From positions 186,001 through 250,000 of the forward strand of contig JANYCU010000045.1 in assembly GCA_025360125.1 (NCBI GenBank): DNA of 64,000 nucleotides, read 5' to 3'. Of the stretch, positions 1 through 64,000 are shown in pieces. The DNA comes from Armatimonadota bacterium (GTDB lineage: Bacteria; Armatimonadota; Fimbriimonadia; Fimbriimonadales; Fimbriimonadaceae). Made by a program: the position numbers and the translations under genes. Below the pieces are notes generated by a model that was not told the origin of the DNA, made no database searches, and saw nothing but the letters and a program-made list of their open reading frames with translations. Position 1 is the stretch's first letter, and each line of letters opens with the position of its first letter.

Positions 1-505
1 GGTTTTCCGGTCGATCTTCTTGATTGACCAACAGCAAAGAGGACAAGGGCGAGAGAAAAAGACTCTGGGATTTTTCACCCATCATCGAATTAATGAAGGC
101 CGCGGCACCAACGCGATCTTGCCGATAAATAAACAAATTTGTCGAATGAGTTAAGTGAGATTCTGACCGGAATCCGGACATGTGAGTCTTCTTACCGTCC
201 CGAATGATGTCCTCTTCAATCTTCTTGCTCGGGGAAAATGACGTCCCAAATTCGAATATCGACGGATCGCTATCACGCGGGCCGGAGCGGGCTATGTTCG
301 CCCCGTCCAAGAACATATACGAACTCTTCTGGCTATCAAATCGGCGAGTTAACTTCTGGATCGCCAATGTCATTTTGTCGGTCGATAATTGTTCGAGGTC
401 CTCCGTGGCCAAAATAGGATGCTCGTTTCCGGCTACCAAAATCATCGTGAACGATAGCTTCGGATTTTGCAACATCGTCATCGTCGCGAGAATTGTCGAA
501 ATCAT
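1..505 (-). CDS. Hypothetical protein, 3' end cut by window edge
   Basis: Reading the minus strand leftward from position 505, a frame stays open through 168 codons to the window edge. It is longer than the plus-strand frame at 204-518, which I take to be its shadow. The ATG at 505 is one possible start; the frame is open upstream to a TAG near 580, so a TTG start near 574 is also possible. The product is polar and serine/lysine-rich, with no clear membrane segment, lipobox or domain I recognise. Function unknown. Confidence 0.45.
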   Translation of the reverse strand, partial: MISTILATMTMLQNPKLSFTMILVAGNEHPILATEDLEQLSTDKMTLAIQKLTRRFDSQKSSYMFLDGANIARSGPRDSDPSIFEFGTSFSPSKKIEEDIIRDGKKTHMSGFRSESHLTHSTNLFIYRQDRVGAAAFINSMMGEKSQSLFLSPLSSLLLVNQEDRPEN

Positions 506-627
506 TAATGGATTATAAGCCGAGAGTTCGATGAACGCAATGCAATTCTTTAGTCCTGAAGGGACGTTTCAAATTAGCCTAGGACGCAGGAGGATGTTGC
601 ACTGATATTGAGAGCTGAAGGTTCGCT

Positions 628-2013
628 TCAATTGAATCCTTCCCTTGTTGCCATTCTTCGGGACCTCAACGCATAAACTCCAATTCCCAATAAAATCGCA
701 ACCCCCGTCGCGATCTGCTTCATCCAGCCCTCTTCTCTCACCGTGCAGACGAAAACCACCGTAATCACGATTGCCGGAACGACGCCCAGCAGCACCGCGA
801 CCGGAATCCCCCCGGGAACCTTAAACGGCCGCACCAATTCCGGCTCCCGAATCCGCAAAACCACCAACGCAGCAAACTCAAATAGTACGCTCAATCCATA
901 TAAGATCGAGTTGACCGTGATCAGTTCAGTGAAGCTGAACCATGAGAAGCAGGTGTACAGCAGCGCGCATAAAACGATCGAGCGGACTGGCGTTCCCCAT
1001 TTGGGATGAATGGTCGCCAAGCTCTTCGGCAAGAATCCGTTCTCGGCGAAAACCGCCGGAATTCGAGACGACGCCAGCATCTGAGAGCCAAACATCGCCG
1101 AAGTCGCTGCCAGTGCCGCGACCAAAACGATGCTCCCAATCCACGGAGTCGAGGCCTTCGCCGCGATCCCGGCCCAACTCCCTTCTGTCCACTGAGAAGC
1201 CAGCGGCGCCGTCTTAATCGCCGCCAAAACGGGCAACAAATACACCAAAGTCACCAATGGAATCGAGATCGCCAATGACCGAGGAAAACTCCGCTGCGGA
1301 TCCTCAACCTCGGCCGCCACTGTGCTCAGATTGTCCCAGCCCGTGTAGTTCCACAGCGCCGCCGCCAACCCAACGGACAACGCCGCTGGTGTCAGCACGA
1401 TTCCGCTGAAGGTCGGCAGAGTGATTCCTGCCTTCAGCACCATCATCAAAAACGGAAAGATGATCAAAGCGGTCAAGATTGTCGCCGTCCGCCCCACCGC
1501 CGCGATTCCCTTGATGTTCACCAGCGTCATCGCGATGACAACCCCAATCGCCAACAGTGCTCGCCCAAGACTCGAAAGTTCATGTCCGGTCGATCCTGTC
1601 AAATACTTGCTCAAGTAGGTCGCAAACAAAAGCGGATAGAGTGCGGCATCGACGATCGAATAGAGCCACGACAACCACGCGCACATGAACCCGGGAAACG
1701 GCCCCATCGCCCGCTTGACCCAGACATAGAACCCTCCTTCTTCCGGGATCGCCGAGCTGAGCTCAGCGGTCATCAGCGAGATCGGCAACGCCCAAATGAT
1801 CGGGGTGATGAGGATGAGCAAGATGCCGAGCGAGATGCCCGACTGACCCAAAACAGGCTCGAGGCCGTGAGGTCCGCCGCTGACGAGACAAAACGTCGCC
1901 AACGCCAGCGGAAACATCTTCAGCTTTTCCGAACGCCCAAATCTCACCGAAAGATTATGAAGGAGATGGGAGACGTGAAATGCACGAAGACTAGCAAAAA
2001 AATGGTTTACCAT
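628..2013 (-). CDS. APC-superfamily amino acid permease
   Basis: Inner-membrane transporter of the amino acid/polyamine/organocation superfamily, expected to take up amino acids or amines by cation coupling. The 461-residue product has about 12 hydrophobic segments. Early in the protein is the family's first-helix glycine signature (LVSGGPHGLE, about residues 43-52), followed by a conserved region ending EEGGFYVWVKRAMG. The ATG at 2013 lies inside the palindromic operator of the divergent antitoxin gene, and the first 22 residues are atypical. A GTG at 1947, giving VRFGRSEKLKMFPLALATF, is therefore a credible alternative start. The substrate cannot be told from sequence. Confidence 0.85.
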   Translation of the reverse strand: MVNHFFASLRAFHVSHLLHNLSVRFGRSEKLKMFPLALATFCLVSGGPHGLEPVLGQSGISLGILLILITPIIWALPISLMTAELSSAIPEEGGFYVWVKRAMGPFPGFMCAWLSWLYSIVDAALYPLLFATYLSKYLTGSTGHELSSLGRALLAIGVVIAMTLVNIKGIAAVGRTATILTALIIFPFLMMVLKAGITLPTFSGIVLTPAALSVGLAAALWNYTGWDNLSTVAAEVEDPQRSFPRSLAISIPLVTLVYLLPVLAAIKTAPLASQWTEGSWAGIAAKASTPWIGSIVLVAALAATSAMFGSQMLASSRIPAVFAENGFLPKSLATIHPKWGTPVRSIVLCALLYTCFSWFSFTELITVNSILYGLSVLFEFAALVVLRIREPELVRPFKVPGGIPVAVLLGVVPAIVITVVFVCTVREEGWMKQIATGVAILLGIGVYALRSRRMATREGFN

Positions 2014-2033
2014 ATTTCCATAAATATGGTAAA
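2006..2033. promoter_or_regulatory. Palindromic operator of the vapBC-like pair
   Basis: Two perfect 12-bp arms (TTTACCATATTT and its complement) are separated by CCAT, ending 8 bp before the antitoxin ATG at 2042. Ribbon-helix-helix antitoxins usually repress their own operon through such palindromes, so this is probably the autoregulatory site. It also overlaps the annotated start of the divergent permease. Confidence 0.6.
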
Positions 2034-2041
2034 ATGGAGAT

Positions 2042-2320
2042 ATGAAAACAACAGTTGAGATTCCAGATGACTTGATGAAGGCAATTAAGATAAGAGCGGT
2101 TGAGGAGGGAAAAAAGCTGAATCAAGTGATGCGAGAACTTTTGACAAGTGGCCTTAAAACAAAGCAACCCAAGTTACCTAAAGTACGGATTGGCGTCGAT
2201 AAGCTGAATGGTTTGCCAGTCATTCTGAGCAGCAAGGCTAAAAATGGAGATTTAACCCCCGCTCAATTGAGTGACATCTTGAACGAACAAGAGGCTAGTT
2301 ATCACATACCTTCTCGATAG
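2042..2320 (+). CDS. Ribbon-helix-helix antitoxin, VapB-like
   Basis: The 92-residue protein begins MKTTVEIPDDLMKAIKIRAV, the beta-strand then helix pattern of CopG/Arc-type DNA-binding antitoxins. A linker follows, and then a C-terminal tail that would wrap the toxin. It lies directly behind a palindromic operator and overlaps the PIN-domain frame that follows by about 20 bp. Expected role: bind and neutralise the PIN toxin and repress the operon. The fold assignment is good; the exact antitoxin family is not settled. Confidence 0.75.
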   Translation: MKTTVEIPDDLMKAIKIRAVEEGKKLNQVMRELLTSGLKTKQPKLPKVRIGVDKLNGLPVILSSKAKNGDLTPAQLSDILNEQEASYHIPSR

Positions 2321-2735
2321 TTCATTCTGGTTAGCACTTGCCATACAAGGTCATGGGAATCATGACCAAGCACGGGCATTTTTTTCCGGCGTCAAAGGCC
2401 GCGATTCATTGCTTTTTTGTCGTGCAACGCAGCAGTCGTTTTTGCGCCTTTTAACGACGGCATCTATACTGCGCCAATATGATGAGCCCCCTTTGACAAA
2501 TCTTCAGGCTTGGCGGATATTCGAGGACTTAATGGCAGATCCGAAGGTCACATTTGCTCATGAAGCGGTTGATATTCAACCCTTGTGGCACCAATTCTCC
2601 GCGCTAAAAACAGCTTCCCCAAAACTATGGATGGATTCTTATTTGGCTGCTTTGGCCATCGCTCACGGATATACCTTGGTCACCTTGGACAACGATTTTA
2701 AGCAATTTGCAAACTTGAACTACAGATTGATTTGA
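2301..2735 (+). CDS. PIN-domain (VapC-like) toxin lacking a canonical start
   Basis: PIN-domain ribonuclease, partner of the antitoxin just upstream. The frame reads ITYLLDSSFWLALA at its start, carrying the first catalytic Asp. Near the C-terminus it has WMDSYLAALA and LVTLDNDF with further acidic residues, so the full PIN fold is encoded. No ATG, GTG or TTG lies between the in-frame TGA at 2280 and the first Asp; the nearest plausible initiator is ATC at 2301, overlapping the antitoxin end. The first canonical start, TTG 2409, would delete the catalytic Asp. It may use a rare start through translational coupling, or be dead. Confidence 0.6.
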   Translation: MTYLLDSSFWLALAIQGHGNHDQARAFFSGVKGRDSLLFCRATQQSFLRLLTTASILRQYDEPPLTNLQAWRIFEDLMADPKVTFAHEAVDIQPLWHQFSALKTASPKLWMDSYLAALAIAHGYTLVTLDNDFKQFANLNYRLI

Positions 2736-2743
2736 TCGCCATT

Positions 2744-3424
2744 CTATAGCCGATCAATCGTCATGTGATTCTTGTTCATGCTCATCGGCAAGTTCGACGT
2801 GTACTCCGCACCTTCGGTCCTCGCATCCAGCTTCTGCAGTGAAAAGTCCTTCGCCCGAAGCCAAACAGTCTCCTTCGTTGAGCCCGGATACTTCTCCTTG
2901 TTCAGCTTCATCGTCATCGCGATCTTTAGGCAGTCAATCTTGCCAAGCTTTATATGGCCCACCAACGAGCATTCGACCGAGACCATCCCAGCGGTATGAC
3001 TCCACGATTCGCCGATCTTCACCGGATGGTCAGGCACAAACTCATACACATGGGATTGAAGCTCATTGACCGCCAGAAAGTCTGACCCCGCAGGAACGGG
3101 AGGACGAACAGCCTCGCCGAGCGAGGAGTAGGTCATATTATTAGGGTCCTGTTTTGGAAACTTCTCAATGGTTCCGCCCAGGTTTCGGAAACCTCTAATC
3201 AAATTATCTTCGATCGTGTAATTGCTTTTCGCGTCAACCTTGCTAATCTTGTAGCTGTCGGTCGATTCATACCGAATGATTACCTTGCCTGGAGCATCGA
3301 GCACGAGATGAAATTTCTCGACATGCCCCACGTGCCGTAACTGCTTCAACGCGAACGTTTCGTCGGTGCCAAAAGAAAGCCCAGTCAAAACTACAAAAAC
3401 TAAGGGACCAATCAGTCGCTTCAT
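2744..3424 (-). CDS. Secreted hypothetical protein
   Basis: The ATG at 3424 follows a GAAAG-type ribosome site and starts MKRLIGPLVFVVLTGLSFG, a good signal peptide, so I prefer it to the longer frame from 3493. The mature part, about 205 residues, is beta-rich. It ends with a section on how the molecule changes with temperature-like or mass terms in many Armatimonadota proteins (PVKIGESW, then VWLRAKDFSLQKLDA), typical of periplasmic proteins of unknown function. No catalytic motif is visible. Confidence 0.65.
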   Translation of the reverse strand: MKRLIGPLVFVVLTGLSFGTDETFALKQLRHVGHVEKFHLVLDAPGKVIIRYESTDSYKISKVDAKSNYTIEDNLIRGFRNLGGTIEKFPKQDPNNMTYSSLGEAVRPPVPAGSDFLAVNELQSHVYEFVPDHPVKIGESWSHTAGMVSVECSLVGHIKLGKIDCLKIAMTMKLNKEKYPGSTKETVWLRAKDFSLQKLDARTEGAEYTSNLPMSMNKNHMTIDRL

Positions 3425-3645
3425 ATCTTTCTCAAGAAACAAGCTTCCGAGAGGAAAAATTCCAATTACTTTCCGAGTTCCGTTTCGCTCCATAAGCCAG
3501 CAAACACCAAGTGCCTCCTCGCCGAAATATTCGCATTCAGAATGTCAGCATTCTGCTGACGATGGCCGCGATTTGGCGTCGGGATCGGATTCTGGGAACA
3601 TGCCATCGAAAAACCAATAAGCGTGATAATCTCTTCACTCCACTG

Positions 3646-3927
3646 TCACTTGACTTTCTTGGAGATTATTTGCCAGACGCCACCAACATAACGATAAGTT
3701 GCGCCGACCTGAGTCAAGATCCGCTGAAGCATGAGTTCGAACTTAGCCCCCTCGACTTTTACCGAGGCTTTCCCTTTGATGCTTCGATCAATCCTTGGCT
3801 CACCCATATTGTCGTAACGTTTAAAGAAGGCTCGAATGATCACCGTCTTCTCGGTGTCGTGCATTTCAAAGGCTGGCTCTTGACGCAAATTCAACGCCAT
3901 CGCAATTCCGATCGTGAGAATGCCCAT
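3646..3927 (-). CDS. Small secreted STN-like protein
   Basis: The product is about 93 residues from the ATG at 3927 (a GTG at 3945 is the alternative). It starts with a hydrophobic stretch (MGILTIGIAMALNL) that could be an export signal. The C-terminal half (FELMLQRILTQVGATYRYVGGVWQI) resembles the small STN domain found at the N-terminus of secretins and TonB-dependent transducers, here free-standing. Function unknown. Confidence 0.5.
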   Translation of the reverse strand: MGILTIGIAMALNLRQEPAFEMHDTEKTVIIRAFFKRYDNMGEPRIDRSIKGKASVKVEGAKFELMLQRILTQVGATYRYVGGVWQIISKKVK

Positions 3928-3983
3928 ATGTTCTAAATCTATCACTTTGGAAGGCTAGCAACGGCTCGCGTTTCATTATGAAT

Positions 3984-4058
3984 GCCTCAGGAATCGCGAA
4001 GCCGCCAAAGGGATTCAAAGATAAAATCAAATTCATGCGGCGAAGGCTTTCCTGAGGC
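3984..4058. repeat. Inverted repeat in the gap before priA
   Basis: The arms GCCTCAGGAA (3984-3993) and TTCCTGAGGC (4049-4058) are perfect complements about 55 bp apart. There is no T-run, so it is not an obvious intrinsic terminator. The remaining intergenic sequence to 4138 shows nothing else. Confidence 0.35.
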
Positions 4059-4138
4059 TAAGAACTTGTCTTGTGTAACCCCATACTCATCTTCCCCTTC
4101 TTGCACTCGCACTTGACCCCGCACTGTAAACTAATCCA

Positions 4139-6556
4139 ATGGATTCCCTCAGGGTCGTAGATGTCGCTCTCGACCCCCGATCGGGTGGATCCAACGCGAT
4201 TTACTCGTACCTCCCGACTCCCAAGGTGAAAGTTGGCGACGCCGTTCTCGTCAGCCTCGGCAACCGCCAACTGCTCGGCTATGCTATCGCCTTTCGGACC
4301 GTCACCGCCGAGACGCTCGGCTTCGATCCCGTCCACCTAAAACCCATCGCGGGAATCGTGGCCGGACTCCAAATCCCCGCCCCCATCATGGCCGCGGTCC
4401 ACTATGTCAGCGAGCAATATCTCTGTCCGATTCCGAGTGCTCTGACCACCGCGGTTCCGCCCGGAGTTCGTGACCGTCTCGTCAAGACCTGGTCCGCAAC
4501 CGAAAAACCCCGCACTCCGGACCTCAAGACCCTCGAAGTTGAAGTCCTCAACATACTCAACCAAGAAGGCGAAATCGAAGAGAAAGAGAGCCTCCAACTT
4601 GGCACCGAAAAAGCCCTCAAGTCGCTGGTCTCGCAAGGCTTCGTCGAGCAAACCCTGAAGCTCAAACCGTTTCAGCATAAAAAATCGGCCGACGTGCTCT
4701 ATCGCCTCACGTCAGACGATGCCAAGGTCGAGAAATTCCTCACTGGCGAAGGCAAAAAGAAACCCGCCCAAACCGTCGCCGTTATGCAGATTCAAGAAGC
4801 CGACGGCAGCGCACTGTCCAGTGCAGAAATTCGCGCAATGGCCGGGGTTACCGAGACAACAATCAAAGCGCTCATCAAGGCCGAAATCCTCGAGCCCGTC
4901 ACCAGCGATGATCACCACGTCGCCAAACAACCCCCGACCCCTAACAAGCATCAGCAAGTCGCCATTGACGCAATCTGCCATGCCATTGACGCCAACCAGC
5001 CGCAAAGTTTCCTCCTCTTCGGAATCACGGGCAGTGGCAAGACCGAAGTGTTTCTCCGCGCCGCCGGAAAGGCACTGGCCAACGGACGACAAGTCCTGTA
5101 CCTGGTTCCAGAAATCGCCCTTGCGACCCAGGCAATCGCCCAACTAAGAGAACGGTTCGGAGCGAGAATTGCCATCCTCCACAGCGAACAAAGCCCCGTA
5201 GAGCGACTGCAAAACTGGCAAGAGGTCCGCAACGGCGGGGCCAGCATCGTCCTCGGCCCGCGCAGCGCGCTCTTTGCTCCGCTCACCAACGTCGGCCTCA
5301 TCGTCCTCGACGAAGAACACGAAACTGGCTACAAGCAGGAGCAATCGCCCCGCTACCAATCGCGCACCGTCGCCCGGTTCTTAAGTAAAAAACACAACTG
5401 CCCGCTGGTCCTCGGCAGCGCGACCCCATCAATCGAATACTTTGCCGAGGCCGAAGCAAACGAAGAAGAAGGCGACGCAAACAGACTCACGTTGCTCACT
5501 CTCCCAAATCGAACCGCATCCGCTGTATTGCCCAAAGTCTTCATTGAAGATCTGAGTTCAGGTTATCGAGGCGGACACCCGTCCCTGTTCGGTCCTCTGC
5601 TTACCGAAAAACTGGAGCAGACGCTGGAGGCGGGAAACCAAGCCATTCTCTTCCTCAATCGTCGAGCCTACTCTCCCTTCCTCATGTGCCGCGACTGCGG
5701 CAGCAAGTGGGAATGTCCGTCGTGCGCGGTCACCCTCAGTTACCATCGCCGTGACAACAAATTAAAGTGCCACCACTGCGGCTATCAAGAACGGGCTCCG
5801 GAAGTCTGCCCCAAGTGCGAAGGCACAAAAATTAAGCCATTCGGAGTCGGCACTGAGAAGGTCGAAGAACTCGTCATCGAGCAATTTCCCACCGCTCGGG
5901 TTTCTCGCCTCGATCGTGACATCGCCCAAAAGAAGGGAGCGATCGAAGAAGTTATTGCCGACTTCCGCAGCGGCGAAAAAAATGTGCTTGTTGGAACTCA
6001 ATTAGTCGCAAAGGGCCTTGACTTTCCTAATGTGACCCTCGTTGGAGTCATTGCCGCCGACGTCTCGCTTAACCTTCCCGATTTTCGTAGTAGCGAACGC
6101 ACATTCCAACTCCTGAGCCAAGTCGCGGGACGCGCTGGTCGTGGAACCAAGCCTGGCGAAGTCGTAATCCAAACCTTTAATCCGACCACCCCCGCCATCG
6201 TCTTCGCACAAAAACACGAATACCTGGAGTTCTTCCACCACTGCCTGCAAGAGCGCCGCGAAGCCAAATATCCGCCCTATAACAAGCTGATCAACATCGT
6301 AATGTCGGGCGAATCCCGCCCGGCGGTCATCGGACTAGGAGCCAAAATCCTCGCCCGCCTTCAAACGTTCGAAGCAATCCAAATCCTCGGCCCAACTGAC
6401 TGCGTCCTCGAGCGCCTTGCCAACCGTTGGCGACGGCACATGCTCATCAAACTTTCTGCTGATTTCGACGTCCAACGCATCGGTGAAGCCATCGCCGATG
6501 TCGAAGAAAAAGGCGTCCAACTCGTCATCGATGTGGATCCATACAGCTTGATGTAA
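4139..6556 (+). CDS. priA: Primosomal replication restart helicase PriA
   Basis: 3'-to-5' DNA helicase that recognises stalled forks and reloads the replisome. The 805-residue length fits the family. The N-terminal 3'-DNA-binding domain is followed by a winged-helix-like region, then Walker A (GITGSGKTEVF, about residue 297) and a DEEH box (LIVLDEEHETGYKQE). Eight zinc-binding cysteines lie in the helicase insertion (CRDCGSKWECPSC through CPKC, about 517-562), and VAKGLDFPNVTLVG and QVAGRAGRG helicase motifs follow. Its last codons (LVIDVDPYSLM) are repeated downstream at about 7192-7237, beyond a DUF559 cassette. Confidence 0.95.
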   Translation: MDSLRVVDVALDPRSGGSNAIYSYLPTPKVKVGDAVLVSLGNRQLLGYAIAFRTVTAETLGFDPVHLKPIAGIVAGLQIPAPIMAAVHYVSEQYLCPIPSALTTAVPPGVRDRLVKTWSATEKPRTPDLKTLEVEVLNILNQEGEIEEKESLQLGTEKALKSLVSQGFVEQTLKLKPFQHKKSADVLYRLTSDDAKVEKFLTGEGKKKPAQTVAVMQIQEADGSALSSAEIRAMAGVTETTIKALIKAEILEPVTSDDHHVAKQPPTPNKHQQVAIDAICHAIDANQPQSFLLFGITGSGKTEVFLRAAGKALANGRQVLYLVPEIALATQAIAQLRERFGARIAILHSEQSPVERLQNWQEVRNGGASIVLGPRSALFAPLTNVGLIVLDEEHETGYKQEQSPRYQSRTVARFLSKKHNCPLVLGSATPSIEYFAEAEANEEEGDANRLTLLTLPNRTASAVLPKVFIEDLSSGYRGGHPSLFGPLLTEKLEQTLEAGNQAILFLNRRAYSPFLMCRDCGSKWECPSCAVTLSYHRRDNKLKCHHCGYQERAPEVCPKCEGTKIKPFGVGTEKVEELVIEQFPTARVSRLDRDIAQKKGAIEEVIADFRSGEKNVLVGTQLVAKGLDFPNVTLVGVIAADVSLNLPDFRSSERTFQLLSQVAGRAGRGTKPGEVVIQTFNPTTPAIVFAQKHEYLEFFHHCLQERREAKYPPYNKLINIVMSGESRPAVIGLGAKILARLQTFEAIQILGPTDCVLERLANRWRRHMLIKLSADFDVQRIGEAIADVEEKGVQLVIDVDPYSLM

Positions 6557-6557
6557 T
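6513..6557 (+). repeat. priA 3' end, left copy of cassette-flanking repeat
   Basis: The last 45 bp of priA, encoding QLVIDVDPYSLM and the stop, recur with a few third-position differences at 7192-7237. The two copies flank the DUF559 cassette as an imperfect direct repeat, the layout expected when an element integrates at the end of a gene and restores it. Confidence 0.6.
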
Positions 6558-6561
6558 TAGG

Positions 6562-7188
6562 TTCCCTTCCCCTTTTCACGCCCCAATAACCTTTCGCAAT
6601 TGACACCATGAAAACAGGGCGTTAAAGGGGGAAGGGTTAGGGATGGGGGTTCTTAACTTCCCCAAAAAGTAGGTAAAACGACCTATGCGCGAGCAAGAGC
6701 GAAACTTATCCGAAGGAAACATCAAACGAGTTCGCAAGCTTAGAGCCGAGATGAGCATCTCGGAGCAAGTCTTATGGAAACGAATTCGCGATAAGAAGTT
6801 AGCTTATAAATTTCGTCGCCAACATCCAATAGGAAAATACGTCCTGGACTTTTACTGCCCAACCTTAAAGCTCTGCGTCGAAATTGATGGAGAGCAACAC
6901 CAGTTTAGAGTTGAAGCAGATAACGCAAGGGATTCTTTTTTGATGTCCAAAGGCATCGTTACAATCAGAATTCCAAGCCTGCAGTTGTTTGGTGACGAGG
7001 AAATGAATAGCTTTGCTTGGGCGGAGAAACTGCAAGCAATTTGTGATCTTCGAGCAGTAGAAATTGGGCTGATTCAAGACTAGATTCGCCAAGAATTGAC
7101 CCCCATCCCAACCCTTCCCCCTTTAGTTTCGCAGAAGCGTCGGATCCAAAAATTGACCAATGAGAGCTCACCGAAAAGGGGAAGGGCT
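6562..7188. mobile_element. DUF559 endonuclease cassette with GC-rich inverted flanks
   Basis: The cassette starts near 6562 with CCCTTCCCCTTTTC and ends near 7186 with its complement GAAAAGGGGAAGGG. Just inside are a second inverted pair, GGGTTAGGGATGGGGGT (about 6635-6652) and ACCCCCATCCCAACCC (about 7099-7114). The only gene inside is the DUF559 protein. With the priA-end repeats outside, this looks like a small self-contained mobile unit. The family name and mechanism are inferred. Confidence 0.5.
6685..7083 (+). CDS. DUF559 endonuclease-domain protein
   Basis: The 132-residue product matches the DUF559 family, PD-(D/E)XK-fold proteins related to very-short-patch repair endonucleases. 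Recognisable segments are the helical start (SEQVLWKRIRDKKLAYKFRRQHPIG) and the core strand pair (YVLDFYCP, then LCVEIDGEQHQ), which carries the Asp and Glu of the presumed active site. It ends with a strand reading VTIRIPSLQLF. It sits alone between inverted repeats behind priA. Family members often travel as single-gene cassettes; the physiological substrate is unknown. Confidence 0.8.
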   Translation: MREQERNLSEGNIKRVRKLRAEMSISEQVLWKRIRDKKLAYKFRRQHPIGKYVLDFYCPTLKLCVEIDGEQHQFRVEADNARDSFLMSKGIVTIRIPSLQLFGDEEMNSFAWAEKLQAICDLRAVEIGLIQD

Positions 7189-7191
7189 TGT

Positions 7192-7237
7192 TGCTCCAGC
7201 TCGTCATCGACGTGGACCCATACAGCTTGATGTAATA
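7192..7237 (+). repeat. Second copy of the priA 3' end
   Basis: Imperfect direct repeat of 6513-6557; it still reads QLVIDVDPYSLM followed by a stop. Differences such as CGTGGACCC for TGTGGATCC are silent, suggesting an allele from another genome or an old duplication. From 7238 to 7482 there is no gene. The stretch holds short palindromes of the kind GCCGAAGGCAC and GCGATTGCCTGCAATCGC, typical of REP-like sequence. Confidence 0.6.
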
Positions 7238-7482
7238 GACCCCTGGCGTCTCTGTTCGGATTTCGACCTGATTCGCCGACGGAGTAACCAGTACATGCCA
7301 AAAGAATAATGGCCAGGAAGTTGGACGATAGGCGTCCTCGCCTGTTCTTGGTGCCGAAGGCACTTTGGAGTGCGATTGCCTGCAATCGCTTTGGCCTGCG
7401 AGACCCGTCTCGCTGCAAACTAGAACCTAAATGGCCCCGAAACATGGTCAAAAACCAATAATTACACTAAAATAGTATCAAC

Positions 7483-7887
7483 GTGAATCGAGAGGTGACG
7501 CCGAAGCAAAGAAAGCTCATTCGAATATGGCTCTATTCTCCCGTGCTTATGGTATGCCTAATTTGGCTGGTCGGACTCTTTGTAAGTCCAAACCCAAATG
7601 ATGCATTTAACAGCTTCTTCTTCCTTTTCATCATATTCGCCATCACAGCCATTGCGCGGAAAGTGGAGACATCACGGAGAATGGTTATACCTACCAAGAA
7701 AGAAATAGGTTTCTTCTTTATTTTCGCGGTTTTTTGGACCTTGATTATGATTGGTCCCAAGATCCTTCGACAAAAGCACGATTGGGAAATTGATTTAATA
7801 TGGCAAGGTGTTGGTTTCTTAATCCTGGCTCCTGTCGTGCTCTGTTATCGGAAGCAAAAAAATGTCCCGATTGAGGACATGGCATGA
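7483..7887 (+). CDS. Small membrane protein, four TM segments (paralogue 1)
   Basis: GTG start. The product is 134 residues with four hydrophobic segments, a basic start and a basic loop (RKVETSRRM). It overlaps the next gene by 4 bp (ATGA). Both share the same helix layout and a similar tail (FCYRKQKNVPIED versus FVGQKKSIPIKS), so they are probably diverged tandem paralogues. No known family recognised. Confidence 0.6.
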   Translation: MNREVTPKQRKLIRIWLYSPVLMVCLIWLVGLFVSPNPNDAFNSFFFLFIIFAITAIARKVETSRRMVIPTKKEIGFFFIFAVFWTLIMIGPKILRQKHDWEIDLIWQGVGFLILAPVVLCYRKQKNVPIEDMA

Positions 7888-8279
7888 CCAATACGTCGCG
7901 GCAAACCTGGCTCATTCGTTCCTGCATAGTCTCTCCGATGGTTGCGGCGACCGCTTATCACGTCCTTCGACTCTACCAAAACCTGCCCACAATATCGCTT
8001 CTACTATTTCTTGTCGCGGTTGGCATAGCTCTCCTGACCTTATGGACTGTAGAACGTAAATACGAGTACAAACTGCCTTCAAAGTCCGACATCTTCTCAT
8101 GCGGGCTCGCATTCCTCCTCCTTGGCGGTTTCAATTTCTGGCTTGATTATAACGTTCATAACCACGACAAGGTCCATGAGGCGTTGAGCTCGTTGTTATC
8201 GCTCCTTTGCCTCTTTCCGTTCATGTTATTTGTCGGGCAAAAGAAATCCATTCCAATCAAAAGTGCGAGAACCCTGTAA
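7884..8279 (+). CDS. Small membrane protein, four TM segments (paralogue 2)
   Basis: The product is 131 residues, translationally coupled to the previous gene by an ATGA overlap. Four hydrophobic segments span most of the length, ending in QKKSIPIKSARTL. It is probably a hetero-oligomeric partner or duplicate of its neighbour. Function unknown. Confidence 0.6.
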   Translation: MTNTSRQTWLIRSCIVSPMVAATAYHVLRLYQNLPTISLLLFLVAVGIALLTLWTVERKYEYKLPSKSDIFSCGLAFLLLGGFNFWLDYNVHNHDKVHEALSSLLSLLCLFPFMLFVGQKKSIPIKSARTL

Positions 8280-8356
8280 GTTCCAGCGTCAATACTTCCT
8301 CCTACACCCAATTGCCCTTGCCCACGCCCTCGCCCTGAAAGCTGTAGACTAATTCC

Positions 8357-8692
8357 ATGAACGTCTACGCGATTTGGGTCGATCTGGTCGACGGCCGAGA
8401 AGATCTCGAGTTTGCGAAAGCGATCGAGCAATATCTCAACCATTTCAAACAGCAAGGCTTCGCTGAATCCTGGACGCTCGAGCGCAGAAAGCTCGGCTTC
8501 AGTCCCGACGGCTTCGGCGAGTTCCACATTCGCATCCTCACCAAAGACCTCGACACCCTCGACAAGATGTTTTACCAAGCCGCAAGCCGATCCGGCGAAG
8601 TCGAAAAAATGCACGGCGACGTCTACAAACGCGTCAAAAACTTCAAAGCCGCCCTTTACCGATCCTTCCCCGACGAAGTGAGAAACAGTTGA
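8357..8692 (+). CDS. DUF6614-like protein
   Basis: The 111-residue soluble protein begins MNVYAIWVDLVDGREDLEF and contains RRKLGFSPDGFGEFHI and a C-terminal FKAALYRSFPDEVR. From memory these match the conserved pattern of a small family annotated DUF6614. It appears as an alpha-beta ferredoxin-like fold, with no catalytic motif. It overlaps the next frame by 4 bp and is probably co-transcribed with it. Family naming is moderately sure; the function is unknown. Confidence 0.6.
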   Translation: MNVYAIWVDLVDGREDLEFAKAIEQYLNHFKQQGFAESWTLERRKLGFSPDGFGEFHIRILTKDLDTLDKMFYQAASRSGEVEKMHGDVYKRVKNFKAALYRSFPDEVRNS

Positions 8693-9201
8693 AAAAATCC
8701 CCTTTTGCCCTCGGTTGCGGAATAGTCGTCGCATTAACAATCCTTGCCTCCATCGTCCTTAAACTCTCCCGCGGCGGCGACCAAAAGGCGGTTCCGTTCC
8801 TTGGTCAATGGCCCGGACAATTCACCGTCGACAAGGTCAACCGCGGCCCCGACGGCCCCGACGACCGCAAGCATCACACTCTCCACGGCTTTCTCAGCAT
8901 TCGCCTCGATAAAACATCCTATTTGCTCCGCCTCGAAGGCGAGCAACAACAGATCGAAGTCAAAGGAACCTGGTCCTATTCCGGAAATCAGATCACCCTC
9001 AGCCCGAACGACATCAAACCAAAGACCGAGGGCGGAAAAGACGGTATTAATCCGAACTTCAAATACGTGCCCGACGAAGACCTCTACAATGCCTATCAAA
9101 AGAAAATAACGCTGAATCTCAGCAAAGATGGTTCCTCCTTAACCGGGCTAAGGACTACAATAGCATTCTTAGAGGGAACTCACTCCTTCAAAAAAGATTG
9201 A
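8689..9201 (+). CDS. Membrane-anchored hypothetical protein
   Basis: TTG start overlapping the upstream stop. A single N-terminal hydrophobic helix (FALGCGIVVALTILASIVL) anchors a beta-rich outer domain of about 140 residues. The WSYSGNQITLSP pattern resembles the protein at 13716, which has similar repeated strands. The stop overlaps the ATG of the following ligase (TGATG), so the three genes 8357-10889 form a tight operon. Function unknown. Confidence 0.6.
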   Translation: MKKSPFALGCGIVVALTILASIVLKLSRGGDQKAVPFLGQWPGQFTVDKVNRGPDGPDDRKHHTLHGFLSIRLDKTSYLLRLEGEQQQIEVKGTWSYSGNQITLSPNDIKPKTEGGKDGINPNFKYVPDEDLYNAYQKKITLNLSKDGSSLTGLRTTIAFLEGTHSFKKD

Positions 9202-10889
9202 TGAAAATCCGATCCCATTCGTTGGCGGCTATGGTTCGAGAGCAGGCGAAAAAGTCGCCGACTCGCCCAGCCCTCTTGGTTCGGCCCGCAAAAGGGGCCG
9301 ATAGCAAAGACCACCAAACACTCACTTACCAAGAGCTCTGGTCCAACATTCAAAGCTACGCCGCCTTCCTGCAGTCGCTAGGTCTCACCAAAGGCGACCG
9401 GATGGTCATTCTCAGCGAGAATTGCGCCGAATGGATTTACGCTCACTACGCGGGTATGTCGCTCGGAGTCATCTCCGTCCCGATTTATCCGACCCTTCCC
9501 GCCGATCAAGCTCAGTATATTGCCAAAGATGCCGCGGCAAAAGTGGCCCTTTGCGGCTCGGCCGAGCACGCCGAGAAGCTGTCCGGCCTGACCGGAATCA
9601 AAACCGAAATGCTCCGCGAAGACCGCCACGGAGTCCTCAACGAAGATGAGTGGAACAAGCAAATCGACTCCATCGATCCGACCGATCTTGCCATCTTCAT
9701 CTATACCAGCGGAACCACGGGTCAGCCCAAAGGCGCCATGCTCACCCATCAGGCCTTCATGACCGTTTGCGAGCACGCAGTTCCCTACCTCGGCATTATC
9801 GAAACCGACACATTTTTCAGTTTCCTTCCGCTCAGCCATATCTTCGAACAAATTGCCTCTTGCCTTTGTTTTTACGCAGGAGCCTGTCTCGGTCAAAACA
9901 AAAGTGTGGCCTCGATGGCCAACGATTTTCTCGCCATCAAACCCAGCGTCATGGTTGCGGTTCCGCGCTTTCTAGAGAGCTTCATGGACCGCATCGTCGA
10001 CGGCATGAAAAAGCAAAAGCCGATCAAACAAAAGCTGTTTAATCTCTATATCAGCCAAGGCGTCAAACGGGCCCAAGGCGGATTTGCCCCGCTTCATCCC
10101 ATCCTCGACAAAATCGTTGGCGCAAAGATCCGAGAAAGGCTCGGCGGCCGTATGCGGCTCGTCGTGAGCGGCGGAGCCGCTTTGCCAAAGCACGTCGCCG
10201 AATTCTATCTCGCTCTTGGCCTAACCGTCCTTCAAGGCTATGGCCTCACCGAAACGACGGGTGGCAGCGTGGTCAACCATCCCAAACGCAATAAGTATTG
10301 GTCCGTTGGCGAACCAATCGGGGTCGAACTCAAAATCGCCGACGATGGCGAAATCCTCCTTCGCGGGCCAACCATCATGGTCGGCTATTACAACCAGCCC
10401 GAAGAAACCGAGAAAGCGATCGATCGCGACGGATGGTTCCACACGGGCGACATCGGAGAGATGGAAGGCAAATCCCTCAAAATCACCGACCGCAAGAAAG
10501 ATATTTTGGTCCTCGGTAATGGCAAAAACGTCGCCCCTCAACCCATCGAAAACCTCATCCGAGAATCGAAGTTCATTGCCGAAGCGGTGGTCCTCGGCGA
10601 CGGAATGGATTACTGCATCGCCCTCATCCTTCCCAACAAAGAAATCATCAGGACGGAACTTGGATTGTCCGAGGGCGAGAACCTGGCCGAAAACTCGGCC
10701 GTCCGAGACCTTTTGAAAAAGGAAATTGACAAAACCAACAAGCAAGTTGCCAATTTCGAAATGGTTAAAAAATGGGCCCTCATCGACGACTCATTTACAA
10801 TCGAAAACGGACTCCTGACGCCTACACTGAAAGTCAAACGAAAGGTCGTCAAAGAAAAGTACGCCGATCTAATTAACAATCTTCGTTAA
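9201..10889 (+). CDS. Long-chain fatty acid-CoA ligase (AMP-forming)
   Basis: Activates a fatty acid with ATP to an acyl-adenylate and then to acyl-CoA. The 562 residues show the AMP-binding motif IFIYTSGTTGQPKGAMLTH (about 160-178) and the A5 motif GYGLTETTGG. GWFHTGDIGE follows, then ITDRKKDILVLGNGKNVAPQPIE, the hinge and C-terminal lid typical of the FadD15/long-chain group. The start ATG at 9201 overlaps the previous stop. Chain-length preference cannot be read from sequence. Confidence 0.9.
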   Translation: MKIRSHSLAAMVREQAKKSPTRPALLVRPAKGADSKDHQTLTYQELWSNIQSYAAFLQSLGLTKGDRMVILSENCAEWIYAHYAGMSLGVISVPIYPTLPADQAQYIAKDAAAKVALCGSAEHAEKLSGLTGIKTEMLREDRHGVLNEDEWNKQIDSIDPTDLAIFIYTSGTTGQPKGAMLTHQAFMTVCEHAVPYLGIIETDTFFSFLPLSHIFEQIASCLCFYAGACLGQNKSVASMANDFLAIKPSVMVAVPRFLESFMDRIVDGMKKQKPIKQKLFNLYISQGVKRAQGGFAPLHPILDKIVGAKIRERLGGRMRLVVSGGAALPKHVAEFYLALGLTVLQGYGLTETTGGSVVNHPKRNKYWSVGEPIGVELKIADDGEILLRGPTIMVGYYNQPEETEKAIDRDGWFHTGDIGEMEGKSLKITDRKKDILVLGNGKNVAPQPIENLIRESKFIAEAVVLGDGMDYCIALILPNKEIIRTELGLSEGENLAENSAVRDLLKKEIDKTNKQVANFEMVKKWALIDDSFTIENGLLTPTLKVKRKVVKEKYADLINNLR

Positions 10890-10977
10890 ATTTCGGTTCG
10901 TGCCAACCAAACGGCACAGTTCTTGTAACTGGAATCTCCATACCCTTCCAACGTGATGGGTTATGCGAGAAATCCAA

Positions 10978-11610
10978 ATGAAAAGAACATCTACAATTGC
11001 CTTGGCAATGAGCATCCTTGCGGTTGCATCAGTTGCCAATGCGCAATCACTTAAATTCACGGGGGCACAGCTAGGCAGCATCAACTCCGGAACAATCAAC
11101 GTCAACGGTACAACCGAAACAGTTGGAATGGGCGCTCTGACCTTCAGCACAGGTTCAGGTTCCATTGTCAGCTATTGTGCTGATGCAACGTCATTCTTGA
11201 ACTCAAACTCAAACCCATATACCGTTGGCCCAGTAAACATGACCAACGGAACTGGTCTTGCGCTCGCCGCAAGAATCATGAGCAGCAGCTTCACCTCGGC
11301 AACATCTGCAGATCAGCAACAGGGTCTCCAGTTGGCAGTTTGGGATGCCCTTTATGACAACGGTGCATCATTCAACGGTACAGCCGGAAACTTGAAGGTC
11401 GTTAGCGGCGTCGGTGCTTCAGCCCTCAGCTTTGCATCTTCCTACTACTCAGCTGGTGTGAACAGCAGTGCAACCAGCGGCGTCGAGCTTTTCAAAGCCC
11501 AAGGTGGTGGCGGACAAGATCAACTTCACGTGGTACCAGAACCTGCATCATTGGCAGTCCTTGGCCTCGGTGTTGTCGGCCTCATTCGACGACGACGAAC
11601 CACTAAATAA
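10978..11610 (+). CDS. PEP-CTERM protein with thioester-like motif (copy 1)
   Basis: Exported protein with a signal peptide (MKRTSTIALAMSILAVASVANAQ) and a C-terminal PEP-CTERM tail (VPEPASLAVLGLGVVGLIRRRR), processed by exosortase-type systems at the cell envelope. I start at the inner ATG 10978. Between the ends, YCADA (Cys about 67) and GLQLAVWDA (Gln about 118) fit the Cys and Gln signatures of thioester-domain adhesins, which could form an internal covalent Cys-Gln link. It is a tandem near-copy of the next gene, each with its own terminator. Confidence 0.85.
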   Translation: MKRTSTIALAMSILAVASVANAQSLKFTGAQLGSINSGTINVNGTTETVGMGALTFSTGSGSIVSYCADATSFLNSNSNPYTVGPVNMTNGTGLALAARIMSSSFTSATSADQQQGLQLAVWDALYDNGASFNGTAGNLKVVSGVGASALSFASSYYSAGVNSSATSGVELFKAQGGGGQDQLHVVPEPASLAVLGLGVVGLIRRRRTTK

Positions 11611-11639
11611 TTCTCGGTTTTCATAACCCGAGATACCCG

Positions 11640-11669
11640 GTGCCCAGCTTAACCCTGGGCACTTTTTTT
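11640..11669 (+). terminator. Intrinsic terminator
   Basis: An eight-pair stem GTGCCCAG/CTGGGCAC with loop CTTAACC is followed by seven T, 30 bp after the stop of the first PEP-CTERM gene. Confidence 0.85.
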
Positions 11670-11754
11670 GCTTTGATTTTCATGTCCTTGGCATGGAACT
11701 TGCATCGCTAACCATTAGGCTCTTCCAACGTGGAGGGCTTTGCGAGAAATCCAT

Positions 11755-12390
11755 ATGAAAAGAACATCTACCATTGCCATTGCAATGAGCATCCTTGCGG
11801 TTGCCTCAGTTGCCAATGCGCAATCACTCAAGTTCACTGGCACCCAACTTGGTGCCCTGAACACCGGAACTATCAACGTCAATGGTACAACGACCACAGT
11901 TGGAATGGGCGCTTTTACGTTTAGTACAGGCTCCAGCACCATCGTCACCTATTGCGCCGACGCGCTTGCGGCTTTGAACTCAAACTCAAATCCATACACC
12001 GTCGGTCCAGTCAACATGACCAACGGAACGGGTCTTGCGCTGGCCGCAAAGATCCTTGGCAGCAGCTTTGGTGCCGCCACCACCCTTGATCAGCAAGCAG
12101 GTCTCCAATTGGCGATCTGGGATGCCCTTTATGACAACGGCTCATCATTCAATGGCGGAGCTGGAAACATGAAGGTCATCAGCGGAGTCAACGCTGCGTC
12201 GCTTAGCTTTGCCAGTTCGTACTACACCGCAGGTGTCAATAGCAATGCAACATCAGGCGTCGAATTGTTCAAGGCGACAAGCCCCGGTGGACAAGATCAA
12301 CTTCACGTTGTTCCAGAGCCTGCCTCCATCGCAGTCCTCGGTCTTGGCGCCCTCGGCCTTCTCCGACGACGCAAAACCGCAAAGAAATAG
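11755..12390 (+). CDS. PEP-CTERM protein with thioester-like motif (copy 2)
   Basis: Tandem paralogue of the preceding gene, alignable over its whole length, including signal peptide, the YCADA and GLQLAIWDALYDNG motifs, and the PEP-CTERM tail (VPEPASIAVLGLGALGLLRRRK). The upstream region CTTCCAACGTG and the GCGAGAAATCCA leader are conserved between the two copies, so the promoter was duplicated as well. Cell-surface location is expected. Whether the thioester forms is untested. Confidence 0.85.
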   Translation: MKRTSTIAIAMSILAVASVANAQSLKFTGTQLGALNTGTINVNGTTTTVGMGAFTFSTGSSTIVTYCADALAALNSNSNPYTVGPVNMTNGTGLALAAKILGSSFGAATTLDQQAGLQLAIWDALYDNGSSFNGGAGNMKVISGVNAASLSFASSYYTAGVNSNATSGVELFKATSPGGQDQLHVVPEPASIAVLGLGALGLLRRRKTAKK

Positions 12391-12408
12391 GCACTGCCTT
12401 CGCAAGTG

Positions 12409-12437
12409 AACGCCCGGCTTAACCCCGGGCGTTTTTT
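12409..12437 (+). terminator. Intrinsic terminator
   Basis: A perfect nine-pair stem AACGCCCGG/CCGGGCGTT is followed by a T-run, directly after the second PEP-CTERM gene. Confidence 0.85.
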
Positions 12438-12452
12438 GCTTTTTGCTTTATT

Positions 12453-12582
12453 GCTGACGGCTGACAGCTAACGGCTAACGGCTGACGGCTGACGGCTAAC
12501 GGCTAACGGCTAACGGCTAACGACTGACGGCTAACGGCTAACGGCTAACGGCTAACGGCTGACGGCTGACGGCTGACGGCTA
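12453..12582. repeat. Heptanucleotide tandem array (18 units) reaching the ADH stop codon
   Basis: Eighteen units of GCTAACG or GCTGACG (with single variants) in perfect 7-bp register. The last partial unit supplies the CTA that is the TAG stop of the minus-strand alcohol dehydrogenase. In the gene's orientation the unit is CCGTYAG; units with T end in TAG, and the 7-bp period places these stops in different frames. Similar shorter arrays abut stops at 14479, 27878 and 31265. Confidence 0.9.
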
Positions 12583-13680
12583 AAACTCAATCACTCCCCG
12601 TCGTACCGCCCCACTCAACATATCCGCGTACGCCTCATTCACCTGATCCAACGAATACCGCTTCGTGATCAATCGATCGAGCGGCAATCGACCCGCCTGA
12701 TACAACTTTGCAAACTCGACAAAATCCAACGGCGGATTCGCCGACCCGTAATACGACCCCTTCACCGTCTTCTCTTGCCGAACCAAAACCGCACCCGGCA
12801 GATTTGTCGATGATCCCATGGCCGAAAGGCCGGAAAAAATAACTTCGCCACCCGGTCGCGCTGCGTCGAGGCATTGCTCTTGCACCTTCGGATTGCCAAT
12901 CGCCTCAAAAATGTAATCCGCCCCTCGGCCCTCGGTCAATTCCTTAATCTCCCCAACCGCATTCGCACCCGCAACCACCGTGTGTGTCGCGCCAAAATCC
13001 ATCGCTGCCTCCAGGCGAGAAGCATGAACGTCGACGGCGATAATCGTCTTAGCTCCAGCCAAAACCGCACCCATAACCGTCGAGAGCCCGACTCCGCCAC
13101 AACCAAAAACCGCGACCGATGAGTCCGCTTCGACTTTCGCCGTAATCAGCACCGAACCAATTCCCGTCGTCACCGCACACCCAATGACGGCCGCAATCTC
13201 ATGCGGCAACGATGGCGGCATCACTACGCAAGAAACATCAGGAACCACCACGTACTCAGCCAGACACGCCAACCCGCAGTAATGGTAAATCGGCTGTCCA
13301 TTCTCAGATAACCGCGGAGTGCCGTCCTGCATCACGCCCGCCCACATCGGGCCAACATAGGCTTCGCATAGGTTCACTTTCCCGCGTTGACAATAAAAGC
13401 ATTCGCCGCAATACGGCGCCCAATTCAGGGCCACATGATCACCGACCGAAAGCGTCGTAACCCCCGCACCAAGTTCAGTAATCACCCCCGCTCCCTCATG
13501 CCCCAATACCGCAGGCAATGGGTGCTTTGTCTCGCCCGTCACCAAGTGCCAATCGCTGTGGCACACTCCGCACGCCGCAATCTTCACCAAAACCTCACCC
13601 GCCTGAGGAGCCTGCAAATCGACCTCTCGAACTGAAAGCTTCCCTCCAACTTGGTCTAACACGGCGGCACGAATCTTCAT
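12580..13680 (-). CDS. Zinc-dependent alcohol dehydrogenase (class III type)
   Basis: Medium-chain dehydrogenase oxidising alcohols or glutathione/mycothiol adducts with NAD. The 366 residues contain the catalytic-zinc motif CGVCHSD (about 37-43) with GHEGAG. They also contain the four structural-zinc cysteines (CGECFYCQRGKVNLC), the third catalytic ligand in IGCAVTTG, and the Rossmann motif VFGCGGVGLS. The length and structural zinc loop fit the class III/NDMA-dependent branch. Substrate is unassigned. The stop codon lies in the heptamer array. Confidence 0.9.
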   Translation of the reverse strand: MKIRAAVLDQVGGKLSVREVDLQAPQAGEVLVKIAACGVCHSDWHLVTGETKHPLPAVLGHEGAGVITELGAGVTTLSVGDHVALNWAPYCGECFYCQRGKVNLCEAYVGPMWAGVMQDGTPRLSENGQPIYHYCGLACLAEYVVVPDVSCVVMPPSLPHEIAAVIGCAVTTGIGSVLITAKVEADSSVAVFGCGGVGLSTVMGAVLAGAKTIIAVDVHASRLEAAMDFGATHTVVAGANAVGEIKELTEGRGADYIFEAIGNPKVQEQCLDAARPGGEVIFSGLSAMGSSTNLPGAVLVRQEKTVKGSYYGSANPPLDFVEFAKLYQAGRLPLDRLITKRYSLDQVNEAYADMLSGAVRRGVIEF

Positions 13681-13715
13681 GCCGCTGAGCTTACAATAAG
13701 TCGTACACTGGCCAT

Positions 13716-14396
13716 GTGGGATCGGCTCGCGCGAAGTGGACCATTTTAATTGGATTTATTGTCCTGTTCGTCGTCGTCTTCGCTTACAGCGAGCGCGATC
13801 GACGAACAAGGCTTCATCAGGTCGTCGGAACATGGACTCATGAAGGTTCAAACAGTATTAACAAACCGCTTGTCCTCCACATGTTTGCCGACCACACGTA
13901 TTTCCAAGAAGGCCTATCGTTGGAAGTAGCGAAACGAGGAACTTGGAGTTTCTCCGGCTTCCCAGACCGAGGTCATGTCCTTCTGAAAGGTTACATTCAC
14001 GGCGTCGATACCCACGTCGAAGGAATTTTCACCCTGGATCCGATTCGGAAAAAACTGAACGGAACGAGAGGATACTGGGAATTTCAAAAGGTATCGGACG
14101 AACCTGAACTAAAAATGACCGACTTAGAACGGAAGCTGTTAGGCATGTGGTCTGGTCGAGCCCAAAATGATACGACTCCACAGCAGTGGCTCACGCTCCT
14201 CTCAGATCACCAATTCATGATTGAATATGAATCGGTCGGCAAGTGGCATGTGTCTGGTCAAGATTTGATTCTGGAGTGGAGCCAGGAAGAGACTAATCGA
14301 ACCCAAAAGTCAAAATTAAAGATCGATTTGGCCCATGGCCGACTCACGTTTGATCCAGAAAACTACAGCCTCTTCCGACCAAAACCTGATGCCTGA
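13716..14396 (+). CDS. Membrane-anchored hypothetical protein
   Basis: GTG start, 226 residues. One N-terminal transmembrane helix (WTILIGFIVLFVVVFAY) is followed by two similar beta-rich halves, each with a VVGTW or LLGMW start and a GTWSF or GKWHVSG centre. This looks like an internal duplication of a lipocalin/YxeA-like unit. It is divergent from the alcohol dehydrogenase. Function unknown. Confidence 0.65.
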   Translation: MGSARAKWTILIGFIVLFVVVFAYSERDRRTRLHQVVGTWTHEGSNSINKPLVLHMFADHTYFQEGLSLEVAKRGTWSFSGFPDRGHVLLKGYIHGVDTHVEGIFTLDPIRKKLNGTRGYWEFQKVSDEPELKMTDLERKLLGMWSGRAQNDTTPQQWLTLLSDHQFMIEYESVGKWHVSGQDLILEWSQEETNRTQKSKLKIDLAHGRLTFDPENYSLFRPKPDA

Positions 14397-14448
14397 GTTG
14401 TCCACCGTAATGGTCCAGTTCGTCGGCTGGCTTGAATTTCAGTTCTTT

Positions 14449-14479
14449 CTGCCAACCGTTAACTGCAAACTGCCAACTA
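14449..14479. repeat. Short heptamer array at the murI stop
   Basis: Four diverged 7-bp units (CTGCCAA, CCGTTAA, CTGCAAA, CTGCCAA) end in the CTA at 14477-14479 that is the TAG stop of murI. It has the same design as the array at 12453. Confidence 0.5.
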
Positions 14480-15283
14480 CAGATCCACATGCGTCGCGTG
14501 AATGCCTTTGATTCCCAGTAACGTCGCACCCAACCCATCGAACTTATCCGCCGCATCAGTGACGAAGTATTCCACCGTCTGCGCCCCTTCAGAATGGCCA
14601 AGCAAACCCAGGCGAAGCTCATGCACCGCTGCCGCCGCAACCGCATCCGAACACGCGACCAAAGTCACATCCGGTCCCAAATACGCCTGAAAAGCCCCCG
14701 CCAAAAGCGGATAGTGAGTGCAGCCCAAAATGATCGAATCCACTCGCGCTGCCTTCAACTCCGCCATGTAAAGCTCAACCACTTGCTCAACGATGGATCC
14801 CGAAACCATGCCCTGCTCGACTAACGGAACAAACAGCGGACACGCCTTGGCAAAAACCTGGGCCGCGGGGTCCGCCGCCGTCAACCCGCGTTGATAAACG
14901 CCACCCGCAATCGTTGCCTCGGTGCCAATCACCCCGTATCGATGATTCTTCGTCACCCGCAAAGCGGTCGAAATAGCCGGATCAACCGTCCCAATCACCG
15001 GACAATCAAACTCCTTTTCAATATCTTCAAGGGCATGAGCCGAGACCGTATTGCATGCGACAATCAGCATCTTAACCTCATGCCCAGCAAGGAAATGAGC
15101 ACAATCCAATCCGTACCGCCGAATCGTTTCATGCGCCTTCGATCCATAAGGCGTCCGCGCCGTATCGCCCAAATATACAAACCGCTCGTGAGGCATCGCG
15201 GACAGGCAACTCTTGAGAACGGTGAGCCCACCTAGGCCGCTATCAAAAACACCAATGGGAGCGTCGGGATTGTTGGTAACCAT
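14477..15283 (-). CDS. murI: Glutamate racemase
   Basis: Cytoplasmic enzyme converting L- to D-glutamate for peptidoglycan. The signatures FDSGLGGLTVL (about residues 14-24), LIVACNTVSAHA with the first catalytic Cys, and IILGCTHYPLLAG with the second Cys and following His are all intact. The ATG at 15283 gives a normal start (MVTNNPDAPIGVFDSG) and a protein of 268 residues. The longer frame from 15337 adds an unlikely leader. Confidence 0.93.
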   Translation of the reverse strand: MVTNNPDAPIGVFDSGLGGLTVLKSCLSAMPHERFVYLGDTARTPYGSKAHETIRRYGLDCAHFLAGHEVKMLIVACNTVSAHALEDIEKEFDCPVIGTVDPAISTALRVTKNHRYGVIGTEATIAGGVYQRGLTAADPAAQVFAKACPLFVPLVEQGMVSGSIVEQVVELYMAELKAARVDSIILGCTHYPLLAGAFQAYLGPDVTLVACSDAVAAAAVHELRLGLLGHSEGAQTVEYFVTDAADKFDGLGATLLGIKGIHATHVDL

Positions 15284-15324
15284 GGTGATCAAGAACAGTT
15301 TACTGTCTGGCTTGTCCGACCGAA

Positions 15325-15546
15325 TTAGCCACGGCAAGAAATAATATCTTGCATTCTCCGCACGACAATCGGAGTTCGAGTTTGCGCATCCTCAACCGAA
15401 CCGAGATGACCCTCCAAGGCTTCGATAAAGCCAAACTGATTTAAAAGCGAACGAAAGTGTGCGCCGACGAAAACAATTTCGCCGAGAAGTGGACTTAAAG
15501 CTTCAGCAGCCTGTTCGAGCATCGCAATTTCGGCGGTTAATCTCAT
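15325..15546 (-). pseudogene. Remnant of an AbiEii/MNT-like nucleotidyltransferase
   Basis: A 73-residue product coupled by ATGA to the HTH gene upstream. It begins like the family (AAEALSPLLGEIVFVGA) but then jumps to a C-terminal-like section (FGFIEALEGHL, RTPIVVRRMQDI). The expected catalytic G-S/A...KDVD core is missing, so an internal deletion is the simplest reading. The pair probably derives from an AbiE-type or similar toxin-antitoxin unit. Confidence 0.5.
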
Positions 15547-16043
15547 TCGGGCCCTGAGAGACGCTTTTGCAGCTCGGTTTTAGCAAGAGTTACTTCGCGC
15601 ACTCGTCCAATTCGTAATGCGTCGATCAGAGCAAGGAACTCGTAAAGTTTCGCGTCGCCCAAAGCCGCCTCAGGTGCCGTTTTATAGAGCGGAGAGCACG
15701 CGACTCCTCGAACTTTTCCTTCCGGATGGGGCCAAACCGGGGGTGGTTCATCACTTTGTTGAACATGGTCGATGAGCGGCTTTGCCGCGTAGGCGGTTGG
15801 AATTCCCCGAACCAAATCACCTCGCCTTGCGGGAAAGTAGTATTTCGCCGCAAAGAGTGCTTCTAGTAGTGCGTTATGCCGAATACTCATGTCATCGCGA
15901 AGTATCCCGGCGGCAATGGCTCGTTTCGAAGCAGTGTGAGCTTGAGAGGCACTGATCCCCACACTCTTCCCGAGGGATTCGAAAGAGTCCTTCCCCGATG
16001 CCAAAATCTTTAGCACCACCAAAATATCAAGAGGCTTCAACAT
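15543..16043 (-). CDS. HTH transcriptional regulator
   Basis: The N-terminal region (LVVLKILASGKDSFESLGKSVGISASQAHTASKRAIAAGIL, read in parts) is a winged-helix/HTH. It is followed by a section found in regulators paired with nucleotidyltransferases (RRGDLVRGIPTAYAAKPL and WPHPEGKVRGVACSPLY). It is the first gene of a two-gene unit with the truncated nucleotidyltransferase and sits behind a 10-bp palindrome. The likely role is autorepression of this unit. Confidence 0.65.
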   Translation of the reverse strand: MLKPLDILVVLKILASGKDSFESLGKSVGISASQAHTASKRAIAAGILRDDMSIRHNALLEALFAAKYYFPARRGDLVRGIPTAYAAKPLIDHVQQSDEPPPVWPHPEGKVRGVACSPLYKTAPEAALGDAKLYEFLALIDALRIGRVREVTLAKTELQKRLSGPE

Positions 16044-16056
16044 AGATCCATTCTAT

Positions 16057-16066
16057 ATTCTAGAAT
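16057..16066. promoter_or_regulatory. Palindrome upstream of the HTH gene
   Basis: ATTCTAGAAT is a perfect 10-bp palindrome 14 bp before the start codon, in AT-rich promoter-like sequence. It is probably the operator for the HTH protein. Confidence 0.35.
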
Positions 16067-16163
16067 TAGGAATGTCAAGAATATTGTTACTGGGCTCCTG
16101 ACAAATTAGAAGTTCATGAACGTAGTCCGCCGCGACAAGCCTCACGTCATGCTGGACGAGATC

Positions 16164-16586
16164 TTAGAGATGGTCATCCTTCGCCGCGAGAAACCACGTG
16201 ACGAGGAACACTGCGATGGCGATTATCCCTGAACCAATCGCGATCACGTACCCACTTACAATGGCGAGCGCGTTGTCGTGGCCAGGCGTATTGCCAGTCG
16301 TGATCGCACCTAAGAGGGATAAGACCATCGTGTAAAGAAGCGCCAATATGATCGCGAACCCAACAGAGTAGGTTTGCCCTTGTCTGCGTATCGCGCTGAC
16401 AAGGCACAGGAGTAGATTCAGCACAAGAGAAAAAGGAAGGAGTAAGCCTGACAACGAGACTGGATCCAAGTGATCATCGATGGCAATAAGTAGAACAAGC
16501 CAGAAAGTATCGGCCACCAAGAACTGAGGAATCAATGAGCGATGACTCAAAAACAGAGATTTGAGTTTTTCCTTTGCACTGCTCAC
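16164..16586 (-). CDS. Small integral membrane protein
   Basis: The product has 140 residues and four hydrophobic segments (FLVADTFWLVLLIAI, LSGLLLPFSLVLNLLLCL, VGFAIILALLYTMVLSL, IVSGYVIAIGSGIIAIAVF). It is basic at the start and short at the C-terminus. No family recognised. Confidence 0.6.
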   Translation of the reverse strand: MSSAKEKLKSLFLSHRSLIPQFLVADTFWLVLLIAIDDHLDPVSLSGLLLPFSLVLNLLLCLVSAIRRQGQTYSVGFAIILALLYTMVLSLLGAITTGNTPGHDNALAIVSGYVIAIGSGIIAIAVFLVTWFLAAKDDHL

Positions 16587-16636
16587 CCTTGAGATTATAA
16601 GGCATTTTCCAAATCTCGGGAATACTGAACTCGATC

Positions 16637-17149
16637 ATGACAGTCGTTAGCCTGGACCAAACCCACCGCGAGGCGTTCCTGCGCATGCTCGAAGACTACG
16701 CTACGAAGGACCCTGAGCCGGGAGGGTTTTACGAGAAAGGACGTGATTCCTTCGACACCTTTGTTCAGAATCTCCTCGATGACGAACAGGGCCTCAACCT
16801 CTCGGAAGGGCACGCACCGAGCACTCATCGCTGGCTCATCGACGACGGTGAAATCGTGGGAATCGTCCGCACTCGCCACCACATCGACACGCCATTTCTC
16901 CATGACGAAGTCGGCCACATCGGCTACGATGTTCCGCCATCAAAGCGAGGAAATGGCTATGCCATATTGAGCCTACAAGCCGGACTTAAGTCGGCCCGAG
17001 AGAAAGAACTTATCCGCGTTCTCATCCTTGCCGACGACGCCAACCCACCATCCTGGCGAACCATCGAGCGATGCGGCGGCGTTTTCGAAAGCAGTTCTTG
17101 GTCTGAATTTTGGAACTGCCAAGTCCGCCGATATTGGATCGATCTTTAG
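16637..17149 (+). CDS. GNAT family N-acetyltransferase
   Basis: The 170-residue product has the GNAT acetyl-CoA region VGHIGYDVPPSKRGNGYAI (about 93-111), where R/Q-x-x-G-x-G/A is represented by KRGNGY. It also has the later NPPSWRTIERCGGVFE motif typical of acetyltransferases acting on small molecules or proteins. The start ATG follows immediately on a divergent gene. Substrate unknown. Confidence 0.85.
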   Translation: MTVVSLDQTHREAFLRMLEDYATKDPEPGGFYEKGRDSFDTFVQNLLDDEQGLNLSEGHAPSTHRWLIDDGEIVGIVRTRHHIDTPFLHDEVGHIGYDVPPSKRGNGYAILSLQAGLKSAREKELIRVLILADDANPPSWRTIERCGGVFESSSWSEFWNCQVRRYWIDL

Positions 17150-17161
17150 AAAGCGATAAGG

Positions 17162-18553
17162 CTACTGGTTTTCGACCGTGAGACCGATGAGAAGCCCCTT
17201 ATTGAACCTCAATTTCCAATACTTGTCGCCTTCTGGGTTGGCCTGTCGATAAAGGAATTCTTGAATTTCGCCCACGGTTGAGTCGGTGCTTCTCACCATT
17301 CGTACATAACGAAAGTTTTTCGAAATCTCCATCAAGGCCTTAATCTGCTTTCGCGTATTCTCAAATCGGGCTTCGGTTGCCAGGTCCTTCATGCTCTGGT
17401 CTAGCGCAGAAAGGTCATCGCCACCGTTTGCAACCAAGGCAATCAGACCAATATGCTGCTTGGTTCGGGCTGGGTCTGGATCTTCGGTAATCGGAATGAG
17501 TGCGTAGTTGATCGAAGTCAGAACCCGACTCAACGCCAACCGGGCCATACCGAATACTCCTCCGCCGCCATAGGTGTTCGTAAAAGCCCAAACCGAGCAG
17601 TGCTTCTCGGGATAGCGGCGATAGATGCATGTAAATCCGTTTGTCTGACCCGAGTGATTGAGCTCTTTTAAGCCTCGGAACTGGGTATCGAACCAACCGT
17701 AGCCGTACGAGTTAACCGACCCGTCATTCAATTTTGTCGGCGTCCAAATCTTCTCCAGCAAATTCTTGGGAAGGAGTTTTTCGGTGTAAAGAGCCGCATC
17801 CCATTTCATGAAATCATCGAGAGTAGACACAATTGCTCCGGCACCAAGCGATGAACTCCACGCGATCGGCGGCTGAGCGACTCGCTTACCCGTTCGGCTG
17901 TGATATCCCGTCATCGGTGTCGATGTCGGCGGATCCGCATAAGTAGATTTCATGCCGAGTTTGTCGAAAATCCGGCGCCGCAAAAACTGGGAAAGTGGCA
18001 TCCCGCTCCGCTTCTCGATCACCATTCCAATCAAATAGTAGCCAGTGTTGCTGTAGTTAAACTTCTCGCCAGGTTTGAAGTCCAACTCGTGCTTGGCGGC
18101 CTGGGCAAGCACCTCGGCGTTCGTGCGAGGCACGTTATAAAAATCATAAGTGGCGATCTCCTCGTAATCCGGAATGCCTGACATGTGATGCATGATCTGG
18201 TCGATCGTGGCCGACTTCCACGATTCGGGAACTTGTGGCAGGATCGATCCGATTGTCTCGGTCAACGATAATTTCCCTTCTTGAACCAGCATCAATGCCG
18301 AAACCGACGTGAATTGCTTCGAAAGCGATCCAATTTCGAACGACATCGACGTCTTGGCTGGGACCTTCGTTTCCACATTGGCGACCCCAAACGCTTTGTC
18401 ATAGGCGATTTTTCCGTCGATCACCACCCGCACTCCCGCGCCGGGAACGCCGCTCGAGACAAACATCTTTTCCATTCGGGCATCAAAAACCGATTGAGCC
18501 TCTAATTGAACGGGCATCGCAACAATGGGAAAAATCAGGGCCGAAAAGATCAT
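17162..18553 (-). CDS. Secreted serine hydrolase, beta-lactamase/PBP-like
   Basis: Exported esterase, carboxypeptidase or beta-lactamase-related hydrolase. A signal peptide (to about residue 19) precedes the S-x-x-K motif in IGSLSKQFT, the Y-x-N motif in YSNTGYY and the H-x-G motif HSGQTNGF, all in the usual order. A C-terminal extension of roughly 120 residues ends in a domain common to these proteins. Exact activity cannot be inferred. Confidence 0.88.
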   Translation of the reverse strand: MIFSALIFPIVAMPVQLEAQSVFDARMEKMFVSSGVPGAGVRVVIDGKIAYDKAFGVANVETKVPAKTSMSFEIGSLSKQFTSVSALMLVQEGKLSLTETIGSILPQVPESWKSATIDQIMHHMSGIPDYEEIATYDFYNVPRTNAEVLAQAAKHELDFKPGEKFNYSNTGYYLIGMVIEKRSGMPLSQFLRRRIFDKLGMKSTYADPPTSTPMTGYHSRTGKRVAQPPIAWSSSLGAGAIVSTLDDFMKWDAALYTEKLLPKNLLEKIWTPTKLNDGSVNSYGYGWFDTQFRGLKELNHSGQTNGFTCIYRRYPEKHCSVWAFTNTYGGGGVFGMARLALSRVLTSINYALIPITEDPDPARTKQHIGLIALVANGGDDLSALDQSMKDLATEARFENTRKQIKALMEISKNFRYVRMVRSTDSTVGEIQEFLYRQANPEGDKYWKLRFNKGLLIGLTVENQ

Positions 18554-18659
18554 ATCAACTAGGTACGCATTTGGGTTGTCTTTTGGTTCTCGATGAGGCC
18601 CCCCGACCTACTCAACCACGAGATTTGCGACAAATTGTTCAGCTATTGACCAACCATGA

Positions 18660-18750
18660 TCTCCCCCGAAGCAGGCGGGGAGTGGCAAGCGAATCGTTCC
18701 AAGAAACTCAACCGAACGCGCGATTCGCTTGACGAGGGGGATGGTTCCGA
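18660..18750. repeat. Dispersed palindromic repeat, copy 1
   Basis: An element of about 90 bp with ATCTCCCCC at one end, GACGAGGGGGATGG at the other, and inner arms GCGAATC/GATTCGC. A clear relative is at 37195-37269, and a more diverged one lies inside a gene at 36343-36422. The gap 18554-18805 holds no gene. Confidence 0.6.
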
Positions 18751-18805
18751 ACAAATCTGGCATGCCCTTCGCCCCTCGACTCTCAATATGAAATACTAAT
18801 CACCA

Positions 18806-19957
18806 GTGACACCCCGCGACGATCGGAAACTGAACCAAACCTCCACCCGTATCGCGTTCCTCATCTGCGGAATCGGCTTTGCCAGCCTCGCCCCTCTCAT
18901 TCCAGGCATCAAAGAACGCCTTGCCCTTAACGACGGCACTCTCGGATTGCTCCTGCTGTGCGTAGGGTTCGGGTCCATCGTCGTCATGCCTTTCGCGGGC
19001 GGGTTGACTGCCCGATTTGGCTGTCGAGCAATGATTATCATTTCCGCCCTGGCGATGTGCGCAAGCCTCCCCCTGATCCCGCTCGCGCCAAACCAAGTCA
19101 CCCTTGCCTTCGCCCTCGCCCTCCTCGGAGCGGGCGGCGGCACTCTCGATGTTGCCATGAATATCCAAGCCGTCATCGTCGAAAAGGCAAGTGAACGGCC
19201 GATGATGTCCGGTTTTCATGGCATGTTCAGCGTCGGCGGAATCGTTGGCGCGGGTGGACTCACCGCCTTGCTCAGCCTCAAACTCACACCTCTTGCCAGC
19301 CAAAGCATCATTGCGGCGACCAGCGTCCTGATGCTCGCTGGTGCAACACCCAACCTCCTTTCCAAACAGGCTCAGGTCGACTCCCGGCCGAGGGCCCTCG
19401 CTTTCCCCAAAGGTAAGCCGCTTCTCCTCGGCACACTCTGCTTCATCGTCTTCATGGCCGAGGGCTCAGTTACCGACTGGAGCGGCGTACTCCTGTCCGA
19501 TTTTCGTCATGTAGATCTCGCACACGCTGGCCTCGGCTACGTTGCTTTCGCCGCGATGATGACCCTCAACCGCCTCACTGGAGACCACCTAGTCGCCAAA
19601 TTTAGCCGAAAAACCATCATGTTCGGCGGAAGCGTTTGCGGAGCAATCGGATTCGTGCTGGCCGCCACCGTTCCCGTCGCCGCCGTCTCAATCCTGGGCT
19701 TCGCCATGGTTGGAATCGGGCTCGCCAATGTCGTCCCGATCCTATTTACTGCCACCGGAACTCAAGACGACATGCCACCGAATCTCGCACTGTCAAGCGT
19801 TACTACAATGGGCTACCTTGGCCTCCTCGTCGGACCGCCCATGCTTGGCTTTATCGCCCACCAAACCAGCCTGCTCGCTTCGCTCGGATTCCTCGCCATC
19901 CTATGCGTGATCGTCGCGATCTGTACTCCAATCGTGACAAAAGCTCCCTTACCCTAG
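18806..19957 (+). CDS. MFS transporter
   Basis: Inner-membrane major facilitator permease, 383 residues with about 12 hydrophobic helices. The loop between helices 2 and 3 is GGLTARFGCRAM and helices 4-5 carry the GAGGGTLDVAMNIQ pattern, close to the YbjJ/FucP-like subgroup that handles sugars or drugs. GTG start. Lying 28 bp before a GH97 gene, it may deliver a sugar released by that enzyme (inference). Confidence 0.85.
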   Translation: MTPRDDRKLNQTSTRIAFLICGIGFASLAPLIPGIKERLALNDGTLGLLLLCVGFGSIVVMPFAGGLTARFGCRAMIIISALAMCASLPLIPLAPNQVTLAFALALLGAGGGTLDVAMNIQAVIVEKASERPMMSGFHGMFSVGGIVGAGGLTALLSLKLTPLASQSIIAATSVLMLAGATPNLLSKQAQVDSRPRALAFPKGKPLLLGTLCFIVFMAEGSVTDWSGVLLSDFRHVDLAHAGLGYVAFAAMMTLNRLTGDHLVAKFSRKTIMFGGSVCGAIGFVLAATVPVAAVSILGFAMVGIGLANVVPILFTATGTQDDMPPNLALSSVTTMGYLGLLVGPPMLGFIAHQTSLLASLGFLAILCVIVAICTPIVTKAPLP

Positions 19958-19985
19958 CCGTCGCGGGTAACGTGGAATCAAGTCC

Positions 19986-21953
19986 ATGTTGAAATATCTG
20001 CTGTCCATCGGAAGTCTGCTGGCTTGTGTTGCGCAATCTTATGCCACGGGCCAGATCGTCAAATTGCACGACGCAAAAATCGCGGTCGTCGTCATTTCGC
20101 CCGATACCAGAATCACGGTCACGGTCACGGATATCGACCGCGTCACCTACCGAGTCGATCAGAACCGTAAGCCCCTCATTTCTCCTTCCGGAATTGGCTT
20201 TATCGAGCGTGATCGCGGCAACTTTGGCTCGACCGCCAAGATCGAATCGATCAAAGAAGCATCTCACCAAGGATCCTGGGAAGACCGATTTGGCACCGAG
20301 CGCCGCGTGCCCGATAACTGGAACCAAACGACGATTTCGCTCAACCAGAACGGGGTCAAGATGGACTTCATCGTCCGTGTCTTCGACAATGGCGTCGCCT
20401 TACGATACGCAGTTCCGAAACAGCGCGGAATTCCGGTACTGAACCTCAAATCCGAAGAAACCGAGTTCAATTTTGAGGGCGACTATCGCGCCTGGACTGG
20501 CGATCCATCCGTCTGCGCCGAGAACAACTATCCCGAAAGAAAAGTCTCGCAAACCCCGAACCAATCAGTGCTTCCGGCATTGGTCCAAACTCCCAACGGC
20601 TTCGTCGAAATCGCCGAATCCGATCTGACCAATTGGGCCGGAATGTTCGTACGCGCCAACGGCAATGGCCTCAAAGTCGACCTCGCGAACCGAAAGGACG
20701 GCCATGGCGCGGTCCAAATCGCAACGCCAGCAATGAGCCCGTGGCGAGTCATCATGATCGCCCGAACTGCCAACGACCTTCTCGCCAATAACTTGGTCAA
20801 ATGTCTCGCCACTCCCAACAAAATCGGCGACACGAGCTGGATCAAGCCCGGAATTGCCGCCTGGGATGCTTGGTGGGCCAACTCGATCCAAACCCGCGGA
20901 ACCACCGAAACCCACAAACCTTACATTGATCTCGCGGCGAAAATGGGCTGGCCCTACATGCTCTGCGACTGGGGTTGGAACGAAGGCGACGACCTGACTA
21001 AACCCAACAAAAACGTCGATATTCCCGGCCTTATCGAGTACGCCAAAGCCAAAAACGTAAAGCTTCTGCTTTGGATGCACAACGATGCCCTCAACAAAAC
21101 TGGAGTCGACAAAGCGTTCTCAACTGTTGCCAAATGGGGCGTCGTCGGAGTCAAGGTCGACTTCATGAATAGCGACAGCCAAGAAACCGTGCAATGGTAT
21201 GTCAACACGCTGGCCGCCGCCGCCAAGTACAAACTTCTGGTCGATTTCCACGGCGCCTACAAAGCCACTGGCCTTGCCCGCACCTATCCCAACTACATCA
21301 CCCAAGAGGGCGTCCTCGGCAACGAATGGAACAAGATCAGGCTAGACGCATGCTCAATCGAGCACACCATGATCCTGCCTTTCACGCGGGCCCTACTCGG
21401 ACCAATGGACTTCACCCCCGGCGGATTCCAAAGCGTCCTCCCGTCCCAATTTGTCCTCGATGCTGGCAAGACGCCCGGCGGCAACTGCCAAGTTCTCGGC
21501 ACACGGGCCCACCAACTCGCCCTAACCATGATCTACCCCAGCCCATTGTTGGTACTGTGCGATAGCCCAACATCCTACTTAGGCAACGACCTGAAACACC
21601 CCGAGCCCGGACTCGAGTTCTATCGCGACCTGCCCACCGTCTGGGACGAAACCCGCGTGATCGAGGCCGAAGTCGGAAAAACCATCGTCATCGCCCGCCG
21701 ATCGGGCAAAAAATGGTGGCTCGCCGCGATGAACGGAAACGACCGCGCCTCGGCCAACGTTCCGCTCTCATTCTTAGGTGGAGGAAAGTGGACGATGCGC
21801 TCCTTCGCCGACACCGAAAAATCTGAATTCGAACCCAAAAGCATTCTCGAACAGGCCTCGCTCTGCACCAAAGATACCGTAATGACGCTTAGCATGGCGG
21901 CGGGCGGCGGTGGCTTCGTCGCAATGTTGAGCCCGAAAGGAAGCGTCAAATAA
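19986..21953 (+). CDS. Glycoside hydrolase family 97 protein
   Basis: Exported alpha-glucosidase/alpha-galactosidase-type enzyme. The 655 residues start with a signal peptide and continue with the beta-sandwich N-terminal domain. The catalytic barrel has [43 protein letters not shown] and [13 protein letters not shown], and a C-terminal beta domain follows. All are typical GH97 landmarks. Inverting or retaining mechanism cannot be decided by eye. Its stop overlaps the next start (TAATG). Confidence 0.9.
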
Positions 21954-23359
21954 TGACAACGTTAATATTCTTGATTATAGTAGCTGGTGGTCAAAAAAAG
22001 GTCACTCAAGAAATTGACGCCATACTCAGCCGCGCCGCAAAACCCCAAGACAGCGACTGGAAGCGAATCAAAGAACTGGGCGACTCAGCCTTCGTTCGCC
22101 TTTATCCAATCGTAGAGTCCAATTTAAAGCATCAATTGCCAAGCATGGACTCGAAGAAACACAACTTGGTCCGAAATAGAATCTTGTTCCTGACCTCTTG
22201 TGCGACCGCCAAACGGACTCCCGAAATGACTGCGCTTTATAGGATTTCGCAAAGTCAACCAAACCCCCGGCACTGGATTTTCGAGTGGTTGGCTGAGACC
22301 GGTGACGCTCGCTGGAACCGTCAACTATTTACTGCGGAATACAAGAGCCAATCTCAGAGGAAGATGTTAGCCATTAAGGGAATCGCCCGCGTCGGTGATG
22401 ACTGGTCCATCCAGTTCTTGGGAAAAGAGCTGCAGAGTGCGGACCAAAGTTACGAATATGATCGGGAGATTTGTCTGGATTTGGCTTCAACCCTGAACCC
22501 ACACGCTTTGGAAGCTGTCCGAAAAGCGATGCACAAAGGTCGTCGGTTGACCCCACTAACCGAAAGGAAGCCGTTGCCAGAAGGAACGAAAGACAAAATG
22601 ATTTTGTCAACTCATTTAGATTCCAAGGGAACCCAGTGGGCCCTTTTTCACTGGGATGCCCTCGGGGCGCCAGAAGACTTGTGGATCGTTCACCGAAACC
22701 CAGGCGGCAAATGGATTGATCCGATTTTCACCGGAGAAACAACCTACTGGCCAGAAGTGTTGCCCGGCGGTATACCAGTTCAAGAGGGTTATGACAAACA
22801 TGAGGCACGAATGAAAGCGCTCGTCCAAGGCAAGGGCTGGGTGAGTAAATTCGTGGGCAATTCCGACATAACCAAGGACTCTGATGGCGACGGCTTAACC
22901 GATGTCGTTGAGCGATGGTTGGGTCTTGATCCCACGAATCCAGACACCGACGGAGATGGAATCAGTGACGGCATTGATAAGAATCCTTTTGCCGCTGACA
23001 GACAATTGACCGATCAGGAAAAAGCAGTCCAATCGGCTCTGTCTTACATGTGCGTATCGCATGACCAACCGTATCGAAATCAAATTCTCACTTTTCCCGA
23101 TGATATGACACCAGTCGAGGTCGAATCGTGTAACGGTCCAGTTCTCACCAAGACGCCAAATATGCACGACAACGTGTTTGGCCATTGGTTCACCATAAAA
23201 TCGGGTGTAAAGCCAACCAACAAATCCGGGACCGAATACTATGTGCCAATTCATGAGTCCGGCGGTTATTTCGAATGCCTTCGCGAAATCACGGTCAAGA
23301 AAGTCGGGACAGAATGGTTTGTGGTCGGTGTACGGACGAAATCCTACGGAGTGGCTTAA
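21953..23359 (+). CDS. Secreted protein with thrombospondin type-3 calcium repeats
   Basis: 468 residues. The start [13 protein letters not shown] is a short export signal. The N-terminal half is helical and HEAT-like. A centre segment [16 protein letters not shown] plus [12 protein letters not shown] (about residues 305-343) forms two calcium-binding Asp-rich repeats. The C-terminal 130 residues resemble secreted domains of unknown function. It is coupled to the GH97 gene. Confidence 0.7.
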
Positions 23360-23379
23360 CACCCGTCACAATATAGGTC

Positions 23380-24231
23380 GTGCAGTTGCCCGCCAATCCC
23401 ATCTTCCCTGGTTGGTATGCCGACCCCGAGCTTCACTTTTTCGAGGGGCGATATTACATCTATCCGACCTTCTCGGCGCTGTACGAAGACCAGACTTTCT
23501 TCGAAGTTTTCGCTTCCGACGACCTGCAAACCTGGACCAACGAAGGGCGTATTCTCGACTTCCAAGACGTACCTTGGAGCACCAACCGAGCTGCCTGGGC
23601 TCCGTCGATTACGTACAAGAATGGACAGTATTACTTCTACTTTTCCGCCGGAGATGGCGCGGGCATCGGAGTAGCCGTCAGCGATTCACCAACCGGACCG
23701 TTCGTCGATGCCCTCGGCAAACCGCTCATCGAGGAGTACCATCATGGTGCCCAACCGATCGACGCCCACGCCTTCATCGACGATGATTGCCGAGCCTACC
23801 TGTATTACGGCGGCTGGAGCCACGCCGTCGTGGTCGAACTCGGCGACGACATGATCAGCTTAAAAGGCGAAGTAAAAGAAATCACTCCTGAGCATTACGT
23901 CGAGGGCCCATTCATGCTCAAGCGCCAAGGCACCTATTACTTCATGTGGTCAGAAGGCTCATGGGGCGACACCAGCTATTCGGTCGCCTACGCCAAATCC
24001 GATAACCCGCTAGGCCCATTCATCCGACATGGCAAGGTGCTCCAAAGCGACCCTGCGGTCGGAAACTCAGCTGGCCACCACTCGGTCCTCCAAATTCCGA
24101 ACACTGACGACTGGGTCATCGCTTACCATCGCCGCCCAATCGACGAAACCGCCCGCGACCATCGGGTGGTCTGCCTCGAACGAATGTACTTCGACGAGAA
24201 TGGCGACATCCTCCCGGCCGTGTTGACGTAA
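23380..24231 (+). CDS. Glycoside hydrolase family 43 protein
   Basis: Five-bladed propeller enzyme of the arabinanase/xylosidase group. The 283 residues contain the three acidic active-site positions in order: NPIFPGWYADPE (Asp), AQPIDAHAFIDDD (Asp) and EHYVEGPFM (Glu). GTG start, no signal peptide, so probably cytoplasmic and acting on imported oligosaccharides. It lies behind the GH97 operon. Confidence 0.88.
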   Translation: MQLPANPIFPGWYADPELHFFEGRYYIYPTFSALYEDQTFFEVFASDDLQTWTNEGRILDFQDVPWSTNRAAWAPSITYKNGQYYFYFSAGDGAGIGVAVSDSPTGPFVDALGKPLIEEYHHGAQPIDAHAFIDDDCRAYLYYGGWSHAVVVELGDDMISLKGEVKEITPEHYVEGPFMLKRQGTYYFMWSEGSWGDTSYSVAYAKSDNPLGPFIRHGKVLQSDPAVGNSAGHHSVLQIPNTDDWVIAYHRRPIDETARDHRVVCLERMYFDENGDILPAVLT

Positions 24232-24243
24232 AGCAATATGGAG

Positions 24244-24890
24244 CGCGGGCTTCCAGCCGGCTCTTACAACACATGTTGTAGTATTTACGAATAATGGAAG
24301 AGAATAAAGGTTGGCATAATCGAGGATACTTGCCGCACTATGATGCCGGGGATGTCACTCAATTCATCACCTTTCGACTCGGAGATAGCCTGCCACAGGA
24401 AGTGTTAATTGAGCTAGAGCACCTTAGACACGAGGGGACTGAGGGAATGATTGAGCGACAAAATCGACTAGAGTACTACCTCGACCAAGGGAGTGGTTCA
24501 TGTATTCTTCGAGAACCAGAATGTGCAACCATTGTTCAAAATGCCCTGAAGTTTCTCGATGGCACACGTTATGAGCTGATAGCCCGGGTTGTCATGCCAA
24601 ACCACGTCCATTTTCTTGCCCGATTTAACCAAGGACAACCTTTATGGAAGGCGATGCATTCGTTGAAGTCTTTTACATCAAATGAACTCGGTAAGTTGCA
24701 TCCGGACGTTCGACCAATTTGGCAAGAAGAATCATTTGATCGCTTCATTAGAAGTGAAGAGCATTTCTCACATGTCATCAGATATATCCATGAGAATCCA
24801 GTTAAAGCAGGAATATGTAAAAGTCCTGATAAGTTCCGTTGGAGTAGTGCGTTCGTAGAAGCAGATTGAAGAGCCGGCTGGAAGCCCGCG
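24244..24890. mobile_element. RAYT element with perfect terminal inverted repeats
   Basis: A 22-bp sequence (24244-24265, centre CTTCCAGCCGGCTC) recurs as its perfect complement at 24869-24890, directly after the transposase stop codon. Each arm can itself fold, like a REP sequence. The right arm interrupts a minus-strand nuclease gene. An inner palindrome TACAACA/TGTTGTA at about 24266-24281 lies in the promoter region of the transposase. Confidence 0.75.
24294..24869 (+). CDS. REP-associated tyrosine transposase (RAYT, Y1 family)
   Basis: Single-strand DNA transposase related to IS200 TnpA. The 191 residues hold the HUH motif in VVMPNHVHFL (about 100-109), a helix with WQEESFDRFIR, and the nucleophilic Tyr in VIRYIHENPVKAG. 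It is bounded by 22-bp inverted repeats, its probable recognition sequences. Related REP-like hairpins (GCAGGC-loop-GCCTGC) occur elsewhere, for example at 34695. Confidence 0.9.
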   Translation: MEENKGWHNRGYLPHYDAGDVTQFITFRLGDSLPQEVLIELEHLRHEGTEGMIERQNRLEYYLDQGSGSCILREPECATIVQNALKFLDGTRYELIARVVMPNHVHFLARFNQGQPLWKAMHSLKSFTSNELGKLHPDVRPIWQEESFDRFIRSEEHFSHVIRYIHENPVKAGICKSPDKFRWSSAFVEAD

Positions 24891-25365
24891 ACAGAATCAA
24901 ATTCGTCGACACCCCCGTCCAATAATATCCGCGCAACTCTTTGCTTAGGGCGACACCCGCCGCATTGATCTTGCCAATCTTGCATGCTTCCTGCAGGCAG
25001 ATGATGTCGGCGTTTGATTCCTTCAAGACCTTCAACACTCCCGCCTTGTCGACTTCAAAACTGGCGACGTTATAGGTAAGGATTCGCAAGCTTTTACCTG
25101 AAACTTCCGGTCGTGAACCGAAATTCGGATGCCCGACAAACACCACCGTAAGTGCAGTCAAACCAATCCACGACACCACCCACCGCCAGAGCTTGATGCA
25201 CGCAAACACCATCAGGAAACTAACGGGAGCGAGAAAAAGCCGCATCTCATGGACCAAGCCATAGCTAATCCAACCCGCCTCCGAATGAGGCTCAAGTACA
25301 AAGTGAAACGCGAGCAAATAAGCAAGAAAAAGCAGCGGCAACGCAACCTGAATCCGCTTCTTCAT
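24890..25365 (-). pseudogene. Endonuclease/exonuclease/phosphatase protein, truncated by RAYT
   Basis: The N-terminal part of a membrane-anchored EEP-family protein. Three hydrophobic segments are followed by LRILTYNVAS and IICLQEAC, the Asn and Glu motifs of the catalytic core. Coding ends at STNLILSR, where the RAYT inverted repeat begins. No remaining C-terminal part (Asp/His residues) is found on the other side, so it is a dead fragment. Confidence 0.75.
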
Positions 25366-25443
25366 GACTAAGTAGACAAGAATTGAGTCAGGAAAGTTGC
25401 ACGGACGTACTCGCCCTAGCGTAGCGGGCCCTCGCCCTTGCCC

Positions 25444-27642
25444 TTACTTCGCTGGCTTAATCTTCAACTGCAAAGCCGAGTACCCATCTAGCTGGAAGTG
25501 ATTCACCTTCAGCTTGTGCTCGCCGCCGAGATGAACCTTCACCGTGAACGTCGTCGGACCCTGATAGTGCCACTCGTCGACGATAATCTTTCCGTCAAGC
25601 CAAGCCCGAACGCCATCGTCCGCTGTCAGCTCAATCACGTACTCACCCGGCTTGATCGTAAATGAACCCTCGGCCACATCACCAAAGTGATTTGCAGGCA
25701 CGCCCGCTTCATACTTGCCGTACCCGGTATAGTCCAGGCGCGATTTCGTCACGTGAATCGTCGCTCTAGCCGCCCGCTTTTGGTAAGCATCGTATTGCGT
25801 GCGCGGGTCTTCAGTCTTTTCATCGAACGGGAAGAAGCTAATTTGCCATTCAATTGGCAGATCGAACCGATGGATCGACAATAGAGAGGGCTGCCCCGCC
25901 TTGATCGTATTGCCCTTATAGTCGACGAACGACTTACCAACGTACTCCAATTCCAACTTTTGCTCGGTCGAACCCTTGATCGCTTTAACCATAATCGATC
26001 CCGGCACCGAGCCCTTATTGACGTTAACCGTCAGGCCCTCAACTTGTTTCACCGTCCACGACCCTGCCGGACCCATGATGGAGTAAATCACCGATCCATC
26101 CTCCCGCACAGTCCCCGGCCAAAGCTTCGGACTCTTGAAATCGTAAGGTCCCCATTCGTCAACCTTGATCGTCTTTCGACCCCGACGACCATCGCCAATG
26201 AACGGCATGCGACCGCCAGCGAGCGGAGCAACCGCATCCTTTCCAAAAGCTTTTTCGGTGTCGATCGCATTCCACTTGGGTGTCTCAATCTGCTTCGGCA
26301 TAGGTTCGAACATTGTGTTTACGGCGACTGCATTCTTTGGCAACTCAGTCTTAGTGTCTGCGTGCAGGCAAGTGGCATCCATGACCAATCCGGTCACATC
26401 ATCTGCCACGGCAAACGTACCGCCAAACGCGGTATTTCCAGAGAATTTTATGCCTTGCGTTCGATTCGCCTGCAAGATCTTGTGAGTCAGAGCGCCATGG
26501 AAAGTATTGTCCTTAATGATCCAGTCTCTGCTTTTGGTATCGCGGTTCTTGGGATAGCCCCAGTTCGGATCCTGAGTCGCGTTGGCCCAAACGTGAATAT
26601 CCGTCTTGTTCCAATTGAACTTGTTGGCCTCGACAATGTTGTTCTGGCCATGTTCATGAGCGATTCCTTCTTCGCAGTCCTCAATGACGTTGCCCGAGAT
26701 CAGCGTATCGTAGCTGTATCCGGTCCAAAATCCGTGCCAGCACTCGCGAATCAAGTTGTTGACAAAGTGGTTTCGCGAGAATGTTGATTCAATTCCGTTC
26801 GTCGGCGCGTGGCTAAAATCGTTTCCGTAAACGACGTTGTCGTTGCATCCGCCCTTCGCGGTATCCATCGTGCTCTGACCAGCCCACAAAAAGAACCCAT
26901 CACCGCCGTGGGTAACCGAATTATAAGCAAACGTGTTTTTGTTGCTCTGCTCGTAAATCAAAATCCCCGCCGAGTCCTGGCCGCGGTTGTAGACTCCGTC
27001 CGAATAGCCACGCACGCACCAGTCAATGTTGTTGTGCATGATTCGGTTGTTGCTGCTTCGGTACATTCCCAACCCGATGCCGCTCAAAAAAGAGAAATTA
27101 TTGTTCCAGACCAAACCGTTGTTGGAATTCATCAGCATCAGGCCGCATTGTCCACCGACGATTTTTACGTTCTTAACTTCAAAGCCGTTAACGTTTTTGA
27201 AATAGGCTCCTGCCCCATATCTCATCCACTCGTTCTTCTCGTTCTGGTGAAAACTCATCCAGTCTTCTAAATCTTCTTTTTCGAGGGTGGACTTGAGGTG
27301 CTGCTTCCAGTTGTAGCTGAGGTCGCAATCAATAAGCTTGAGGTTTTTGCAGTTCTCGGCCCACAACGCAACCTTATAGCCATGCACGTTCAGGTTCTTG
27401 ATAGTGAGATTATTCCCACTAATCCGAACGCCAAGTCCTTTCCGTTGTTCGGGCTCGACACTAGGGTCGCTTCCGCGAAAGACCATGCCCTTCAAGTCGA
27501 TGGTTTCGTTGTTGCCCTTGAGAACTAAGGCAGGTTGGCTCAGGTCTTCCGCCGTCTTGATGACGTACGTTCCCGGTTTGGTGGGACGAACAATCGTGAA
27601 CTGTCCGTGCAAATGACTGGCAACCATGGCGGCTAAGAACAT
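25444..27642 (-). CDS. Secreted right-handed beta-helix protein with C-terminal PA14-like domain
   Basis: 732 residues. A signal peptide precedes a long ladder of short Asn-rich turns (NNLTIKNLNVHG, NNRIMHNNIDW, KNTFAYNSVTHGGDGFF, NNIVEANKFNWN), the pattern of a pectate-lyase-type parallel beta-helix. The last 110 residues (SFTIKPGEYVIELTADDGVRAWLDGKIIVDEW) are a PA14-like carbohydrate-binding domain. It probably binds or cleaves polysaccharides; no catalytic residues can be assigned confidently. Confidence 0.8.
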   Translation of the reverse strand: MFLAAMVASHLHGQFTIVRPTKPGTYVIKTAEDLSQPALVLKGNNETIDLKGMVFRGSDPSVEPEQRKGLGVRISGNNLTIKNLNVHGYKVALWAENCKNLKLIDCDLSYNWKQHLKSTLEKEDLEDWMSFHQNEKNEWMRYGAGAYFKNVNGFEVKNVKIVGGQCGLMLMNSNNGLVWNNNFSFLSGIGLGMYRSSNNRIMHNNIDWCVRGYSDGVYNRGQDSAGILIYEQSNKNTFAYNSVTHGGDGFFLWAGQSTMDTAKGGCNDNVVYGNDFSHAPTNGIESTFSRNHFVNNLIRECWHGFWTGYSYDTLISGNVIEDCEEGIAHEHGQNNIVEANKFNWNKTDIHVWANATQDPNWGYPKNRDTKSRDWIIKDNTFHGALTHKILQANRTQGIKFSGNTAFGGTFAVADDVTGLVMDATCLHADTKTELPKNAVAVNTMFEPMPKQIETPKWNAIDTEKAFGKDAVAPLAGGRMPFIGDGRRGRKTIKVDEWGPYDFKSPKLWPGTVREDGSVIYSIMGPAGSWTVKQVEGLTVNVNKGSVPGSIMVKAIKGSTEQKLELEYVGKSFVDYKGNTIKAGQPSLLSIHRFDLPIEWQISFFPFDEKTEDPRTQYDAYQKRAARATIHVTKSRLDYTGYGKYEAGVPANHFGDVAEGSFTIKPGEYVIELTADDGVRAWLDGKIIVDEWHYQGPTTFTVKVHLGGEHKLKVNHFQLDGYSALQLKIKPAK

Positions 27643-27800
27643 ATCCCTAGTTTAGTTCGAATTAATGTTGGACAGGTCCGCAATCGCCAACACTTTTCCT
27701 TACCTAGTCCCTCTACATGATAAATAGCGTTGTCGAGGCAGTCGGAGCATAGGCGTCATGCCTGTACAACAAGAGAAACCGCAAAAGTCCATTATTTTTC

Positions 27801-27878
27801 GCTGACGGCTAACGGCTAACGGCTAACGGCAAACGGCAAACGGCTGTCGGCTGTCGGCTGTCGGCTGACGGCGAACTA
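27801..27878. repeat. Heptanucleotide tandem array at the DinB stop
   Basis: Ten 7-bp units (GCTGACG, GCTAACG x3, GCAAACG x2, GCTGTCG x3, GCTGACG) run to 27870. A four-base remainder and then the CTA of the TAG stop follow. The stretch 27643-27800 holds no gene. Around 27743-27771 there is a REP-like hairpin (ATAGGCGTCATGCCTGT). Confidence 0.85.
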
Positions 27879-28373
27879 CTTAGGCAACCGGACGTCGTGG
27901 TAATCCTGGTGCTTTTCAATCAGGATGAAGATGTCCCGCGGACTCATCAATCCAAAGAACGGATGCTTCATCGCCACGTCATTGTCACCAAACTGGCTCA
28001 AATGCTGAACGATCTTCGCTCGCTGTTCTTTCCATTTTAGGGTTGATTCTTCGAGCGGCATGGCTGATTCTGGAGAAAACTTTTTGATCGTAGGCGCAGC
28101 TTGGTTCGATGGCTTTGTCATACTTTTCACCACAAATCGGTAGAAGAAATTTGGCTTACCAACCTTCCCGGCATACTTCTCCTTGTTGAACTTTGCCACC
28201 AAATCGACATATCCCTTGTCCACCAAACACATATGCTCAACTGCCTTCAATGGCGAGAAACTCTTGCCAAACGGAGCCGCCTGAATCTCCGGTGAATAGC
28301 CACCGACGCGCTCAACGAAGCGATCAATTCGTGAGTCAAGGTGAGCAAATTCTGCGGTTAAATCGGGGCTCAT
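27876..28373 (-). CDS. DinB family protein
   Basis: A 165-residue four-helix-bundle protein of the DinB/YfiT-like superfamily. It shows the pattern of an early His (EHMCLVDKGYVDL) and a late HQDYHD motif that form the metal site. Members act as thiol-dependent transferases or are uncharacterised; the specific role is unknown. Confidence 0.75.
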   Translation of the reverse strand: MSPDLTAEFAHLDSRIDRFVERVGGYSPEIQAAPFGKSFSPLKAVEHMCLVDKGYVDLVAKFNKEKYAGKVGKPNFFYRFVVKSMTKPSNQAAPTIKKFSPESAMPLEESTLKWKEQRAKIVQHLSQFGDNDVAMKHPFFGLMSPRDIFILIEKHQDYHDVRLPK

Positions 28374-28416
28374 ATTGCTTTTATTCTACTGATTGAGCTC
28401 CGACGAAGTTTCGACT

Positions 28417-29001
28417 CTACGATTGAACTAGGACCAACAAGGCCGTGAAATCATGATTGTCTGCATCTTGAAGCGCGGCAATATATTTCCTGCGAACCTG
28501 CGCCCTTTCTTCGATAAGATGTGATCCCCAAGTGAAAGGCTCAATGCGTAGCTGTTGACACAACAGATCGGTGGTAAGTCGTGCGTGACGGCCGTTTCCA
28601 TTAGGAAAAGCATGGACCTGTACAAGACGATGGTGAAATCGCACCGCAATCTCTAGCGGCGAATAGGTTCCAAATTCAATCCAAGTTTTCGTGTTTGAAA
28701 CAAGGTTCTCAATCTCACTGGCAATTCGAAATGCTTCAATCCCAATCGATTTTTGCGTGATTCGATATTTCCCCGCCCATCGCCATGTCCGATCGAACAT
28801 TTTCAGGTGAAGTTTCCGAAGACTTGAGGAACTCAATAGGTCGGATGCAATTGCTTGATCCTCATTGGCCCAGCGACGCGCAGAAAGAATGTTAAAGCCT
28901 TCTACCTGGTTCAATTCTCCAAGCGTAGATATCTTGGGAATGAGCCCCTCGGCCTCAGTTGGGTCGAGGGGTGTGTTGCCAGGTGCTACTTGGAACTCCA
29001 T
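28417..29001 (-). CDS. Mobile mystery protein B (Fic/DOC family)
   Basis: A 194-residue Fic-domain protein expected to transfer AMP or another nucleotide part to a protein. The catalytic motif reads VQVHAFPNGNGRHARLT (about 131-147), with the His, Asn-Gly-Asn-Gly loop and Arg intact. A preceding helix ends in FHHRL. It overlaps the regulatory partner gene by 16 bp, the layout of the mobile mystery A/B pair, a toxin-antitoxin-like unit found on many mobile elements. Confidence 0.88.
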   Translation of the reverse strand: MEFQVAPGNTPLDPTEAEGLIPKISTLGELNQVEGFNILSARRWANEDQAIASDLLSSSSLRKLHLKMFDRTWRWAGKYRITQKSIGIEAFRIASEIENLVSNTKTWIEFGTYSPLEIAVRFHHRLVQVHAFPNGNGRHARLTTDLLCQQLRIEPFTWGSHLIEERAQVRRKYIAALQDADNHDFTALLVLVQS

Positions 29002-29447
29002 AGTCGCGAATCCCTCCGGTCAATCAAATCATCCGCAATTGTCTCGATAAACTCGTCGCGATCTTTGTCGTAAATGGCCTGATTTTCTAAAACCATCGTA
29101 TGGTTCAGCCAATCAAACTCCGCCCGAGCCAGCTCGTAGGCCCGCTCTTTAACCATCAAATCAAGCGACTGGCGAGGAACCAATTGGATCGATAAATCAC
29201 ACCCCAGCGCGTCCGCCGCCGCCCTAAGACGTTTAATAGTGATCGATTCGGACACCTCGGCCCGCTCGATTTGATGAGCCGTTGCCCGAGTAACACCTAA
29301 CCGCTGCCCGAAAACATCTAAAGTCATGCCCAAGGATTCTCGAATGGCACGAACCCATCCGCCAACCGGAGGCGAAACTATTTGGTCCTGATGACTCAAT
29401 TGATCATCAAGGGCCTTACGTCGCATAGACAGTGTAAAATTCTTCAT
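28986..29447 (-). CDS. Mobile mystery protein A (XRE-type HTH)
   Basis: The 153 residues match the A partner of the mobile mystery pair. An N-terminal leader (LDDQLSHQDQIVSPPVGGWVRAIRE, in parts) leads into a helix-turn-helix (GMTLDVFGQRLGVTRATAHQIERAE). The C-terminal tail is DREDEFIETIADDLID-like. It is probably the repressor/antidote for the Fic protein. The start is in the AT-rich region that also carries the divergent promoter. Confidence 0.85.
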   Translation of the reverse strand: MKNFTLSMRRKALDDQLSHQDQIVSPPVGGWVRAIRESLGMTLDVFGQRLGVTRATAHQIERAEVSESITIKRLRAAADALGCDLSIQLVPRQSLDLMVKERAYELARAEFDWLNHTMVLENQAIYDKDRDEFIETIADDLIDRRDSRLWSSK

Positions 29448-29460
29448 GTATGAATATATA

Positions 29461-29489
29461 TTGACATAATATAAGAGAAAGTATACATA
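29461..29489 (+). promoter_or_regulatory. Predicted sigma-70 promoter
   Basis: A TTGACA box at 29461-29466 and TACATA at 29484-29489 are 17 bp apart in AT-rich DNA between the divergent mobile mystery pair and the MBL gene. Confidence 0.45.
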
Positions 29490-29596
29490 TAGACATACCT
29501 AAGTTTCGAACGATTTCACTTTTGATGGTAGCCAGGCAGAAAGGAAGCCCTCGATCCGCGGGAACGATTTGGGTCAATCCACACGTACGAGATGGC

Positions 29597-30631
29597 ATGG
29601 TTTTGATCGCGGTTCTGAGTCTAACTTTGCTACGCCCTGAGTCGTATTTCGACGTCCAAACCGTCGCAAAAGACGTTTATGCCGTCATTCGCAACGAGCC
29701 GACCGGACTCGCCGTCGATAGCAACGTCCTCCTCATCGTAAACGACCAAGATGTAGTCATGGTCGACGCGAACATCGGGCCCGAAAGCGCAACCGCAACC
29801 CTTGACGCCCTCGCCAAAATCACGACCAAACCAGTGTCAACCATCATTGCCACCCACTACCACGACGACCATATGGGCGGAGTCGAAACCATCCGGCAAC
29901 GATTCCCAAAGGTCAAACTAATCGCGCACGAATCCACTCCTGCTGCCATCGAAAAGCTGCTCAAACCCGCCCGAGCCTCGATGATCAAGAGTGGCCCCGA
30001 CATGGCGGATTATCTGCAAAGCATGCTCGACAAAGGCGTCGGATTCGCAAACAAGCCCATCACCGACGAAGAGCGCGCGGAGATGACGAGCGACATCCAC
30101 ATTGCTCGTCGCTATGCCAAAGAGATGGCAGGTATCCCGCTCCCAAAGCCAACCGAACTGGTCAAAAATAACCTATCCCTCAAACGCGGAAAACGAACCA
30201 TTGAAATCAAGTTCCTTGGCGAGGGGCATACCCCGTCCGATCTCATCGTCTGGCTTCCCAATGAAAAGGTCATTGCGACCGGAGACCTGGTCGTCTATCC
30301 CGTTCCCCTGGTCGGTGGGGATCAATCCAATGTCCCCGCGTGGTCAAAAACCCTAGCCAAGATTCGCGACCTAAAATTCTCAACCCTCGTTCCCGGCCAC
30401 GGTCCGGTGATGCACGATGATGCGTTCCTGAAAAAGCTGGAAAACTTGTTCACCACGATCACCAACGACGTTCAAACCCAGAAAAATGCAGGCAAATCTA
30501 TAGGCGACTGCAAGAACAATCTCGCCTTTGGCGACCTCAAAAAGGAATTCTGCGGCGACTCAATCGTCCGGCGCGTATTGTTCGAGAACTATGTTCGTAT
30601 GCCCGCGATCACCTCGGCGTACACTCACTAG
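29597..30631 (+). CDS. Secreted MBL-fold metallo-hydrolase
   Basis: Metallo-beta-lactamase-fold hydrolase. The zinc motif ATHYHDDHMGG is intact, followed by LGEGHTPSDLIVWLP (second His region), GDLVVYPVP and the late PGHGPV His. The inner ATG at 29597 gives a hydrophobic start (MVLIAVLSLTLL), so export is likely; the longer frame from 29522 is less plausible. It resembles the glyoxalase-like/beta-lactamase-like hydrolases. Substrate unknown. Confidence 0.85.
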   Translation: MVLIAVLSLTLLRPESYFDVQTVAKDVYAVIRNEPTGLAVDSNVLLIVNDQDVVMVDANIGPESATATLDALAKITTKPVSTIIATHYHDDHMGGVETIRQRFPKVKLIAHESTPAAIEKLLKPARASMIKSGPDMADYLQSMLDKGVGFANKPITDEERAEMTSDIHIARRYAKEMAGIPLPKPTELVKNNLSLKRGKRTIEIKFLGEGHTPSDLIVWLPNEKVIATGDLVVYPVPLVGGDQSNVPAWSKTLAKIRDLKFSTLVPGHGPVMHDDAFLKKLENLFTTITNDVQTQKNAGKSIGDCKNNLAFGDLKKEFCGDSIVRRVLFENYVRMPAITSAYTH

Positions 30632-30673
30632 GAACTGCCTCTGCAGGCCGGAACCATCAAATACGCACTATCA

Positions 30674-30699
30674 ATCGGAAGTTGAATTCACTTTCCGAT
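30674..30699. promoter_or_regulatory. Inverted repeat upstream of the lipoprotein gene
   Basis: Arms ATCGGAA and TTCCGAT are 12 bp apart, ending 21 bp before the start codon at 30721. Possibly an operator or leader hairpin. Confidence 0.3.
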
Positions 30700-30720
30700 A
30701 ATTAAACGTGGAGCCTACCG

Positions 30721-31218
30721 ATGAAACTATTTCGTTTGAAGAGTTTTTTTGCGCGTCGGTCCCTTTCTGGGATCGCCGCGGTCCTTATTCTTTGGGGCGG
30801 CTGTGGCCGGGTGTACCAGGAATACGTCGCGTGGGACAGCTCCGAAGCAATCTTCTTTGATGCAAAGGAACCAGATCCGAAGGTTGGCTTTCGGCTTCTT
30901 CGCCGCCGATGGGAATCGTTCAAACCATTGCTCCTGCCTGACACGGGCAACATGCGAGAAGCCCGAACACACGCTGGCGCATGCCTTGTAGTCGCATTTT
31001 GGGATCAACTTTCCGACAGCGACCGTAAAATGATCATCGCTGAAGCAAAGGTTAAAGACTACGTTTCCGCCGTCACGGGCGACGACTACAATCAGGAACG
31101 AAAAAACTTGACCTTGATCAAAGCTCAAATTATGGAGAAAGGATTCAAGTCGCTAGCACCGGATCAAAGGAAGCTATGGGACCAACTGAGCGCAAATTTC
31201 GGCGACCGATCAAAGTGA
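30721..31218 (+). CDS. Hypothetical lipoprotein
   Basis: 165 residues. A basic start and hydrophobic core end in LWGGCG, a lipobox-like site with the Cys to be acylated. The mature part is helical and hydrophilic, without a known motif. Function unknown. Confidence 0.6.
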   Translation: MKLFRLKSFFARRSLSGIAAVLILWGGCGRVYQEYVAWDSSEAIFFDAKEPDPKVGFRLLRRRWESFKPLLLPDTGNMREARTHAGACLVVAFWDQLSDSDRKMIIAEAKVKDYVSAVTGDDYNQERKNLTLIKAQIMEKGFKSLAPDQRKLWDQLSANFGDRSK

Positions 31219-31241
31219 TCGATATTGCGGACGGTACTTTT

Positions 31242-31265
31242 CTAACGACTGTCGACTGATGACTA
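31242..31265. repeat. Heptamer array at the permease stop
   Basis: Three units (CTAACGA, CTGTCGA, CTGATGA) lead in phase into the CTA at 31263-31265, the TAG stop of the leftward permease gene. Confidence 0.45.
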
Positions 31266-32084
31266 TTTTTGCGACCCCATCAGCACTCCCTTAATGAAGA
31301 ACCGTTGCGAGAACAGGAACACAATAATCAGCGGAATCATGACGATCACCGCCGCCGTCATCTGCAGCGGCCAAGCCGTCGCCCCATACGAGTTTTTAAA
31401 CACGCTTAATCCAACTTCGAGAGTCTTCATTTCGGTCGAATTGGTATAGATCAACGGCCCAAAGAAGTCCGTCCAGACTCCAAAAAACGTAAATGCCCCC
31501 GCCGTCGCGAGCGACGCCTGACTCAGCGGAAGAATAATCCGTGAATAAATCTGAAATTCCGTAGCGCCGTCCAACTTCGCCGCCTCGTCAAGCTCGCGCG
31601 GAATCGAAATTATAAACTGTCGGAGCAAGAACACCGTGAACGAAGAGCTCACCGCAGGAACGATTAAGGCCTGATAAGTATCCAGCCAGCCAAACCCTTT
31701 AATGAGCAAATAGACCGGAATCTGCAGCACGCTTCCGGCAAACATCATCGAACCCAAGAAGAGCGCAAACAAAGGCTCTTTGCCCTTAAATGTCAGCCGG
31801 GCAAACGCGTACGCCGCCATCGACGTCACAAACAGCTGCAAGAAAACGATCGAAAACGTCACGAACACTGAGTTCCAAAAGAACCGGGACACCGGAAGCG
31901 ATGGATTAAAGAGTACGAACGTGTAATTCTCTGGATGCCAAATTTTCGGCACGGTCTCGACGAGCGGCGGTATCGCCTCCTTCGGCCCATGCAGCGATAT
32001 CAACACCATCCAAACGAATGGTGCGACCAAAAACAAAGCCAGTCCCCATAAACAAACAGCCGACAAAAACTTTTTCATTTTCAT
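31263..32084 (-). CDS. Carbohydrate ABC transporter permease (MalG type)
   Basis: Inner-membrane permease of a sugar importer. The 273 residues have six hydrophobic helices and the cytoplasmic EAA loop (LDEAAKLDGATEFQIYSRIILPL) that docks the ATPase. It is the last gene of the transporter set, separated from the partner permease by about 395 bp with structured repeats. No ATPase gene is present, so a shared one elsewhere is likely. Confidence 0.92.
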   Translation of the reverse strand: MKMKKFLSAVCLWGLALFLVAPFVWMVLISLHGPKEAIPPLVETVPKIWHPENYTFVLFNPSLPVSRFFWNSVFVTFSIVFLQLFVTSMAAYAFARLTFKGKEPLFALFLGSMMFAGSVLQIPVYLLIKGFGWLDTYQALIVPAVSSSFTVFLLRQFIISIPRELDEAAKLDGATEFQIYSRIILPLSQASLATAGAFTFFGVWTDFFGPLIYTNSTEMKTLEVGLSVFKNSYGATAWPLQMTAAVIVMIPLIIVFLFSQRFFIKGVLMGSQK

Positions 32085-32190
32085 TTGTCTCCTCGCTTCA
32101 TAGCCTTAACCTGATCCATTTCTTCTAAATGATTTAATTCAGGTTCAATCGAGAAGGCTGTGCATCGATCGCTTTGGATTCCCAAGAACT

Positions 32191-32339
32191 TGCGCCGGAG
32201 GATCACAGCATGTAGCCAGGGTGTCATTGCCTTAATCAAGCCTCCGGCGCAGGTTGAAGCAATGACCCCTGGGAAGCCCGAAACTGTCCTGAGTCCAAGG
32301 TTGCTCAGCACCACCTTGGAAACATATTGATGAGCAACC
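32191..32339. other. Interleaved inverted repeats between permease genes
   Basis: The gap 32085-32479 holds no gene but two sets of interleaved complementary arms. In the first, TGCGCCGGAGG (32191) pairs with CCTCCGGCGCA (32241), while CCAGGGTGTCATTGC (32216) pairs with GCAATGACCCCTGG (32259). In the second, TCCAAGGT (32294) pairs with ACCTTGGA (32313), while GGTTGCTCA (32299) pairs with TGAGCAACC (32331). The order A-B-A'-B' is that of pseudoknots in RNA. More simple hairpins follow at 32341-32355 and 32435-32449. Confidence 0.6.
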
Positions 32340-32479
32340 CCGGCTGTTACAGCCGCTCACAAAGGTAAAGGAGTCAAGGACAAGCCTGATGGGCGAGGAC
32401 GTTCTCGTTCTGGGAAGAAAGCTTCGAATGATGGAGGAGCGAAGCTCCGAAGGTCGATATTTCCTTACAAGTATTGCCA

Positions 32480-33400
32480 TCAGAATGTGGAATGCCCCTC
32501 CAATTGCTTTCGAGTCATCCGAAACTGGATAAACGCCACACTCGCGATCAGGACAAACAAAATGAAGGACTTCGCCGAAGCCAGCCCCGTGTTAAACGAG
32601 GTCCATGCTTCGTTATAAATGTGAAAGCCGACCACATCGGTCGAATCCTCCGGGCCACCCTTCGTCATCATGTAAACCGGAGTGAAAACCTGAATCGCCG
32701 AGATAGTCGAAGTCACCACCACAAACAGCGAAGTCGGAATTAACATCGGCAACGTAATCCTTCGAAACGACTGCCACCCATTAGCGCCATCCAGCATCGC
32801 CGCTTCGTACAAAGTCTGCGGAACTCCGATCAATCCTGCGAGAAAAAGAACAACTTTAGGGCCAAGACCTATCCAAATTGACATAAAAGCCAAAGCCCAA
32901 AGTGCCGTCTCCGACTTACCCAAGAAGTCCATCCCTTGGTAAAACTCGTGGTGAGTGTAGCGATTCACCAAGTGGCTGAGCGATATCAGCATCGAATTGA
33001 TAAGACCAGTTTCCGGCAAGAAAATATAGATCCAAATCATCGAAATGGCCACGCCACTCGAGATCGCAGGCAAGTAATAAATCGTTCGAAAGAAGGCACT
33101 CAGCCGCATCTTCTGGTTCAGCAAAATTGCAATCGCCAGCGCAACCACAATCCCGCTCGGAACCGCGACAATGGCGTACTTTAGTGAATTAGAAAGGGCG
33201 TTCAAAAACGCCGGATCACGAAAGGAATAAAAATAGTTCTCAAGGCCCAAGAACTTCTTCGTCGGCTCATAAAGCTTCCACCGAAATAAGCTCAGATACA
33301 GCGTAAACCCAATCGGCAAAATCGCAAACAGCAGCAAGTGGATCGTGGCCGGAGCCGCAAACAGCCACCCATTGCGGTTCTCGCGTTGCCGAAGGCTCAT
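32480..33400 (-). CDS. Sugar ABC transporter permease (MalF type)
   Basis: The 306-residue permease has six hydrophobic helices and the EAA loop LYEAAMLDGANGWQSFRRITLPML. It overlaps the solute-binding protein gene by 4 bp. Together with the MalG-type gene it forms the membrane channel of one importer; the sugar is unknown, though the neighbourhood suggests plant or microbial polysaccharide breakdown products. Confidence 0.92.
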   Translation of the reverse strand: MSLRQRENRNGWLFAAPATIHLLLFAILPIGFTLYLSLFRWKLYEPTKKFLGLENYFYSFRDPAFLNALSNSLKYAIVAVPSGIVVALAIAILLNQKMRLSAFFRTIYYLPAISSGVAISMIWIYIFLPETGLINSMLISLSHLVNRYTHHEFYQGMDFLGKSETALWALAFMSIWIGLGPKVVLFLAGLIGVPQTLYEAAMLDGANGWQSFRRITLPMLIPTSLFVVVTSTISAIQVFTPVYMMTKGGPEDSTDVVGFHIYNEAWTSFNTGLASAKSFILFVLIASVAFIQFRMTRKQLEGHSTF

Positions 33401-34665
33401 TTGGCAAACTCCCGGTCAATCTTGGTCGCCATGTCTCGCAAGGCTTCTTGAGGGCTTTTTCGACCATTGAGTACGCTATCCATCATCGATTGACCCTGTT
33501 GTTCGACAAAAGCATAACCTTCAACCTGCGTCCCGGTTGGCGGACGCGCTCCCGGGATCAGATTGATGAAGTCACTCTCGATAGGATCCTTGGCTCGGTT
33601 TTTGGCAACATCCTTTCGAGCACAAACCGCAATTCCCGAGGAATTGTATCGAAGCTGATTCTTATAACTGCAAAAGTGTTTGATGAATTTCCAAGCCGCA
33701 TCCGGGTGCTTGCATCCGTTTCCAATTCCGAGCCCAGATTCGTAATAAACGGTCACCGGAGACTTGAGTTTGGTCGGCATCGAAACGACCCCCAGCCGAG
33801 TCCAATCAACCTTCGAGCTCTTGTACGTCGTGATCGACCAGTGACCGCTGATCGCCATCGCAACGTCGCCATTCGCAAACGGCTCGACTCCAGCCGCCGC
33901 CACCTCGCTCAATTTCGGAGCATATCCCTTGTCAACCAAGTTCTTGAGGTACCCAATGACTTCGGCATTTTGCGCCGAATCAAGCGTTCCCGTTGCCTTT
34001 GTTCCCGTGGGGTCAAGCACACTGCCACCATTATTCCAAAGCCACATCACCCAGCCGGGCATCCACGACGAAATCACAAAGGCTTTCTTATTTTGGTTCG
34101 CCAATCCCGTGGTGAGCTTCGCCGATGTCTCTTCAAAATCCTCGAAGCTCCAACCATTCTTTGGATACGCCACTTTCGCAGCGTCAAAGAGGTCCTTGTT
34201 GTAGTACATCACCATTGGCGTGAAGTCGACGGGTATCGAATACAGCTTTCCGCCATTAGTCCCCGCCAACAACGTATTTTCAAAAAAGTCGTCGCGATGG
34301 AGGTCCTTGTCCGATACCAAATAGCCCGATATATCCTGCAAAACCCCGTTCTTCATGAACAAGGCTGAGCTTGAAGCATCGAGGATGACCACATCCGGCG
34401 TGACATTCGCGATGTGCGAAAGCATCGTCTTCGGCACGTATTCACTGCCCGGCATGTTCTCGATCACGATGCGAATGCCGGGGTTATTCCGCTCAAAGTC
34501 GTGATAGATTTGGTTGACCAAGCGGAAGTAATCGTTGTCTTCCCCCGCACCAGACCACGTCGCGATATGCAACTCCGTCCGAGTGTCAGTTGGCTTTGAA
34601 CAACTAAGTCCGCCGAGCGCCAACAGCACCAACATCCCAAACCTCATTGTTCGGCGAACATCCAT
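33397..34665 (-). CDS. Sugar-binding lipoprotein of an ABC transporter
   Basis: The 422-residue extracellular solute-binding protein (family 1). The lipobox is LGGLSC at about residue 22, anchoring it to the membrane. The fold's conserved elements include VDFTPMVMYYNKDLFDAA and AMAISGHWSITTYK. It is the first gene of the importer operon. Confidence 0.92.
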   Translation of the reverse strand: MDVRRTMRFGMLVLLALGGLSCSKPTDTRTELHIATWSGAGEDNDYFRLVNQIYHDFERNNPGIRIVIENMPGSEYVPKTMLSHIANVTPDVVILDASSSALFMKNGVLQDISGYLVSDKDLHRDDFFENTLLAGTNGGKLYSIPVDFTPMVMYYNKDLFDAAKVAYPKNGWSFEDFEETSAKLTTGLANQNKKAFVISSWMPGWVMWLWNNGGSVLDPTGTKATGTLDSAQNAEVIGYLKNLVDKGYAPKLSEVAAAGVEPFANGDVAMAISGHWSITTYKSSKVDWTRLGVVSMPTKLKSPVTVYYESGLGIGNGCKHPDAAWKFIKHFCSYKNQLRYNSSGIAVCARKDVAKNRAKDPIESDFINLIPGARPPTGTQVEGYAFVEQQGQSMMDSVLNGRKSPQEALRDMATKIDREFAK

Positions 34666-34688
34666 GTTTCAAGTTTTGCATGTATTTA

Positions 34689-34712
34689 TGGAGCGCAGGC
34701 ATCTTGCCTGCA
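34689..34712. repeat. REP-like hairpin
   Basis: GGAGC followed by GCAGGC, a five-base loop and GCCTGC (34695-34711). It resembles the inverted repeats bounding the RAYT element (GGAGCGCGGGC). Downstream, at 34733-34768, is a low-complexity GCCCTT/GCCCTC run. Confidence 0.45.
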
Positions 34713-34781
34713 AAAACTCTTCTCTCACTACCTCCTCGCCCTTGCCCTCGCCCTTTGCCCTGTTAGGTACCCTTAACATTA

Positions 34782-35516
34782 ATGAGTTCGATGTGGAAGG
34801 AGTTCTTCGATAGCCAAGCCTCTACCTACGAAGAGAATCCGTTCACCAAGAACACGGTGGCAGAGGTCGATTTCCTCCTTTCCCTTTATCCTCTCAAGCC
34901 GGGCGCATCCATCCTCGATATCGGCTGCGGAACTGGCCGCCACAGCATCGAATTAGCCAAACGCGGATACCAAATGACGGGTCTCGACCTCAGCGAAAAA
35001 ATGCTCGAAGTCGCCAAAGCCAACGCCGGAGACCTGGATATCGAATGGGTCAACGCCGACGCCCAAAACTTCGCCCTCGACAAAATGTACGAAGGCGCCA
35101 TCTGCCTCTGTGAAGGCTCATTAGGACTCATCGACAGAGGCGAGGACCCCGTGAAGCACGACCTCACCGTTTTCCGAAACATCGCCAAACACCTCAAGGC
35201 CAATGCGCCCCTCGTCATTACTTGCCTCAATGGCTACTCAGTCATCCGCCAACTCAAAGACGAATTCAGTGCCGACGGACGATTTAACCCCGCAACCATG
35301 GTCAGCAACTACATGGATGAGTGGGACCTGCCCAGCGGAACCAAACAGATTCAAATTTACGAGCGACTCTTCATCGCCCCCGAAGTGACCAACATGCTCG
35401 AACAAGCCACCTTCGTGGTCGACGCGGTCTACGGCGGAACGGCTGGCTATTGGGGTCGGCGCCCCCTCAGCCTTGACGAAGTCGAAGCCATGTTCTGCTG
35501 CCGGAAGAAACCCTGA
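34782..35516 (+). CDS. SAM-dependent methyltransferase
   Basis: Class I methyltransferase of 244 residues. Motif I is ILDIGCGTGRHSIELAKRG (about 45-63), followed by GLDLSEKML and a central NADAQNFAL. A late section has a beta-strand pattern common to small-molecule methyltransferases. The stop overlaps the next start (TGATG). Substrate unknown. Confidence 0.87.
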   Translation: MSSMWKEFFDSQASTYEENPFTKNTVAEVDFLLSLYPLKPGASILDIGCGTGRHSIELAKRGYQMTGLDLSEKMLEVAKANAGDLDIEWVNADAQNFALDKMYEGAICLCEGSLGLIDRGEDPVKHDLTVFRNIAKHLKANAPLVITCLNGYSVIRQLKDEFSADGRFNPATMVSNYMDEWDLPSGTKQIQIYERLFIAPEVTNMLEQATFVVDAVYGGTAGYWGRRPLSLDEVEAMFCCRKKP

Positions 35517-37156
35517 TGACCACCAAGAAGTTTTGGGGTTGGTTCTTGCTGGCCTGGGCAATCACTGCGATACCCCTTTTGCTGTTGCACGGCGTTCCCG
35601 GGGTCGATACGCCAAACCACGTTGCCCGCCTCCACGTGCTAGCTTCCCTTCAAGAAAACCAAGCCCTCGCCAGCTTCTATCGCACCCACTGGGCGATCCT
35701 TCCGAACCTCGCCGTAGACCTCTTCATCACCCCAATCGTTTACTTTTGCAACATCAACGCACTTTGGTTGATGAAGATATTTCTCGTTAATTCGATTGGC
35801 GTTACTGGCGCTGGCTACGCCGTAACAAACCGAGCGATTTCCGGCAAATGGTCGGCCTGGGGTTTTTTCGGGTTTCTCTTTTCGTACAGCTACGTGCTGG
35901 GTTTTGGATTCATTAACTACCTCTTCGGAATCGGTTTGGCCCTGCTCTTTGTTGGCGTTCAGTTAATGCTCAAACAAAAGCCGTACCTTCGGATGGCAGT
36001 CATCACTATCGGACTCCCAATTCTGCTTCTCAACCACATGTTGGCTCTGGTACTCGGCGGAATGACGATGGTCATCATTGCCATTTGGCAACGGGATAAG
36101 TCGTTTGGACTTCTGGGCGGAACCGCTTTGGGAGGCATTTGTTGCTTGATCTACATGAAGCTCTCGGCCACCGTTGGGCTCGGCGCCACCAAGATCGTAT
36201 ATGATCCGATCGCCCATCACCTGCGCAATGTCTTCTTTCCCCTTTACTTCTCCGACCTCTTCCGCGACCTCACGTTTTGCCTAGTGATCGTTGGAATTGT
36301 AGTCTGGCTCGTACCTCGACACCGTCGAGATGGAGAACATAGAAGTAACCCAGGGCCAAATCTTCCCGAGAAGGGAGAGTCGGTGAGACGTCGCGAAGCG
36401 ACCAGGGAACCGGAGGGGGGTGATCGAACCCGAACCATGCAATCTTCATCATCGCCCGATGAGTCCCAACTCCCAACTCCAGTCTCCCAACCACCAACCC
36501 GCAACTTTCCCCTCCCCGTCTTCCTGTTCATCTTCTTCACACTCATCGCCCTGGCCCTGCCCCATATGGCGATGACGAGCGCATTCATTTCCGGGCGAAT
36601 CTCAATCTGGACCATCCTAATTGCCGGAGCAACCGCCGAGCGAATTTCTATTTCGCCAGGACTCATTTTTGGTCTACTATTCGCTCGCTCGGTCGACATC
36701 ACTCAACGATTTCTTACCTGGAACCTGACCTTTGACCAAGTTCGCCAAGACCTAAGGGTCATCGAAGAAGGAAGCTTGGTTTACCAAATGACCTCCCTAA
36801 AATCAAAACCCCTTGAACCAGTCGGATGGAACCCTTCGATCATTCACGCCGATTGCCTTTTGCTGCTCGAAAAGAATTGCTACATCAACAACCTCTTCTC
36901 CCTGCCGTACCAACAGCCGCTCCAAAACTCACCCGAAATCGGCCCCGACATGCGCGACTTATACAACGACGGAACCGATAAAGACATCGAACTCAGTCGG
37001 CAATGGATCCTTTGGCAGCAAGGCTATATGTCACCGAGACTCCAGAAACGCTCAGCATACGCATTCTTCATCAAGGCAGAAAACGAAAAGCCCGTCTCCT
37101 TCTTGGGAGATGTCTTGATAGTTCGTCCACGATATGTCATCTATCAGCTTCGCTAG
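35516..37156 (+). CDS. Polytopic membrane protein with an in-frame repeat insertion
   Basis: 546 residues. Residues 1-270 have about eight hydrophobic segments, including TPNHVARLHV at the first loop, similar to glycosyltransferase-like membrane proteins. A charged stretch (about 270-325) then interrupts the membrane part and reads through a palindromic repeat and a Pro/Gln-rich spacer. Helices resume at LPVFLFIFFTLIALALP, and a C-terminal soluble domain of about 140 residues follows. The family was not recognised. Confidence 0.65.
   Translation: MTTKKFWGWFLLAWAITAIPLLLLHGVPGVDTPNHVARLHVLASLQENQALASFYRTHWAILPNLAVDLFITPIVYFCNINALWLMKIFLVNSIGVTGAGYAVTNRAISGKWSAWGFFGFLFSYSYVLGFGFINYLFGIGLALLFVGVQLMLKQKPYLRMAVITIGLPILLLNHMLALVLGGMTMVIIAIWQRDKSFGLLGGTALGGICCLIYMKLSATVGLGATKIVYDPIAHHLRNVFFPLYFSDLFRDLTFCLVIVGIVVWLVPRHRRDGEHRSNPGPNLPEKGESVRRREATREPEGGDRTRTMQSSSSPDESQLPTPVSQPPTRNFPLPVFLFIFFTLIALALPHMAMTSAFISGRISIWTILIAGATAERISISPGLIFGLLFARSVDITQRFLTWNLTFDQVRQDLRVIEEGSLVYQMTSLKSKPLEPVGWNPSIIHADCLLLLEKNCYINNLFSLPYQQPLQNSPEIGPDMRDLYNDGTDKDIELSRQWILWQQGYMSPRLQKRSAYAFFIKAENEKPVSFLGDVLIVRPRYVIYQLR
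36343..36422. repeat. Palindromic repeat inserted in frame within a membrane protein gene
   Basis: The sequence AATCTTCCCGAGAAGGGAGAG, broken here as AATCTTCCC and GGGAGAG, through GGAGGGGGGTGATC matches the layout of the dispersed repeats at 18660 and 37195. It codes without a stop for a hydrophilic loop. A low-complexity spacer (CCCAACTCCCAACTCC) follows. Confidence 0.5.
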
Positions 37157-37194
37157 CAAAAACGCCCATCTCCGGTGCAACAAATCTCCCCACA

Positions 37195-37269
37195 ACAGAA
37201 GGGGGAGTGGCGAACGAATCTCACCAAAAAGCAAAAAACGAAAAGGTGATTCGTTTGACGAGGGGGTGA
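37195..37269. repeat. Dispersed palindromic repeat, copy 2
   Basis: AGAAGGGGGAGTGGCGAACGA at the left and GATTCGTTTGACGAGGGGG at the right match the copy at 18660. The rest of 37157-37388 holds a diverged heptamer-like stretch (GCTGATG, GCTGAAA, GCTGACA) near 37332 and no gene. Confidence 0.55.
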
Positions 37270-37388
37270 TTCAAACTCTATCGGCGTATCAGCACCAGAA
37301 TGCCATGCCACAACATCTCTGATTTCCGAAAGCTGATGGCTGAAAGCTGACAGCTCGCATCGTCGGGTATCATTGACTTTCCATTTGT

Positions 37389-37474
37389 GCGCGGGTGGTG
37401 AAATTGGTAGACACGCTACCTTGAGGTGGTAGTGCTCACAAGGTGTGAAGGTTCGAGTCCTTTCCCGCGCACCA
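37389..37474 (+). tRNA. tRNA-Leu (GAG)
   Basis: The acceptor stem GCGCGGG pairs with CCCGCGC, and the 3' ACCA is encoded. The anticodon stem CTACC/GGTAG closes the loop TTGAGGT, whose anticodon is GAG, reading CUC leucine codons. The long variable arm and T-arm with TTCGAGT fit a class II tRNA. Its 3' end is the attachment site used by the downstream elements. Confidence 0.95.
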
Positions 37475-37570
37475 GACCTAAATTAGGTTCAAATTCCATT
37501 CTCTTCAGTCCCTTTTGGACCTCTTCGTGACTGCATGAAAATGCCAGGTCTCTCAATTGGTCTCTCAATT
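37459..37570. repeat. Attachment repeat, left copy (attL)
   Basis: The last 16 bp of the tRNA (CCTTTCCCGCGCACCA) are followed by about 95 bp of similar flank, ending in two GGTCTCTCAATT-type units. The whole matches 40300-40409 with scattered differences. The stretch to 37643 has no gene. Confidence 0.8.
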
Positions 37571-37643
37571 GATTCCGATTACTTACTTTCCGTTCCATCT
37601 GGAAGCGTATCAATCCTGCGCATGTGCCGATGCCGAGATCACT

Positions 37644-38174
37644 TTAGCCACCTAGCCAAGCATCAAACTCCTTCGAAGTTGCTAGTTGTTCACCTTCTGG
37701 CTTTTGTAGGTGTGGCAAAGATAAGATTGGCCCTGTAGCTTTCCGATCATCGCTTTCAAAGTCTCTCTGATGCTCCACAACTTCGTCAACAGAAACAAGA
37801 ATTCCGAAATAGAACCTACCATCCTTTGCGTCCCAGCCGGGGTCAACCACTTCTCCCTGCTGGTTAATACACCAAGCATGAGGGGAGCACTCGAATGATT
37901 CCATCGGTCCAGCTCCAAAATCTGTAATTCCTCGCGACGTTCCAGCGAGGCCATCCGCATACCTCAGATTGCCATTCGATGATATGGCCAATTCACGTGC
38001 GTGCTGATAGCAAAGACCATCCTCCTTTGGAGTTGGCTGTTCTTCAGCAATTTTCTCAAAAGCTCTCACTTTCTGTAGAAAGGCTCCTCCAAAAAATTGG
38101 GGTGTATCTTCGGGGGGAATGCCAATTCCTCTGGTTTGGCCGTCGACGTGAAAAGTGGTAAATGCTAAGTCCAT
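37644..38174 (-). CDS. Papain/transglutaminase-like hypothetical protein
   Basis: The 176-residue product shows a possible Cys-His-Asp triad in the order of the papain/transglutaminase fold: GLCYQHARELA (Cys about 54), then RYADGLAG, then SPHAWCINQQGEVVDPGW (His about 98, Asp about 111). No signal peptide. As element cargo it may be an effector, toxin or peptidase. The functional reading is inference from motif order. Confidence 0.6.
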   Translation of the reverse strand: MDLAFTTFHVDGQTRGIGIPPEDTPQFFGGAFLQKVRAFEKIAEEQPTPKEDGLCYQHARELAISSNGNLRYADGLAGTSRGITDFGAGPMESFECSPHAWCINQQGEVVDPGWDAKDGRFYFGILVSVDEVVEHQRDFESDDRKATGPILSLPHLQKPEGEQLATSKEFDAWLGG

Positions 38175-38259
38175 CCCTATATTTTATTCGACTGGCATTA
38201 CTCACATTCGAGGACATTCTCGTCGAATTCTTTTTGAATGAAAGATAGATCATCAACAT

Positions 38260-38290
38260 AAAAGCTTGCCTTCAGATAAGACAAGCTTTT
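38260..38290. terminator. Bidirectional intrinsic terminator
   Basis: Perfect nine-pair arms AAAAGCTTG and CAAGCTTTT around a 13-base loop, directly beyond the integrase remnant, with T-runs in both directions. Confidence 0.6.
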
Positions 38291-38299
38291 GTGGAATGG

Positions 38300-38581
38300 T
38301 CACACTAGAATGCGATCGAGTGACTCTCGGAGAATGGCTTGGGCTGGCGTCAGCGGCCTTGTGTAGTGAATCTCGGAAACAGCAGATGCCGCATTACCGA
38401 GATGCTCTTTCCAAGTGGTCTTAGAGACCTCTGGCATTAGCTTTTCGACAATGTTGATGTGTGTCAGCCGACAGTCGTGTGGAGACATATCGGTTGGAAG
38501 CCCTGCATCTTTCACGATGGTTTTCCAAATTTCGTACACCTGCTTTTTCATCCGGGGTTCATTGATCGTCGCCTTGGGCCA
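38300..38581 (-). pseudogene. Tyrosine integrase, C-terminal fragment
   Basis: About 93 codons similar to the C-terminus of the intact integrase at 41203: WPKATINEPRMKKQVYEIWK, SPHDCRLTHINIVEKL, KEHLGNA and IHYTRPLTPAQAILRESLDRIL. The His-x-x-Arg and Tyr active-site parts are present, but everything before the WPKAT position is gone and replaced by the end of the cargo operon. Not functional. Confidence 0.85.
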
Positions 38582-39041
38582 TATCCGCCCGCTTGAGTGG
38601 ATTCTTACCGTCGTAATCGGTGCAATTTTCACTGTAGTAGGCATCGTGCCCTCTTTTCGTGAAAATCGAATTGACCGGCGATCCAGCTGAGCACAGGTCC
38701 TCAGCTTTACCGACATCGATTATTTGCGCGCAGCTGTGATGGATCGAATAAAAGTCGTCGTCAGCCTCATAGGCATTATCAAGCGAGGGAACAGGCAAAT
38801 CGTGATCTCGGAAATCCTGAGCATTCAAAACTACTATGCCGACTAAGTCGCCATTTCTTGACCACTTTGCACAGTGATATCGCTTGATGAAATCGTCGAT
38901 GCTCCATCCGTCAGGAACACGGTGAAATGACAATCGTTCATGTCCATCTTGGAAAACCGGAGGAAGAGGAGCACCATTACTGATGTGATTATTTCGCCTG
39001 ATTTGACGGACAAACCATTCTTCAACAGCGCCGTCGGGCAT
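38559..39041 (-). CDS. Hypothetical cargo protein, third of operon
   Basis: 160 residues in the frame as it stands. The last 10-15 run into the integrase remnant, so the original C-terminus is probably lost. The N-terminal part (WFVRQIRRNNHISNGAPLPPVFQ and LSFHRVPDGW) resembles small proteins that accompany TIGR04255-type genes. Function unknown. Confidence 0.5.
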   Translation of the reverse strand: MPDGAVEEWFVRQIRRNNHISNGAPLPPVFQDGHERLSFHRVPDGWSIDDFIKRYHCAKWSRNGDLVGIVVLNAQDFRDHDLPVPSLDNAYEADDDFYSIHHSCAQIIDVGKAEDLCSAGSPVNSIFTKRGHDAYYSENCTDYDGKNPLKRADMAQGDDQ

Positions 39042-39050
39042 AGCTAAAAA

Positions 39051-39413
39051 TTAAACGACGACCGAGGTTCTTGCGCCGTTAGAGAAGAAAATGGTTAGGA
39101 TGATTTGACCCAATCCATTAATTGACGGAACAACTCGAGGCTCGGGAACACTGTTCCAGTATCTTGATGCTTCCAGGTGCGCTCGAGTAATTTCTTCGTG
39201 TGAGGGCAGGATGTCTTCATATTCTCGGCACTCATTAAGCGCCGCGTCAAGTAGCTGCTTGAAATCGCTTTCTAGCTGCCTTCCCAAAAGAGTTGAAGCA
39301 AATTTGTCTTCGTATCGAGTGCCTACGCTTCGGCACGAACCAGAATTAGCAGCAGACATTGCTACTAAGTCCCTTCCATTAAGACTAGATTTATCGCTTA
39401 CTTGAGTTGCCAT
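39051..39413 (-). CDS. Hypothetical cargo protein, second of operon
   Basis: 120 residues. The pattern of a helical centre followed by VPEPRVVPSINGLGQIILTIFF is shared with short proteins found next to TIGR04255 genes. It overlaps the upstream gene by 16 bp and ends 10 bp before the next. Function unknown. Confidence 0.55.
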   Translation of the reverse strand: MATQVSDKSSLNGRDLVAMSAANSGSCRSVGTRYEDKFASTLLGRQLESDFKQLLDAALNECREYEDILPSHEEITRAHLEASRYWNSVPEPRVVPSINGLGQIILTIFFSNGARTSVVV

Positions 39414-40069
39414 GCTTCCTTTGCCTTCTCGCTGATTAACTTCCCGAAGAAGTCAATTAGCGTATTATGCGCTAATTCGAGACCGCTTGATATTTCGGAC
39501 GTATACGAACCGCACGATGTTTCAACAACAACGCCTTGGTCGCCGTGCCTGAAAAGGTTCAACGCAAGATCAACGCTGTTGGTTTCGTCTATTCTTCCCG
39601 ACATCATGAAGTTATGGAATTTTGAATAAGGGAATTGGCCATGGACCCCGAAATCCAGCCATTCACCCACGTCACTGAAATTCGGGTTCATTGACGGCTC
39701 GACAACCGCATATGTCATCGACACGATCTGAACAGGAGCTTTGATGTGCATTGCGACGTCGCGACTGCACTTCGCCATTGCCTCAAACCGCGGATAAGCA
39801 CAACCATGAGATCGCTTCCAAACGATGTCCAATTTCACGCCATCGAAAGTGCAAACAATGCCGTACTCCTTAAATCTGAATTCAATCGCTTCAAATACTT
39901 GAACCTGATTTACCGACCACTCAACCGAGTCTTTTAACCCAACGGCCAGGGCCGCAATTTGCGCGCTGGATAACGTGGCAATCGGAATGAAGGTGATCGC
40001 GAGACGCACTTCGTCCAGTGGCAGTGCTTTGAATTCGTGGGAATTTGACATCAGTTCACTTGAGTTCAA
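39398..40069 (-). CDS. TIGR04255-like protein, first of cargo operon
   Basis: 223 residues. Features include an N-terminal beta-strand pattern (VRLAITFIPIATLS), a middle YPRFEAMAK and a long beta-helical tail, similar in style to the TIGR04255 family found in defence islands and on mobile elements. The family match is tentative. It is the first gene of a compact three-gene operon. Confidence 0.5.
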   Translation of the reverse strand: MNSSELMSNSHEFKALPLDEVRLAITFIPIATLSSAQIAALAVGLKDSVEWSVNQVQVFEAIEFRFKEYGIVCTFDGVKLDIVWKRSHGCAYPRFEAMAKCSRDVAMHIKAPVQIVSMTYAVVEPSMNPNFSDVGEWLDFGVHGQFPYSKFHNFMMSGRIDETNSVDLALNLFRHGDQGVVVETSCGSYTSEISSGLELAHNTLIDFFGKLISEKAKEAWQLK

Positions 40070-40299
40070 AGGTGGTTAAATCGAGTTTCCTAGTTTCAAT
40101 CTCGGTTATTCCATCATTCTACATTAGGTGTTACTCCATGGTGCCATCTTTAACGCCAAATCAAATGAGCACCTTAATATGTCGCGCTTAGAGCATCCCG
40201 TACGACAATCTGTACGACACGCCTATTTCCAATTCGTCTCGCCAACCGGGCTCCAATGTGCCCTGTCTACTGGTTTCCAGCATCGTGCCTGTAGAACTA

Positions 40300-40409
40300 C
40301 CTTTCCCGCGCACCAGGCCTAATTTAGGTTCAAAGCCCACACTTCTCAACTCTCTTTAGATTTCTTCGAGACCGCACGAAAATGCCAGGTCTCTCAATTG
40401 GTCTCTCAG
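40300..40409. repeat. Attachment repeat, right copy
   Basis: It starts with the same 16 bp as the tRNA 3' end and continues AGGCCTAATTTAGGTTCAAA and, further on, AAAATGCCAGGTCTCTC. It marks the boundary between element A and element B. The surrounding gap 40070-40551 contains no convincing gene. Confidence 0.8.
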
Positions 40410-40551
40410 TTCCAATTAAGTTCATCAGGAAAAATAGAATCACCTCTGTTACATTTTTGGGCTCTCTAATGTTAAAGAAATCGAAATCTGTCAAATCCGT
40501 CGAATGGGTTTGGTGCAATCGGCGTCCTTAAGGTTAAGAGGCTAAAAGAAG

Positions 40552-40782
40552 ATGCCAGATAACTACAAAATCGAACGAGACGCCATCTCAGACACCTTGA
40601 GTGACGTACTGAAAGACAGTCCGGCCGGCGAGAAAGCCACCGCTCAATCAGAATCGTCGATCAATAACGATCACTATCATGCCGGACAGAAAAGCGGCGA
40701 CAAGCATAACGACGGTTATGTCGGAACTAAGCAATCCGACGGTTCCGTCACGATTGACAAGATTCACTCTGACGACAAGTAA
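40552..40782 (+). CDS. Small hydrophilic hypothetical protein
   Basis: The 76-residue acidic, His/Gly-rich product has no hydrophobic core (KIERDAISDTLSDVLKD, then DGYVGTKQSDGSVTID). It could be intrinsically disordered. The start follows an AGAAG-type ribosome site. Function unknown. Confidence 0.5.
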   Translation: MPDNYKIERDAISDTLSDVLKDSPAGEKATAQSESSINNDHYHAGQKSGDKHNDGYVGTKQSDGSVTIDKIHSDDK

Positions 40783-40800
40783 ACAGTTCGGGTGATCGTA

Positions 40801-41094
40801 TTATTGATCGGTCGGGTCAACGGGTTCCAGGCCATGTAGCAAACAGAACTTGGCAAGAACCTGTTGGCTCGCATGCATTAGAGGCTGGTCGTGACCAAAA
40901 AGCTTGTCGTACACAACGCGATAGTCCCCAAGGGAGTCCCAGTCGGGCCTGAATACCGACGAGAACACTTCCAGTTCTGCTGCGGTGAAGTCGTCTGAGG
41001 ATGGCTCAAATTCCGGGTGGGACTCTAGCAATGAGTCGACCATCAGAGTTTGTCTGGCAAATTCATCCGGCGTGAGTATAAGGCGACGCTCCAT
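40801..41094 (-). CDS. Hypothetical protein
   Basis: 97 residues, acidic and helical, starting MERRLILTPDEFARQTL. No motif recognised. It lies between the attachment site and the integrase, a common place for small cargo. Confidence 0.5.
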   Translation of the reverse strand: MERRLILTPDEFARQTLMVDSLLESHPEFEPSSDDFTAAELEVFSSVFRPDWDSLGDYRVVYDKLFGHDQPLMHASQQVLAKFCLLHGLEPVDPTDQ

Positions 41095-41164
41095 ATGTTT
41101 AACTTAGCACTTTCAGAAGGCATGTCAAGAAGTGGACCGACTCCAAGAATTCCTGACCAATTAG

Positions 41165-41190
41165 AAAAACCCGCCTGATTGGGCGAGTTT
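41165..41190 (-). terminator. Intrinsic terminator after integrase
   Basis: On the minus strand CTCGCCC, loop AATCA, GGCGGG and five T lie 13 bp past the integrase stop. Confidence 0.6.
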
Positions 41191-41202
41191 GAAAGAAAGT
41201 AT

Positions 41203-42336
41203 TTAACCCAGCACACGATCAAGCGAGTGGCGCAGAATTGCTTGGGCGGGCGAGAGTGGCCTCGTGTAGTTCACTTCGGTCACACCGGTCGCCGCGTGTC
41301 CGATGTGTTCCTTGAAGGTCGACGTACTTACCTCGGGCATAAGTTTCTCGATGATGTTGATGTGCGTTAGACGACAGTCGTGGGGAGACATCTCGCTCGG
41401 CAGTCCAGAATCAACGAGAATCGATTTCCAGATCTCGTACACTTGCTTCTTCATCCTAGGCTCATTGAGAGTCGCCTTGGGCCATAGAAAGGCTTCTGGG
41501 CCCATGCCCTCGACATGCGCGAGGAGGATGGATTTGAGCTTTTCGCTCATTACCACTGCTCGCTTCTTGTCACCCTTGGGAAGTCCCATGAACTGCCTGC
41601 CGCCAAAAGCGACCTTGACCGCTTCGTCGACGTCGATGAGGTTGTCAGAAAATCGAAGCTTCGACACCCTCATTGCCATCATTTCGCCGAGCCTCAGACC
41701 GGCGAGGAGCAAGGTGGCAAGCAAGGCGCGCCTGGAAGGATCGAGTTTGTCACTGTCGATACCGACTCTTGCCTCGTCCGGCGCAAGAGCAACAGCGCAG
41801 CGGGCCCTGGGTTGGGGGACGGCGAGGCGAAACGGATTCGCCGTGGTCATGGGGATTCGTCCGTAAGGAACGATCGCCTGGTTGAATGCCCGCACCAAGT
41901 CGGCCCGTACGGAAATCACCAAGGTCTCCTTGGCTCCGTTCGCTCTCAGTTCACGGTAGAAAGCACGGACCTTCATCGGGTCGATCTTCGAAAGGGGCGT
42001 GTTGCCGAAATGCTTCTTCGTGTACTTCCTGAACCTCCGTTTCCGCTGTTCGATGGTGACGGCGGCCAACGACTCAGGCCAGTCGTGCTCGGCGAGCCAT
42101 CCGAACCATTCCTCCAGGGTCATTTCCCGGTTTTGCCGGGCAGTCTCGATCTTTGTCCCTCGATGTAATAACCGAAGAAAGTCCTTGCCTTCGGTCTTGG
42201 TTGAAAAGATGCGGGACAGCCGTTGCCTGTGCCCGGTCGGGGTCTCGACGGCGTACTGTACGCGCCACTTCCCTCTGTGTTTACCTGTCAAGACTTCGCG
42301 GCATGATCCGTCCTTACTGTCTGCTCTTGTTGCCAT
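41203..42336 (-). CDS. int: Tyrosine site-specific integrase
   Basis: Catalyses integration into the tRNA-Leu 3' end and, with an excisionase, excision. The 377 residues have an N-terminal arm-binding domain, a core-binding SAM-like domain (ESLAAVTIEQRKRRFRKY) and a catalytic domain. Arg in LAGLRLGEM, His-x-x-Arg in SPHDCRLTH, the EHIGH box and the nucleophilic Tyr in VNYTRP are all present. A truncated homologue lies at 38300. It faces the attachment site, as usual. Confidence 0.93.
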   Translation of the reverse strand: MATRADSKDGSCREVLTGKHRGKWRVQYAVETPTGHRQRLSRIFSTKTEGKDFLRLLHRGTKIETARQNREMTLEEWFGWLAEHDWPESLAAVTIEQRKRRFRKYTKKHFGNTPLSKIDPMKVRAFYRELRANGAKETLVISVRADLVRAFNQAIVPYGRIPMTTANPFRLAVPQPRARCAVALAPDEARVGIDSDKLDPSRRALLATLLLAGLRLGEMMAMRVSKLRFSDNLIDVDEAVKVAFGGRQFMGLPKGDKKRAVVMSEKLKSILLAHVEGMGPEAFLWPKATLNEPRMKKQVYEIWKSILVDSGLPSEMSPHDCRLTHINIIEKLMPEVSTSTFKEHIGHAATGVTEVNYTRPLSPAQAILRHSLDRVLG

Positions 42337-42402
42337 GACTCCATGCTAGGGAAATTGTGAGATGCTTCAAAAGCTCGCTCGTACACGCAAATATGGAGCG
42401 CT

Positions 42403-42645
42403 TCACCGGATGACGTCCAGTCCGCCTGCTTGGTGCAGGCGCGCCACGAAGTTGTCGAGTTGAGAATGGGTGATGCGCCGACTCCTCCCGATCTTAACCG
42501 TCTGGATGTCGCCTTGGTCGATGAGCCGGTAGATCTGGCTTCGGGAGATCGAAAGGAGGGCTTCGCATTCTTCGAGCGAGTACACGAGCTTGCCGTGGGG
42601 CCAACAGTCATTCCGTGGGTTGCTCTGCTTCGCACCGGTTTCCAT
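42403..42645 (-). CDS. Excisionase-like HTH protein
   Basis: An 80-residue MerR/AlpA-type winged helix with the typical signature: YSLEECEALLSISRSQIYRLIDQGDIQTVKIG, here given in overlapping parts YSLEECEALLSISRSQIY and RLIDQGDIQTVKIG, then RSRRITHSQLDNFV. It is the gene just upstream of the integrase and probably directs excision. Confidence 0.8.
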   Translation of the reverse strand: METGAKQSNPRNDCWPHGKLVYSLEECEALLSISRSQIYRLIDQGDIQTVKIGRSRRITHSQLDNFVARLHQAGGLDVIR

Positions 42646-42778
42646 GGCTTAAGAGTGGACCGCGGCGGGGCACAGACTTCCGAAGCCGCCGGATTGTTTA
42701 GTCGGGCCTAAACCCTTACCCTTTTGCGTGGAAATGAGGCCGTTTGCCCGGGACGCCGTTTTGTCCGACAGTCGCGGT

Positions 42779-43045
42779 ATGAGCTACTGCTACCTGTGCG
42801 GAAAACCCATTCCCGGCACTCACCGGCACGTGCGCCGCAAGGTAAAGACGGGCGAACACGAGACCAAGGCGTACCTTCGCGGGCGGGCGAAGTCGGTCAA
42901 GACCTATTTCGGCCTCCGTCTGGTCTGCCGGGCGTGCGCCAACCGGCTGGACAGGGGAAACCTCAGACGTGAGCTGGTGTACCATCTCGGACCCCTCGCC
43001 CTGCTGCTTGCCCTTTTCCTGTTTTCCTTGTCCCTCAGGCAATGA
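42779..43045 (+). CDS. Zinc-ribbon membrane protein
   Basis: 88 residues from the ATG at 42779. CYLCGK and CRACANR form a two-CxxC zinc site, and the C-terminus is a single transmembrane helix (LGPLALLLALFLFSLSL). Orientation is opposite to its neighbours. Function unknown. Confidence 0.55.
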   Translation: MSYCYLCGKPIPGTHRHVRRKVKTGEHETKAYLRGRAKSVKTYFGLRLVCRACANRLDRGNLRRELVYHLGPLALLLALFLFSLSLRQ

Positions 43046-43070
43046 AAAAACCCCCGCCTTTCGGTGAGGG
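43045..43070 (-). terminator. Intrinsic terminator
   Basis: On the minus strand CCCTCACC, loop GAAA, GGCGGGGG and six T follow the ArdC-type gene. Confidence 0.65.
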
Positions 43071-43076
43071 TCGGAA

Positions 43077-43985
43077 TCAGTCCGCCAGGTCAATTCCCCT
43101 GATGTAGTCCGCCGCCTTCTGTGCCTGAGCCGCCGCGATTACCACTGCCTTCGGGTCGTTCTGGAGCGACTGGAGCCAGGAATCCACGTATGAAGCCGAC
43201 GCCGGAATGGTGTTGTCGATTCCGACCGCCGCGCAGCAGAACGAGCTCGTAAGCTCGGCGACGAGCTCTTCTCGCCCGTAGTCCTCGGAGCCGAAATGGA
43301 TCTTGCCCATGACGCCCTTTCGGTTCAGCCGTTTCTCATGACCCGTCGAATGGCCGAGTTCGTGGAAGGTCGTGGCGTAGTAGTGGTCCACGGTGTCGAA
43401 CCGGCTGATCTTCGGGACACGTACCGTGTCCTCGCTCGGCAGATAGAACGCCTGGTCGCCCCGTTCCTCGATGAACGGCGGGTTCGGCATGGAGCAGATC
43501 AGGGCTTCTGCGCTACGGATGCGGTCGTCGGGCGATGCGGTTCCCGTGTGGAGTATCGGCGCGAGGGCCAGTCCCTCGCACTGCTCGGCGTTGAAAACGT
43601 TGAAGTACTTGAGGACTGGTATGGTCTTTCGTTTCGGGGAATCCGAGCCTTCCGCTTCGTCTTCCTTCTGCCAGTACTTCCAGAAGACCACCATCGTGGA
43701 CTTTTCTCCGGGCCTTACCTTGCCGCCGAGTTCCTTGGCCTGCCGGAAGGTCAGCCAGCGGTGGTCCTCGTAGGGCCCGAGGCCGAGAAGCAGGACGTTC
43801 ACGCCCCTGTAGGGCTTGGAAGTGACGGCGTTGCTCGGCAGCGACCGGTTGGTCCTCCACGGCTTCCGCCAGGGAACCACTCCCTCCTTGAGGGAATCGA
43901 CGATCTTTTGGGTGACGAGTTCGTACAGGTTCCGGCTCACGGCTGCGCCTCGCGGCGCGGCCCCGGAATGGGGTTTGCATTGCAT
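43077..43985 (-). CDS. ArdC-like antirestriction protein with zincin domain
   Basis: 302 residues. The N-terminal ssDNA-binding domain of the ArdC type (YELVTQKIVDSLKEGVVPWRKPW, then LLLGLGPYEDHRWLTF) is followed by an M-x type zinc protease-like domain with HELGHSTGHEKRLNRKG (about 213-229) and an upstream acidic motif. Such proteins protect incoming single-stranded DNA of conjugative elements from host nucleases. Start at the ATG at 43985. Confidence 0.88.
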   Translation of the reverse strand: MQCKPHSGAAPRGAAVSRNLYELVTQKIVDSLKEGVVPWRKPWRTNRSLPSNAVTSKPYRGVNVLLLGLGPYEDHRWLTFRQAKELGGKVRPGEKSTMVVFWKYWQKEDEAEGSDSPKRKTIPVLKYFNVFNAEQCEGLALAPILHTGTASPDDRIRSAEALICSMPNPPFIEERGDQAFYLPSEDTVRVPKISRFDTVDHYYATTFHELGHSTGHEKRLNRKGVMGKIHFGSEDYGREELVAELTSSFCCAAVGIDNTIPASASYVDSWLQSLQNDPKAVVIAAAQAQKAADYIRGIDLAD

Positions 43986-44093
43986 GGTGTGCTTTCCTTG
44001 TTGTCAAAGGTCGCGGAACGGGTCCGCAAGCACATCGTCCGCCATCGCCGGACCGCTTTCAAACGCACGCTGTCCTGCGCAAATTCGCCGGAG

Positions 44094-45107
44094 TCAGTCC
44101 GGCTCGAAAGGCTCTTCGTCGTCGAAGTCGTCCGAGACGACCTTTCCGGCGACGGCTTCCCGGCCTTCTTCGCAGATCGAAAGGAACCTGCACCGTCCGC
44201 ACTTCCTCATGTCGGGAGCGGGAGGAAAGTCTGGTGCCGAGGCTTCGTATATGGGCCGCCCCTTGTAGTCGCCGTCCTCGACGAGTCGGGCGAACACCTT
44301 CTCGGCGTTTTCCGTTACCGACGCCGCGACTCCGGCGATCAGGTTCCCGTCAACCTGTTCCGGTGCCCATTCGGGCTCATCCGCCAGCCAGATGGCCTGG
44401 GCGGTGACGTTTTCGAGGTCGGTGGAAAGAGCCTTCTGCCCGTACAGGCTGTAGATCGCCAGCTGCTGCTTCGCCTTCTGCTGGGACGAATGGCACTTCT
44501 TTCCGCTCTTCCAGTCGAGAATATGGAGCTTCGGTGGTTCCTTGATGTAAAAATCGTAGGCGGCCCAGAAGGCGATGCCGTTGTCCATCCTGAACTTGGG
44601 CGGGAACTTCCCGTCGCCGTGGGTGCGGATCTCGCCCCATTCCAGTCCCGACATCCGCTGGAGGGTTTGCCAAAGTCCCGAGCCCTCAAAATTCTCAAGG
44701 CATGTCCTGACGGTCCGTAAACCCGCTTTCTTGTCCGCATCGTCGTCCCCATGGTCGAAGTAGTGGTGGTGGAGGATGATCGCGTTCTCCGGCGGAGCCT
44801 TTCCGGTTCTGGTTTTCGGACCGAGGTCTGCGCTCTTTGTCCAGATGTACTCGTACGCCTTCTCGCCCTTCGTCGCAAGTTCCGTCCTGACCTCGCCGCC
44901 TTCCTTGAGAGCCACGAGGGCTTTCCCTATTACGGTGTCGACGACGGTTCCCGCCATCATGAGGGGCGTCTTGAGTTCCTTCAGCCTGTGGGCGTCACGG
45001 CCGAACGGCTCATCTTTGTGGGCATAGTGGAAAAAGAACGCGCGTTCGCACTCCCGAAAGAGACCGTCTTTCGAGAAGCTCCAGCCGAAGTTGAAGACTT
45101 TGCCCAC
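44094..45107 (-). CDS. PD-(D/E)XK nuclease of the RecB/Cas4 type
   Basis: 337 residues. The N-terminal FRECERAFFFHY carries the first iron-sulfur cysteine. A central LHILDWKSGKK has the catalytic Asp and the x-K, and C-terminal CGRCRFLSIC supplies the remaining cysteines, as in Cas4 and AddB C-terminal nucleases. It is likely to be a single-strand DNA exonuclease for element maintenance or defence. There is no CRISPR array in the window. Confidence 0.85.
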   Translation of the reverse strand: MGKVFNFGWSFSKDGLFRECERAFFFHYAHKDEPFGRDAHRLKELKTPLMMAGTVVDTVIGKALVALKEGGEVRTELATKGEKAYEYIWTKSADLGPKTRTGKAPPENAIILHHHYFDHGDDDADKKAGLRTVRTCLENFEGSGLWQTLQRMSGLEWGEIRTHGDGKFPPKFRMDNGIAFWAAYDFYIKEPPKLHILDWKSGKKCHSSQQKAKQQLAIYSLYGQKALSTDLENVTAQAIWLADEPEWAPEQVDGNLIAGVAASVTENAEKVFARLVEDGDYKGRPIYEASAPDFPPAPDMRKCGRCRFLSICEEGREAVAGKVVSDDFDDEEPFEPD

Positions 45108-45124
45108 AAGACAATGATACTTGC

Positions 45125-46318
45125 CTAGCGTATTTCCGAGGTCTTCTGGTTAACGGTATCCCGACAGAGCAAGTGCGGAATGGCGTGCGTTTCAGGAAAC
45201 GACAGCCCGTAGAGGCTTCTTCCGGTGAAGAGCACCGTCGATCCGTCCGCATTACTGGAGAAGGCCTTGAGTTGGAACGCGTCGCCACCGGCGTCGATAT
45301 CTCCGGCCCTTCCAGTGTTGTCCACCGAGACGTTTTCCCAGTGCCCGGTCTTCCAGTTCCTGAGAACGACCTGGTCGCTGGTCTCGACCTTGTTCCTGCT
45401 GCTCTGGTAAATGATGAGGTTGCCGTCGCCGCTGAGTGCGAGCAGCCAGGGGTAATGGGTTAGGTTCTTCTCGGCATGCTCAACGGCGCGCTCCCATCCC
45501 TTCGAATGCCCGGACTGGAACACCCAGGTAACGACGTTGACCAACTTCCCTTGCACCTCGCAGTCGTTGTAGGCCATAGTCATGCCGTTGGCGGAGACGG
45601 CGAGCGCCCCGAGACTGTGGTATGGGTACATCAACGGCATCCGCGTTACGATTCCCTTTTCAAGGTTTCCCGCGACCAACATGGGGCTGAACATGTTCCT
45701 GTTCAGGTTGTACCTGCCGTCCTGTACGACGGCATAGAACGACTTGCCGTCGCCGCATATCGACGCCCGCAGGTCGTCCTTCTTAGGCGATTCCAGCCCG
45801 AGCCGCGAACTGAGCGTCGCGACTTTCTTGCCTGCCTCGGCGATCCAAATCCTTGCTGGAACGCCGTTGATAGTCCCGGTAATGAACATGACGGTCCTGC
45901 CGCCGTCCGAGACCGACATGTCGTGTTTGCGGGCATTCACGACCTCGTTCAATAATCCGTCGCTGACGACTCTAAGCTTCCTCGTTGCCCTGTCCCAAAC
46001 GTACACGCGGTCCTGCTTTGTTCCGTTGGGTATCAGGTTGGTAGCGGTGCTTGTGAAGGCCACGGTGTCGCCCGAAGGGGAAATGGCGACGTTGTCGCAT
46101 GAACGGTCCGCGGCTTTGCCGTCAACTCCTATCGAAACCTCGAACGATTCGCCGGATTCGAGGTCCCGATATTTCAGTTGGGCTACTACGAACTTCGTAG
46201 AGCCTGATGCGAAGACGACCTTCTTGGCGTCTGCGGAGGCTGCGAAGTCGCCGATGGGATCAAGCCTCCCGGAAGCAGTCCGCGAGAAAACAAAGGCAAG
46301 GCTAAGGGTCGTGATCAT
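45125..46318 (-). CDS. TolB-like beta-propeller protein
   Basis: About 397 residues from the inner ATG at 46318. A hydrophobic leader precedes repeated blades with the PD40 pattern: ASADAKKVVFAS, ISPSGDTVAFTS, VSDGGRTVMFIT, VSANGMTMAYND and LSGDGNLIIYQS. It is probably exported and interacts with envelope proteins. It is unusual cargo for a mobile element. Function unknown. Confidence 0.75.
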   Translation of the reverse strand: MITTLSLAFVFSRTASGRLDPIGDFAASADAKKVVFASGSTKFVVAQLKYRDLESGESFEVSIGVDGKAADRSCDNVAISPSGDTVAFTSTATNLIPNGTKQDRVYVWDRATRKLRVVSDGLLNEVVNARKHDMSVSDGGRTVMFITGTINGVPARIWIAEAGKKVATLSSRLGLESPKKDDLRASICGDGKSFYAVVQDGRYNLNRNMFSPMLVAGNLEKGIVTRMPLMYPYHSLGALAVSANGMTMAYNDCEVQGKLVNVVTWVFQSGHSKGWERAVEHAEKNLTHYPWLLALSGDGNLIIYQSSRNKVETSDQVVLRNWKTGHWENVSVDNTGRAGDIDAGGDAFQLKAFSSNADGSTVLFTGRSLYGLSFPETHAIPHLLCRDTVNQKTSEIR

Positions 46319-46340
46319 GTCCGTTTCCAAAAATGTCGAA

Positions 46341-46859
46341 CTATGAATGCGGCCATGTGTACTTGCCGGCCAGTTTGGTAGGGCAGATCTTCAGATCGTC
46401 CATGATGGCAGCCAGATCGACGCCCGTAACGGCACCGAGGTCAAGACCGAAATGAAGGAGGATGTTTAACCTTCCGTTCTTCAGATTTTCTTCGACAGTA
46501 TGGTAGTAACGGGTAACGTCAGGCTTGCCATTTGGCAAATGGATAACTGCCCTCAATGAGAAGCCGTTTACTAACTGGGTTTTCTTACCAAATTGAAAAA
46601 CGATTCCTCGGCCGAAACTGACCCAGTCAGCACTGCCGTCAAGATAGAATTTCTGGGTGCGAACCGTCGAAACCAGGAATGAATCGAAAGACTGAACATT
46701 CTGCGTGAGCTTTTCCCTTTCGGCAAAGGCTCCAGCAGCAATTTCGCGGAAGCAGGGTCCGGGAACGGCTGGCGTCGAGGCTTGCGAAGCAGCTGCCTGG
46801 CCAGGCGAATTAGATGCAGCAACAAGAACGGTTACGAAAGGAATTATTTTGTATTTCAT
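46341..46859 (-). CDS. Secreted hypothetical protein (paralogue 2)
   Basis: 172 residues from the ATG at 46859, 1 bp past the upstream stop. A signal peptide (MKYKIIPFVTVLVAAS) is followed by a region that aligns loosely with the next protein (NGFSLRAVIHLPNGK, then VTGVDLAAIMDD). The pair is probably an ancient duplication, secreted. Function unknown. Confidence 0.65.
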   Translation of the reverse strand: MKYKIIPFVTVLVAASNSPGQAAASQASTPAVPGPCFREIAAGAFAEREKLTQNVQSFDSFLVSTVRTQKFYLDGSADWVSFGRGIVFQFGKKTQLVNGFSLRAVIHLPNGKPDVTRYYHTVEENLKNGRLNILLHFGLDLGAVTGVDLAAIMDDLKICPTKLAGKYTWPHS

Positions 46860-46860
46860 G

Positions 46861-47439
46861 TCAGCTGGTCCCCAATGAGCCGGAGTCGTACTTCCAGTAG
46901 TCGGGAAAGAATTTGGCCGTGACCCTGTACGTCGGCTTTGGGTCATCCAAAAGGATGGTCAGTTCGATACCCACATAATGAGGGATGCTGTCGAACTGGT
47001 AGACATTGATGTTGGTGATTACTTTCGCCGTCTTGAAGTGGTCTGCCTTGAGCTTCACATACCGGGTCTGGACTTTCCCGTCGTACAAGTGGTAGTCGAT
47101 ACGCATCTGGAAACCTTCCTTGAGCGGCGTCTGCGGACCCCAATCTAGACTGAACATCTTTCCGCCCGGGTTACCTGTTCCTCCTCCAATTTGGAATTTG
47201 AAGCTGTCAGGTTTCGACGGGTTCTGCCGGTGAAGAATCTCCATGTACGGTTCGGCAAACTTATACAGGTCAACAGAACTTGCCATACTCTTCGACCTCG
47301 TCTCGAATGCCTCGGTCTCCGCTTTCTTGGTGATTTCCGTGAAGTGGGGGCATACCCACGGAGCGCCGTCGTGCCCAGCCCTGACAGAACTTGATAGTGT
47401 CAGCGCGAACAGTGCATAGGTGGGTAAAAGCATCTTCAT
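46861..47439 (-). CDS. Secreted hypothetical protein (paralogue 1)
   Basis: 192 residues from the ATG at 47439, which gives a clean signal peptide (MKMLLPTYALFALTLSSSVRA). The core has KEGFQMRIDYHLYDGK and HYVGIELTILLDD, matching the neighbour. With the beta-propeller gene downstream it forms a three-gene secreted-protein operon. Function unknown. Confidence 0.65.
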   Translation of the reverse strand: MKMLLPTYALFALTLSSSVRAGHDGAPWVCPHFTEITKKAETEAFETRSKSMASSVDLYKFAEPYMEILHRQNPSKPDSFKFQIGGGTGNPGGKMFSLDWGPQTPLKEGFQMRIDYHLYDGKVQTRYVKLKADHFKTAKVITNINVYQFDSIPHYVGIELTILLDDPKPTYRVTAKFFPDYWKYDSGSLGTS

Positions 47440-47494
47440 TCCCGGTCGTTCCTCCATCCGTTGGTACGGACTAGATATGTAAGGATACTCTAAA

Positions 47495-47513
47495 TGCCTA
47501 TAAAATATAGGCA
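47495..47513. promoter_or_regulatory. Palindromic operator before the XRE gene
   Basis: Perfect 8-bp arms TGCCTATA and TATAGGCA around AAA, 22 bp before the XRE start and also upstream of the divergent secreted-protein operon. Probably the regulator's binding site controlling both directions. Confidence 0.55.
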
Positions 47514-47535
47514 CTAAAAATGACCAGCTTAGTAT

Positions 47536-47796
47536 GTGGCAAAAGAAAAGATCGGTTCGGTTGATCTTGCCGAATACGACGTATTGGTAGCGACCCTGAT
47601 TGAGGCTCGACTGGAAAAGGGTTTGAGCCAGCGTGCAGTCGCCAAGTTACTGGACGAGGACAAGACTTACGTCCAGAGGGTCGAGCAGGCCGAACGGCGG
47701 ATAGACGTAGTGGAGTTCTTGCTTCTGGCAAGGGCAATCGGTGTCGATCCTAAACAATTGTTCAATCAGTTCGTCGATCGCATCGCGCCGAAATAG
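47536..47796 (+). CDS. XRE family transcriptional regulator
   Basis: An 86-residue lambda-repressor-like protein. Its helix-turn-helix reads LSQRAVAKLLDEDKTYVQRVEQAERRI. GTG start. Divergent from the secreted-protein operon and preceded by a palindrome, it is a likely local repressor. Confidence 0.8.
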   Translation: MAKEKIGSVDLAEYDVLVATLIEARLEKGLSQRAVAKLLDEDKTYVQRVEQAERRIDVVEFLLLARAIGVDPKQLFNQFVDRIAPK

Positions 47797-47845
47797 CCAA
47801 CCCTTCCTCGTGGATGTATCATTTGGGCGCCTATCAGCTTGGCGC

Positions 47846-48457
47846 TTACAGCCTGTCTAAAAAATCGTCTTGAGCTTTTCGGCTACCTTTGGCTTGCTTG
47901 AGGGTCTCCCGAATGAAATTCTCCAGGTCCGCGGAATAGGGTGCAACGTCCGCGTATTGGACGGCAAGACTTTCCTTCACTTTGGCGAGGTCCCTTTCAA
48001 AAGTCGTCTTGATGTCCTCTGGAGACTGTCCGACCGCCGGATAGCAAAACCTAAGGACCTGCCCGTCTACTTCTGCTCGCGGCGGAGCCGAGCTATACGT
48101 GGAAGGGCGAAATTCGAAAAATACTTCTTCGCCCGAAAATGGAACGGCGTAGACTGCGACTTTGACTGCGGTTTCTGGCGATTCTACGTCGTTAAGAAGT
48201 CCTTGGAATGTTCCTCTCAAGTCGGCGACCCCGTCCTCCAGCGATTTCTGGACGCGATCTTCATGCAACGTGGGTGGTTCAACTTTGAATTCGTGGACGA
48301 GCTTCTTAACAATCTGATCCTCCGACAGGTTTGTAGTGACAGACCCAATATCCAAAGCGGCTGCTTTGAGCCTTTCCTTTTGGTGGCGCAGCATGTCTGG
48401 CAAGTATTGTCCGGCGAAGAGTGTCTTTTGATCCATGGTATTTTGTTCCTCAGTCAA
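47846..48457 (-). CDS. Hypothetical protein, last gene of the sigma/ImmA-helicase operon
   Basis: 203 residues, mixed helix-strand and acidic, starting MTEEQNTMDQKTLFAGQYLP. A central beta section reads AVYAVPFSGEEVFFEF. There is no signal or known motif. It lies 67 bp behind the ImmA-UvrD gene in the same direction, so probably in the same operon. Function unknown. Confidence 0.6.
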   Translation of the reverse strand: MTEEQNTMDQKTLFAGQYLPDMLRHQKERLKAAALDIGSVTTNLSEDQIVKKLVHEFKVEPPTLHEDRVQKSLEDGVADLRGTFQGLLNDVESPETAVKVAVYAVPFSGEEVFFEFRPSTYSSAPPRAEVDGQVLRFCYPAVGQSPEDIKTTFERDLAKVKESLAVQYADVAPYSADLENFIRETLKQAKGSRKAQDDFLDRL

Positions 48458-48524
48458 GCCTTGATTTCTGATCCGTTCGGTTGGCAGCTCCCCCTCAAAT
48501 GAGTCGGAGCATACTTAACTCTGC

Positions 48525-51500
48525 TCATTCGTCGGTTTCCTCGTCTACGTCAGAACTCACGCAAATCAGCGCGAACGGGCAACCTGGGCACGAGAAGGCC
48601 TCCCACTTGGGTGGATACGGTCCTGACTCTGCCTTTGTCGCCAGTTCGACCAGCTGTTTGGGCCTCTTTGCAACCAAGCCAGCGGACGCGGTTGAAAGTT
48701 CCTCGCGATCAAGAAGCGGATATGAAATTCTGACCGAAGATTCTCTGCCGGGAAAAACCGATGAGGCGACGGAACCTAGAAGCGCAGGAAGGAAGGTCTT
48801 CGAGTCCGAACCTAAGTGTGCCTTCGCTGGCCGGTCGTAATGGACGACTCTCAGAACCGCGGGACTTCCGTCCTCGATTTCGTCTGCCGGAATGGAGAAC
48901 GTTCGACCATCGCATACAAGCTCCACGGTCTGGTTAGGCGCGATGCTGGCTCCGCCCGCGAGCTTCCCGTGAAACGCGGTCAGTGCGACAAGTGCTTTTT
49001 CCCTGAACTTGCTCTCGTACCAATGGCCTGCCGGTCCCGTCGCCTCCCAAGCGGCGTCTAGGCAGGCTAAAGCCTCTCCAAGGGAAGGCAGGGAACCTTC
49101 CTTATGGCTCTCGGCCATCGATATCTTGACGTCGGTTATAACCCTGTTGAAATCACGAAAACCCTTGTCTCCGGAAGATAGGTTTAAGATGTAGTAATAC
49201 TCGAACCGCTTTGGACACCTTTGGAACGTCCGGATCATACCGAAGGGAATCGTAGATCCAAATTGGAACCCTTCGGACCTTGCGATGACTGCCTCGGTAA
49301 CTGACAGAGGCAGTGACTGGGCGAAAGTGACGTGCTCCAGGTATCCATTTGCCACGAGCTCGGGCCCTAGATGATCCAAAAGAGGAGAAGGCTTTGCAGC
49401 CTTGCCATACTTGTCCGCAACCGAAATGACGAGCCGGTCCTTAGCTCTTGTTAGGGCGACGTAAAACAGGCACGGCTCTTCGGAATCCTCGTCAGCGGCG
49501 TCGAGCCCCTTGATCAGGCCGTCGGGAATCGGCAGCGAAGTGTGGTGCGACGTGTTCGGAAACTTGCCTTTCGCCAGGAATGGCAAAAGTACTGCCGACC
49601 ACTCCAGGCCCTTGCTTCCGTGAACGGTCGTCACCGTAACGCAATCGGGATCTAGAAGATCGGGGGTAACCGCATCGAGCTTTCCTGACTGGGCGCATGC
49701 CTCCACGAATTCCAGGAACTCGCGTATCTGGAGCCTTCCTTGGGTGTCGGGCGAGGCGGTTCGAAACGACCTGGCCATGGAGCTAACTTGTCGAATGGTC
49801 GTCAGGGCGCGTCTCGCCGACGGCCTTTCGTCGAGCAGCAGTTCTCTCACCAAGGACGAGTACTCAAACAGGTACGTCGCCAACGCATGGAAGACTGTCG
49901 GCTGGACGCCCATGGCACCCACAAGTTGCTTAAGTTTTCGCAGGGTGTTCAGTCCCTCGGTTGAAAGTCCGTGAATATCTCCATCGCATGCGGCATGAAT
50001 GGCGCTTAGGGCCGACGGAACGTGCTCGTCGGTCCATTTCAGGAGGACACCGAGGTCTCGTTTCGCGAGCTTGTATTCTTGGCCACCCGTCACCCGTACG
50101 AGTCCGCGGAGGTCGCCGACTGCCAGATAAAGCATGCCGAACAGGTCCTTGAAGGCCGCCGAACCCAGCAGGTCTCCCGACCAACTCGTCGCTATTCCCT
50201 GCTGCTCAAGTGCGTCCGATGCCTTCTGGGCGTCAGAGCGCGTCCTGCAAAGTACCGCGACGCCATTCGCGCCGAACCTGGCCTTGAATTCCTTTGCGGC
50301 CTCGACCACGGACTTCAGTTCGCTGGGTCCGTCCGGGGCCCTCAGAATTCTGACTCCAGGACCGTCCGGAGAATTGCCCCGATGAGCCACGAGCTTTGCT
50401 GTAGGCAGGTGGCTCACGTCGCCGCGCTGCGGGATCTGTACGGCCTGTCCACACGAAACGATGTCCTGGAACGACCGGTAGTTCGTGTTCAGAGTGATGA
50501 TGTCTGCTCCCGGATAGTCCTTGAGAAATCCTGCGATATTGCTGGGCGAGGCACCCCTAAACCTGTAAATGCTTTGTTTGAGATCTCCAACCGCCCAAAC
50601 CTTGGTATTTGGTCCCGCCAGTGCCCTGACCAACCTGCCGCTGGCAAAATTTATGTCCTGGAACTCGTCGACCAGGATATGGTCGTACTCGGACCTGAGC
50701 AAGTCTCCGGCTGGCGTTTGTTCCAGAAGACGCACGGTCAATGAGATAAGGTCGCCGTAGTCGGCCCTGGTGTTATCTTGGAGCAGCTTCTCGTAGGAGG
50801 CGTAGAAATTCCCTGCGTCGATTGCGCGTCTTCCAGCAAGCTCGGCTTCATCGGATTCGGAATCGCCCAACTGCTTTTCTGCAAGGGCAATATATTCGCG
50901 GGGCGATGCCAATTCGTCCTTGGCCCTTGAAATTGAGTCCAGAAGAAGCCCCAAATTACTGGCGGGGTTCATTAGGTTTTCAAACGACCCAAGCGGCATT
51001 TTTGACAGGTTCTTCTTTAGGAAGGCGATCAGTTCGGCTGGCGTCAGGAGCTTTGGCTCGCCGACATATCCAATATGCTCGCCGTGGATTTTCAGCGTCT
51101 CCAACCCAAACGAATGAAGGGTGAACACCGCAAGCTCGTGGGCATGTTCGGGCATCGCTTTGGACAGGCGTTCCCTCATCTCCGACGCGGCCTTGTTGCT
51201 GAAAGTGAGGGCCAAAATTCTTCGGGCCGGAATTTTTCCTTCCTTTACAAGCCTTTCGAACCGGCGGACCAGTATCCTGGTCTTACCTGCTCCGGGACCG
51301 GCCAAGACGAGGGCCGGACCGAGGGCATTGACGGCCCTGTCGTGATCGTCGTCCTTCGTCAGGACGGGAGTTATGCCGTTTTTCACAACGGCCGGATGGT
51401 CTGGACGCAGGGCCGCAGTGATTTGGTTCATCATGGCCGCCTTGGAAAGCCCGAAGTGGGCGGCCAGGCTTTCTACCGACCAGTCCCGTTGCTGCAACAA

Positions 51501-51962
51501 CCGCTCCCTCACCATGTGTAGAGGGGCCAACAGTTCCCCGGCGAACACGTTGGCCTCAAGCTCGTAGGCTCCTTTCGAGTTGTAGCTCCTGTAAATCCCG
51601 TTCTGAACGGTCAGGGCGTCGAAATCCGGGGACTCGTCGATGTCGAATTCCGTATCCAGAACCTTTTGTTCCGGATGTTCAAGAGCCCTATGGGCAATTT
51701 CATGGGCAACGGTGTAGGCACGCCTTCCTTCATTGAGCCCGGGCCCGTAACTGATAGTGTCGTATTTCAGGTCCAATTGCCCCACAACGCCATCCGGAAG
51801 TTCCGAATCCTCGACGACTCCCAGCTTGAAGCATTGGTCTGCAATCTCGGTCAAGACCTCGATCACCGGTCGCGTGCCTCGCTCAAAAGGATGGCCGGTC
51901 TTGGCCTCGTACTCCGCGATGACGGACTGGGCCCTTGAGCGGATGGCGGAGTAACGGTCCAC
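48525..51962 (-). CDS. ImmA/IrrE protease - UvrD helicase - RecB-type C-terminus fusion
   Basis: A 1,145-residue fusion. Residues 1-160 are an ImmA/IrrE metalloprotease with VAHEIAHRALEH (87-91 HEIAH). Residues about 210-870 are a UvrD/PcrA helicase with Walker A AGPGAGKTR, DHILVDEFQDIN and VHGSKGLEWS, plus FYVALTRAKDRL. The C-terminus has Cys916 in TFQRCPKRF, then CPGC (1125-1128) and Cys1134, the iron-sulfur pattern of AddB/Cas4-type domains. The position expected for D-x-K reads VVHYDRP, so the nuclease may be inactive. Its first gene neighbour is an XRE-like protein overlapping by 1 bp. Confidence 0.88.
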   Translation of the reverse strand: MDRYSAIRSRAQSVIAEYEAKTGHPFERGTRPVIEVLTEIADQCFKLGVVEDSELPDGVVGQLDLKYDTISYGPGLNEGRRAYTVAHEIAHRALEHPEQKVLDTEFDIDESPDFDALTVQNGIYRSYNSKGAYELEANVFAGELLAPLHMVRERLLQQRDWSVESLAAHFGLSKAAMMNQITAALRPDHPAVVKNGITPVLTKDDDHDRAVNALGPALVLAGPGAGKTRILVRRFERLVKEGKIPARRILALTFSNKAASEMRERLSKAMPEHAHELAVFTLHSFGLETLKIHGEHIGYVGEPKLLTPAELIAFLKKNLSKMPLGSFENLMNPASNLGLLLDSISRAKDELASPREYIALAEKQLGDSESDEAELAGRRAIDAGNFYASYEKLLQDNTRADYGDLISLTVRLLEQTPAGDLLRSEYDHILVDEFQDINFASGRLVRALAGPNTKVWAVGDLKQSIYRFRGASPSNIAGFLKDYPGADIITLNTNYRSFQDIVSCGQAVQIPQRGDVSHLPTAKLVAHRGNSPDGPGVRILRAPDGPSELKSVVEAAKEFKARFGANGVAVLCRTRSDAQKASDALEQQGIATSWSGDLLGSAAFKDLFGMLYLAVGDLRGLVRVTGGQEYKLAKRDLGVLLKWTDEHVPSALSAIHAACDGDIHGLSTEGLNTLRKLKQLVGAMGVQPTVFHALATYLFEYSSLVRELLLDERPSARRALTTIRQVSSMARSFRTASPDTQGRLQIREFLEFVEACAQSGKLDAVTPDLLDPDCVTVTTVHGSKGLEWSAVLLPFLAKGKFPNTSHHTSLPIPDGLIKGLDAADEDSEEPCLFYVALTRAKDRLVISVADKYGKAAKPSPLLDHLGPELVANGYLEHVTFAQSLPLSVTEAVIARSEGFQFGSTIPFGMIRTFQRCPKRFEYYYILNLSSGDKGFRDFNRVITDVKISMAESHKEGSLPSLGEALACLDAAWEATGPAGHWYESKFREKALVALTAFHGKLAGGASIAPNQTVELVCDGRTFSIPADEIEDGSPAVLRVVHYDRPAKAHLGSDSKTFLPALLGSVASSVFPGRESSVRISYPLLDREELSTASAGLVAKRPKQLVELATKAESGPYPPKWEAFSCPGCPFALICVSSDVDEETDE

Positions 51963-52540
51963 TAGTCTTGCTCCGACATCCAGTCTTCAATCTGGGATTG
52001 GTTCAATTTGCCCTTGGAGCGTAATTCGGCCAAGACATCGCCAAACGCCCGTTGGGCGTGGGTCACTGGCCTTGGCGTGCCAACTGCACGGTAATGGGAG
52101 GCCATTTCCGGATTTGGCGGTTGCGCAGAAACCAGCGGCCAAATGTTCTCCGTAGATTGCTTCAAGGTGCGCGCCAACCTGACAACTAGCTTTTCCGGAA
52201 TCTCCGTGAGAGTGCGCCGCTGAATCATTAGGATGATCTCGTTGGGAATGTTTACCGACGTTGCGACCACGTTCGGACTCACTCCGATCTCCCTGATTCG
52301 ACCAGTAAGATCGGACGCCTTGGTTCGCGAAACGTCCATTAGCCGACGCACGGATTCCAGCGTCTCGTCGTCGCATCCTTCTGATCCAGACTCGGGGTTG
52401 CTTCCTGAAAACAGCATGGCCTCCCAAAAGATCTGGATCACTTCGTCTTGTTGGTCGGGAAAGTTGACGAGGTATTGGTCCAAAGCCGGAGTCAGACCGG
52501 CTTCGATCTCTGCATATATTTTCTTTTCTATGTTATTCAA
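51962..52540 (-). CDS. XRE-like protein partnered with the ImmA fusion
   Basis: 192 residues. The middle (ISPNVVATSVNIPNEIILMIQRR, then LTEIPEKLVVRLARTL) fits a helix-turn-helix of the XRE type. A helical N-terminus and an acidic C-terminus (NQSQIEDWMSEQD) surround it. ImmA/IrrE proteases normally cleave such an XRE-family repressor encoded next door. The same relationship is inferred here. Confidence 0.65.
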   Translation of the reverse strand: MNNIEKKIYAEIEAGLTPALDQYLVNFPDQQDEVIQIFWEAMLFSGSNPESGSEGCDDETLESVRRLMDVSRTKASDLTGRIREIGVSPNVVATSVNIPNEIILMIQRRTLTEIPEKLVVRLARTLKQSTENIWPLVSAQPPNPEMASHYRAVGTPRPVTHAQRAFGDVLAELRSKGKLNQSQIEDWMSEQD

Positions 52541-52581
52541 AACTTCCTCAGATGTATAAATTCTGTGAGGCTAATCGGGAT

Positions 52582-53310
52582 TCACTGGTTCAAGTCTGTT
52601 CGAACCCGCTCAAGCCCGTCAAGGTGGCGATTGCGAATTGTTCTTTCCGTAACGTGTTGTTCGGCTGCTATCTCCGCGTAGCTGGCTCCTTGGAAAAAAC
52701 GTACCGCTACGAGCCTTAGGTCTTCTGGAAGACGATTCACCGCGTCCCATACATGACCTTCGGCCATCGAGTCCTCAAAGCTTGAGTCACAGAGTACGGC
52801 CGACTTCTTTGTACTCTTTTTCGCTGATCTGGGATCGGAGACTTCCTGGCTCCCATTGACGGGAGTTAGGCTAACGAGTTGGTCTTCTCCCGGGGCATGC
52901 TTGCCAATGAGGGCATTTTCCCTTTGGCAGTCGCGTATCGCATTGCGGCACCGCTTGAAAAAGCAGGCACTAAAGCAGTCCTCAAAGTTCGCGAACGCGG
53001 GACTAATATTGCATACGCAGGCCCGAAGCACGCCCACCATCTTTATTACTGCGTCCTCAAAGTATAGGTGGTCTTTTGATCCTAGCGCAGAAAGGGCATA
53101 TCTCGCGACCTTAGTTTCGAGGCGTTCCTCCAACTTTCCGAGCAAATCCAAGGCGGTATCCCGCTCCCGTCCCGCTTCCGCCGTCTTGCCCGCCAGTTCG
53201 AAAGCTTCGCCACGACGGAGCCTGTCGCGAATGCGTCCCACGATCTCGCCCAGTACTTGGGACTCCGTCAATTGCCTGTCTTCTGCCGTCTTTATAGATT
53301 CATCTTCCAT
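52582..53310 (-). CDS. Sigma-70 family RNA polymerase sigma factor
   Basis: 242 residues from the ATG at 53310, behind a GAGGGG ribosome site. A region 2-like section (FANFEDCFSACFFKRCRNAIRDCQRE) and a clear region 4 (VNRLPEDLRLVAVRFFQGAS, YAEIAAEQHVTERTIRNRHL) are separated by a variable linker. The N-terminal 90 residues are an unusual extension. It leads the operon with the XRE-like and ImmA-UvrD genes and may direct transcription of this island. Confidence 0.8.
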   Translation of the reverse strand: MEDESIKTAEDRQLTESQVLGEIVGRIRDRLRRGEAFELAGKTAEAGRERDTALDLLGKLEERLETKVARYALSALGSKDHLYFEDAVIKMVGVLRACVCNISPAFANFEDCFSACFFKRCRNAIRDCQRENALIGKHAPGEDQLVSLTPVNGSQEVSDPRSAKKSTKKSAVLCDSSFEDSMAEGHVWDAVNRLPEDLRLVAVRFFQGASYAEIAAEQHVTERTIRNRHLDGLERVRTDLNQ

Positions 53311-53517
53311 CACCACCCCTCTTCAATTTTGCTAGCAACATAGCTTCCATATATTCCATCACCACTTTATAGACGGATCGGAAAAGATTCTCGGTGAATT
53401 TTTTATCGAGAGGAATTTTCACGAAGGGTTTCCAAATCGAAGGTGGTCCGGTGATGGAACTAATACAAGTGCGGCGATCGCTGTTCAACGAATCCGGCAC
53501 CCATATTGGTAACTCAA
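53311..53517. promoter_or_regulatory. Divergent promoter region between sigma and ubiquitin-like operons
   Basis: About 200 AT-rich bases serve both operons. I can see no clear -35/-10 pair or perfect palindrome beyond a lone GCGATCGC octamer near 53474. A sigma-factor-dependent promoter for the right-hand operon is plausible but unproven. Confidence 0.35.
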
Positions 53518-53811
53518 ATGCAGAACGACGAAACTCAGAACCCAACTCATGACGTTGCCGGCCAAAAGCCTGTCGACCCTTATGAAATCGTAATTCTCGT
53601 AAACCGCCACAAGGTGGTTTTTAAGACCGAAACGTCCACCGGATACACGGTGAAGCTTGCGGCAATTGCGCAGGGCGTACCCAACGTCCAGGCGGACTTC
53701 GATCTCTTTAAGGTTGAAGGAGACAAGCAAACGCTGATTGAAAACCAGGAACCCCTTCACCTCCATAGTAAGGATGTCTTCCTTATGCTTACCCCGGATC
53801 ACAGCTCATAA
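53518..53811 (+). CDS. Ubiquitin-like protein (Ubl)
   Basis: 97 residues from the ATG at 53518. After a disordered 20-residue start comes a single beta-grasp domain: YEIVILVNRHKVVFK (strands 1-2), YTVKLAAIAQGVP (helix), DFDLFKVEGDKQTL (strands 3-4) and HSKDVFLMLT (last strand). This fits the bacterial multiubiquitin/DUF2604-type Ubl. The C-terminus ends PDHSS, without the usual Gly-Gly. It is the first gene of a four-gene operon and overlaps the E2 start by 1 bp. It is the presumed modifier. Confidence 0.8.
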   Translation: MQNDETQNPTHDVAGQKPVDPYEIVILVNRHKVVFKTETSTGYTVKLAAIAQGVPNVQADFDLFKVEGDKQTLIENQEPLHLHSKDVFLMLTPDHSS

Positions 53812-54194
53812 TGACGGATGAAATTAAGGCGGCCGTAGAAGAATTGAAGGCCGCCTTTCCGGGTCACGGTGTTTCGACGGAGGACGGGCCGAATGGTGGG
53901 GCATTCGTAAAAGTCTCCGATCTGGACTTCGGGCCGACCCTCATTCCGAAGGAGAATTGGATCGGGTTCACGATACCCGCAGGCTATCCCTTTGCGGACG
54001 TTTATCCCCACTTCACGCCATTGGGCCTTAGGCGGGTGGACGGCCGAGAACTTGGGGAAGGTCTTACCGGGCAGGTTCCGTGGAACGATATCACCTGCAA
54101 TCAGATTTCGAGGAGGACCAACGGATGGAACCCTTCCGTTGACACGGCCGCTACGAAACTTGTGAAGGTTCTTCAATGGCTGAGGACACGATGA
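53811..54194 (+). CDS. E2-like conjugating protein (prokaryotic UBC type E)
   Basis: 127 residues. The order of a hydrophobic N-terminal helix, a beta-meander with GFTIPAGYPFADVYPHF, then NDITCNQISRR with a conserved Cys (Cys96) and a Trp-containing tail (GWNPSVDTAATKLVKVLQWL) fits the bacterial E2-E family of ubiquitin-conjugating folds. Cys96 is the candidate thioester carrier. It overlaps the Ubl gene by 1 bp and the E1 gene by 4 bp. Confidence 0.8.
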   Translation: MTDEIKAAVEELKAAFPGHGVSTEDGPNGGAFVKVSDLDFGPTLIPKENWIGFTIPAGYPFADVYPHFTPLGLRRVDGRELGEGLTGQVPWNDITCNQISRRTNGWNPSVDTAATKLVKVLQWLRTR

Positions 54195-55693
54195 CAGACT
54201 CATTACAACTACGAATTACTAACGCAGACTTTGCAGTGCTGAACGAACATCTCTTGCGTGATGACCATGACGAGCATGCTGCTCTCGTTCTATGCGGCAT
54301 TGTGCGAACCGATCACCAGACCCGTTTGTTGGTCCGGCAGGTCGTCCTCGCCGAAGACGGAACGGACTTCGTGCACAGCCAGCATGGGTACAAAGAACTG
54401 ACGAGCCGATTCATTGCTAAGTGGGCGTCATATTGCGCCAAGGAAAACCTAATCTATCTGGCAGCACACAATCACTTCGGTAAAGACACCGTCGAGTTCT
54501 CTCCCAATGACCTTGAATCTCACGAGAGGTGCTATCCTGCCCTAATAGACATTACCGGGCATCCAGTCGGCGCCCTTGTGTTCGCCAAGAATGCCGTTGC
54601 CGGAGATATCTGGTTCCAAAAGTCGCGAGAGGTGCTAGATTCGATGGTGGTCATCGGTCCCAGGATGCGAGCCCTTCGCCCTGGACCTCGGACATGTGGC
54701 CCGGACGTATCCGAACTTTATGATCGTCATGTTCGGCTCTTCGGAGAGGAAGGTCAGCGAATCCTGCAGGGCCTCAAGGTAACTATAATGGGCGCCGGTG
54801 GCGGCGGTTCGCTCACGAATCAATGGTCAGCTCACCTTGGAGTAGGACATCTAGTAGTTATAGACCCAGATACTATCGACAAAACGAACCGTCCGAGAAT
54901 AGTTGGGTCAGAGCCAAGGGATATTCGGAAGAAGACGCATAAGGTCAGGATTGCCGAGCGAGTTGCCAAGACCGCTCAGCCTGGAATTAGATTCGAAGGC
55001 ATCGTGGGTGATGAGCGCTATATTGATGTCGTCCGAAAAGTCATCGATTCAGACGTAATCATTCTTGCTGGAGATAGCTATCGAAGCCGTTTGCTCTTCA
55101 ATGCAATCGTCCACCAATATATGATTCCTGGGTTTCACGTGGGCGTTCATATTCTGCCAGACACTCTAACTGGACAGGTTGCCGAAATAAAGGTTGAGTC
55201 AAGATGTGTCCTTCCGGCCTTTGGAGGAGGCTGCTTGCTCTGCAATAATTTCATTCCAGCTGAGAAACTACGTCTGGAGGGATTGTCCGTGAGCGAACGA
55301 CGCGCCCAAGCATACGGAGACCAGCAGTTCGCAGAGGCGGCTCCCGAGCCAAGCGTAATTACCCTAAATGTCCTATCGGCGGCACATGTTGTTAATGACA
55401 TCATGATGATGTTTACAGGACTATTTCGAGACGAAGTGGAGCTTGAGTCTTTACGTTACATAGCATTAGATCGACGTCTGTTTCGCGTAAGTCACATCTC
55501 GAAGCATGATTGTCTTCATTGTGGAAGTGGAGATCGCAGCGCTAAGGGACGAGGTGACACAAAGTCGTTGCCAATGCAAATCAATCGGCCGGATACCGAC
55601 AACTCAGTCAAATGGATCAAGACTCGTGTCGTGCTACTATACGGCTTCATTGCTAGGTTGTGGAATACTGCCGGATCAAAAACCGCTCAATAA
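54191..55693 (+). CDS. JAB isopeptidase - ThiF/E1 fusion
   Basis: 500 residues. The N-terminal JAB/JAMM metalloprotease has Glu28 and H93-x-H95 then S104-x-x-D107 (AAHNHFGKDTVEFSPND), one residue longer than the canonical spacing. From about 190 a ThiF/E1 adenylation domain follows: GAGGGGS (201-207), VVIDPDTID, TNRPR, and two CxxC pairs (348/351 and 441/444) typical of the structural zinc of ThiF/MoeB. The product should both activate and remove or mature the Ubl. Start ATG 54191 overlaps the E2 stop. Confidence 0.9.
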   Translation: MTDSLQLRITNADFAVLNEHLLRDDHDEHAALVLCGIVRTDHQTRLLVRQVVLAEDGTDFVHSQHGYKELTSRFIAKWASYCAKENLIYLAAHNHFGKDTVEFSPNDLESHERCYPALIDITGHPVGALVFAKNAVAGDIWFQKSREVLDSMVVIGPRMRALRPGPRTCGPDVSELYDRHVRLFGEEGQRILQGLKVTIMGAGGGGSLTNQWSAHLGVGHLVVIDPDTIDKTNRPRIVGSEPRDIRKKTHKVRIAERVAKTAQPGIRFEGIVGDERYIDVVRKVIDSDVIILAGDSYRSRLLFNAIVHQYMIPGFHVGVHILPDTLTGQVAEIKVESRCVLPAFGGGCLLCNNFIPAEKLRLEGLSVSERRAQAYGDQQFAEAAPEPSVITLNVLSAAHVVNDIMMMFTGLFRDEVELESLRYIALDRRLFRVSHISKHDCLHCGSGDRSAKGRGDTKSLPMQINRPDTDNSVKWIKTRVVLLYGFIARLWNTAGSKTAQ

Positions 55694-55739
55694 AGGGCAT
55701 CGATACAAAACATTTCGAGGAGAATCAAGAGGCAATCAA

Positions 55740-56036
55740 ATGAGCAGCAACTACCTATATTCGTCGAGGGGGCAGGCGGTGGGATACGTGAGGGGACGCT
55801 TTATTTACACGATGCGCGGAAAGGCGGTTGGTCAAATAAGCGGAACTCACGTTCACAAGCTTTCGGGACCGTATGTCGGTGAGCTTGACCATGACATGGT
55901 CGTTGACAAGCATATGGGCAACTATGGCAACATTGGAAACCCAAGTAACCCAGGCAATGCCGGATCACCTGGCAACCCAGGGAGTCGAGGATCTCAGAAC
56001 TACGGCTACAAGGATGTTTTCGACAAACTCTTGTAA
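55740..56036 (+). CDS. Beta-flower-like small protein with Gly-rich tail
   Basis: 98 residues. Four similar units of about 16 residues (YLYSSRGQAVGYVRG, RFIYTMRGKAVGQISG, THVHKLSGPYVGEL, then DMVVDKHMGNYGNI) give the pattern of the four-fold beta-flower family. A tail of GNP/GSP-type triplets (GNPSNPGNAGSPGNPGSRG) ends in YKDVFDKLL. A GGAGA ribosome site precedes the ATG. It is the fourth gene of the Ubl operon. Its role is unknown; it may be a target or a structural part. Confidence 0.7.
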   Translation: MSSNYLYSSRGQAVGYVRGRFIYTMRGKAVGQISGTHVHKLSGPYVGELDHDMVVDKHMGNYGNIGNPSNPGNAGSPGNPGSRGSQNYGYKDVFDKLL

Positions 56037-56150
56037 TATTAAAAAGTTACGTGAAGTAGTCTGATTCTCGCTGGCACGAGCAACTGAAAATTGGTCCCGT
56101 CGGTATAAAAGCATCTGGAAATTGCGCAGAATGCCCAATACTTGGCAGGT

Positions 56151-57776
56151 TCACTCTGTTGAAAGCCGAAACTCTTCCCATGCAGCCAGCCAAATAGGAT
56201 GACCAACCCCAAAAGGTTGGTCTTTCTTGCTTTCAGAGCGACTTTTTTGACTTTCGAAATTGAGTTCTTCTAAAGGCATCTTTTCGGATACTTTCGAGGA
56301 ATTCGTCAGGGCAACTGCTTTGGCAAGCTGTCGGTACGCAGGTCGGTATTCCGGCATGACTGCATCGTTGCTGACTCGAATCGAGGCAAAGACCGTATGC
56401 AGAACGGCACGCCGATCTGAACCCTCGGACTTCAAATATAATTGACCGGCATTTCGTCCGATCGAATAGACTTCTGCTTTTGACTTAAAGTGCTCGGATA
56501 GGTCATTTTCAACCGTTTCTCGGGCTTCCTGAGTTCGAGCCAGCTCGGTTAAGCTCTCTAACCGTTTCCGATCGTAGTCCTCGCGGCTCAGATCGCCTTC
56601 AATGCGAAGTTCAAGAAGCCGTTCTAGCCTCTTACCTAGTGACTTGAGTTTGGCCTCAAGTTCTTCTCGTCGGGATTCTTGGAGTGCCATAACGTCTCGA
56701 CTTTGACTTGTTAAGGCTCGGTATATCCAGTCGGCCAATCGCGTATTATTCACTTCTAAAACTTGGAGGTAAGGCAGTAGATCACTTTCTGTGCATTCTT
56801 GTTTCCTCGAGGTACGACACGAACATGCCTGATACTGCTTGCAGTAACCGTACACGAAATTGCCATGACCTTCCCAGCTCATGAGCTTCCCACACGAGTC
56901 GCAAAGCACAATGCCCTTGAGGGGATAGTCGTGTTTGCGATAGCGTCTCGCACCCTCACCCCCACCTTTTCGCTTCATGCGAATTTGAACGTTCTTAAAT
57001 ACTTCCTGTTTAATGATTGGCACATGTGCTCCTGGCCAGACCTTTCCCCGGAACTTCATCTGGCCGACATAGAATGGATCCTGCAGCAGCATGTGAATCC
57101 TGCTCGCCATTACCTTATGACGATTGGCGTTTCGGAGGCCCAGTTCTTCCATCTTATTCGCGAGGCGCGGAATTGAATATTCACCTGAATTATAGAGTTC
57201 AAACATCATCTCGATGAATGGTACGGTAACCCTATCCACCTGTAAGGGTGAAGTCGGGTGGGTTCTGTCCCGGAAATACCCTAATGGCGCTTTCGTTGGC
57301 CATATGCCGCGCTTTAGCATCACGTCCGCAGCCTTCAATACTTCCTCGCTCAAGTTGTCGCTAGAATGTTTTGCTACCGCTAAGTGCATATTCCATACGA
57401 ACTTCGTCGTCGATGCGGCGTATTTGTGGATGTCGAGCGACTGCTTCACTAAATGAACATGCCGGTTCGCGTCATGCTCAAGCCACTCATCGATGAGAAC
57501 CGCATCGCGACTTCCAGACCTGGAGACTCTATCGACCTTTTCCGCTACGATGTGGCAAATGCCTGTCCGCTGAACCTCCTTCACAAATTCCTGAAATTTT
57601 TTGCGCTGCTCGTATTTCGAAGCAGTCTCCGAAAAGGACCAGACGAAGGCAACTCCGATACTTTTTCGTTCGCAATGCTCTCGGAGGAGCTTTTCTTGCG
57701 CTTCAAGGCTATATCCTTCTTCCTGGTCTTTGGTGCTGACTCGGCAGAGCAGCGCAGCAGTTTGGTGTTTGTTCAT
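56151..57776 (-). CDS. Large serine recombinase
   Basis: 541 residues from the ATG at 57776. The resolvase domain starts AALLCRVSTKDQEEGYSLEAQ (Ser nucleophile in CRVST) and has VDRVSRSGSRDAVLIDEWL. The recombinase domain has GYFRDRTHPTSPLQVDRV, then a zinc-ribbon region (VLCDSCGKLMSWEGHG to CSCRTSRKQECTE) and a coiled coil. It catalyses integration and excision between short att sites. It ends 115 bp from the Ubl operon and may have delivered it. Confidence 0.92.
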   Translation of the reverse strand: MNKHQTAALLCRVSTKDQEEGYSLEAQEKLLREHCERKSIGVAFVWSFSETASKYEQRKKFQEFVKEVQRTGICHIVAEKVDRVSRSGSRDAVLIDEWLEHDANRHVHLVKQSLDIHKYAASTTKFVWNMHLAVAKHSSDNLSEEVLKAADVMLKRGIWPTKAPLGYFRDRTHPTSPLQVDRVTVPFIEMMFELYNSGEYSIPRLANKMEELGLRNANRHKVMASRIHMLLQDPFYVGQMKFRGKVWPGAHVPIIKQEVFKNVQIRMKRKGGGEGARRYRKHDYPLKGIVLCDSCGKLMSWEGHGNFVYGYCKQYQACSCRTSRKQECTESDLLPYLQVLEVNNTRLADWIYRALTSQSRDVMALQESRREELEAKLKSLGKRLERLLELRIEGDLSREDYDRKRLESLTELARTQEARETVENDLSEHFKSKAEVYSIGRNAGQLYLKSEGSDRRAVLHTVFASIRVSNDAVMPEYRPAYRQLAKAVALTNSSKVSEKMPLEELNFESQKSRSESKKDQPFGVGHPIWLAAWEEFRLSTE

Positions 57777-57931
57777 GAACGATTGATTAGCCAATGAAAA
57801 AGAAGGACAGCCCTGTGCTTTCCCAAATCGCACACCCTTCGATGTACTTTCTGGACAGGACTGCCCTTCTAAGGCAGAAAGGATATGAAGAAGGGATTGC
57901 GTCTACGATTCGGGAAAGCACTTGCATGATA

Positions 57932-58084
57932 TCAAATTGGGTCATTTTTGCAACGCGACAAGGCTTCAAAGACCACAAATAGGCTCTTGCCAATGTCTTC
58001 AGCTTCTGAGTAGTTGATCGCAATCCCGAATTCTTCGTCAAAGATCGAGATCAGTTCCGAAATTTGGGTTGAGGAGAATGTCAT
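57932..58084 (-). CDS. Small conserved-type protein upstream of the recombinase
   Basis: 50 residues, starting MTFSSTQISELISIFDEEFG and ending SEAEDIGKSLFVVFEAL. This pattern (an EEFG then EAEDIG with a LFEAL-type end) recurs in short proteins near serine recombinases and other mobile genes. ATG at 58084 follows an AAGGC site. Function unknown. Confidence 0.55.
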   Translation of the reverse strand: MTFSSTQISELISIFDEEFGIAINYSEAEDIGKSLFVVFEALSRCKNDPI

Positions 58085-58196
58085 GCCTTCATAGTCTCGT
58101 CAGAAAATCGTTCTGACAACTTTTGAAGCGGCGGCGCAAATTTGCGCGGATGCATTTTTTGTCGCCGTGAAAACGAATGGTTCATACGATGGGAGC

Positions 58197-58625
58197 ATGA
58201 ACAACCACCCACCTAACCAGGTCTTCGGACCGGCCGTCAATCGGATTGCCGATATGATGGCGCATTGCACGCGGTTCCAGTTTCGCGGCACCGCCCAGCT
58301 CGCGTATGACGCGGGCGTATTTCCCTCGTCCGTAACCCGGTTGATCCACGGACAGATCAACCCTTCGTTCCTGCTCGTGGCGCGCATTACCTCGGCACTT
58401 GAAAGGCAGCTCGGCTTCAATATCGATCCCCGGGACCTGGTCGGCGAATCGGGACAGTTCTTGACGAAATTCCTTTGCGAGGCCGTCGGTTGTCCCGGCT
58501 GCCTGCCCGAGAACGCTACCGGCCCTACCCAGGAACTCAATCCACTGTTCGACGGGATAAGGCAGGGAGAATGGGTGACCTCGAAGTATCCGCGCGGTTT
58601 TAAGAACGTTAACGAGGCCCGATGA
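58197..58625 (+). CDS. XRE-like HTH protein
   Basis: 142 residues from the ATG at 58197, behind GGGAG. The helix-turn-helix reads GTAQLAYDAGVFPSSVTRLIHGQ. C-terminal CPGC is a possible metal pair. It overlaps the next gene by 4 bp. A likely regulator of the Mrr/replication operon. Confidence 0.7.
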   Translation: MNNHPPNQVFGPAVNRIADMMAHCTRFQFRGTAQLAYDAGVFPSSVTRLIHGQINPSFLLVARITSALERQLGFNIDPRDLVGESGQFLTKFLCEAVGCPGCLPENATGPTQELNPLFDGIRQGEWVTSKYPRGFKNVNEAR

Positions 58626-59131
58626 ACACAAACCCGCCGCTTGAAACAGTGCTTCGTGAATGCTCGCTGCACTCGCTGCTCATGCTCGTCTCCAAGGCGC
58701 TGACTCGCACAGGATACGGGGACGTGGAGATACTGGACCGGAGGCACGCGAGACAAAAGTCCAGGTACGGAGGTCACGAGATTGTCTGCTATACGACGCT
58801 CGGTTCGGTTCCGGCAAAGGTGGTTGTTAAAGTCATCAATGACGTGGTGAGAGTCCGAATGCTCGACGAACTCGCTGGCGTTGTAGACCGCCAGAAGGCG
58901 GACATCGGGCTCATCGTTACTCCGTGGCACGCCAGCGACAACGCGCTTAATGAGCTCAAGCGCTATTGCAGGTCGAGGATTGAGATCCTCGACGGCAACG
59001 CCATTGCACAGATTCTCGTCCGTCACAAGATCGGGGTGCGTCCAAAGGGCGACATCGACTACGCCTTTTTCGCCTATCTGGAGCATGCATCCGAAGAGAT
59101 CCTCGGGTTCATCGAATCGCAGAAGGAATGA
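58622..59131 (+). CDS. Mrr-like restriction endonuclease
   Basis: 169 residues. A PD-(D/E)XK fold of the Mrr type with LTRTGYGDVEILDRRHARQK (Asp), GHEIVCYTTLG, KVVVKVINDVVRV, and ADIGLIVTPWHAS. The core E/Q-x-K reads VVKV. It is coupled at both ends by ATGA overlaps to a regulator and a small protein. It may act as a DNA endonuclease for defence or as a nickase; the active site is atypical. Confidence 0.75.
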   Translation: MNTNPPLETVLRECSLHSLLMLVSKALTRTGYGDVEILDRRHARQKSRYGGHEIVCYTTLGSVPAKVVVKVINDVVRVRMLDELAGVVDRQKADIGLIVTPWHASDNALNELKRYCRSRIEILDGNAIAQILVRHKIGVRPKGDIDYAFFAYLEHASEEILGFIESQKE

Positions 59132-59484
59132 GCCGGGACCGACGTATCGAGGCCGCAAAGGTAATGCTGCAGCTTGGCATCTCCCAGGCCGCCGTAGTCC
59201 GGCTTCTGACCAACTACGAACTTGAAGTCCTTGAACGCCAGATTTACTACCTGCCATATCGCAAGGCCAAGCGTCCCGGCGCTTTCCTCATCGAGGCCGT
59301 CAGGTTCGACTACTCAGCCCCTAAAGACCTATTCCATGCCAAAGTTCAGACTGAACCTGAGGACGAGCAGCAATTGGACAAAAGTGCCGAACGCCTTGTT
59401 GGACGGGTTGCTTCCGACCTTAAAAGACACCGAGCTGAGGCTCCTGCTAATCCTGCTTCGCCAGACCGTGGGCTGGAACCGTGA
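59128..59484 (+). CDS. Hypothetical small protein
   Basis: 118 residues. An N-terminal helix-turn-helix-like stretch (AKVMLQLGISQAAVVRLLTNYELEVLERQ) and a short basic end. The last 149 bp overlap the next gene in another frame. Function unknown; the overlap lowers confidence in its last third. Confidence 0.5.
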   Translation: MSRDRRIEAAKVMLQLGISQAAVVRLLTNYELEVLERQIYYLPYRKAKRPGAFLIEAVRFDYSAPKDLFHAKVQTEPEDEQQLDKSAERLVGRVASDLKRHRAEAPANPASPDRGLEP

Positions 59485-59659
59485 GGGGTCGACGGTCATT
59501 CTCTCCTACAGGGCACTAAAGAAACTGACGGGGCGAGAAAGCGAGGCACTCGGCAGGGCGGTGGCCTCGCTTCGGTCGCGCGGACTTGTCCACGCCGACG
59601 GCAAAAGGGACGTCCGACTTCCCGCGACGACGGTGCCGAAAAGCGAACTGCAACAATAA
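59336..59659 (+). CDS. Replication-protein-O-like winged-helix protein
   Basis: 107 residues from the ATG at 59336. The stretch FRLNLRTSSNWTKVPNALLDG, then LKDTELRLLLILLRQTVGWN, YRALKKLTG and LRSRGLVH matches the N-terminal domain of phage replication protein O and related plasmid initiators. It lies just before a candidate origin region. Its start is within the previous frame. Confidence 0.65.
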   Translation: MPKFRLNLRTSSNWTKVPNALLDGLLPTLKDTELRLLLILLRQTVGWNREGSTVILSYRALKKLTGRESEALGRAVASLRSRGLVHADGKRDVRLPATTVPKSELQQ

Positions 59660-59884
59660 ACAGAAATAGAAAGAAAAAGAACAGCCTTGTCGCGAACCTT
59701 ATCCACAGTGGCCCGATCGTCGCGAAGTTTGCTTTGAGGAAACAGGGAGAAGCAAAGTAAAGTCAGGTTTTCGGGTGAACCTCAGTCAGGTACGACAGCC
59801 CCGCACAGCCCTGCGCTACCCTCTGTGCGGGGTGCAAAACAGAACAAACAGGGACGGGAGGGCGGGAACTTACGGTCCGCCGAA
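59660..59884. other. Candidate replication origin region
   Basis: A 225-bp gap with no gene. It contains a perfect DnaA box (TTATCCACA, 59699-59707), A/G-rich runs at the left end (59661-59680), and a perfect 10-bp stem CCCCGCACAG (59799) / CTGTGCGGGG (59823) with a 14-base loop. The neighbouring replication-protein-like and replication-relaxation genes support an origin role. Confidence 0.45.
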
Positions 59885-60997
59885 CTATCGTTGACCCAGC
59901 AAAAGCCGTGAAAGAAGCTGTTCTGCGACGTCCTGGTGGTGCAGGTTCATACGGGAAAAGCTGATTTCGGCCACCCGCTCAAGTATCGACTTCGCCTCGT
60001 CCTGATCGCCCCGCGCGATCAGGATTTTCGCCTGTGAAATCATCGTGGCTTCCGAGACGTCTGTGGCCCTGCTGACGCTGATTGACTCCACTTCTTCCAG
60101 GGTGTCCTCAGCCTTCGTCGCTTGCCCCAACGCGATTTCTATCCTCGCCCTGATCTCCAGCGCGTGCGCCAGAAGTACGCCGTCAAGGCCTTGGTCAACG
60201 GAATCGGATACCAGCTTTAGCGCGTACCGCAATGCCTCGTAGGGAAGAGGCCGCCTTTCGTTGAGCATTACCAGGTGGAGCGCGAAGTCCCTCGCCAACT
60301 GTTCTTCTATGCCCGGAAGTGTCTGGCTCGTGATGTCGTAAGCCTCGGTGAATTGCACCGCGTCGCGGTGAGCCTCGCTGAGCATCTTTGCCGTGGCACG
60401 GTCAAGGTTCCTTAGGACCAGCCCCTTGAGCCAAAGTACGTTGGCCATCTGCAGGCGGTCCCCTTTGCTAATTGCCACCGACTCCATATTCTGGACCTCC
60501 GCCAAGGCCGACGATACCTTGGCGAGCCGCAGCGACAGTTCGACCACGTGCTGTGAAAAGGCGTACCACCGGGGCTCGTTTGTCGTGCGAACCTGCCATG
60601 TTCGCGCCAAGTCCAGCGCGCGGACGGGCAGACCGGCCTCAGTAAGGGCGAGAATCCTCAGGAGTCCGTCAGCAGGGTCGGAATAGTCATCTTCGGATTC
60701 GGGACGAGGAGCGAACTGCCTCGTCCAAGCCGCGTGCACGCGCTCCTGCAAGTGCGGCAGGGTGAAGGTGCCCAGCAGCTTGCCAAGGGTCGTCGCTTCA
60801 ATTTCCTCCCTTCCGTTGACGATCTGGCTGATCCGTCCGGGCGACACTCCGACCGCCTTCGCGAACGCCTTTCCTGAACCGAACTCAGCTATCGCGGCCG
60901 CCCTCAGTGCCTCGCCAAAATGCTCGGGTTTAGTCTGGCCTAAAGATTCGAGGGGTTTCCGCTTCACTTGTCTCGCACTCGCCCAAGCTATGGACAT
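59885..60997 (-). CDS. XRE regulator with TPR-like repeats
   Basis: 370 residues from the ATG at 60997. An N-terminal helix-turn-helix (KAFAKAVGVSPGRISQIVNGREEI) is followed by helical repeats (LAEVQNMESVAISKGDRLQMANV, then ARGDQDEAKSILERVAEI). This layout is shared with peptide- or protein-responsive regulators of mobile elements (Rap/PlcR-type). It is divergent from the transfer ATPase, with start codons back to back. Confidence 0.75.
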   Translation of the reverse strand: MSIAWASARQVKRKPLESLGQTKPEHFGEALRAAAIAEFGSGKAFAKAVGVSPGRISQIVNGREEIEATTLGKLLGTFTLPHLQERVHAAWTRQFAPRPESEDDYSDPADGLLRILALTEAGLPVRALDLARTWQVRTTNEPRWYAFSQHVVELSLRLAKVSSALAEVQNMESVAISKGDRLQMANVLWLKGLVLRNLDRATAKMLSEAHRDAVQFTEAYDITSQTLPGIEEQLARDFALHLVMLNERRPLPYEALRYALKLVSDSVDQGLDGVLLAHALEIRARIEIALGQATKAEDTLEEVESISVSRATDVSEATMISQAKILIARGDQDEAKSILERVAEISFSRMNLHHQDVAEQLLSRLLLGQR

Positions 60998-62362
60998 ATG
61001 CAATCTACCCTCGAACGGTTCTTACGGTTCATCGAAGGACCGTTTATTCGGATGTCGCACCGGCTGTCAACGAACGGCCCCGGTCCGCCATCATCCGAAA
61101 CGTCGTTCATCGGCATCGAAACCGATACCGGTTCGCCGTTTTCCTTCTCAGCCTACGATCTCAGTCGGCACTGCTACATGATCGGAAGCACTGGAGCGGG
61201 AAAGACCAACCTGATCCTGCGCCTGCTCGAACGGGACATCCGCTCGAACCAATCGGTCGTCGTCATCGACATGCGAGGCGACCTCGTCGCCGGAACGATC
61301 GGCATCTGCCAATCGTTAGCCGTCGATCCGAACCGAGTCTCGCTTCTCGACCTGAGGGAAAAGGAACGGATTCAAGGCTTCGATCCGCTGTCCGGTGCTG
61401 GCGAGCCGCATATCCGGGCGCTGCACCTGCTCGACGTGATTTCGGGAGAGTCCGCCGGGTGGGGAGTCCAGCTGGAGGAAACGATGCGCAACTGCTTCCT
61501 CCTGCTCGCTTCCGCCAATGAACCGGTTACAAGGCTTGAGGCGGTCTTCTACGACGACGCCTTTCGCGCCTCCTGCCTCGCCATGACCGACGACGTATCG
61601 ATCATCGGCTTTTGGGAACGGTTCGGAAGCTTGAGTCGGGATCGGCGGCAGACCTGGGCCCTCCCCGTCCTTAACAAGGTAACGCCGCTTCTCGCGACCC
61701 CGACCCTTCGCGCCGTTCTCTCAGGTAACGATCCGTTGAACCTGGATTCTGTTCTCGGCACGCCGGGGAGCATCCTGCTGGTGTCGCTCGCCGTCGACGA
61801 ACTGCACCGGTCGAGCCGCATGATCGGCAGCCTCGTGATCTCGTCGATTGCCCGGGAAATGCTGGCACGCGTTAACGTTCCTGAAAGACTTCGCAATCCA
61901 GTTCGACTCTACGTTGACGAGTTCGAGACAATGGCGTCGGACGCCTTCGAAGGCATCATTGCCGAAGGTCGGCGGTTCGGATGCATGCTCGTTCTCGCAC
62001 ACCAGACTCAAAGCCAGATTCCGGCCAGGTTACGGTCCGTGATTCGCAACAACGTCGGCGTCCAGGTCATCTTCCAGGTCGGATTCGAGGACGCGTCGAG
62101 CATTGCCAAGGAACTTCCGAAAGAAGTTACGGCGCCTGACCTTCGGAGCCTTGCTGTCGGACAGGCGTTAGTCATGTGGCGCGACGGCGAAACGGTCCAC
62201 GTAACCTTCTCGAAGGCCGAGAATCGCTCGTCGCCGGGCGCAGCCGAAGCGTTCCGCGCCAGCGTGTTGCCAAGCCGACCGGCCAAGGCGAATCCGGGCG
62301 TGCCAGTTCCCGAACCGAAAAGCGATAACGCCCGCTCTCCCGTCCTTGAGGAACTGATTTGA
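60998..62362 (+). CDS. VirD4/TraD-like DNA-transfer ATPase
   Basis: 454 residues from the ATG at 60998. Walker A is YMIGSTGAGKTNLILR (about residues 60-75), VVVIDMRGDLVA gives Walker B-like, and LVLAHQTQSQIP is the sensor region. LYVDEFETMASDAFEGI is the DEF motif, typical of type IV secretion coupling proteins or HerA-like motors. No relaxase is visible here. It overlaps the next gene by 4 bp. Confidence 0.8.
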   Translation: MQSTLERFLRFIEGPFIRMSHRLSTNGPGPPSSETSFIGIETDTGSPFSFSAYDLSRHCYMIGSTGAGKTNLILRLLERDIRSNQSVVVIDMRGDLVAGTIGICQSLAVDPNRVSLLDLREKERIQGFDPLSGAGEPHIRALHLLDVISGESAGWGVQLEETMRNCFLLLASANEPVTRLEAVFYDDAFRASCLAMTDDVSIIGFWERFGSLSRDRRQTWALPVLNKVTPLLATPTLRAVLSGNDPLNLDSVLGTPGSILLVSLAVDELHRSSRMIGSLVISSIAREMLARVNVPERLRNPVRLYVDEFETMASDAFEGIIAEGRRFGCMLVLAHQTQSQIPARLRSVIRNNVGVQVIFQVGFEDASSIAKELPKEVTAPDLRSLAVGQALVMWRDGETVHVTFSKAENRSSPGAAEAFRASVLPSRPAKANPGVPVPEPKSDNARSPVLEELI

Positions 62363-63036
62363 AGCTGACGGAGCGCGACGCCAAGCTTGTCAGGGACGTG
62401 GCCCTGAGCACCGTCCTGAGCAGGAACCAAGTGTTGCAGCTCGGCTATTTCTCGTCAGTGTCGCGGGCGAACCGGCGGCTCCAATTCCTATGCGCAGAGG
62501 GGCTCCTGCAAGCCATCGACACGCCCTTCCATGCCCAGAGGTTGTACTCCGTTGGCAGGCACACTCCGACCGTCTTGGGCGACAACCTGTCGCGTATGTT
62601 GACGTGCCGAACCTTGACTCCGCGGTTCATTCAGCACGCCCTTGCCGTGACCGAACTCAGGATCGGACTGGCGGACGCGGCTTCGGTTTGGCGGTTCGAG
62701 GCACAAGTACGCCACCAGTTCTCGTTCGGAAATCAAGACATTGACCTTCGCCCCGACGGACTGCTCCTAGCGGACTCCGAAGCGATATTCGTTGAAGCGG
62801 ACCTCGGTCACGTCTCGATGCCGAGGTTCGAAAAGCGGTTCGAAGGCTACAGTAACTATATTAACGGAGGGAATTACGGTTCCGTTTACGGCAGGCGGTG
62901 TCCGAGGGTTCTTCTCGTGACGACCGGCGACCTGCGAAAGTCGCACTTGGAACAGGTTGCGAGGGCCTTTGGCATCGAAATTGATGTGAAGACCTTTTCT
63001 TCGCTAAGCGTTCCGGTCTTGGGAGGATGGTCGTGA
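62359..63036 (+). CDS. Replication-relaxation family protein
   Basis: 225 residues, TTG start overlapping the previous stop. It begins LTERDAKLVRDVALSTVLSRNQVLQLGYFSSVSRANRRLQFL, given here in parts LTERDAKLVRDVALSTVLSR and NQVLQLGYFSSVSRANRRL, the typical winged-helix start of this family. A PD-(D/E)XK-like core follows (LRPDGLLLADSEAIFVEADLG). Such proteins are linked to plasmid replication and transfer in mobile elements. Confidence 0.75.
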   Translation: MKLTERDAKLVRDVALSTVLSRNQVLQLGYFSSVSRANRRLQFLCAEGLLQAIDTPFHAQRLYSVGRHTPTVLGDNLSRMLTCRTLTPRFIQHALAVTELRIGLADAASVWRFEAQVRHQFSFGNQDIDLRPDGLLLADSEAIFVEADLGHVSMPRFEKRFEGYSNYINGGNYGSVYGRRCPRVLLVTTGDLRKSHLEQVARAFGIEIDVKTFSSLSVPVLGGWS

Positions 63037-63461
63037 TCCTTTGCAAACATTGCAACACGATCTGGGATGCTGGTTCAGAATATTGCGGTAGCTGTGGCGG
63101 ATCGTTGGGAAAAAGGGTCTGTCCCAAGGGTCATGAAGTCGATCTCGACGCTAAGTTCTGTACCAAGTGCGGTTCGCGCAAACTGAGCAGAGGCGTCGAG
63201 GTGGTCGAATACCGCCCAATTGTGGTCATTGCGTTAATCCTGATGACTTCATGTGCCATCCTGATTTTTCGAGATCCTCTTGCCGACTTGGGTCGGACCG
63301 TTGGAATGCTCGTTCTTCGCGTCTTTGCCTACTTTCTAGGCATCACATTTATCGCGGGCTTTGGCGGCAAAGAGGCGTGTCGTGCATGGCTCGATTTGTG
63401 CGGCGCGTTACTTCGTCTCTGCTGGGCAATCATCAGTTGGCCATTCAGGAACCGCGCGTAA
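63027..63461 (+). CDS. Double zinc-ribbon membrane protein
   Basis: 144 residues. Four CxxC pairs in the first 60 residues (CKHCN, CGSCGG, CPKGH-type and CTKCGSRK) precede two hydrophobic helices. A GGGAGG site is just upstream, and the gene overlaps the previous one by 10 bp. Function unknown. Confidence 0.6.
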   Translation: MVVILCKHCNTIWDAGSEYCGSCGGSLGKRVCPKGHEVDLDAKFCTKCGSRKLSRGVEVVEYRPIVVIALILMTSCAILIFRDPLADLGRTVGMLVLRVFAYFLGITFIAGFGGKEACRAWLDLCGALLRLCWAIISWPFRNRA

Positions 63462-63495
63462 GCCCAAATCGGAAGAGCAAAATGCCTCAGTATTG

Positions 63496-64000
63496 CTAAT
63501 CCGTGGGCTTCTTCAGTGCCTTTCCTTCCGACTGGAGCCGGAAGCTTGGATAGGGTCTAAGTTCTTGCAAGTGGTCCCTGAAGTAATTGTCAACAAGAAC
63601 CTTCTTTCCAGCGTCAGCTTCCAATTTGCCTAGCTCCATTCCCAACCAGGTGTCGGCGAATTCCTCTCTGGATAATCTTTGGTAGATCCGCTGCCTGATG
63701 GAATTCACCGTCTTCTCGTCAACCTTGATTTTCGGCAAAAGTCCAAATTGCGAACACATGGCTTCTTTCTGTGCTCGCGTAAGGCCGAAGATGGGTGACC
63801 GGTAAGTCAGCAGTTTTCTGAGCAATGGGTCCTTCGTGTCGCGCCAGTCTTTTATAGACAAAATGCACGGGGCCTTTTCAAGACCACGGCGAGCCATAAC
63901 CGTCTTGAAGCGCTTTTTAAAGCGATCATAGGAATTGACCACGTTCAGTCCCAGCCCTCCGAGCTTGGGTGGGCCAGTAAGGTAATCAAACCATTCTTCC
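63496..64000 (-). CDS. Hypothetical protein, 5' end cut by window edge
   Basis: The frame stays open past the GTG at 63942 to the window edge (WFDYLTGPPKLGGLGLNVV), so the real start lies outside. The visible 167 residues are basic and helical (YDRFKKRFKTVMARRGLEK, LRKLLTYRSPIFGLT). No motif recognised. Confidence 0.6.
   Translation of the reverse strand, partial: EEWFDYLTGPPKLGGLGLNVVNSYDRFKKRFKTVMARRGLEKAPCILSIKDWRDTKDPLLRKLLTYRSPIFGLTRAQKEAMCSQFGLLPKIKVDEKTVNSIRQRIYQRLSREEFADTWLGMELGKLEADAGKKVLVDNYFRDHLQELRPYPSFRLQSEGKALKKPTD

What the first reader, a model, noticed from the sequence alone, without database searches (positions are those of the whole stretch)
47846..53310. Divergent operon of a sigma factor, an XRE-like protein, an ImmA-UvrD fusion and an unknown
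The order is sigma, XRE-like, ImmA/IrrE-UvrD-RecB-like fusion, unknown, all leftward and closely spaced. It faces the Ubl operon across only about 200 bp. In known ImmA/ImmR and IrrE/DdrO pairs, DNA damage leads the protease to cut an XRE repressor and open a response. Here the protease is fused to a helicase that could sense DNA ends, and a dedicated sigma factor is present. I infer a self-contained damage- or phage-triggered switch that might turn on the Ubl operon.
Basis: partly seen in the sequence, partly recalled or inferred. Interest (0 to 1): 0.75.

Follow-up and report, generated by a model that had tools for sequence, protein, structure and literature searches.

The report
Sigma-driven switch for a ubiquitin-like operon
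Three bacterial genes (a sigma factor, a repressor-like protein and a protease fused to a DNA helicase) form a mobile switch that carries its own promoter sequence, and the same promoter sits in front of the neighbouring ubiquitin-like defence operon, which suggests a DNA-damage trigger for that operon.

Summary
In detail: four leftward ORFs lie at the stated coordinates, 189 bp from a Ubl/E2/JAB-E1 operon. Three of them are a real unit: an ECF sigma factor, an XRE-fold protein, and an M78 (IrrE/CapP-type) protease fused to an UvrD helicase. The unit recurs in Armatimonadota, proteobacterial and cyanobacterial plasmids and E. coli. The fourth gene (PDC-S54-like fragment) belongs to no other copy. 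On plasmids intact units sit beside one of three Ubl operon subtypes; in Armatimonadota most copies stand alone. The decisive evidence is in the DNA: in most lineages (not L042) the regulator genes and the Ubl operon carry the same lineage-specific promoter-like sequence. In the window TTTCCR-N17-TGATGGAA occurs twice in 4.13 Mb, once facing each operon. In plasmids TTACCG-N17-CGATYR marks both transcripts; it is absent from related Ubl operons under CapW or CapH/CapP. Protease inactivation coincides with genome-wide loss of the XRE gene, marking it as the likely substrate. Best reading: DNA damage activates the protease, the XRE protein is cut, and the sigma factor fires the Ubl operon. Trigger and cleavage are inferred, not shown. 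New variant of the CapH+CapP kind of controller.

The parts
52582..53316 (-). ECF-type sigma factor gene (244 aa ORF; probable start ATG at 53310)
   Evidence: Pfam Sigma70_r4_2 1.4e-6; profile hits ECF sigma structures over regions 2+4; model matches ECF sigmas
51962..52540 (-). XRE-fold protein (192 aa): N-terminal helices, central HTH 78-138, conserved C-terminal tail; probable protease substrate and sigma/promoter inhibitor
   Evidence: co-loss with protease active site
48525..51962 (-). M78 metallopeptidase (residues ~1-190, HEIAH) fused to UvrD helicase (~209-870) and a degenerate AddB/Cas4-like Fe-S nuclease domain (~900-1136)
53354..53384 (-). putative sigma-specific promoter of the regulator operon, TTTCCG-N17-TGATGGAA
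53429..53459 (+). putative sigma-specific promoter of the Ubl operon, TTTCCA-N17-TGATGGAA; with 53354-53384 the only two matches in the 4.13 Mb genome
53506..53811 (+). ubiquitin-like protein gene (Ubl), cargo operon (ATG likely at 53518)
   Evidence: homologous to ubl genes of L006/L042
53811..54194 (+). E2-like gene, cargo operon
   Evidence: Prok-E2_E, sub-threshold, E 0.005; family HMM 4e-55
54176..55693 (+). JAB-E1 fusion gene (JAMM-like motif HNH..SPND at the N-terminus, ThiF domain), cargo operon
   Evidence: ThiF 1.4e-22; JAMM motif read
47846..48457 (-). 203-aa PDC-S54-like N-terminal-half protein; same strand, probably not part of the module
   Evidence: PADLOC PDC-S54 1.4e-28; no homologue in 290 other phylum genomes nor beside other modules

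Best explanation
The sigma, XRE-like and M78-UvrD genes are a mobile three-protein switch that controls the facing Ubl conjugation operon. In the resting cell the XRE-like protein keeps the dedicated ECF sigma factor off, either by binding it as an anti-sigma or by blocking its promoters. The UvrD helicase with its nuclease-dead Fe-S domain engages damaged or phage DNA (ssDNA or ends) and activates the attached M78 protease. The protease cuts the XRE-like protein. The freed sigma factor then directs RNA polymerase to two near-identical promoters (TTTCCR-N17-TGATGG in this window), one reading into the regulators (feedback) and one into ubl-E2-JAB/E1. Shown here by comparison: the module, its conservation, the shared promoter-like elements, and the protease-XRE co-dependence. 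Inferred: the trigger, the cleavage, recognition of the elements by this sigma, and which of the two inhibition modes applies.
For: (1) The same sigma/XRE/M78-UvrD order occurs beside Ubl operons of three subtypes in Proteobacteria, Cyanobacteria, Abditibacteriota, an unclassified MAG and E. coli, co-directional or divergent. (2) Shared elements with sigma70-type 6-17-6 geometry but non-sigma70 hexamers. TTACCG-N17-CGATYR sits 76-81 bp before ubl in 14 of 14 loci of that type and again inside the sigma gene's 3' end; in six plasmids totalling 2.1 Mb it is found at these two sites plus one extra hit. Upstream of sigma and of ubl, 12/12 hexamer identity in L043, L185, L186, L176 and L161 (0-2 of 100 shuffles reach it). 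L006 shares a gapped element (0/500 shuffles). Window pattern: 2 hits in 4.13 Mb, one facing each operon, reversed-pattern control 0. (3) The in-gene site keeps its wobble bases while residues vary. (4) Four related Ubl operons without the module lack the element (4-5 mismatches vs 0-2); L249 has a duplicated Ubl operon and a third copy of the element. (5) Homologous Ubl operons carry XRE+M78 pairs or an XRE-M78 fusion in the same position. (6) Genomes with a dead HExxH lack the XRE gene altogether (0/3 vs 21/23; Fisher p 0.004); sigma and XRE stay paired even when split from the protease. (7) The M78 profile matches IrrE and CapP.
Against: No experiment. L042 (divergent, same arrangement) shows no shared element. 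The window pair alone is modest as a 12-position match (11/12, reached by 6/100 controls); its strength comes from the longer pattern being unique in the genome, and that pattern was read off these two sites. The -10/-35 assignment and recognition by this sigma are inferred from geometry. G039 and G042 have an intact HExxH but no detectable XRE gene (draft genomes). Most Armatimonadota modules have no Ubl operon, so the module has other, unidentified targets.
Confidence: 0.68

Rival explanations
1. Classical CapH/CapP logic with accessories: the XRE-like protein is a DNA-binding repressor at the ubl and regulator promoters, cleaved by M78-UvrD. The sigma-like protein is only an auxiliary activator, and the shared elements are XRE operators rather than sigma promoters.
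For: XRE fold superposes on CapH and DdrO HTHs; relatives use XRE+M78 pairs at the same place; palindromes lie in divergent intergenic regions (window 53326-53341; L176 and L042).
Against: The shared elements are asymmetric hexamer pairs at fixed 17-nt spacing, the geometry of sigma promoters and not of dimer operators. The palindromes are not conserved between loci. Sigma and XRE stay paired even where the protease gene is elsewhere.
Confidence: 0.22
2. The two operons are neighbours on a defence island by hitchhiking, without shared regulation.
For: Module without Ubl is common in Armatimonadota; Ubl operons occur with other regulators (PMC13373217).
Against: Intact plasmid copies with an uninterrupted downstream side have Ubl operons, in several gene orders and subtypes; shared lineage-specific promoter elements; a duplicated Ubl operon carries its own copy of the element.
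Confidence: 0.05
3. M78-UvrD is itself an antiphage effector (nucleolytic or helicase defence) that is co-regulated with the Ubl system rather than its sensor.
For: UvrD-type helicases are effectors in Gabija (GajB-like PADLOC hits); Walker motifs intact.
Against: The (D/E)xK nuclease motif is lost in all M78-fused members but kept in the two M78-less relatives; protease integrity tracks the presence of the XRE gene.
Confidence: 0.05

Closest known systems
CapH+CapP (M78 peptidase plus XRE repressor controlling CBASS, Bub and other immune operons)
   Same: M78 protease plus XRE-fold partner adjacent to an immune/Ubl operon; M78 profile hits CapP 7t5t; HTH superposes on CapH 7t5u; CapH/CapP-like pairs occupy the same position in relatives. 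PMC13373217 states that CapP is activated by ssDNA and cleaves CapH.
   Different: Here the protease is fused to UvrD and a dead Fe-S nuclease domain, and an ECF sigma factor with its own promoters is added.
IrrE(PprI)/DdrO of Deinococcus and ImmA/ImmR of ICEBs1
   Same: M78 protease and XRE partner; profile hits IrrE 3dte
   Different: No helicase fusion and no sigma factor; DdrO/ImmR are plain repressors (own knowledge)
ECF sigma / anti-sigma / regulated proteolysis (RpoE-RseA, SigW-RsiW)
   Same: ECF sigma translationally adjacent to a partner, with a dedicated protease and promoters upstream of regulator and target
   Different: The partner has an XRE fold and no membrane anchor is apparent; the protease is a cytoplasmic M78 zincin fused to a DNA helicase
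Bub (bacterial ubiquitination-like) operons and their controllers CapW, CapK+CapS
   Same: The controlled cargo is a Bub-type operon; PMC13373217 reports 219 of 544 Bub operons with CapW or CapH+CapP and 59 with CapK+CapS
   Different: The sigma/M78-UvrD controller was not found in the passages I read of that paper, nor in library searches

Membership tests
ECF sigma factor | sigma region 2 and region 4 present, no region 3 | tested here: met
   Profile A4 aligns to RpoE, AlgU and SigL chains across both regions; Sigma70_r4_2 in 24/28 members but Sigma70_r2 only in 2/28 by single-sequence Pfam; model: helical N-domain, disordered linker, region-4 HTH
M78 (IrrE/ImmA/CapP) peptidase | HExxH plus downstream Glu ligand | tested here: met
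   HEIAH and ELEAN in the window; HExxH intact in all 16 Ubl-linked copies aligned
CapH+CapP system | XRE protein plus stand-alone M78 protease upstream of the operon, no sigma | tested here: not met
   Protease fused to UvrD, sigma present; therefore works like it, but not filed as a member
CapH+CapP system | protease cleaves the XRE protein when DNA is damaged | not testable with these tools
   Only indirect: co-loss of HExxH and XRE gene
XRE HTH family | five-helix Cro/cI-like HTH | tested here: met
   53 residues superpose on SinR at 1.2-1.3 A and CapH at 1.4 A
Bub operon (Ubl, E2, E1, JAB) | Ubl, E2, E1 and JAB in one operon | tested here: met
   ubl, E2_E-like, JAMM motif plus ThiF fused; E2 hit is below the Pfam cut-off; antiphage activity not tested
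AddB/Cas4-type Fe-S nuclease | (D/E)xK catalytic motif | tested here: not met
   Replaced by VHYDRP/VHTGQP/VATGHM; intact in M78-less L167 and L169
Sigma-dependent promoter | two hexamers 16-18 bp apart upstream of regulator and target, dependent on the cognate sigma | tested here: inconclusive
   Sequence part met; dependence on sigma not testable here
PDC-S54 | full-length ~410-aa protein | tested here: not met
   Window protein covers profile positions 1-196 of 410

The most novel reading that the evidence does not exclude
A cytoplasmic, DNA-damage-gated ECF sigma pathway: an XRE-fold anti-sigma is destroyed by a helicase-coupled protease, releasing a sigma factor whose private promoter travels with the ubiquitin-like cargo. 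Sensor, protease, anti-sigma, sigma and promoter would move together as one cassette that also serves as a chromosomal stress switch in Armatimonadota.
Probability: 0.4. Interest if true: 0.85.

Novelty: new variant of a known kind. Interest (0 to 1): 0.74.

Why it matters
Ubiquitin-like conjugation operons of bacteria are thought to be immune systems, but what switches them on is known for only a few controllers. Here a controller brings its own sigma factor and promoter, so its targets can be read from DNA sequence. It also couples a DNA-tracking motor directly to a protease, a testable new way to sense damage, and it explains M78-UvrD proteins annotated only as helicases on plasmids of Acinetobacter, Klebsiella, Rhizobium and others.

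Tried and rejected
Fourth gene as part of the system: rejected, it is next to no other module copy. Single 32-nt or 12-nt matches between upstream regions: uninformative for most loci; the paired 6-17-6 search was needed. GGTGATGGAA as a genome-wide regulon motif: 16 hits in 4.13 Mb, not specific alone; the third intergenic copy (53305-53314) overlaps the sigma start codon and has no upstream TTTCC, so it is not counted as a promoter. A TT[TAC]CC[GA]-N16-18-[CT]GAT element was not found around sigma in stand-alone Armatimonadota modules (no hits), so their targets remain unknown. Phage records: no full-length M78-UvrD. Literature: Iyer 2006 mentions neither sigma factor nor UvrD; the Bub papers, the CapH/CapP paper and the Chambers 2024 paper are not held, so prior mention there cannot be excluded.
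Full report
What is there. The sigma ORF is an ECF-type sigma. By single-sequence Pfam only region 4 shows, but the profile of 28 family members aligns to solved ECF sigmas over regions 2 and 4 (RpoE 1or7 2e-15, AlgU 6in7 1e-15), and an AlphaFold2 model (mean pLDDT 82, linker disordered) has ECF sigmas among its best structural matches. The XRE-like ORF has no Pfam match for the window sequence, but its model (pLDDT 82; HTH core above 90) superposes over 53 residues on SinR and CapH HTH domains and also matches DdrO. The 1145-aa protein is an M78 zincin (HEIAH; profile hits IrrE and CapP) followed by a UvrD helicase with intact Walker motifs. Its C-terminal domain keeps the four Fe-S cysteines but has lost the (D/E)xK nuclease motif, whereas two M78-less relatives (L167, L169) keep VIDYKTGKP. 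The 203-aa ORF matches only the first half of PADLOC's PDC-S54.

The unit is three genes. Full-length M78-UvrD relatives were found in 28 of 291 genomes of the phylum above an E-value cut (two of these, L167/L169, proved to lack M78), in a MAG contig, in more than 80 plasmid records and in an E. coli chromosome. A sigma gene and an XRE-like gene precede it in most, usually with start/stop overlap. The phylum is Armatimonadota-like: one of its genomes, G003, has a contig of the same length as the Abditibacteriaceae contig of L005 and encodes the same 1217-aa protein. The PDC-S54-like gene is next to none of the copies examined, so I leave it out.

Link to Ubl operons. Outside Armatimonadota every intact plasmid copy with an uninterrupted downstream side has a Ubl operon next to it. 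There are three subtypes: Ubl/E2/JAB-E1 (window, L006, L042), multiubiquitin/ThiF/DUF6527 (most; L176 too, with its own E1 form), and a DUF2604-like Ubl/E2/E1 set, named from memory (L043, L177, L185, L186, and L161 in Armatimonadota). Orientation is divergent (window, L042, L176) or co-directional (the rest). In Armatimonadota most copies stand alone. Conversely, Ubl operons occur without the module. In L213 (E1 51% identical to the window's) a CapH-like XRE plus a 195-aa M78 gene face the Ubl operon. In L222 and L225 an XRE+M78 pair and an XRE-M78 fusion do so. In plasmids L246 and L248 it is XRE+ImmA/IrrE, and in L247 a WYL (CapW-like) regulator. PMC13373217 reports that 219 of 544 Bub operons have CapW or CapH+CapP and 59 have CapK+CapS. 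So the position is a regulator slot and this module is one occupant.

Shared promoter-like elements. The string TTACCG-N17-CGATYR lies 76-81 bp upstream of ubl in 14 of 14 plasmid or E. coli loci of that type, and again inside the 3' end of the sigma gene about 213 bp before the XRE gene. The spacing equals that of sigma70-type promoters, but the hexamers are not TTGACA/TATAAT. In six plasmids totalling 2.1 Mb these are the only matches but one. The in-gene copy is translated, yet its third-codon bases are fixed while the residues vary; given the residues, the joint chance of the codon choices over six lineages is about 4e-10 by a simple codon-usage estimate, with the caveat that the loci were recognised by that motif. 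In the L043 type a variant (TTTCCG-N17-CGAT[TC]A) lies upstream of sigma and upstream of ubl. L176 and L161 have their own pairs (TGGCAA-N17-GCATGG; CACATA-N16-AGTGGA), identical at 12/12 positions upstream of both operons; for these five loci at most 2 of 100 shuffled controls do as well. L006 shares a longer gapped element (0 of 500 shuffles). In the window, TTTCCG-N17-TGATGGAA faces the sigma gene and TTTCCA-N17-TGATGGAA faces ubl; the pattern TTTCCRN17TGATGGAA has exactly these two matches in 4,132,817 bases, and none in the reversed-pattern control. This test is post hoc, since the pattern was read off the two sites. Four related Ubl operons under other or no regulators have 4-5 mismatches to the plasmid motif in the same place, against 0-2 in 17 module loci. 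L249, which carries two Ubl operons, has three copies: in sigma, before ubl 1, and before the divergent ubl 2. L042 shows no shared element. I conclude that the module and the Ubl operon are usually read from a common, module-specific promoter; that the sigma recognises it is inferred from geometry and from the hexamers changing with the module lineage.

Protease and XRE protein depend on each other. HExxH is intact in all 16 Ubl-linked copies aligned. It is lost in L005/L147 (HAIGH), L156 and L159 (HHFAH) and L160 (HAEAH). The three genomes whose only copy is dead have no XRE-family gene at E<=0.01 anywhere. Four genomes with intact protease but no adjacent partner have a sigma-XRE pair on another contig. 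Counting genomes, the XRE gene is present in 21 of 23 with intact and 0 of 3 with dead protease (Fisher p 0.004; 0.02 if the two congeneric genomes count once). Two drafts with intact protease lack it. This fits the XRE-like protein being the protease's substrate. Wherever an XRE-like gene was found with readable flanks a sigma gene preceded it, which fits a sigma/inhibitor pair.

How it most likely works. UvrD plus the dead Fe-S domain engages ssDNA or ends; M78 is activated and cuts the XRE-like protein; sigma is released or its promoters are cleared; regulators and Ubl cargo are transcribed. The DNA-sensing step rests on CapP and IrrE precedent and on the helicase fusion; nothing here tests it. 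Whether XRE inhibits by binding sigma or DNA is open; I favour anti-sigma slightly because of the constant pairing and the asymmetric elements.

Known or new. It works like CapH+CapP but fails the membership test (fused helicase, added sigma). I found no description of the sigma/M78-UvrD controller in the searchable literature, but the key Bub and CapH/CapP papers are not held, so absence is not proven.

Noticed in passing
window 37459-37570 and 40300-40411: The 3' end of tRNA-Leu (37389-37474) with flank is repeated at 82% identity 2.8 kb downstream; a second 271-nt repeat pair (38313 / 41216, 73%) lies nearby, possibly att-like remnants of an integrated element.
   Followed up: no
window 56151-57833: Large serine recombinase (560 aa, Resolvase + Recombinase; CcrB/XisF-like hits) directly beyond the Ubl operon, so the island may be mobile.
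   Followed up: no
window 55740-56036: Beta-flower protein (PF21784) with a collagen-like tail following the Ubl operon on the same strand.
   Followed up: no
L145-L172: Stand-alone sigma/XRE/M78-UvrD modules in many Armatimonadota, with conserved chromosomal neighbours in one family (L163-L165, L170): possibly a native chromosomal stress switch with unknown targets.
   Followed up: partly
L249: Rhizobium beringeri plasmid with two multiubiquitin operons around one module, each with its own copy of the promoter element.
   Followed up: partly
L044, L181, L190 downstream of the Ubl operon: Pair of PD-(D/E)XK nuclease and UvrD genes after the Ubl operon in several rhizobial plasmids.
   Followed up: no
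window 47846-48457: PDC-S54-like half protein; full-length ~410-aa homologues on a Paludisphaera and a Thauera plasmid (L243, L244).
   Followed up: partly
L176 intergenic 6663-6811: 20-bp palindrome TTTAGAGTAAACACTCTAAA between the two divergent promoter-like elements, a candidate operator for the XRE-like protein.
   Followed up: no

What the first reader, a model, noticed from the sequence alone, without database searches (positions are those of the whole stretch)
53518..56036. Compact ubiquitin-like conjugation operon on a tRNA-integrated element
Four tightly overlapping genes encode a single-domain Ubl, an E2-like protein with one candidate catalytic Cys, a protein that fuses a JAB isopeptidase to a ThiF/E1 domain, and a small repeat protein. 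Seen directly: domain order, overlaps of 1 and 4 bp, and the motifs listed in the features. Known: bacterial E1-E2-JAB-Ubl sets (for example Bil and CBASS Cap2/Cap3) act in phage defence. Inferred: this is a member with an unusual layout and a fourth component of unknown role, and may modify phage or host proteins.
Basis: partly seen in the sequence, partly recalled or inferred. Interest (0 to 1): 0.85.

Follow-up and report, generated by a model that had tools for sequence, protein, structure and literature searches.

The report
Bacterial ubiquitin-like operon, serine-ended modifier
A bacterial mobile element carries a three-gene protein-tagging set of the recently described Bub kind, but its ubiquitin-like tag belongs to a widespread branch that ends in serine instead of glycine and has an E2-like partner without a conserved cysteine, which suggests tagging without the usual chemistry.

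Summary
The operon is real: a single-domain Ubl (53518-53811), an E2-fold protein (53811-54194) and a JAMM peptidase fused to an E1/ThiF domain (54176 or 54191-55693), on a mobile element inserted at tRNA-Leu. The layout is known: it fits operon type "6e" of Iyer et al. 2006, and all three parts match solved Bub or multi-ubiquitin proteins. Cys96 of the E2-like protein occurs in 1 of 86 relatives; 49 of 86 have no Cys in the aligned part. The fourth gene is a 4-fold beta-flower protein found beside this operon in 1 of 89 loci, so it is probably cargo. What is unexpected: the window belongs to a clade, sampled in about 16 phyla, in which 84 of 85 Ubls end in Ser (75 in Asn-Ser, typically DDNS). 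The E2-like protein has an invariant Ser100 (86/86), no non-zinc Cys is conserved throughout the JAB-E1, and DUF6527 (BubE by recall) is undetected in 89 loci, against 10 of 10 Gly-tailed or fused relatives examined. Most likely this is a Cys-independent, oxyester-type conjugation pathway for a serine-ended modifier, reversed by JAMM and induced by DNA damage. Homology is shown; chemistry, targets and phage defence are inferred.

The parts
53518..53811 (+). Single-domain beta-grasp Ubl, 97 aa, encoded C-terminus ...LTPDHSS; last residue Ser97
   Evidence: family profile hit to solved multi-ubiquitin protein 9cd2; AF2 model; tails of 85 family Ubls
53811..54194 (+). E2-fold, BubB-like protein, 127 aa; Cys96 not conserved; Ser100, Lys116, Trp123, Pro60, Tyr65, Pro66 the same in 86 of 86
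   Evidence: Prok-E2_E E=0.0053, below its cut-off; family profile to BubB 9eae_C, E=3.1e-8
54176..55693 (+). BubCD-like protein: N-terminal JAMM isopeptidase motif and E1/ThiF adenylation domain with a 4-Cys zinc-type site; start 54176 or 54191
   Evidence: (family profile to Citrobacter BubCD 9ea4, E=6.2e-71)
55740..56036 (+). 4-fold beta-flower protein with Gly-rich tail; neighbouring gene, probably cargo
   Evidence: PF21784 E=1.9e-12; not found in the flanks of the other 88 loci; 64.6% identical to an Arthrobacter plasmid protein with no such operon within the 9.3 kb shown
52582..53316 (-). Sigma-70 region 4-like protein, divergent from the operon (201 bp between start codons); candidate regulator
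   Evidence: L015 has a sigma-70-annotated gene in the same order; L032 and L033 have genes of similar size there, but phmmer with the window protein found no other locus and the L032 protein has no Pfam hit
51962..52540 (-). Small protein between the sigma-like gene and the helicase; no Pfam hit
48525..51962 (-). ImmA/IrrE (Peptidase_M78) domain fused to a UvrD-type helicase, with a PD-(D/E)XK match below cut-off at the C-terminus; candidate DNA-damage sensor
   Evidence: the same fusion just upstream of the operon in L015, L032, L033
37389..37474 (+). tRNA-Leu(GAG); its last 56 bp (37419-37474) are the left direct repeat of the element
41203..42336 (-). Tyrosine integrase (Phage_integrase, E=3.5e-10)

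Best explanation
The three core genes form a Bub-type (6e) ubiquitin-like conjugation pathway of a distinct serine-tail clade. Proposed mechanism: (1) DNA damage, for example from phage, relieves repression through a linked HTH/ImmA-type regulator, in this window a sigma-like plus ImmA-UvrD fusion module [inferred]. (2) The Ubl is made with its final C-terminus, so no trimming is needed [inferred from the encoded tails]. (3) The ThiF/E1 domain adenylates the terminal Ser carboxylate [inferred; ATP-site residues conserved]. (4) The Ubl passes to a hydroxyl, probably Ser100 of the E2-fold protein and possibly Ser393 or Thr396 of the E1, as an oxyester, because no suitable Cys is conserved [inferred]. 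(5) It is transferred to a target amine [inferred], and the JAMM domain of the same polypeptide removes it [inferred; motif conserved]. The beta-flower gene is not part of the system.
For: All three families match solved proteins: BubCD (9ea4, profile E=6.2e-71), BubB (9eae_C, E=3.1e-8; top structural match, Z 13.7), multi-ubiquitin protein 9cd2 (E=2.2e-8). JAMM residues: E33 82/88, H98 87/88, H100, S109 and D112 88/88; E1 residues R184, G206/208/209/211, R241 and K256 88/88 (L097 with a partial E1 was left out). The only Cys conserved throughout the JAB-E1 are the four zinc-type ones (86 of the 86 rows with letters there); Cys at column 292 is in 72 of 88, Ser in the window. E2: Ser100 86/86, Cys96 1/86, no Cys in the aligned part of 49/86; the same Ser aligns in Citrobacter BubB. 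Each of the 86 E1 rows with letters has Ser or Thr at 393 or 396. Ubl: terminal Ser 84/85 (83 of 84 distinct 80-residue ends), Asn-Ser 75/85, all six Ser codons used. Loci were picked by JAB-E1 or E2 similarity, not by tail. DUF6527: 0/89 loci at E<=1e-3, of which 84 hold at least 1 kb and 76 at least 3 kb downstream, against 10/10 Gly-tailed or fused relatives examined, 6 of them held out of the profile. ImmA/IrrE-type ORF within 2.5 kb upstream: 57 of 81 eligible loci. The 88 serine-tail E1s lie on one side of a branch with SH-aLRT 100.
Against: No biochemistry could be done. Iyer et al. 2006 read the Cys-less E2-like domain as catalytically inactive. Ser393 is Ala in the 10 Gly-tailed or fused relatives fetched, though Ser in solved Citrobacter BubCD, so it is not a general Bub nucleophile; Thr396 is Ala or Gly in 16 of the 86 serine-tail rows. 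That Bub works through oxyesters, and that DUF6527 is BubE, a serine protease, are recalled from Ye et al. (NSMB 2026), which is not held. Three Gly-tailed Ubls (L014, L112, L114) end exactly at Gly yet their loci keep DUF6527, so its absence here cannot be explained by trimming alone. The L087 Ubl ORF does not end in Ser; it looks cut short, cause not tested. The sigma-like gene shows no detected similarity to its positional counterparts.
Confidence: 0.6

Rival explanations
1. The E2-fold protein is a catalytically dead RWD/UEV-like scaffold; the E1 domain adenylates the Ubl and passes it straight from the adenylate to a protein or small-molecule amine, in the style of MccB/MoeB-type E1s.
For: Iyer et al. 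2006 call the 6e E2 domain inactive. TSG101 UEV domains are among the next-best structural matches (Z 9.8 and below). MoeB and MccB are detected relatives of the E1 domain. No Cys is conserved in the E2.
Against: Ser100 is the same in 86/86 and aligns with a Ser in Citrobacter BubB; a pure scaffold need not keep one hydroxyl, though a structural role is possible.
Confidence: 0.25
2. The Ubl is not conjugated in the usual sense; the DDNS tail is a docking or regulatory signal and the Ubl acts by self-assembly.
For: Citrobacter and Methylobacterium multi-ubiquitin proteins are solved as filaments (entry titles). The tail is strongly conserved and acidic.
Against: E1 and JAMM catalytic residues are kept in nearly all members. 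The window Ubl has one domain, while the solved filament proteins are longer, 247 and 261 residues, and named multi-ubiquitin.
Confidence: 0.1
3. The beta-flower protein is a true fourth component, for example a membrane-associated substrate or effector of the Ubl.
For: Same strand, 46 bp after JAB-E1, no + strand terminator-like site between them; the only beta-flower gene found in this genome, none in the 60 relatives searched with it.
Against: Not found in the flanks of the other 88 loci; PF21784 found in 1 of 78 distinct genomes searched that hold the operon, and not in that operon's flanks; the one plasmid homologue lies on an Arthrobacter plasmid with no such operon within the 9.3 kb shown.
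Confidence: 0.08
4. A sulphur-carrier pathway of the ThiS/MoaD kind rather than protein modification.
For: The E1 domain is ThiF/MoeB-like.
Against: No Gly-Gly tail, a fused JAMM peptidase and an E2-fold partner, no ThiF or MoeB equivalog cut-off reached.
Confidence: 0.02

Closest known systems
Bub (bacterial ubiquitination-like) pathway, Citrobacter BubA/BubB/BubCD (PDB 9ea4, 9ea5, 9ea8, 9eae, 9eav)
   Same: Same three parts, same JAMM-E1 fusion order, E2 without the Cys but with the same aligned Ser; HTH and ImmA-type genes lie near some Gly-tailed relatives too
   Different: Solved BubA constructs end at Gly229; in a related Citrobacter freundii plasmid Ubl and E2 are one ORF and a DUF6527 gene follows JAB-E1. 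Here the Ubl is a separate one-domain gene ending in Ser and DUF6527 is not found
Operon type 6e of Iyer, Burroughs and Aravind 2006
   Same: One-to-three-repeat Ubl, inactive-looking E2/RWD domain sometimes a separate gene between Ubl and JAB-E1, JAB at the N-terminus of E1 (section 14 read)
   Different: Section 14 does not mention a Ser C-terminus; it describes a further Cys/His protein (probably DUF6527, by eye) that is not found here
Bil (bacterial ISG15-like) BilABCD
   Same: Ubl, E2, E1 and JAMM; linked to phage defence
   Different: Bil has separate E1 and JAMM genes, E2 Cys138 and E1 Cys417, and a C-terminal Gly exposed by its JAMM (PMC11354881, passages seen)
Type II CBASS Cap2/Cap3
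   Same: E1/E2/JAB chemistry family in defence systems
   Different: Cap2 fuses E2 to E1 and acts on a cyclase (recalled); PADLOC E1-E2 models match only the E1 part here (best E=1.9e-8) and nothing matched the E2-like protein
4-fold beta-flower family PF21784 (Durairaj et al. 2023, PMC10584680, passages seen)
   Same: The fourth gene is a member over Pfam's cut-off
   Different: No link to ubiquitin-like systems in the passages seen; a full-text search for the terms beta-flower and ubiquitin together listed one paper, on the beta-trefoil fold

Membership tests
Bub / 6e operon | Ubl homologous to bacterial multi-ubiquitin proteins | tested here: met
   Family profile to 9cd2, E=2.2e-8; top Foldseek rows are multi-ubiquitin proteins, best E=1.5e-3; no Pfam or NCBIfam hit for the window Ubl alone
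Bub / 6e operon | E2/RWD-like protein without the catalytic Cys | tested here: met
   (Cys96 in 1/86); BubB matches
Bub / 6e operon | JAMM domain N-terminal to E1 in one protein | tested here: met
   Profile match to BubCD residues 8-404 and JAMM motif; no Pfam JAB hit
Bub / 6e operon | DUF6527 gene in the operon (present in the 10 Gly-tailed or fused relatives examined; whether it defines Bub in print was not checked) | tested here: not met
   0 of 89 loci at E<=1e-3 against 10 of 10 relatives, 6 held out of the profile; hence filed as a variant, not a canonical member
Bub / 6e operon | Ubl with C-terminal Gly | tested here: not met
   84 of 85 end in Ser; solved Citrobacter BubA constructs end in Gly
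Bub / 6e operon | Oxyester intermediates | not testable with these tools
   Recalled from Ye et al. 2026; paper not held
Bil (BilABCD) | E2 with catalytic Cys; separate E1 and JAMM genes | tested here: not met
   Bil features from PMC11354881 (passages)
CBASS Cap2/Cap3 | E2-E1 fusion next to a CD-NTase | tested here: inconclusive
   E2 and E1 are separate here and PADLOC shows only E1-part hits; a CD-NTase was not searched for directly
Experimentally shown anti-phage systems | Protection against phage | not testable with these tools
   No assay; Bub not yet shown to protect (PMC13373217, passages)

The most novel reading that the evidence does not exclude
A ubiquitin-like pathway that relies on neither a terminal glycine nor catalytic cysteines: a modifier with a genetically encoded ...D-D-N-S C-terminus is adenylated at its terminal serine, carried as an oxyester on an invariant serine of an E2-fold protein, joined to targets and removed by a JAMM domain fused to its own E1, in bacteria of about 16 phyla.
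Probability: 0.4. Interest if true: 0.85.

Novelty: new variant of a known kind. Interest (0 to 1): 0.6.

Why it matters
A terminal glycine and a relay of catalytic cysteines are usually taken as hallmarks of ubiquitin-like conjugation. A broad bacterial clade that keeps the E1, the E2 fold and the JAMM peptidase but ends its modifier in Ser and has no conserved E2 Cys would show which parts of the chemistry are dispensable. It also offers a small three-gene system for testing serine-based Ubl transfer.

Tried and rejected
Cys96 as catalytic residue: rejected. Beta-flower as a conserved fourth component: not supported. Terminal Ser as a by-product of overlap with the E2 start codon: rejected, since all six Ser codons occur, and by a mechanical look-up 36 of 85 Ubl genes have a 4-bp overlap with an in-frame E2 start while the other 49 do not, with Ser kept in all of these but L087. 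Intein-like Asn cyclisation at the Asn-Ser end: considered and dropped, because Asn is replaced by Asp, His, Cys or Ser in 10 of 85, the window included (intein logic recalled). Relatives in viral contigs: two scans confirmed none. NCBIfam gave only ThiF/E1-type hits below cut-off plus one irrelevant weak hit, and no PADLOC model matched the Ubl or the E2. A recurrent downstream partner was sought by clustering neighbours: among clusters in at least four loci none outside the core is mainly downstream and co-directional; one protein of about 525 aa recurs in 12 of 89 loci, 9 times downstream on the opposite strand, with no Pfam hit for the one member scanned. The key Bub papers (PMC12885553, PMC12145246, PMC11476048 and preprint 10.1101/2024.11.21.623953) are not held, so whether the serine-tail clade is already described there is unknown. 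The listings (20 of 8,083 shown; 2 of 2; 2 of 2; 12 of 1,382 shown) named no paper that describes it; only titles and abstract starts were seen.

Corrections and exclusions. One search picked the worst instead of the best hit where a locus had several; counts come from then on. The 89 loci are 8 of the 12 plasmid loci fetched, the 80 genome loci and the window. Dropped before counting: L007 (same operon as L080), L014, L016 and L017 (Gly-tailed or fused), L002/L004 (same as L019), L003/L005 (Gly-tailed) and L001/L018 (window copies). L008 and L026 have identical JAB-E1 proteins and both count. No E2 was found in L025, L038 and L098, and no Ubl in these and L031: L025, L031 and L038 begin within about 300 bp of a contig edge; L098 does not. 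L097's partial E1 was left out of the E1 counts. L087 was left out of the Ubl alignments. The beta-flower search in flanks used one sequence and flanks of varying length; L044's genome was not searched.
Full report
Setting. The window is part of a 4.13 Mb genome. Its order-mate G069 has a 43,656-base contig that bears the same operon as L019, whose record has the same length and is titled Armatimonadetes bacterium, so the host is inferred to belong to Armatimonadota. An E2 relative was found in 3 of 291 genomes of the phylum, the window's own included.

Anatomy. Genes run Ubl 53518-53811, E2-like 53811-54194, JAB-E1 54176 or 54191-55693, then a 46-bp gap and a beta-flower gene 55740-56036. Upstream and divergent lie a sigma-70 region 4-like gene, a small gene without a Pfam hit, and an ImmA/IrrE domain fused to a UvrD helicase. 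The last 56 bp of tRNA-Leu recur exactly 51.3 kb further on (88714 in window numbering), and again at 104024 and 159652, so this is the first of three stretches bounded by such repeats. It carries a tyrosine integrase, ArdC, a TrwB/TraD-like coupling protein and a replication-relaxation protein, which suggests an integrative conjugative or mobilisable element.

Family membership. Family profiles searched against solved structures give Citrobacter BubCD for JAB-E1 (E=6.2e-71), BubB for the E2 (E=3.1e-8) and a bacterial multi-ubiquitin protein for the Ubl (E=2.2e-8). The window E2 alone found no relative there, and Pfam gave no family for the Ubl and no JAB domain for JAB-E1. AF2 models agree: E2 pLDDT 94.8 with BubB as best match (Z 13.7, rmsd 2.4, 120 aligned; eukaryotic UEVs and E2s at 9.8 and below), Ubl pLDDT 85.7 with multi-ubiquitin proteins at the top though none at E<=0.001. 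The layout fits operon type 6e of Iyer et al. 2006.

The serine-tail clade. A genome scan by JAB-E1 gave 80 loci, the best 80 of 89 confirmed, and plasmid searches gave more. Of 89 loci analysed, 85 had a detectable Ubl and 86 an E2-like protein. The Ubl ends in Ser in 84 of 85 and in Asn-Ser in 75 of 85; positions -3 and -4 are Asp in 77 and 78. The exception, L087, has an ORF that looks cut short. The terminal Ser is one of four invariant columns in an alignment of 53 Ubls (L087 not among them) at 20-41% identity to the window. The window tail is PDHSS. By contrast solved BubA constructs end in Gly. In the Gly-tailed relatives fetched, separate Ubl genes carry a Gly at or near the C-terminus (NFG, TEG, TFGGGV, TFGRS, TFGHGNH), and the fused ones have Gly at the junction (TEG in L016, L113 and L115; NNG in L100). 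DUF6527 is found in all 10 of these loci (4 used to build the profile, 6 held out) and in none of the 89 serine-tail loci; 84 of the 89 hold at least 1 kb and 76 at least 3 kb downstream. In a quick tree the 88 serine-tail E1s lie on one side of a branch with support 100, apart from 5 Gly-tailed or fused rows; two of the latter have very long branches, and the program warns that long branches meet. Record titles and the tree name about 16 phyla, many of them from metagenome-assembled genomes.

Catalytic residues. JAMM and ATP-site residues are kept. In the E2-like protein Ser100, Lys116, Trp123, Pro60, Tyr65 and Pro66 are the same in 86 of 86, while Cys96 is private to the window. In the JAB-E1 the only Cys conserved throughout are the zinc-type ones; column 292 is Cys in 72 of 88 but Ser in the window. 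At positions 393/396 each of the 86 rows with letters has Ser or Thr at one or both; the 10 Gly-tailed or fused relatives have Ala at 393 and Ser or Thr at 396, while solved BubCD has Ser and Thr. With the recalled claim that Bub works through oxyesters, a serine relay is the most likely mechanism, but a scaffold role for the E2 remains open.

Regulation. An ImmA/IrrE-type ORF lies within 2.5 kb upstream in 57 of 81 eligible loci, 44 divergent and 13 co-directional. PMC13373217 reports that 219 of 544 Bub operons are associated with CapW or CapH+CapP, regulators that respond to DNA damage (passages seen). In the window and in L015, L032 and L033 the ImmA domain is fused to a UvrD helicase, 1,120-1,150 aa in all; in the latter three the gene is co-directional with the operon, in the window divergent. 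A fused peptidase-helicase could couple damage sensing to derepression; this is inference.

The fourth gene. The beta-flower protein is the only one found in this genome and none was found in 60 relatives. PF21784 was found in 1 of 78 distinct genomes searched that bear the operon, and no flank other than the window's gave a hit. Its one plasmid homologue, 64.6% identical, lies on an Arthrobacter plasmid next to a helicase gene; phage records gave none. It is best treated as mobile cargo.

Limits. Picking loci by similarity to the window's clade means that the border with Gly-tailed Bubs was sampled thinly (10 loci). The papers that define Bub could not be read. No function was tested.

Noticed in passing
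window 37419-37474; further exact copies at 88714, 104024 and 159652 in window numbering (G000:C56): Four direct repeats of the tRNA-Leu 3' end delimit three stretches (51.3, 15.3 and 55.6 kb) in a row, suggesting accretion of elements at one tRNA gene.
   Followed up: partly
window 48525-51962 (-), L015, L032, L033: ImmA/IrrE peptidase domain fused to a UvrD helicase, beside the same operon in four loci and preceded by two smaller genes.
   Followed up: partly
L054, L059, L061 and nine other loci: A protein of about 525 aa recurs beside the operon in 12 of 89 loci, 9 times downstream on the opposite strand; the one member scanned has no Pfam hit.
   Followed up: no
window 56151-57833 (-): A large serine recombinase lies just downstream of the beta-flower gene, although the element also has a tyrosine integrase.
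   Followed up: no
window 43080-43985 (-) and 58622-59131 (+): An ArdC-type anti-restriction protein and an Mrr-type restriction endonuclease domain protein on the same element.
   Followed up: no
window, about 55610-55690: The window JAB-E1 has a hydrophobic C-terminal extension; only 5 of the other 87 aligned rows have five or more residues there.
   Followed up: no
L014, L017, L111: In these Gly-tailed relatives a gene annotated phosphotransferase sits between JAB-E1 and DUF6527.
   Followed up: no
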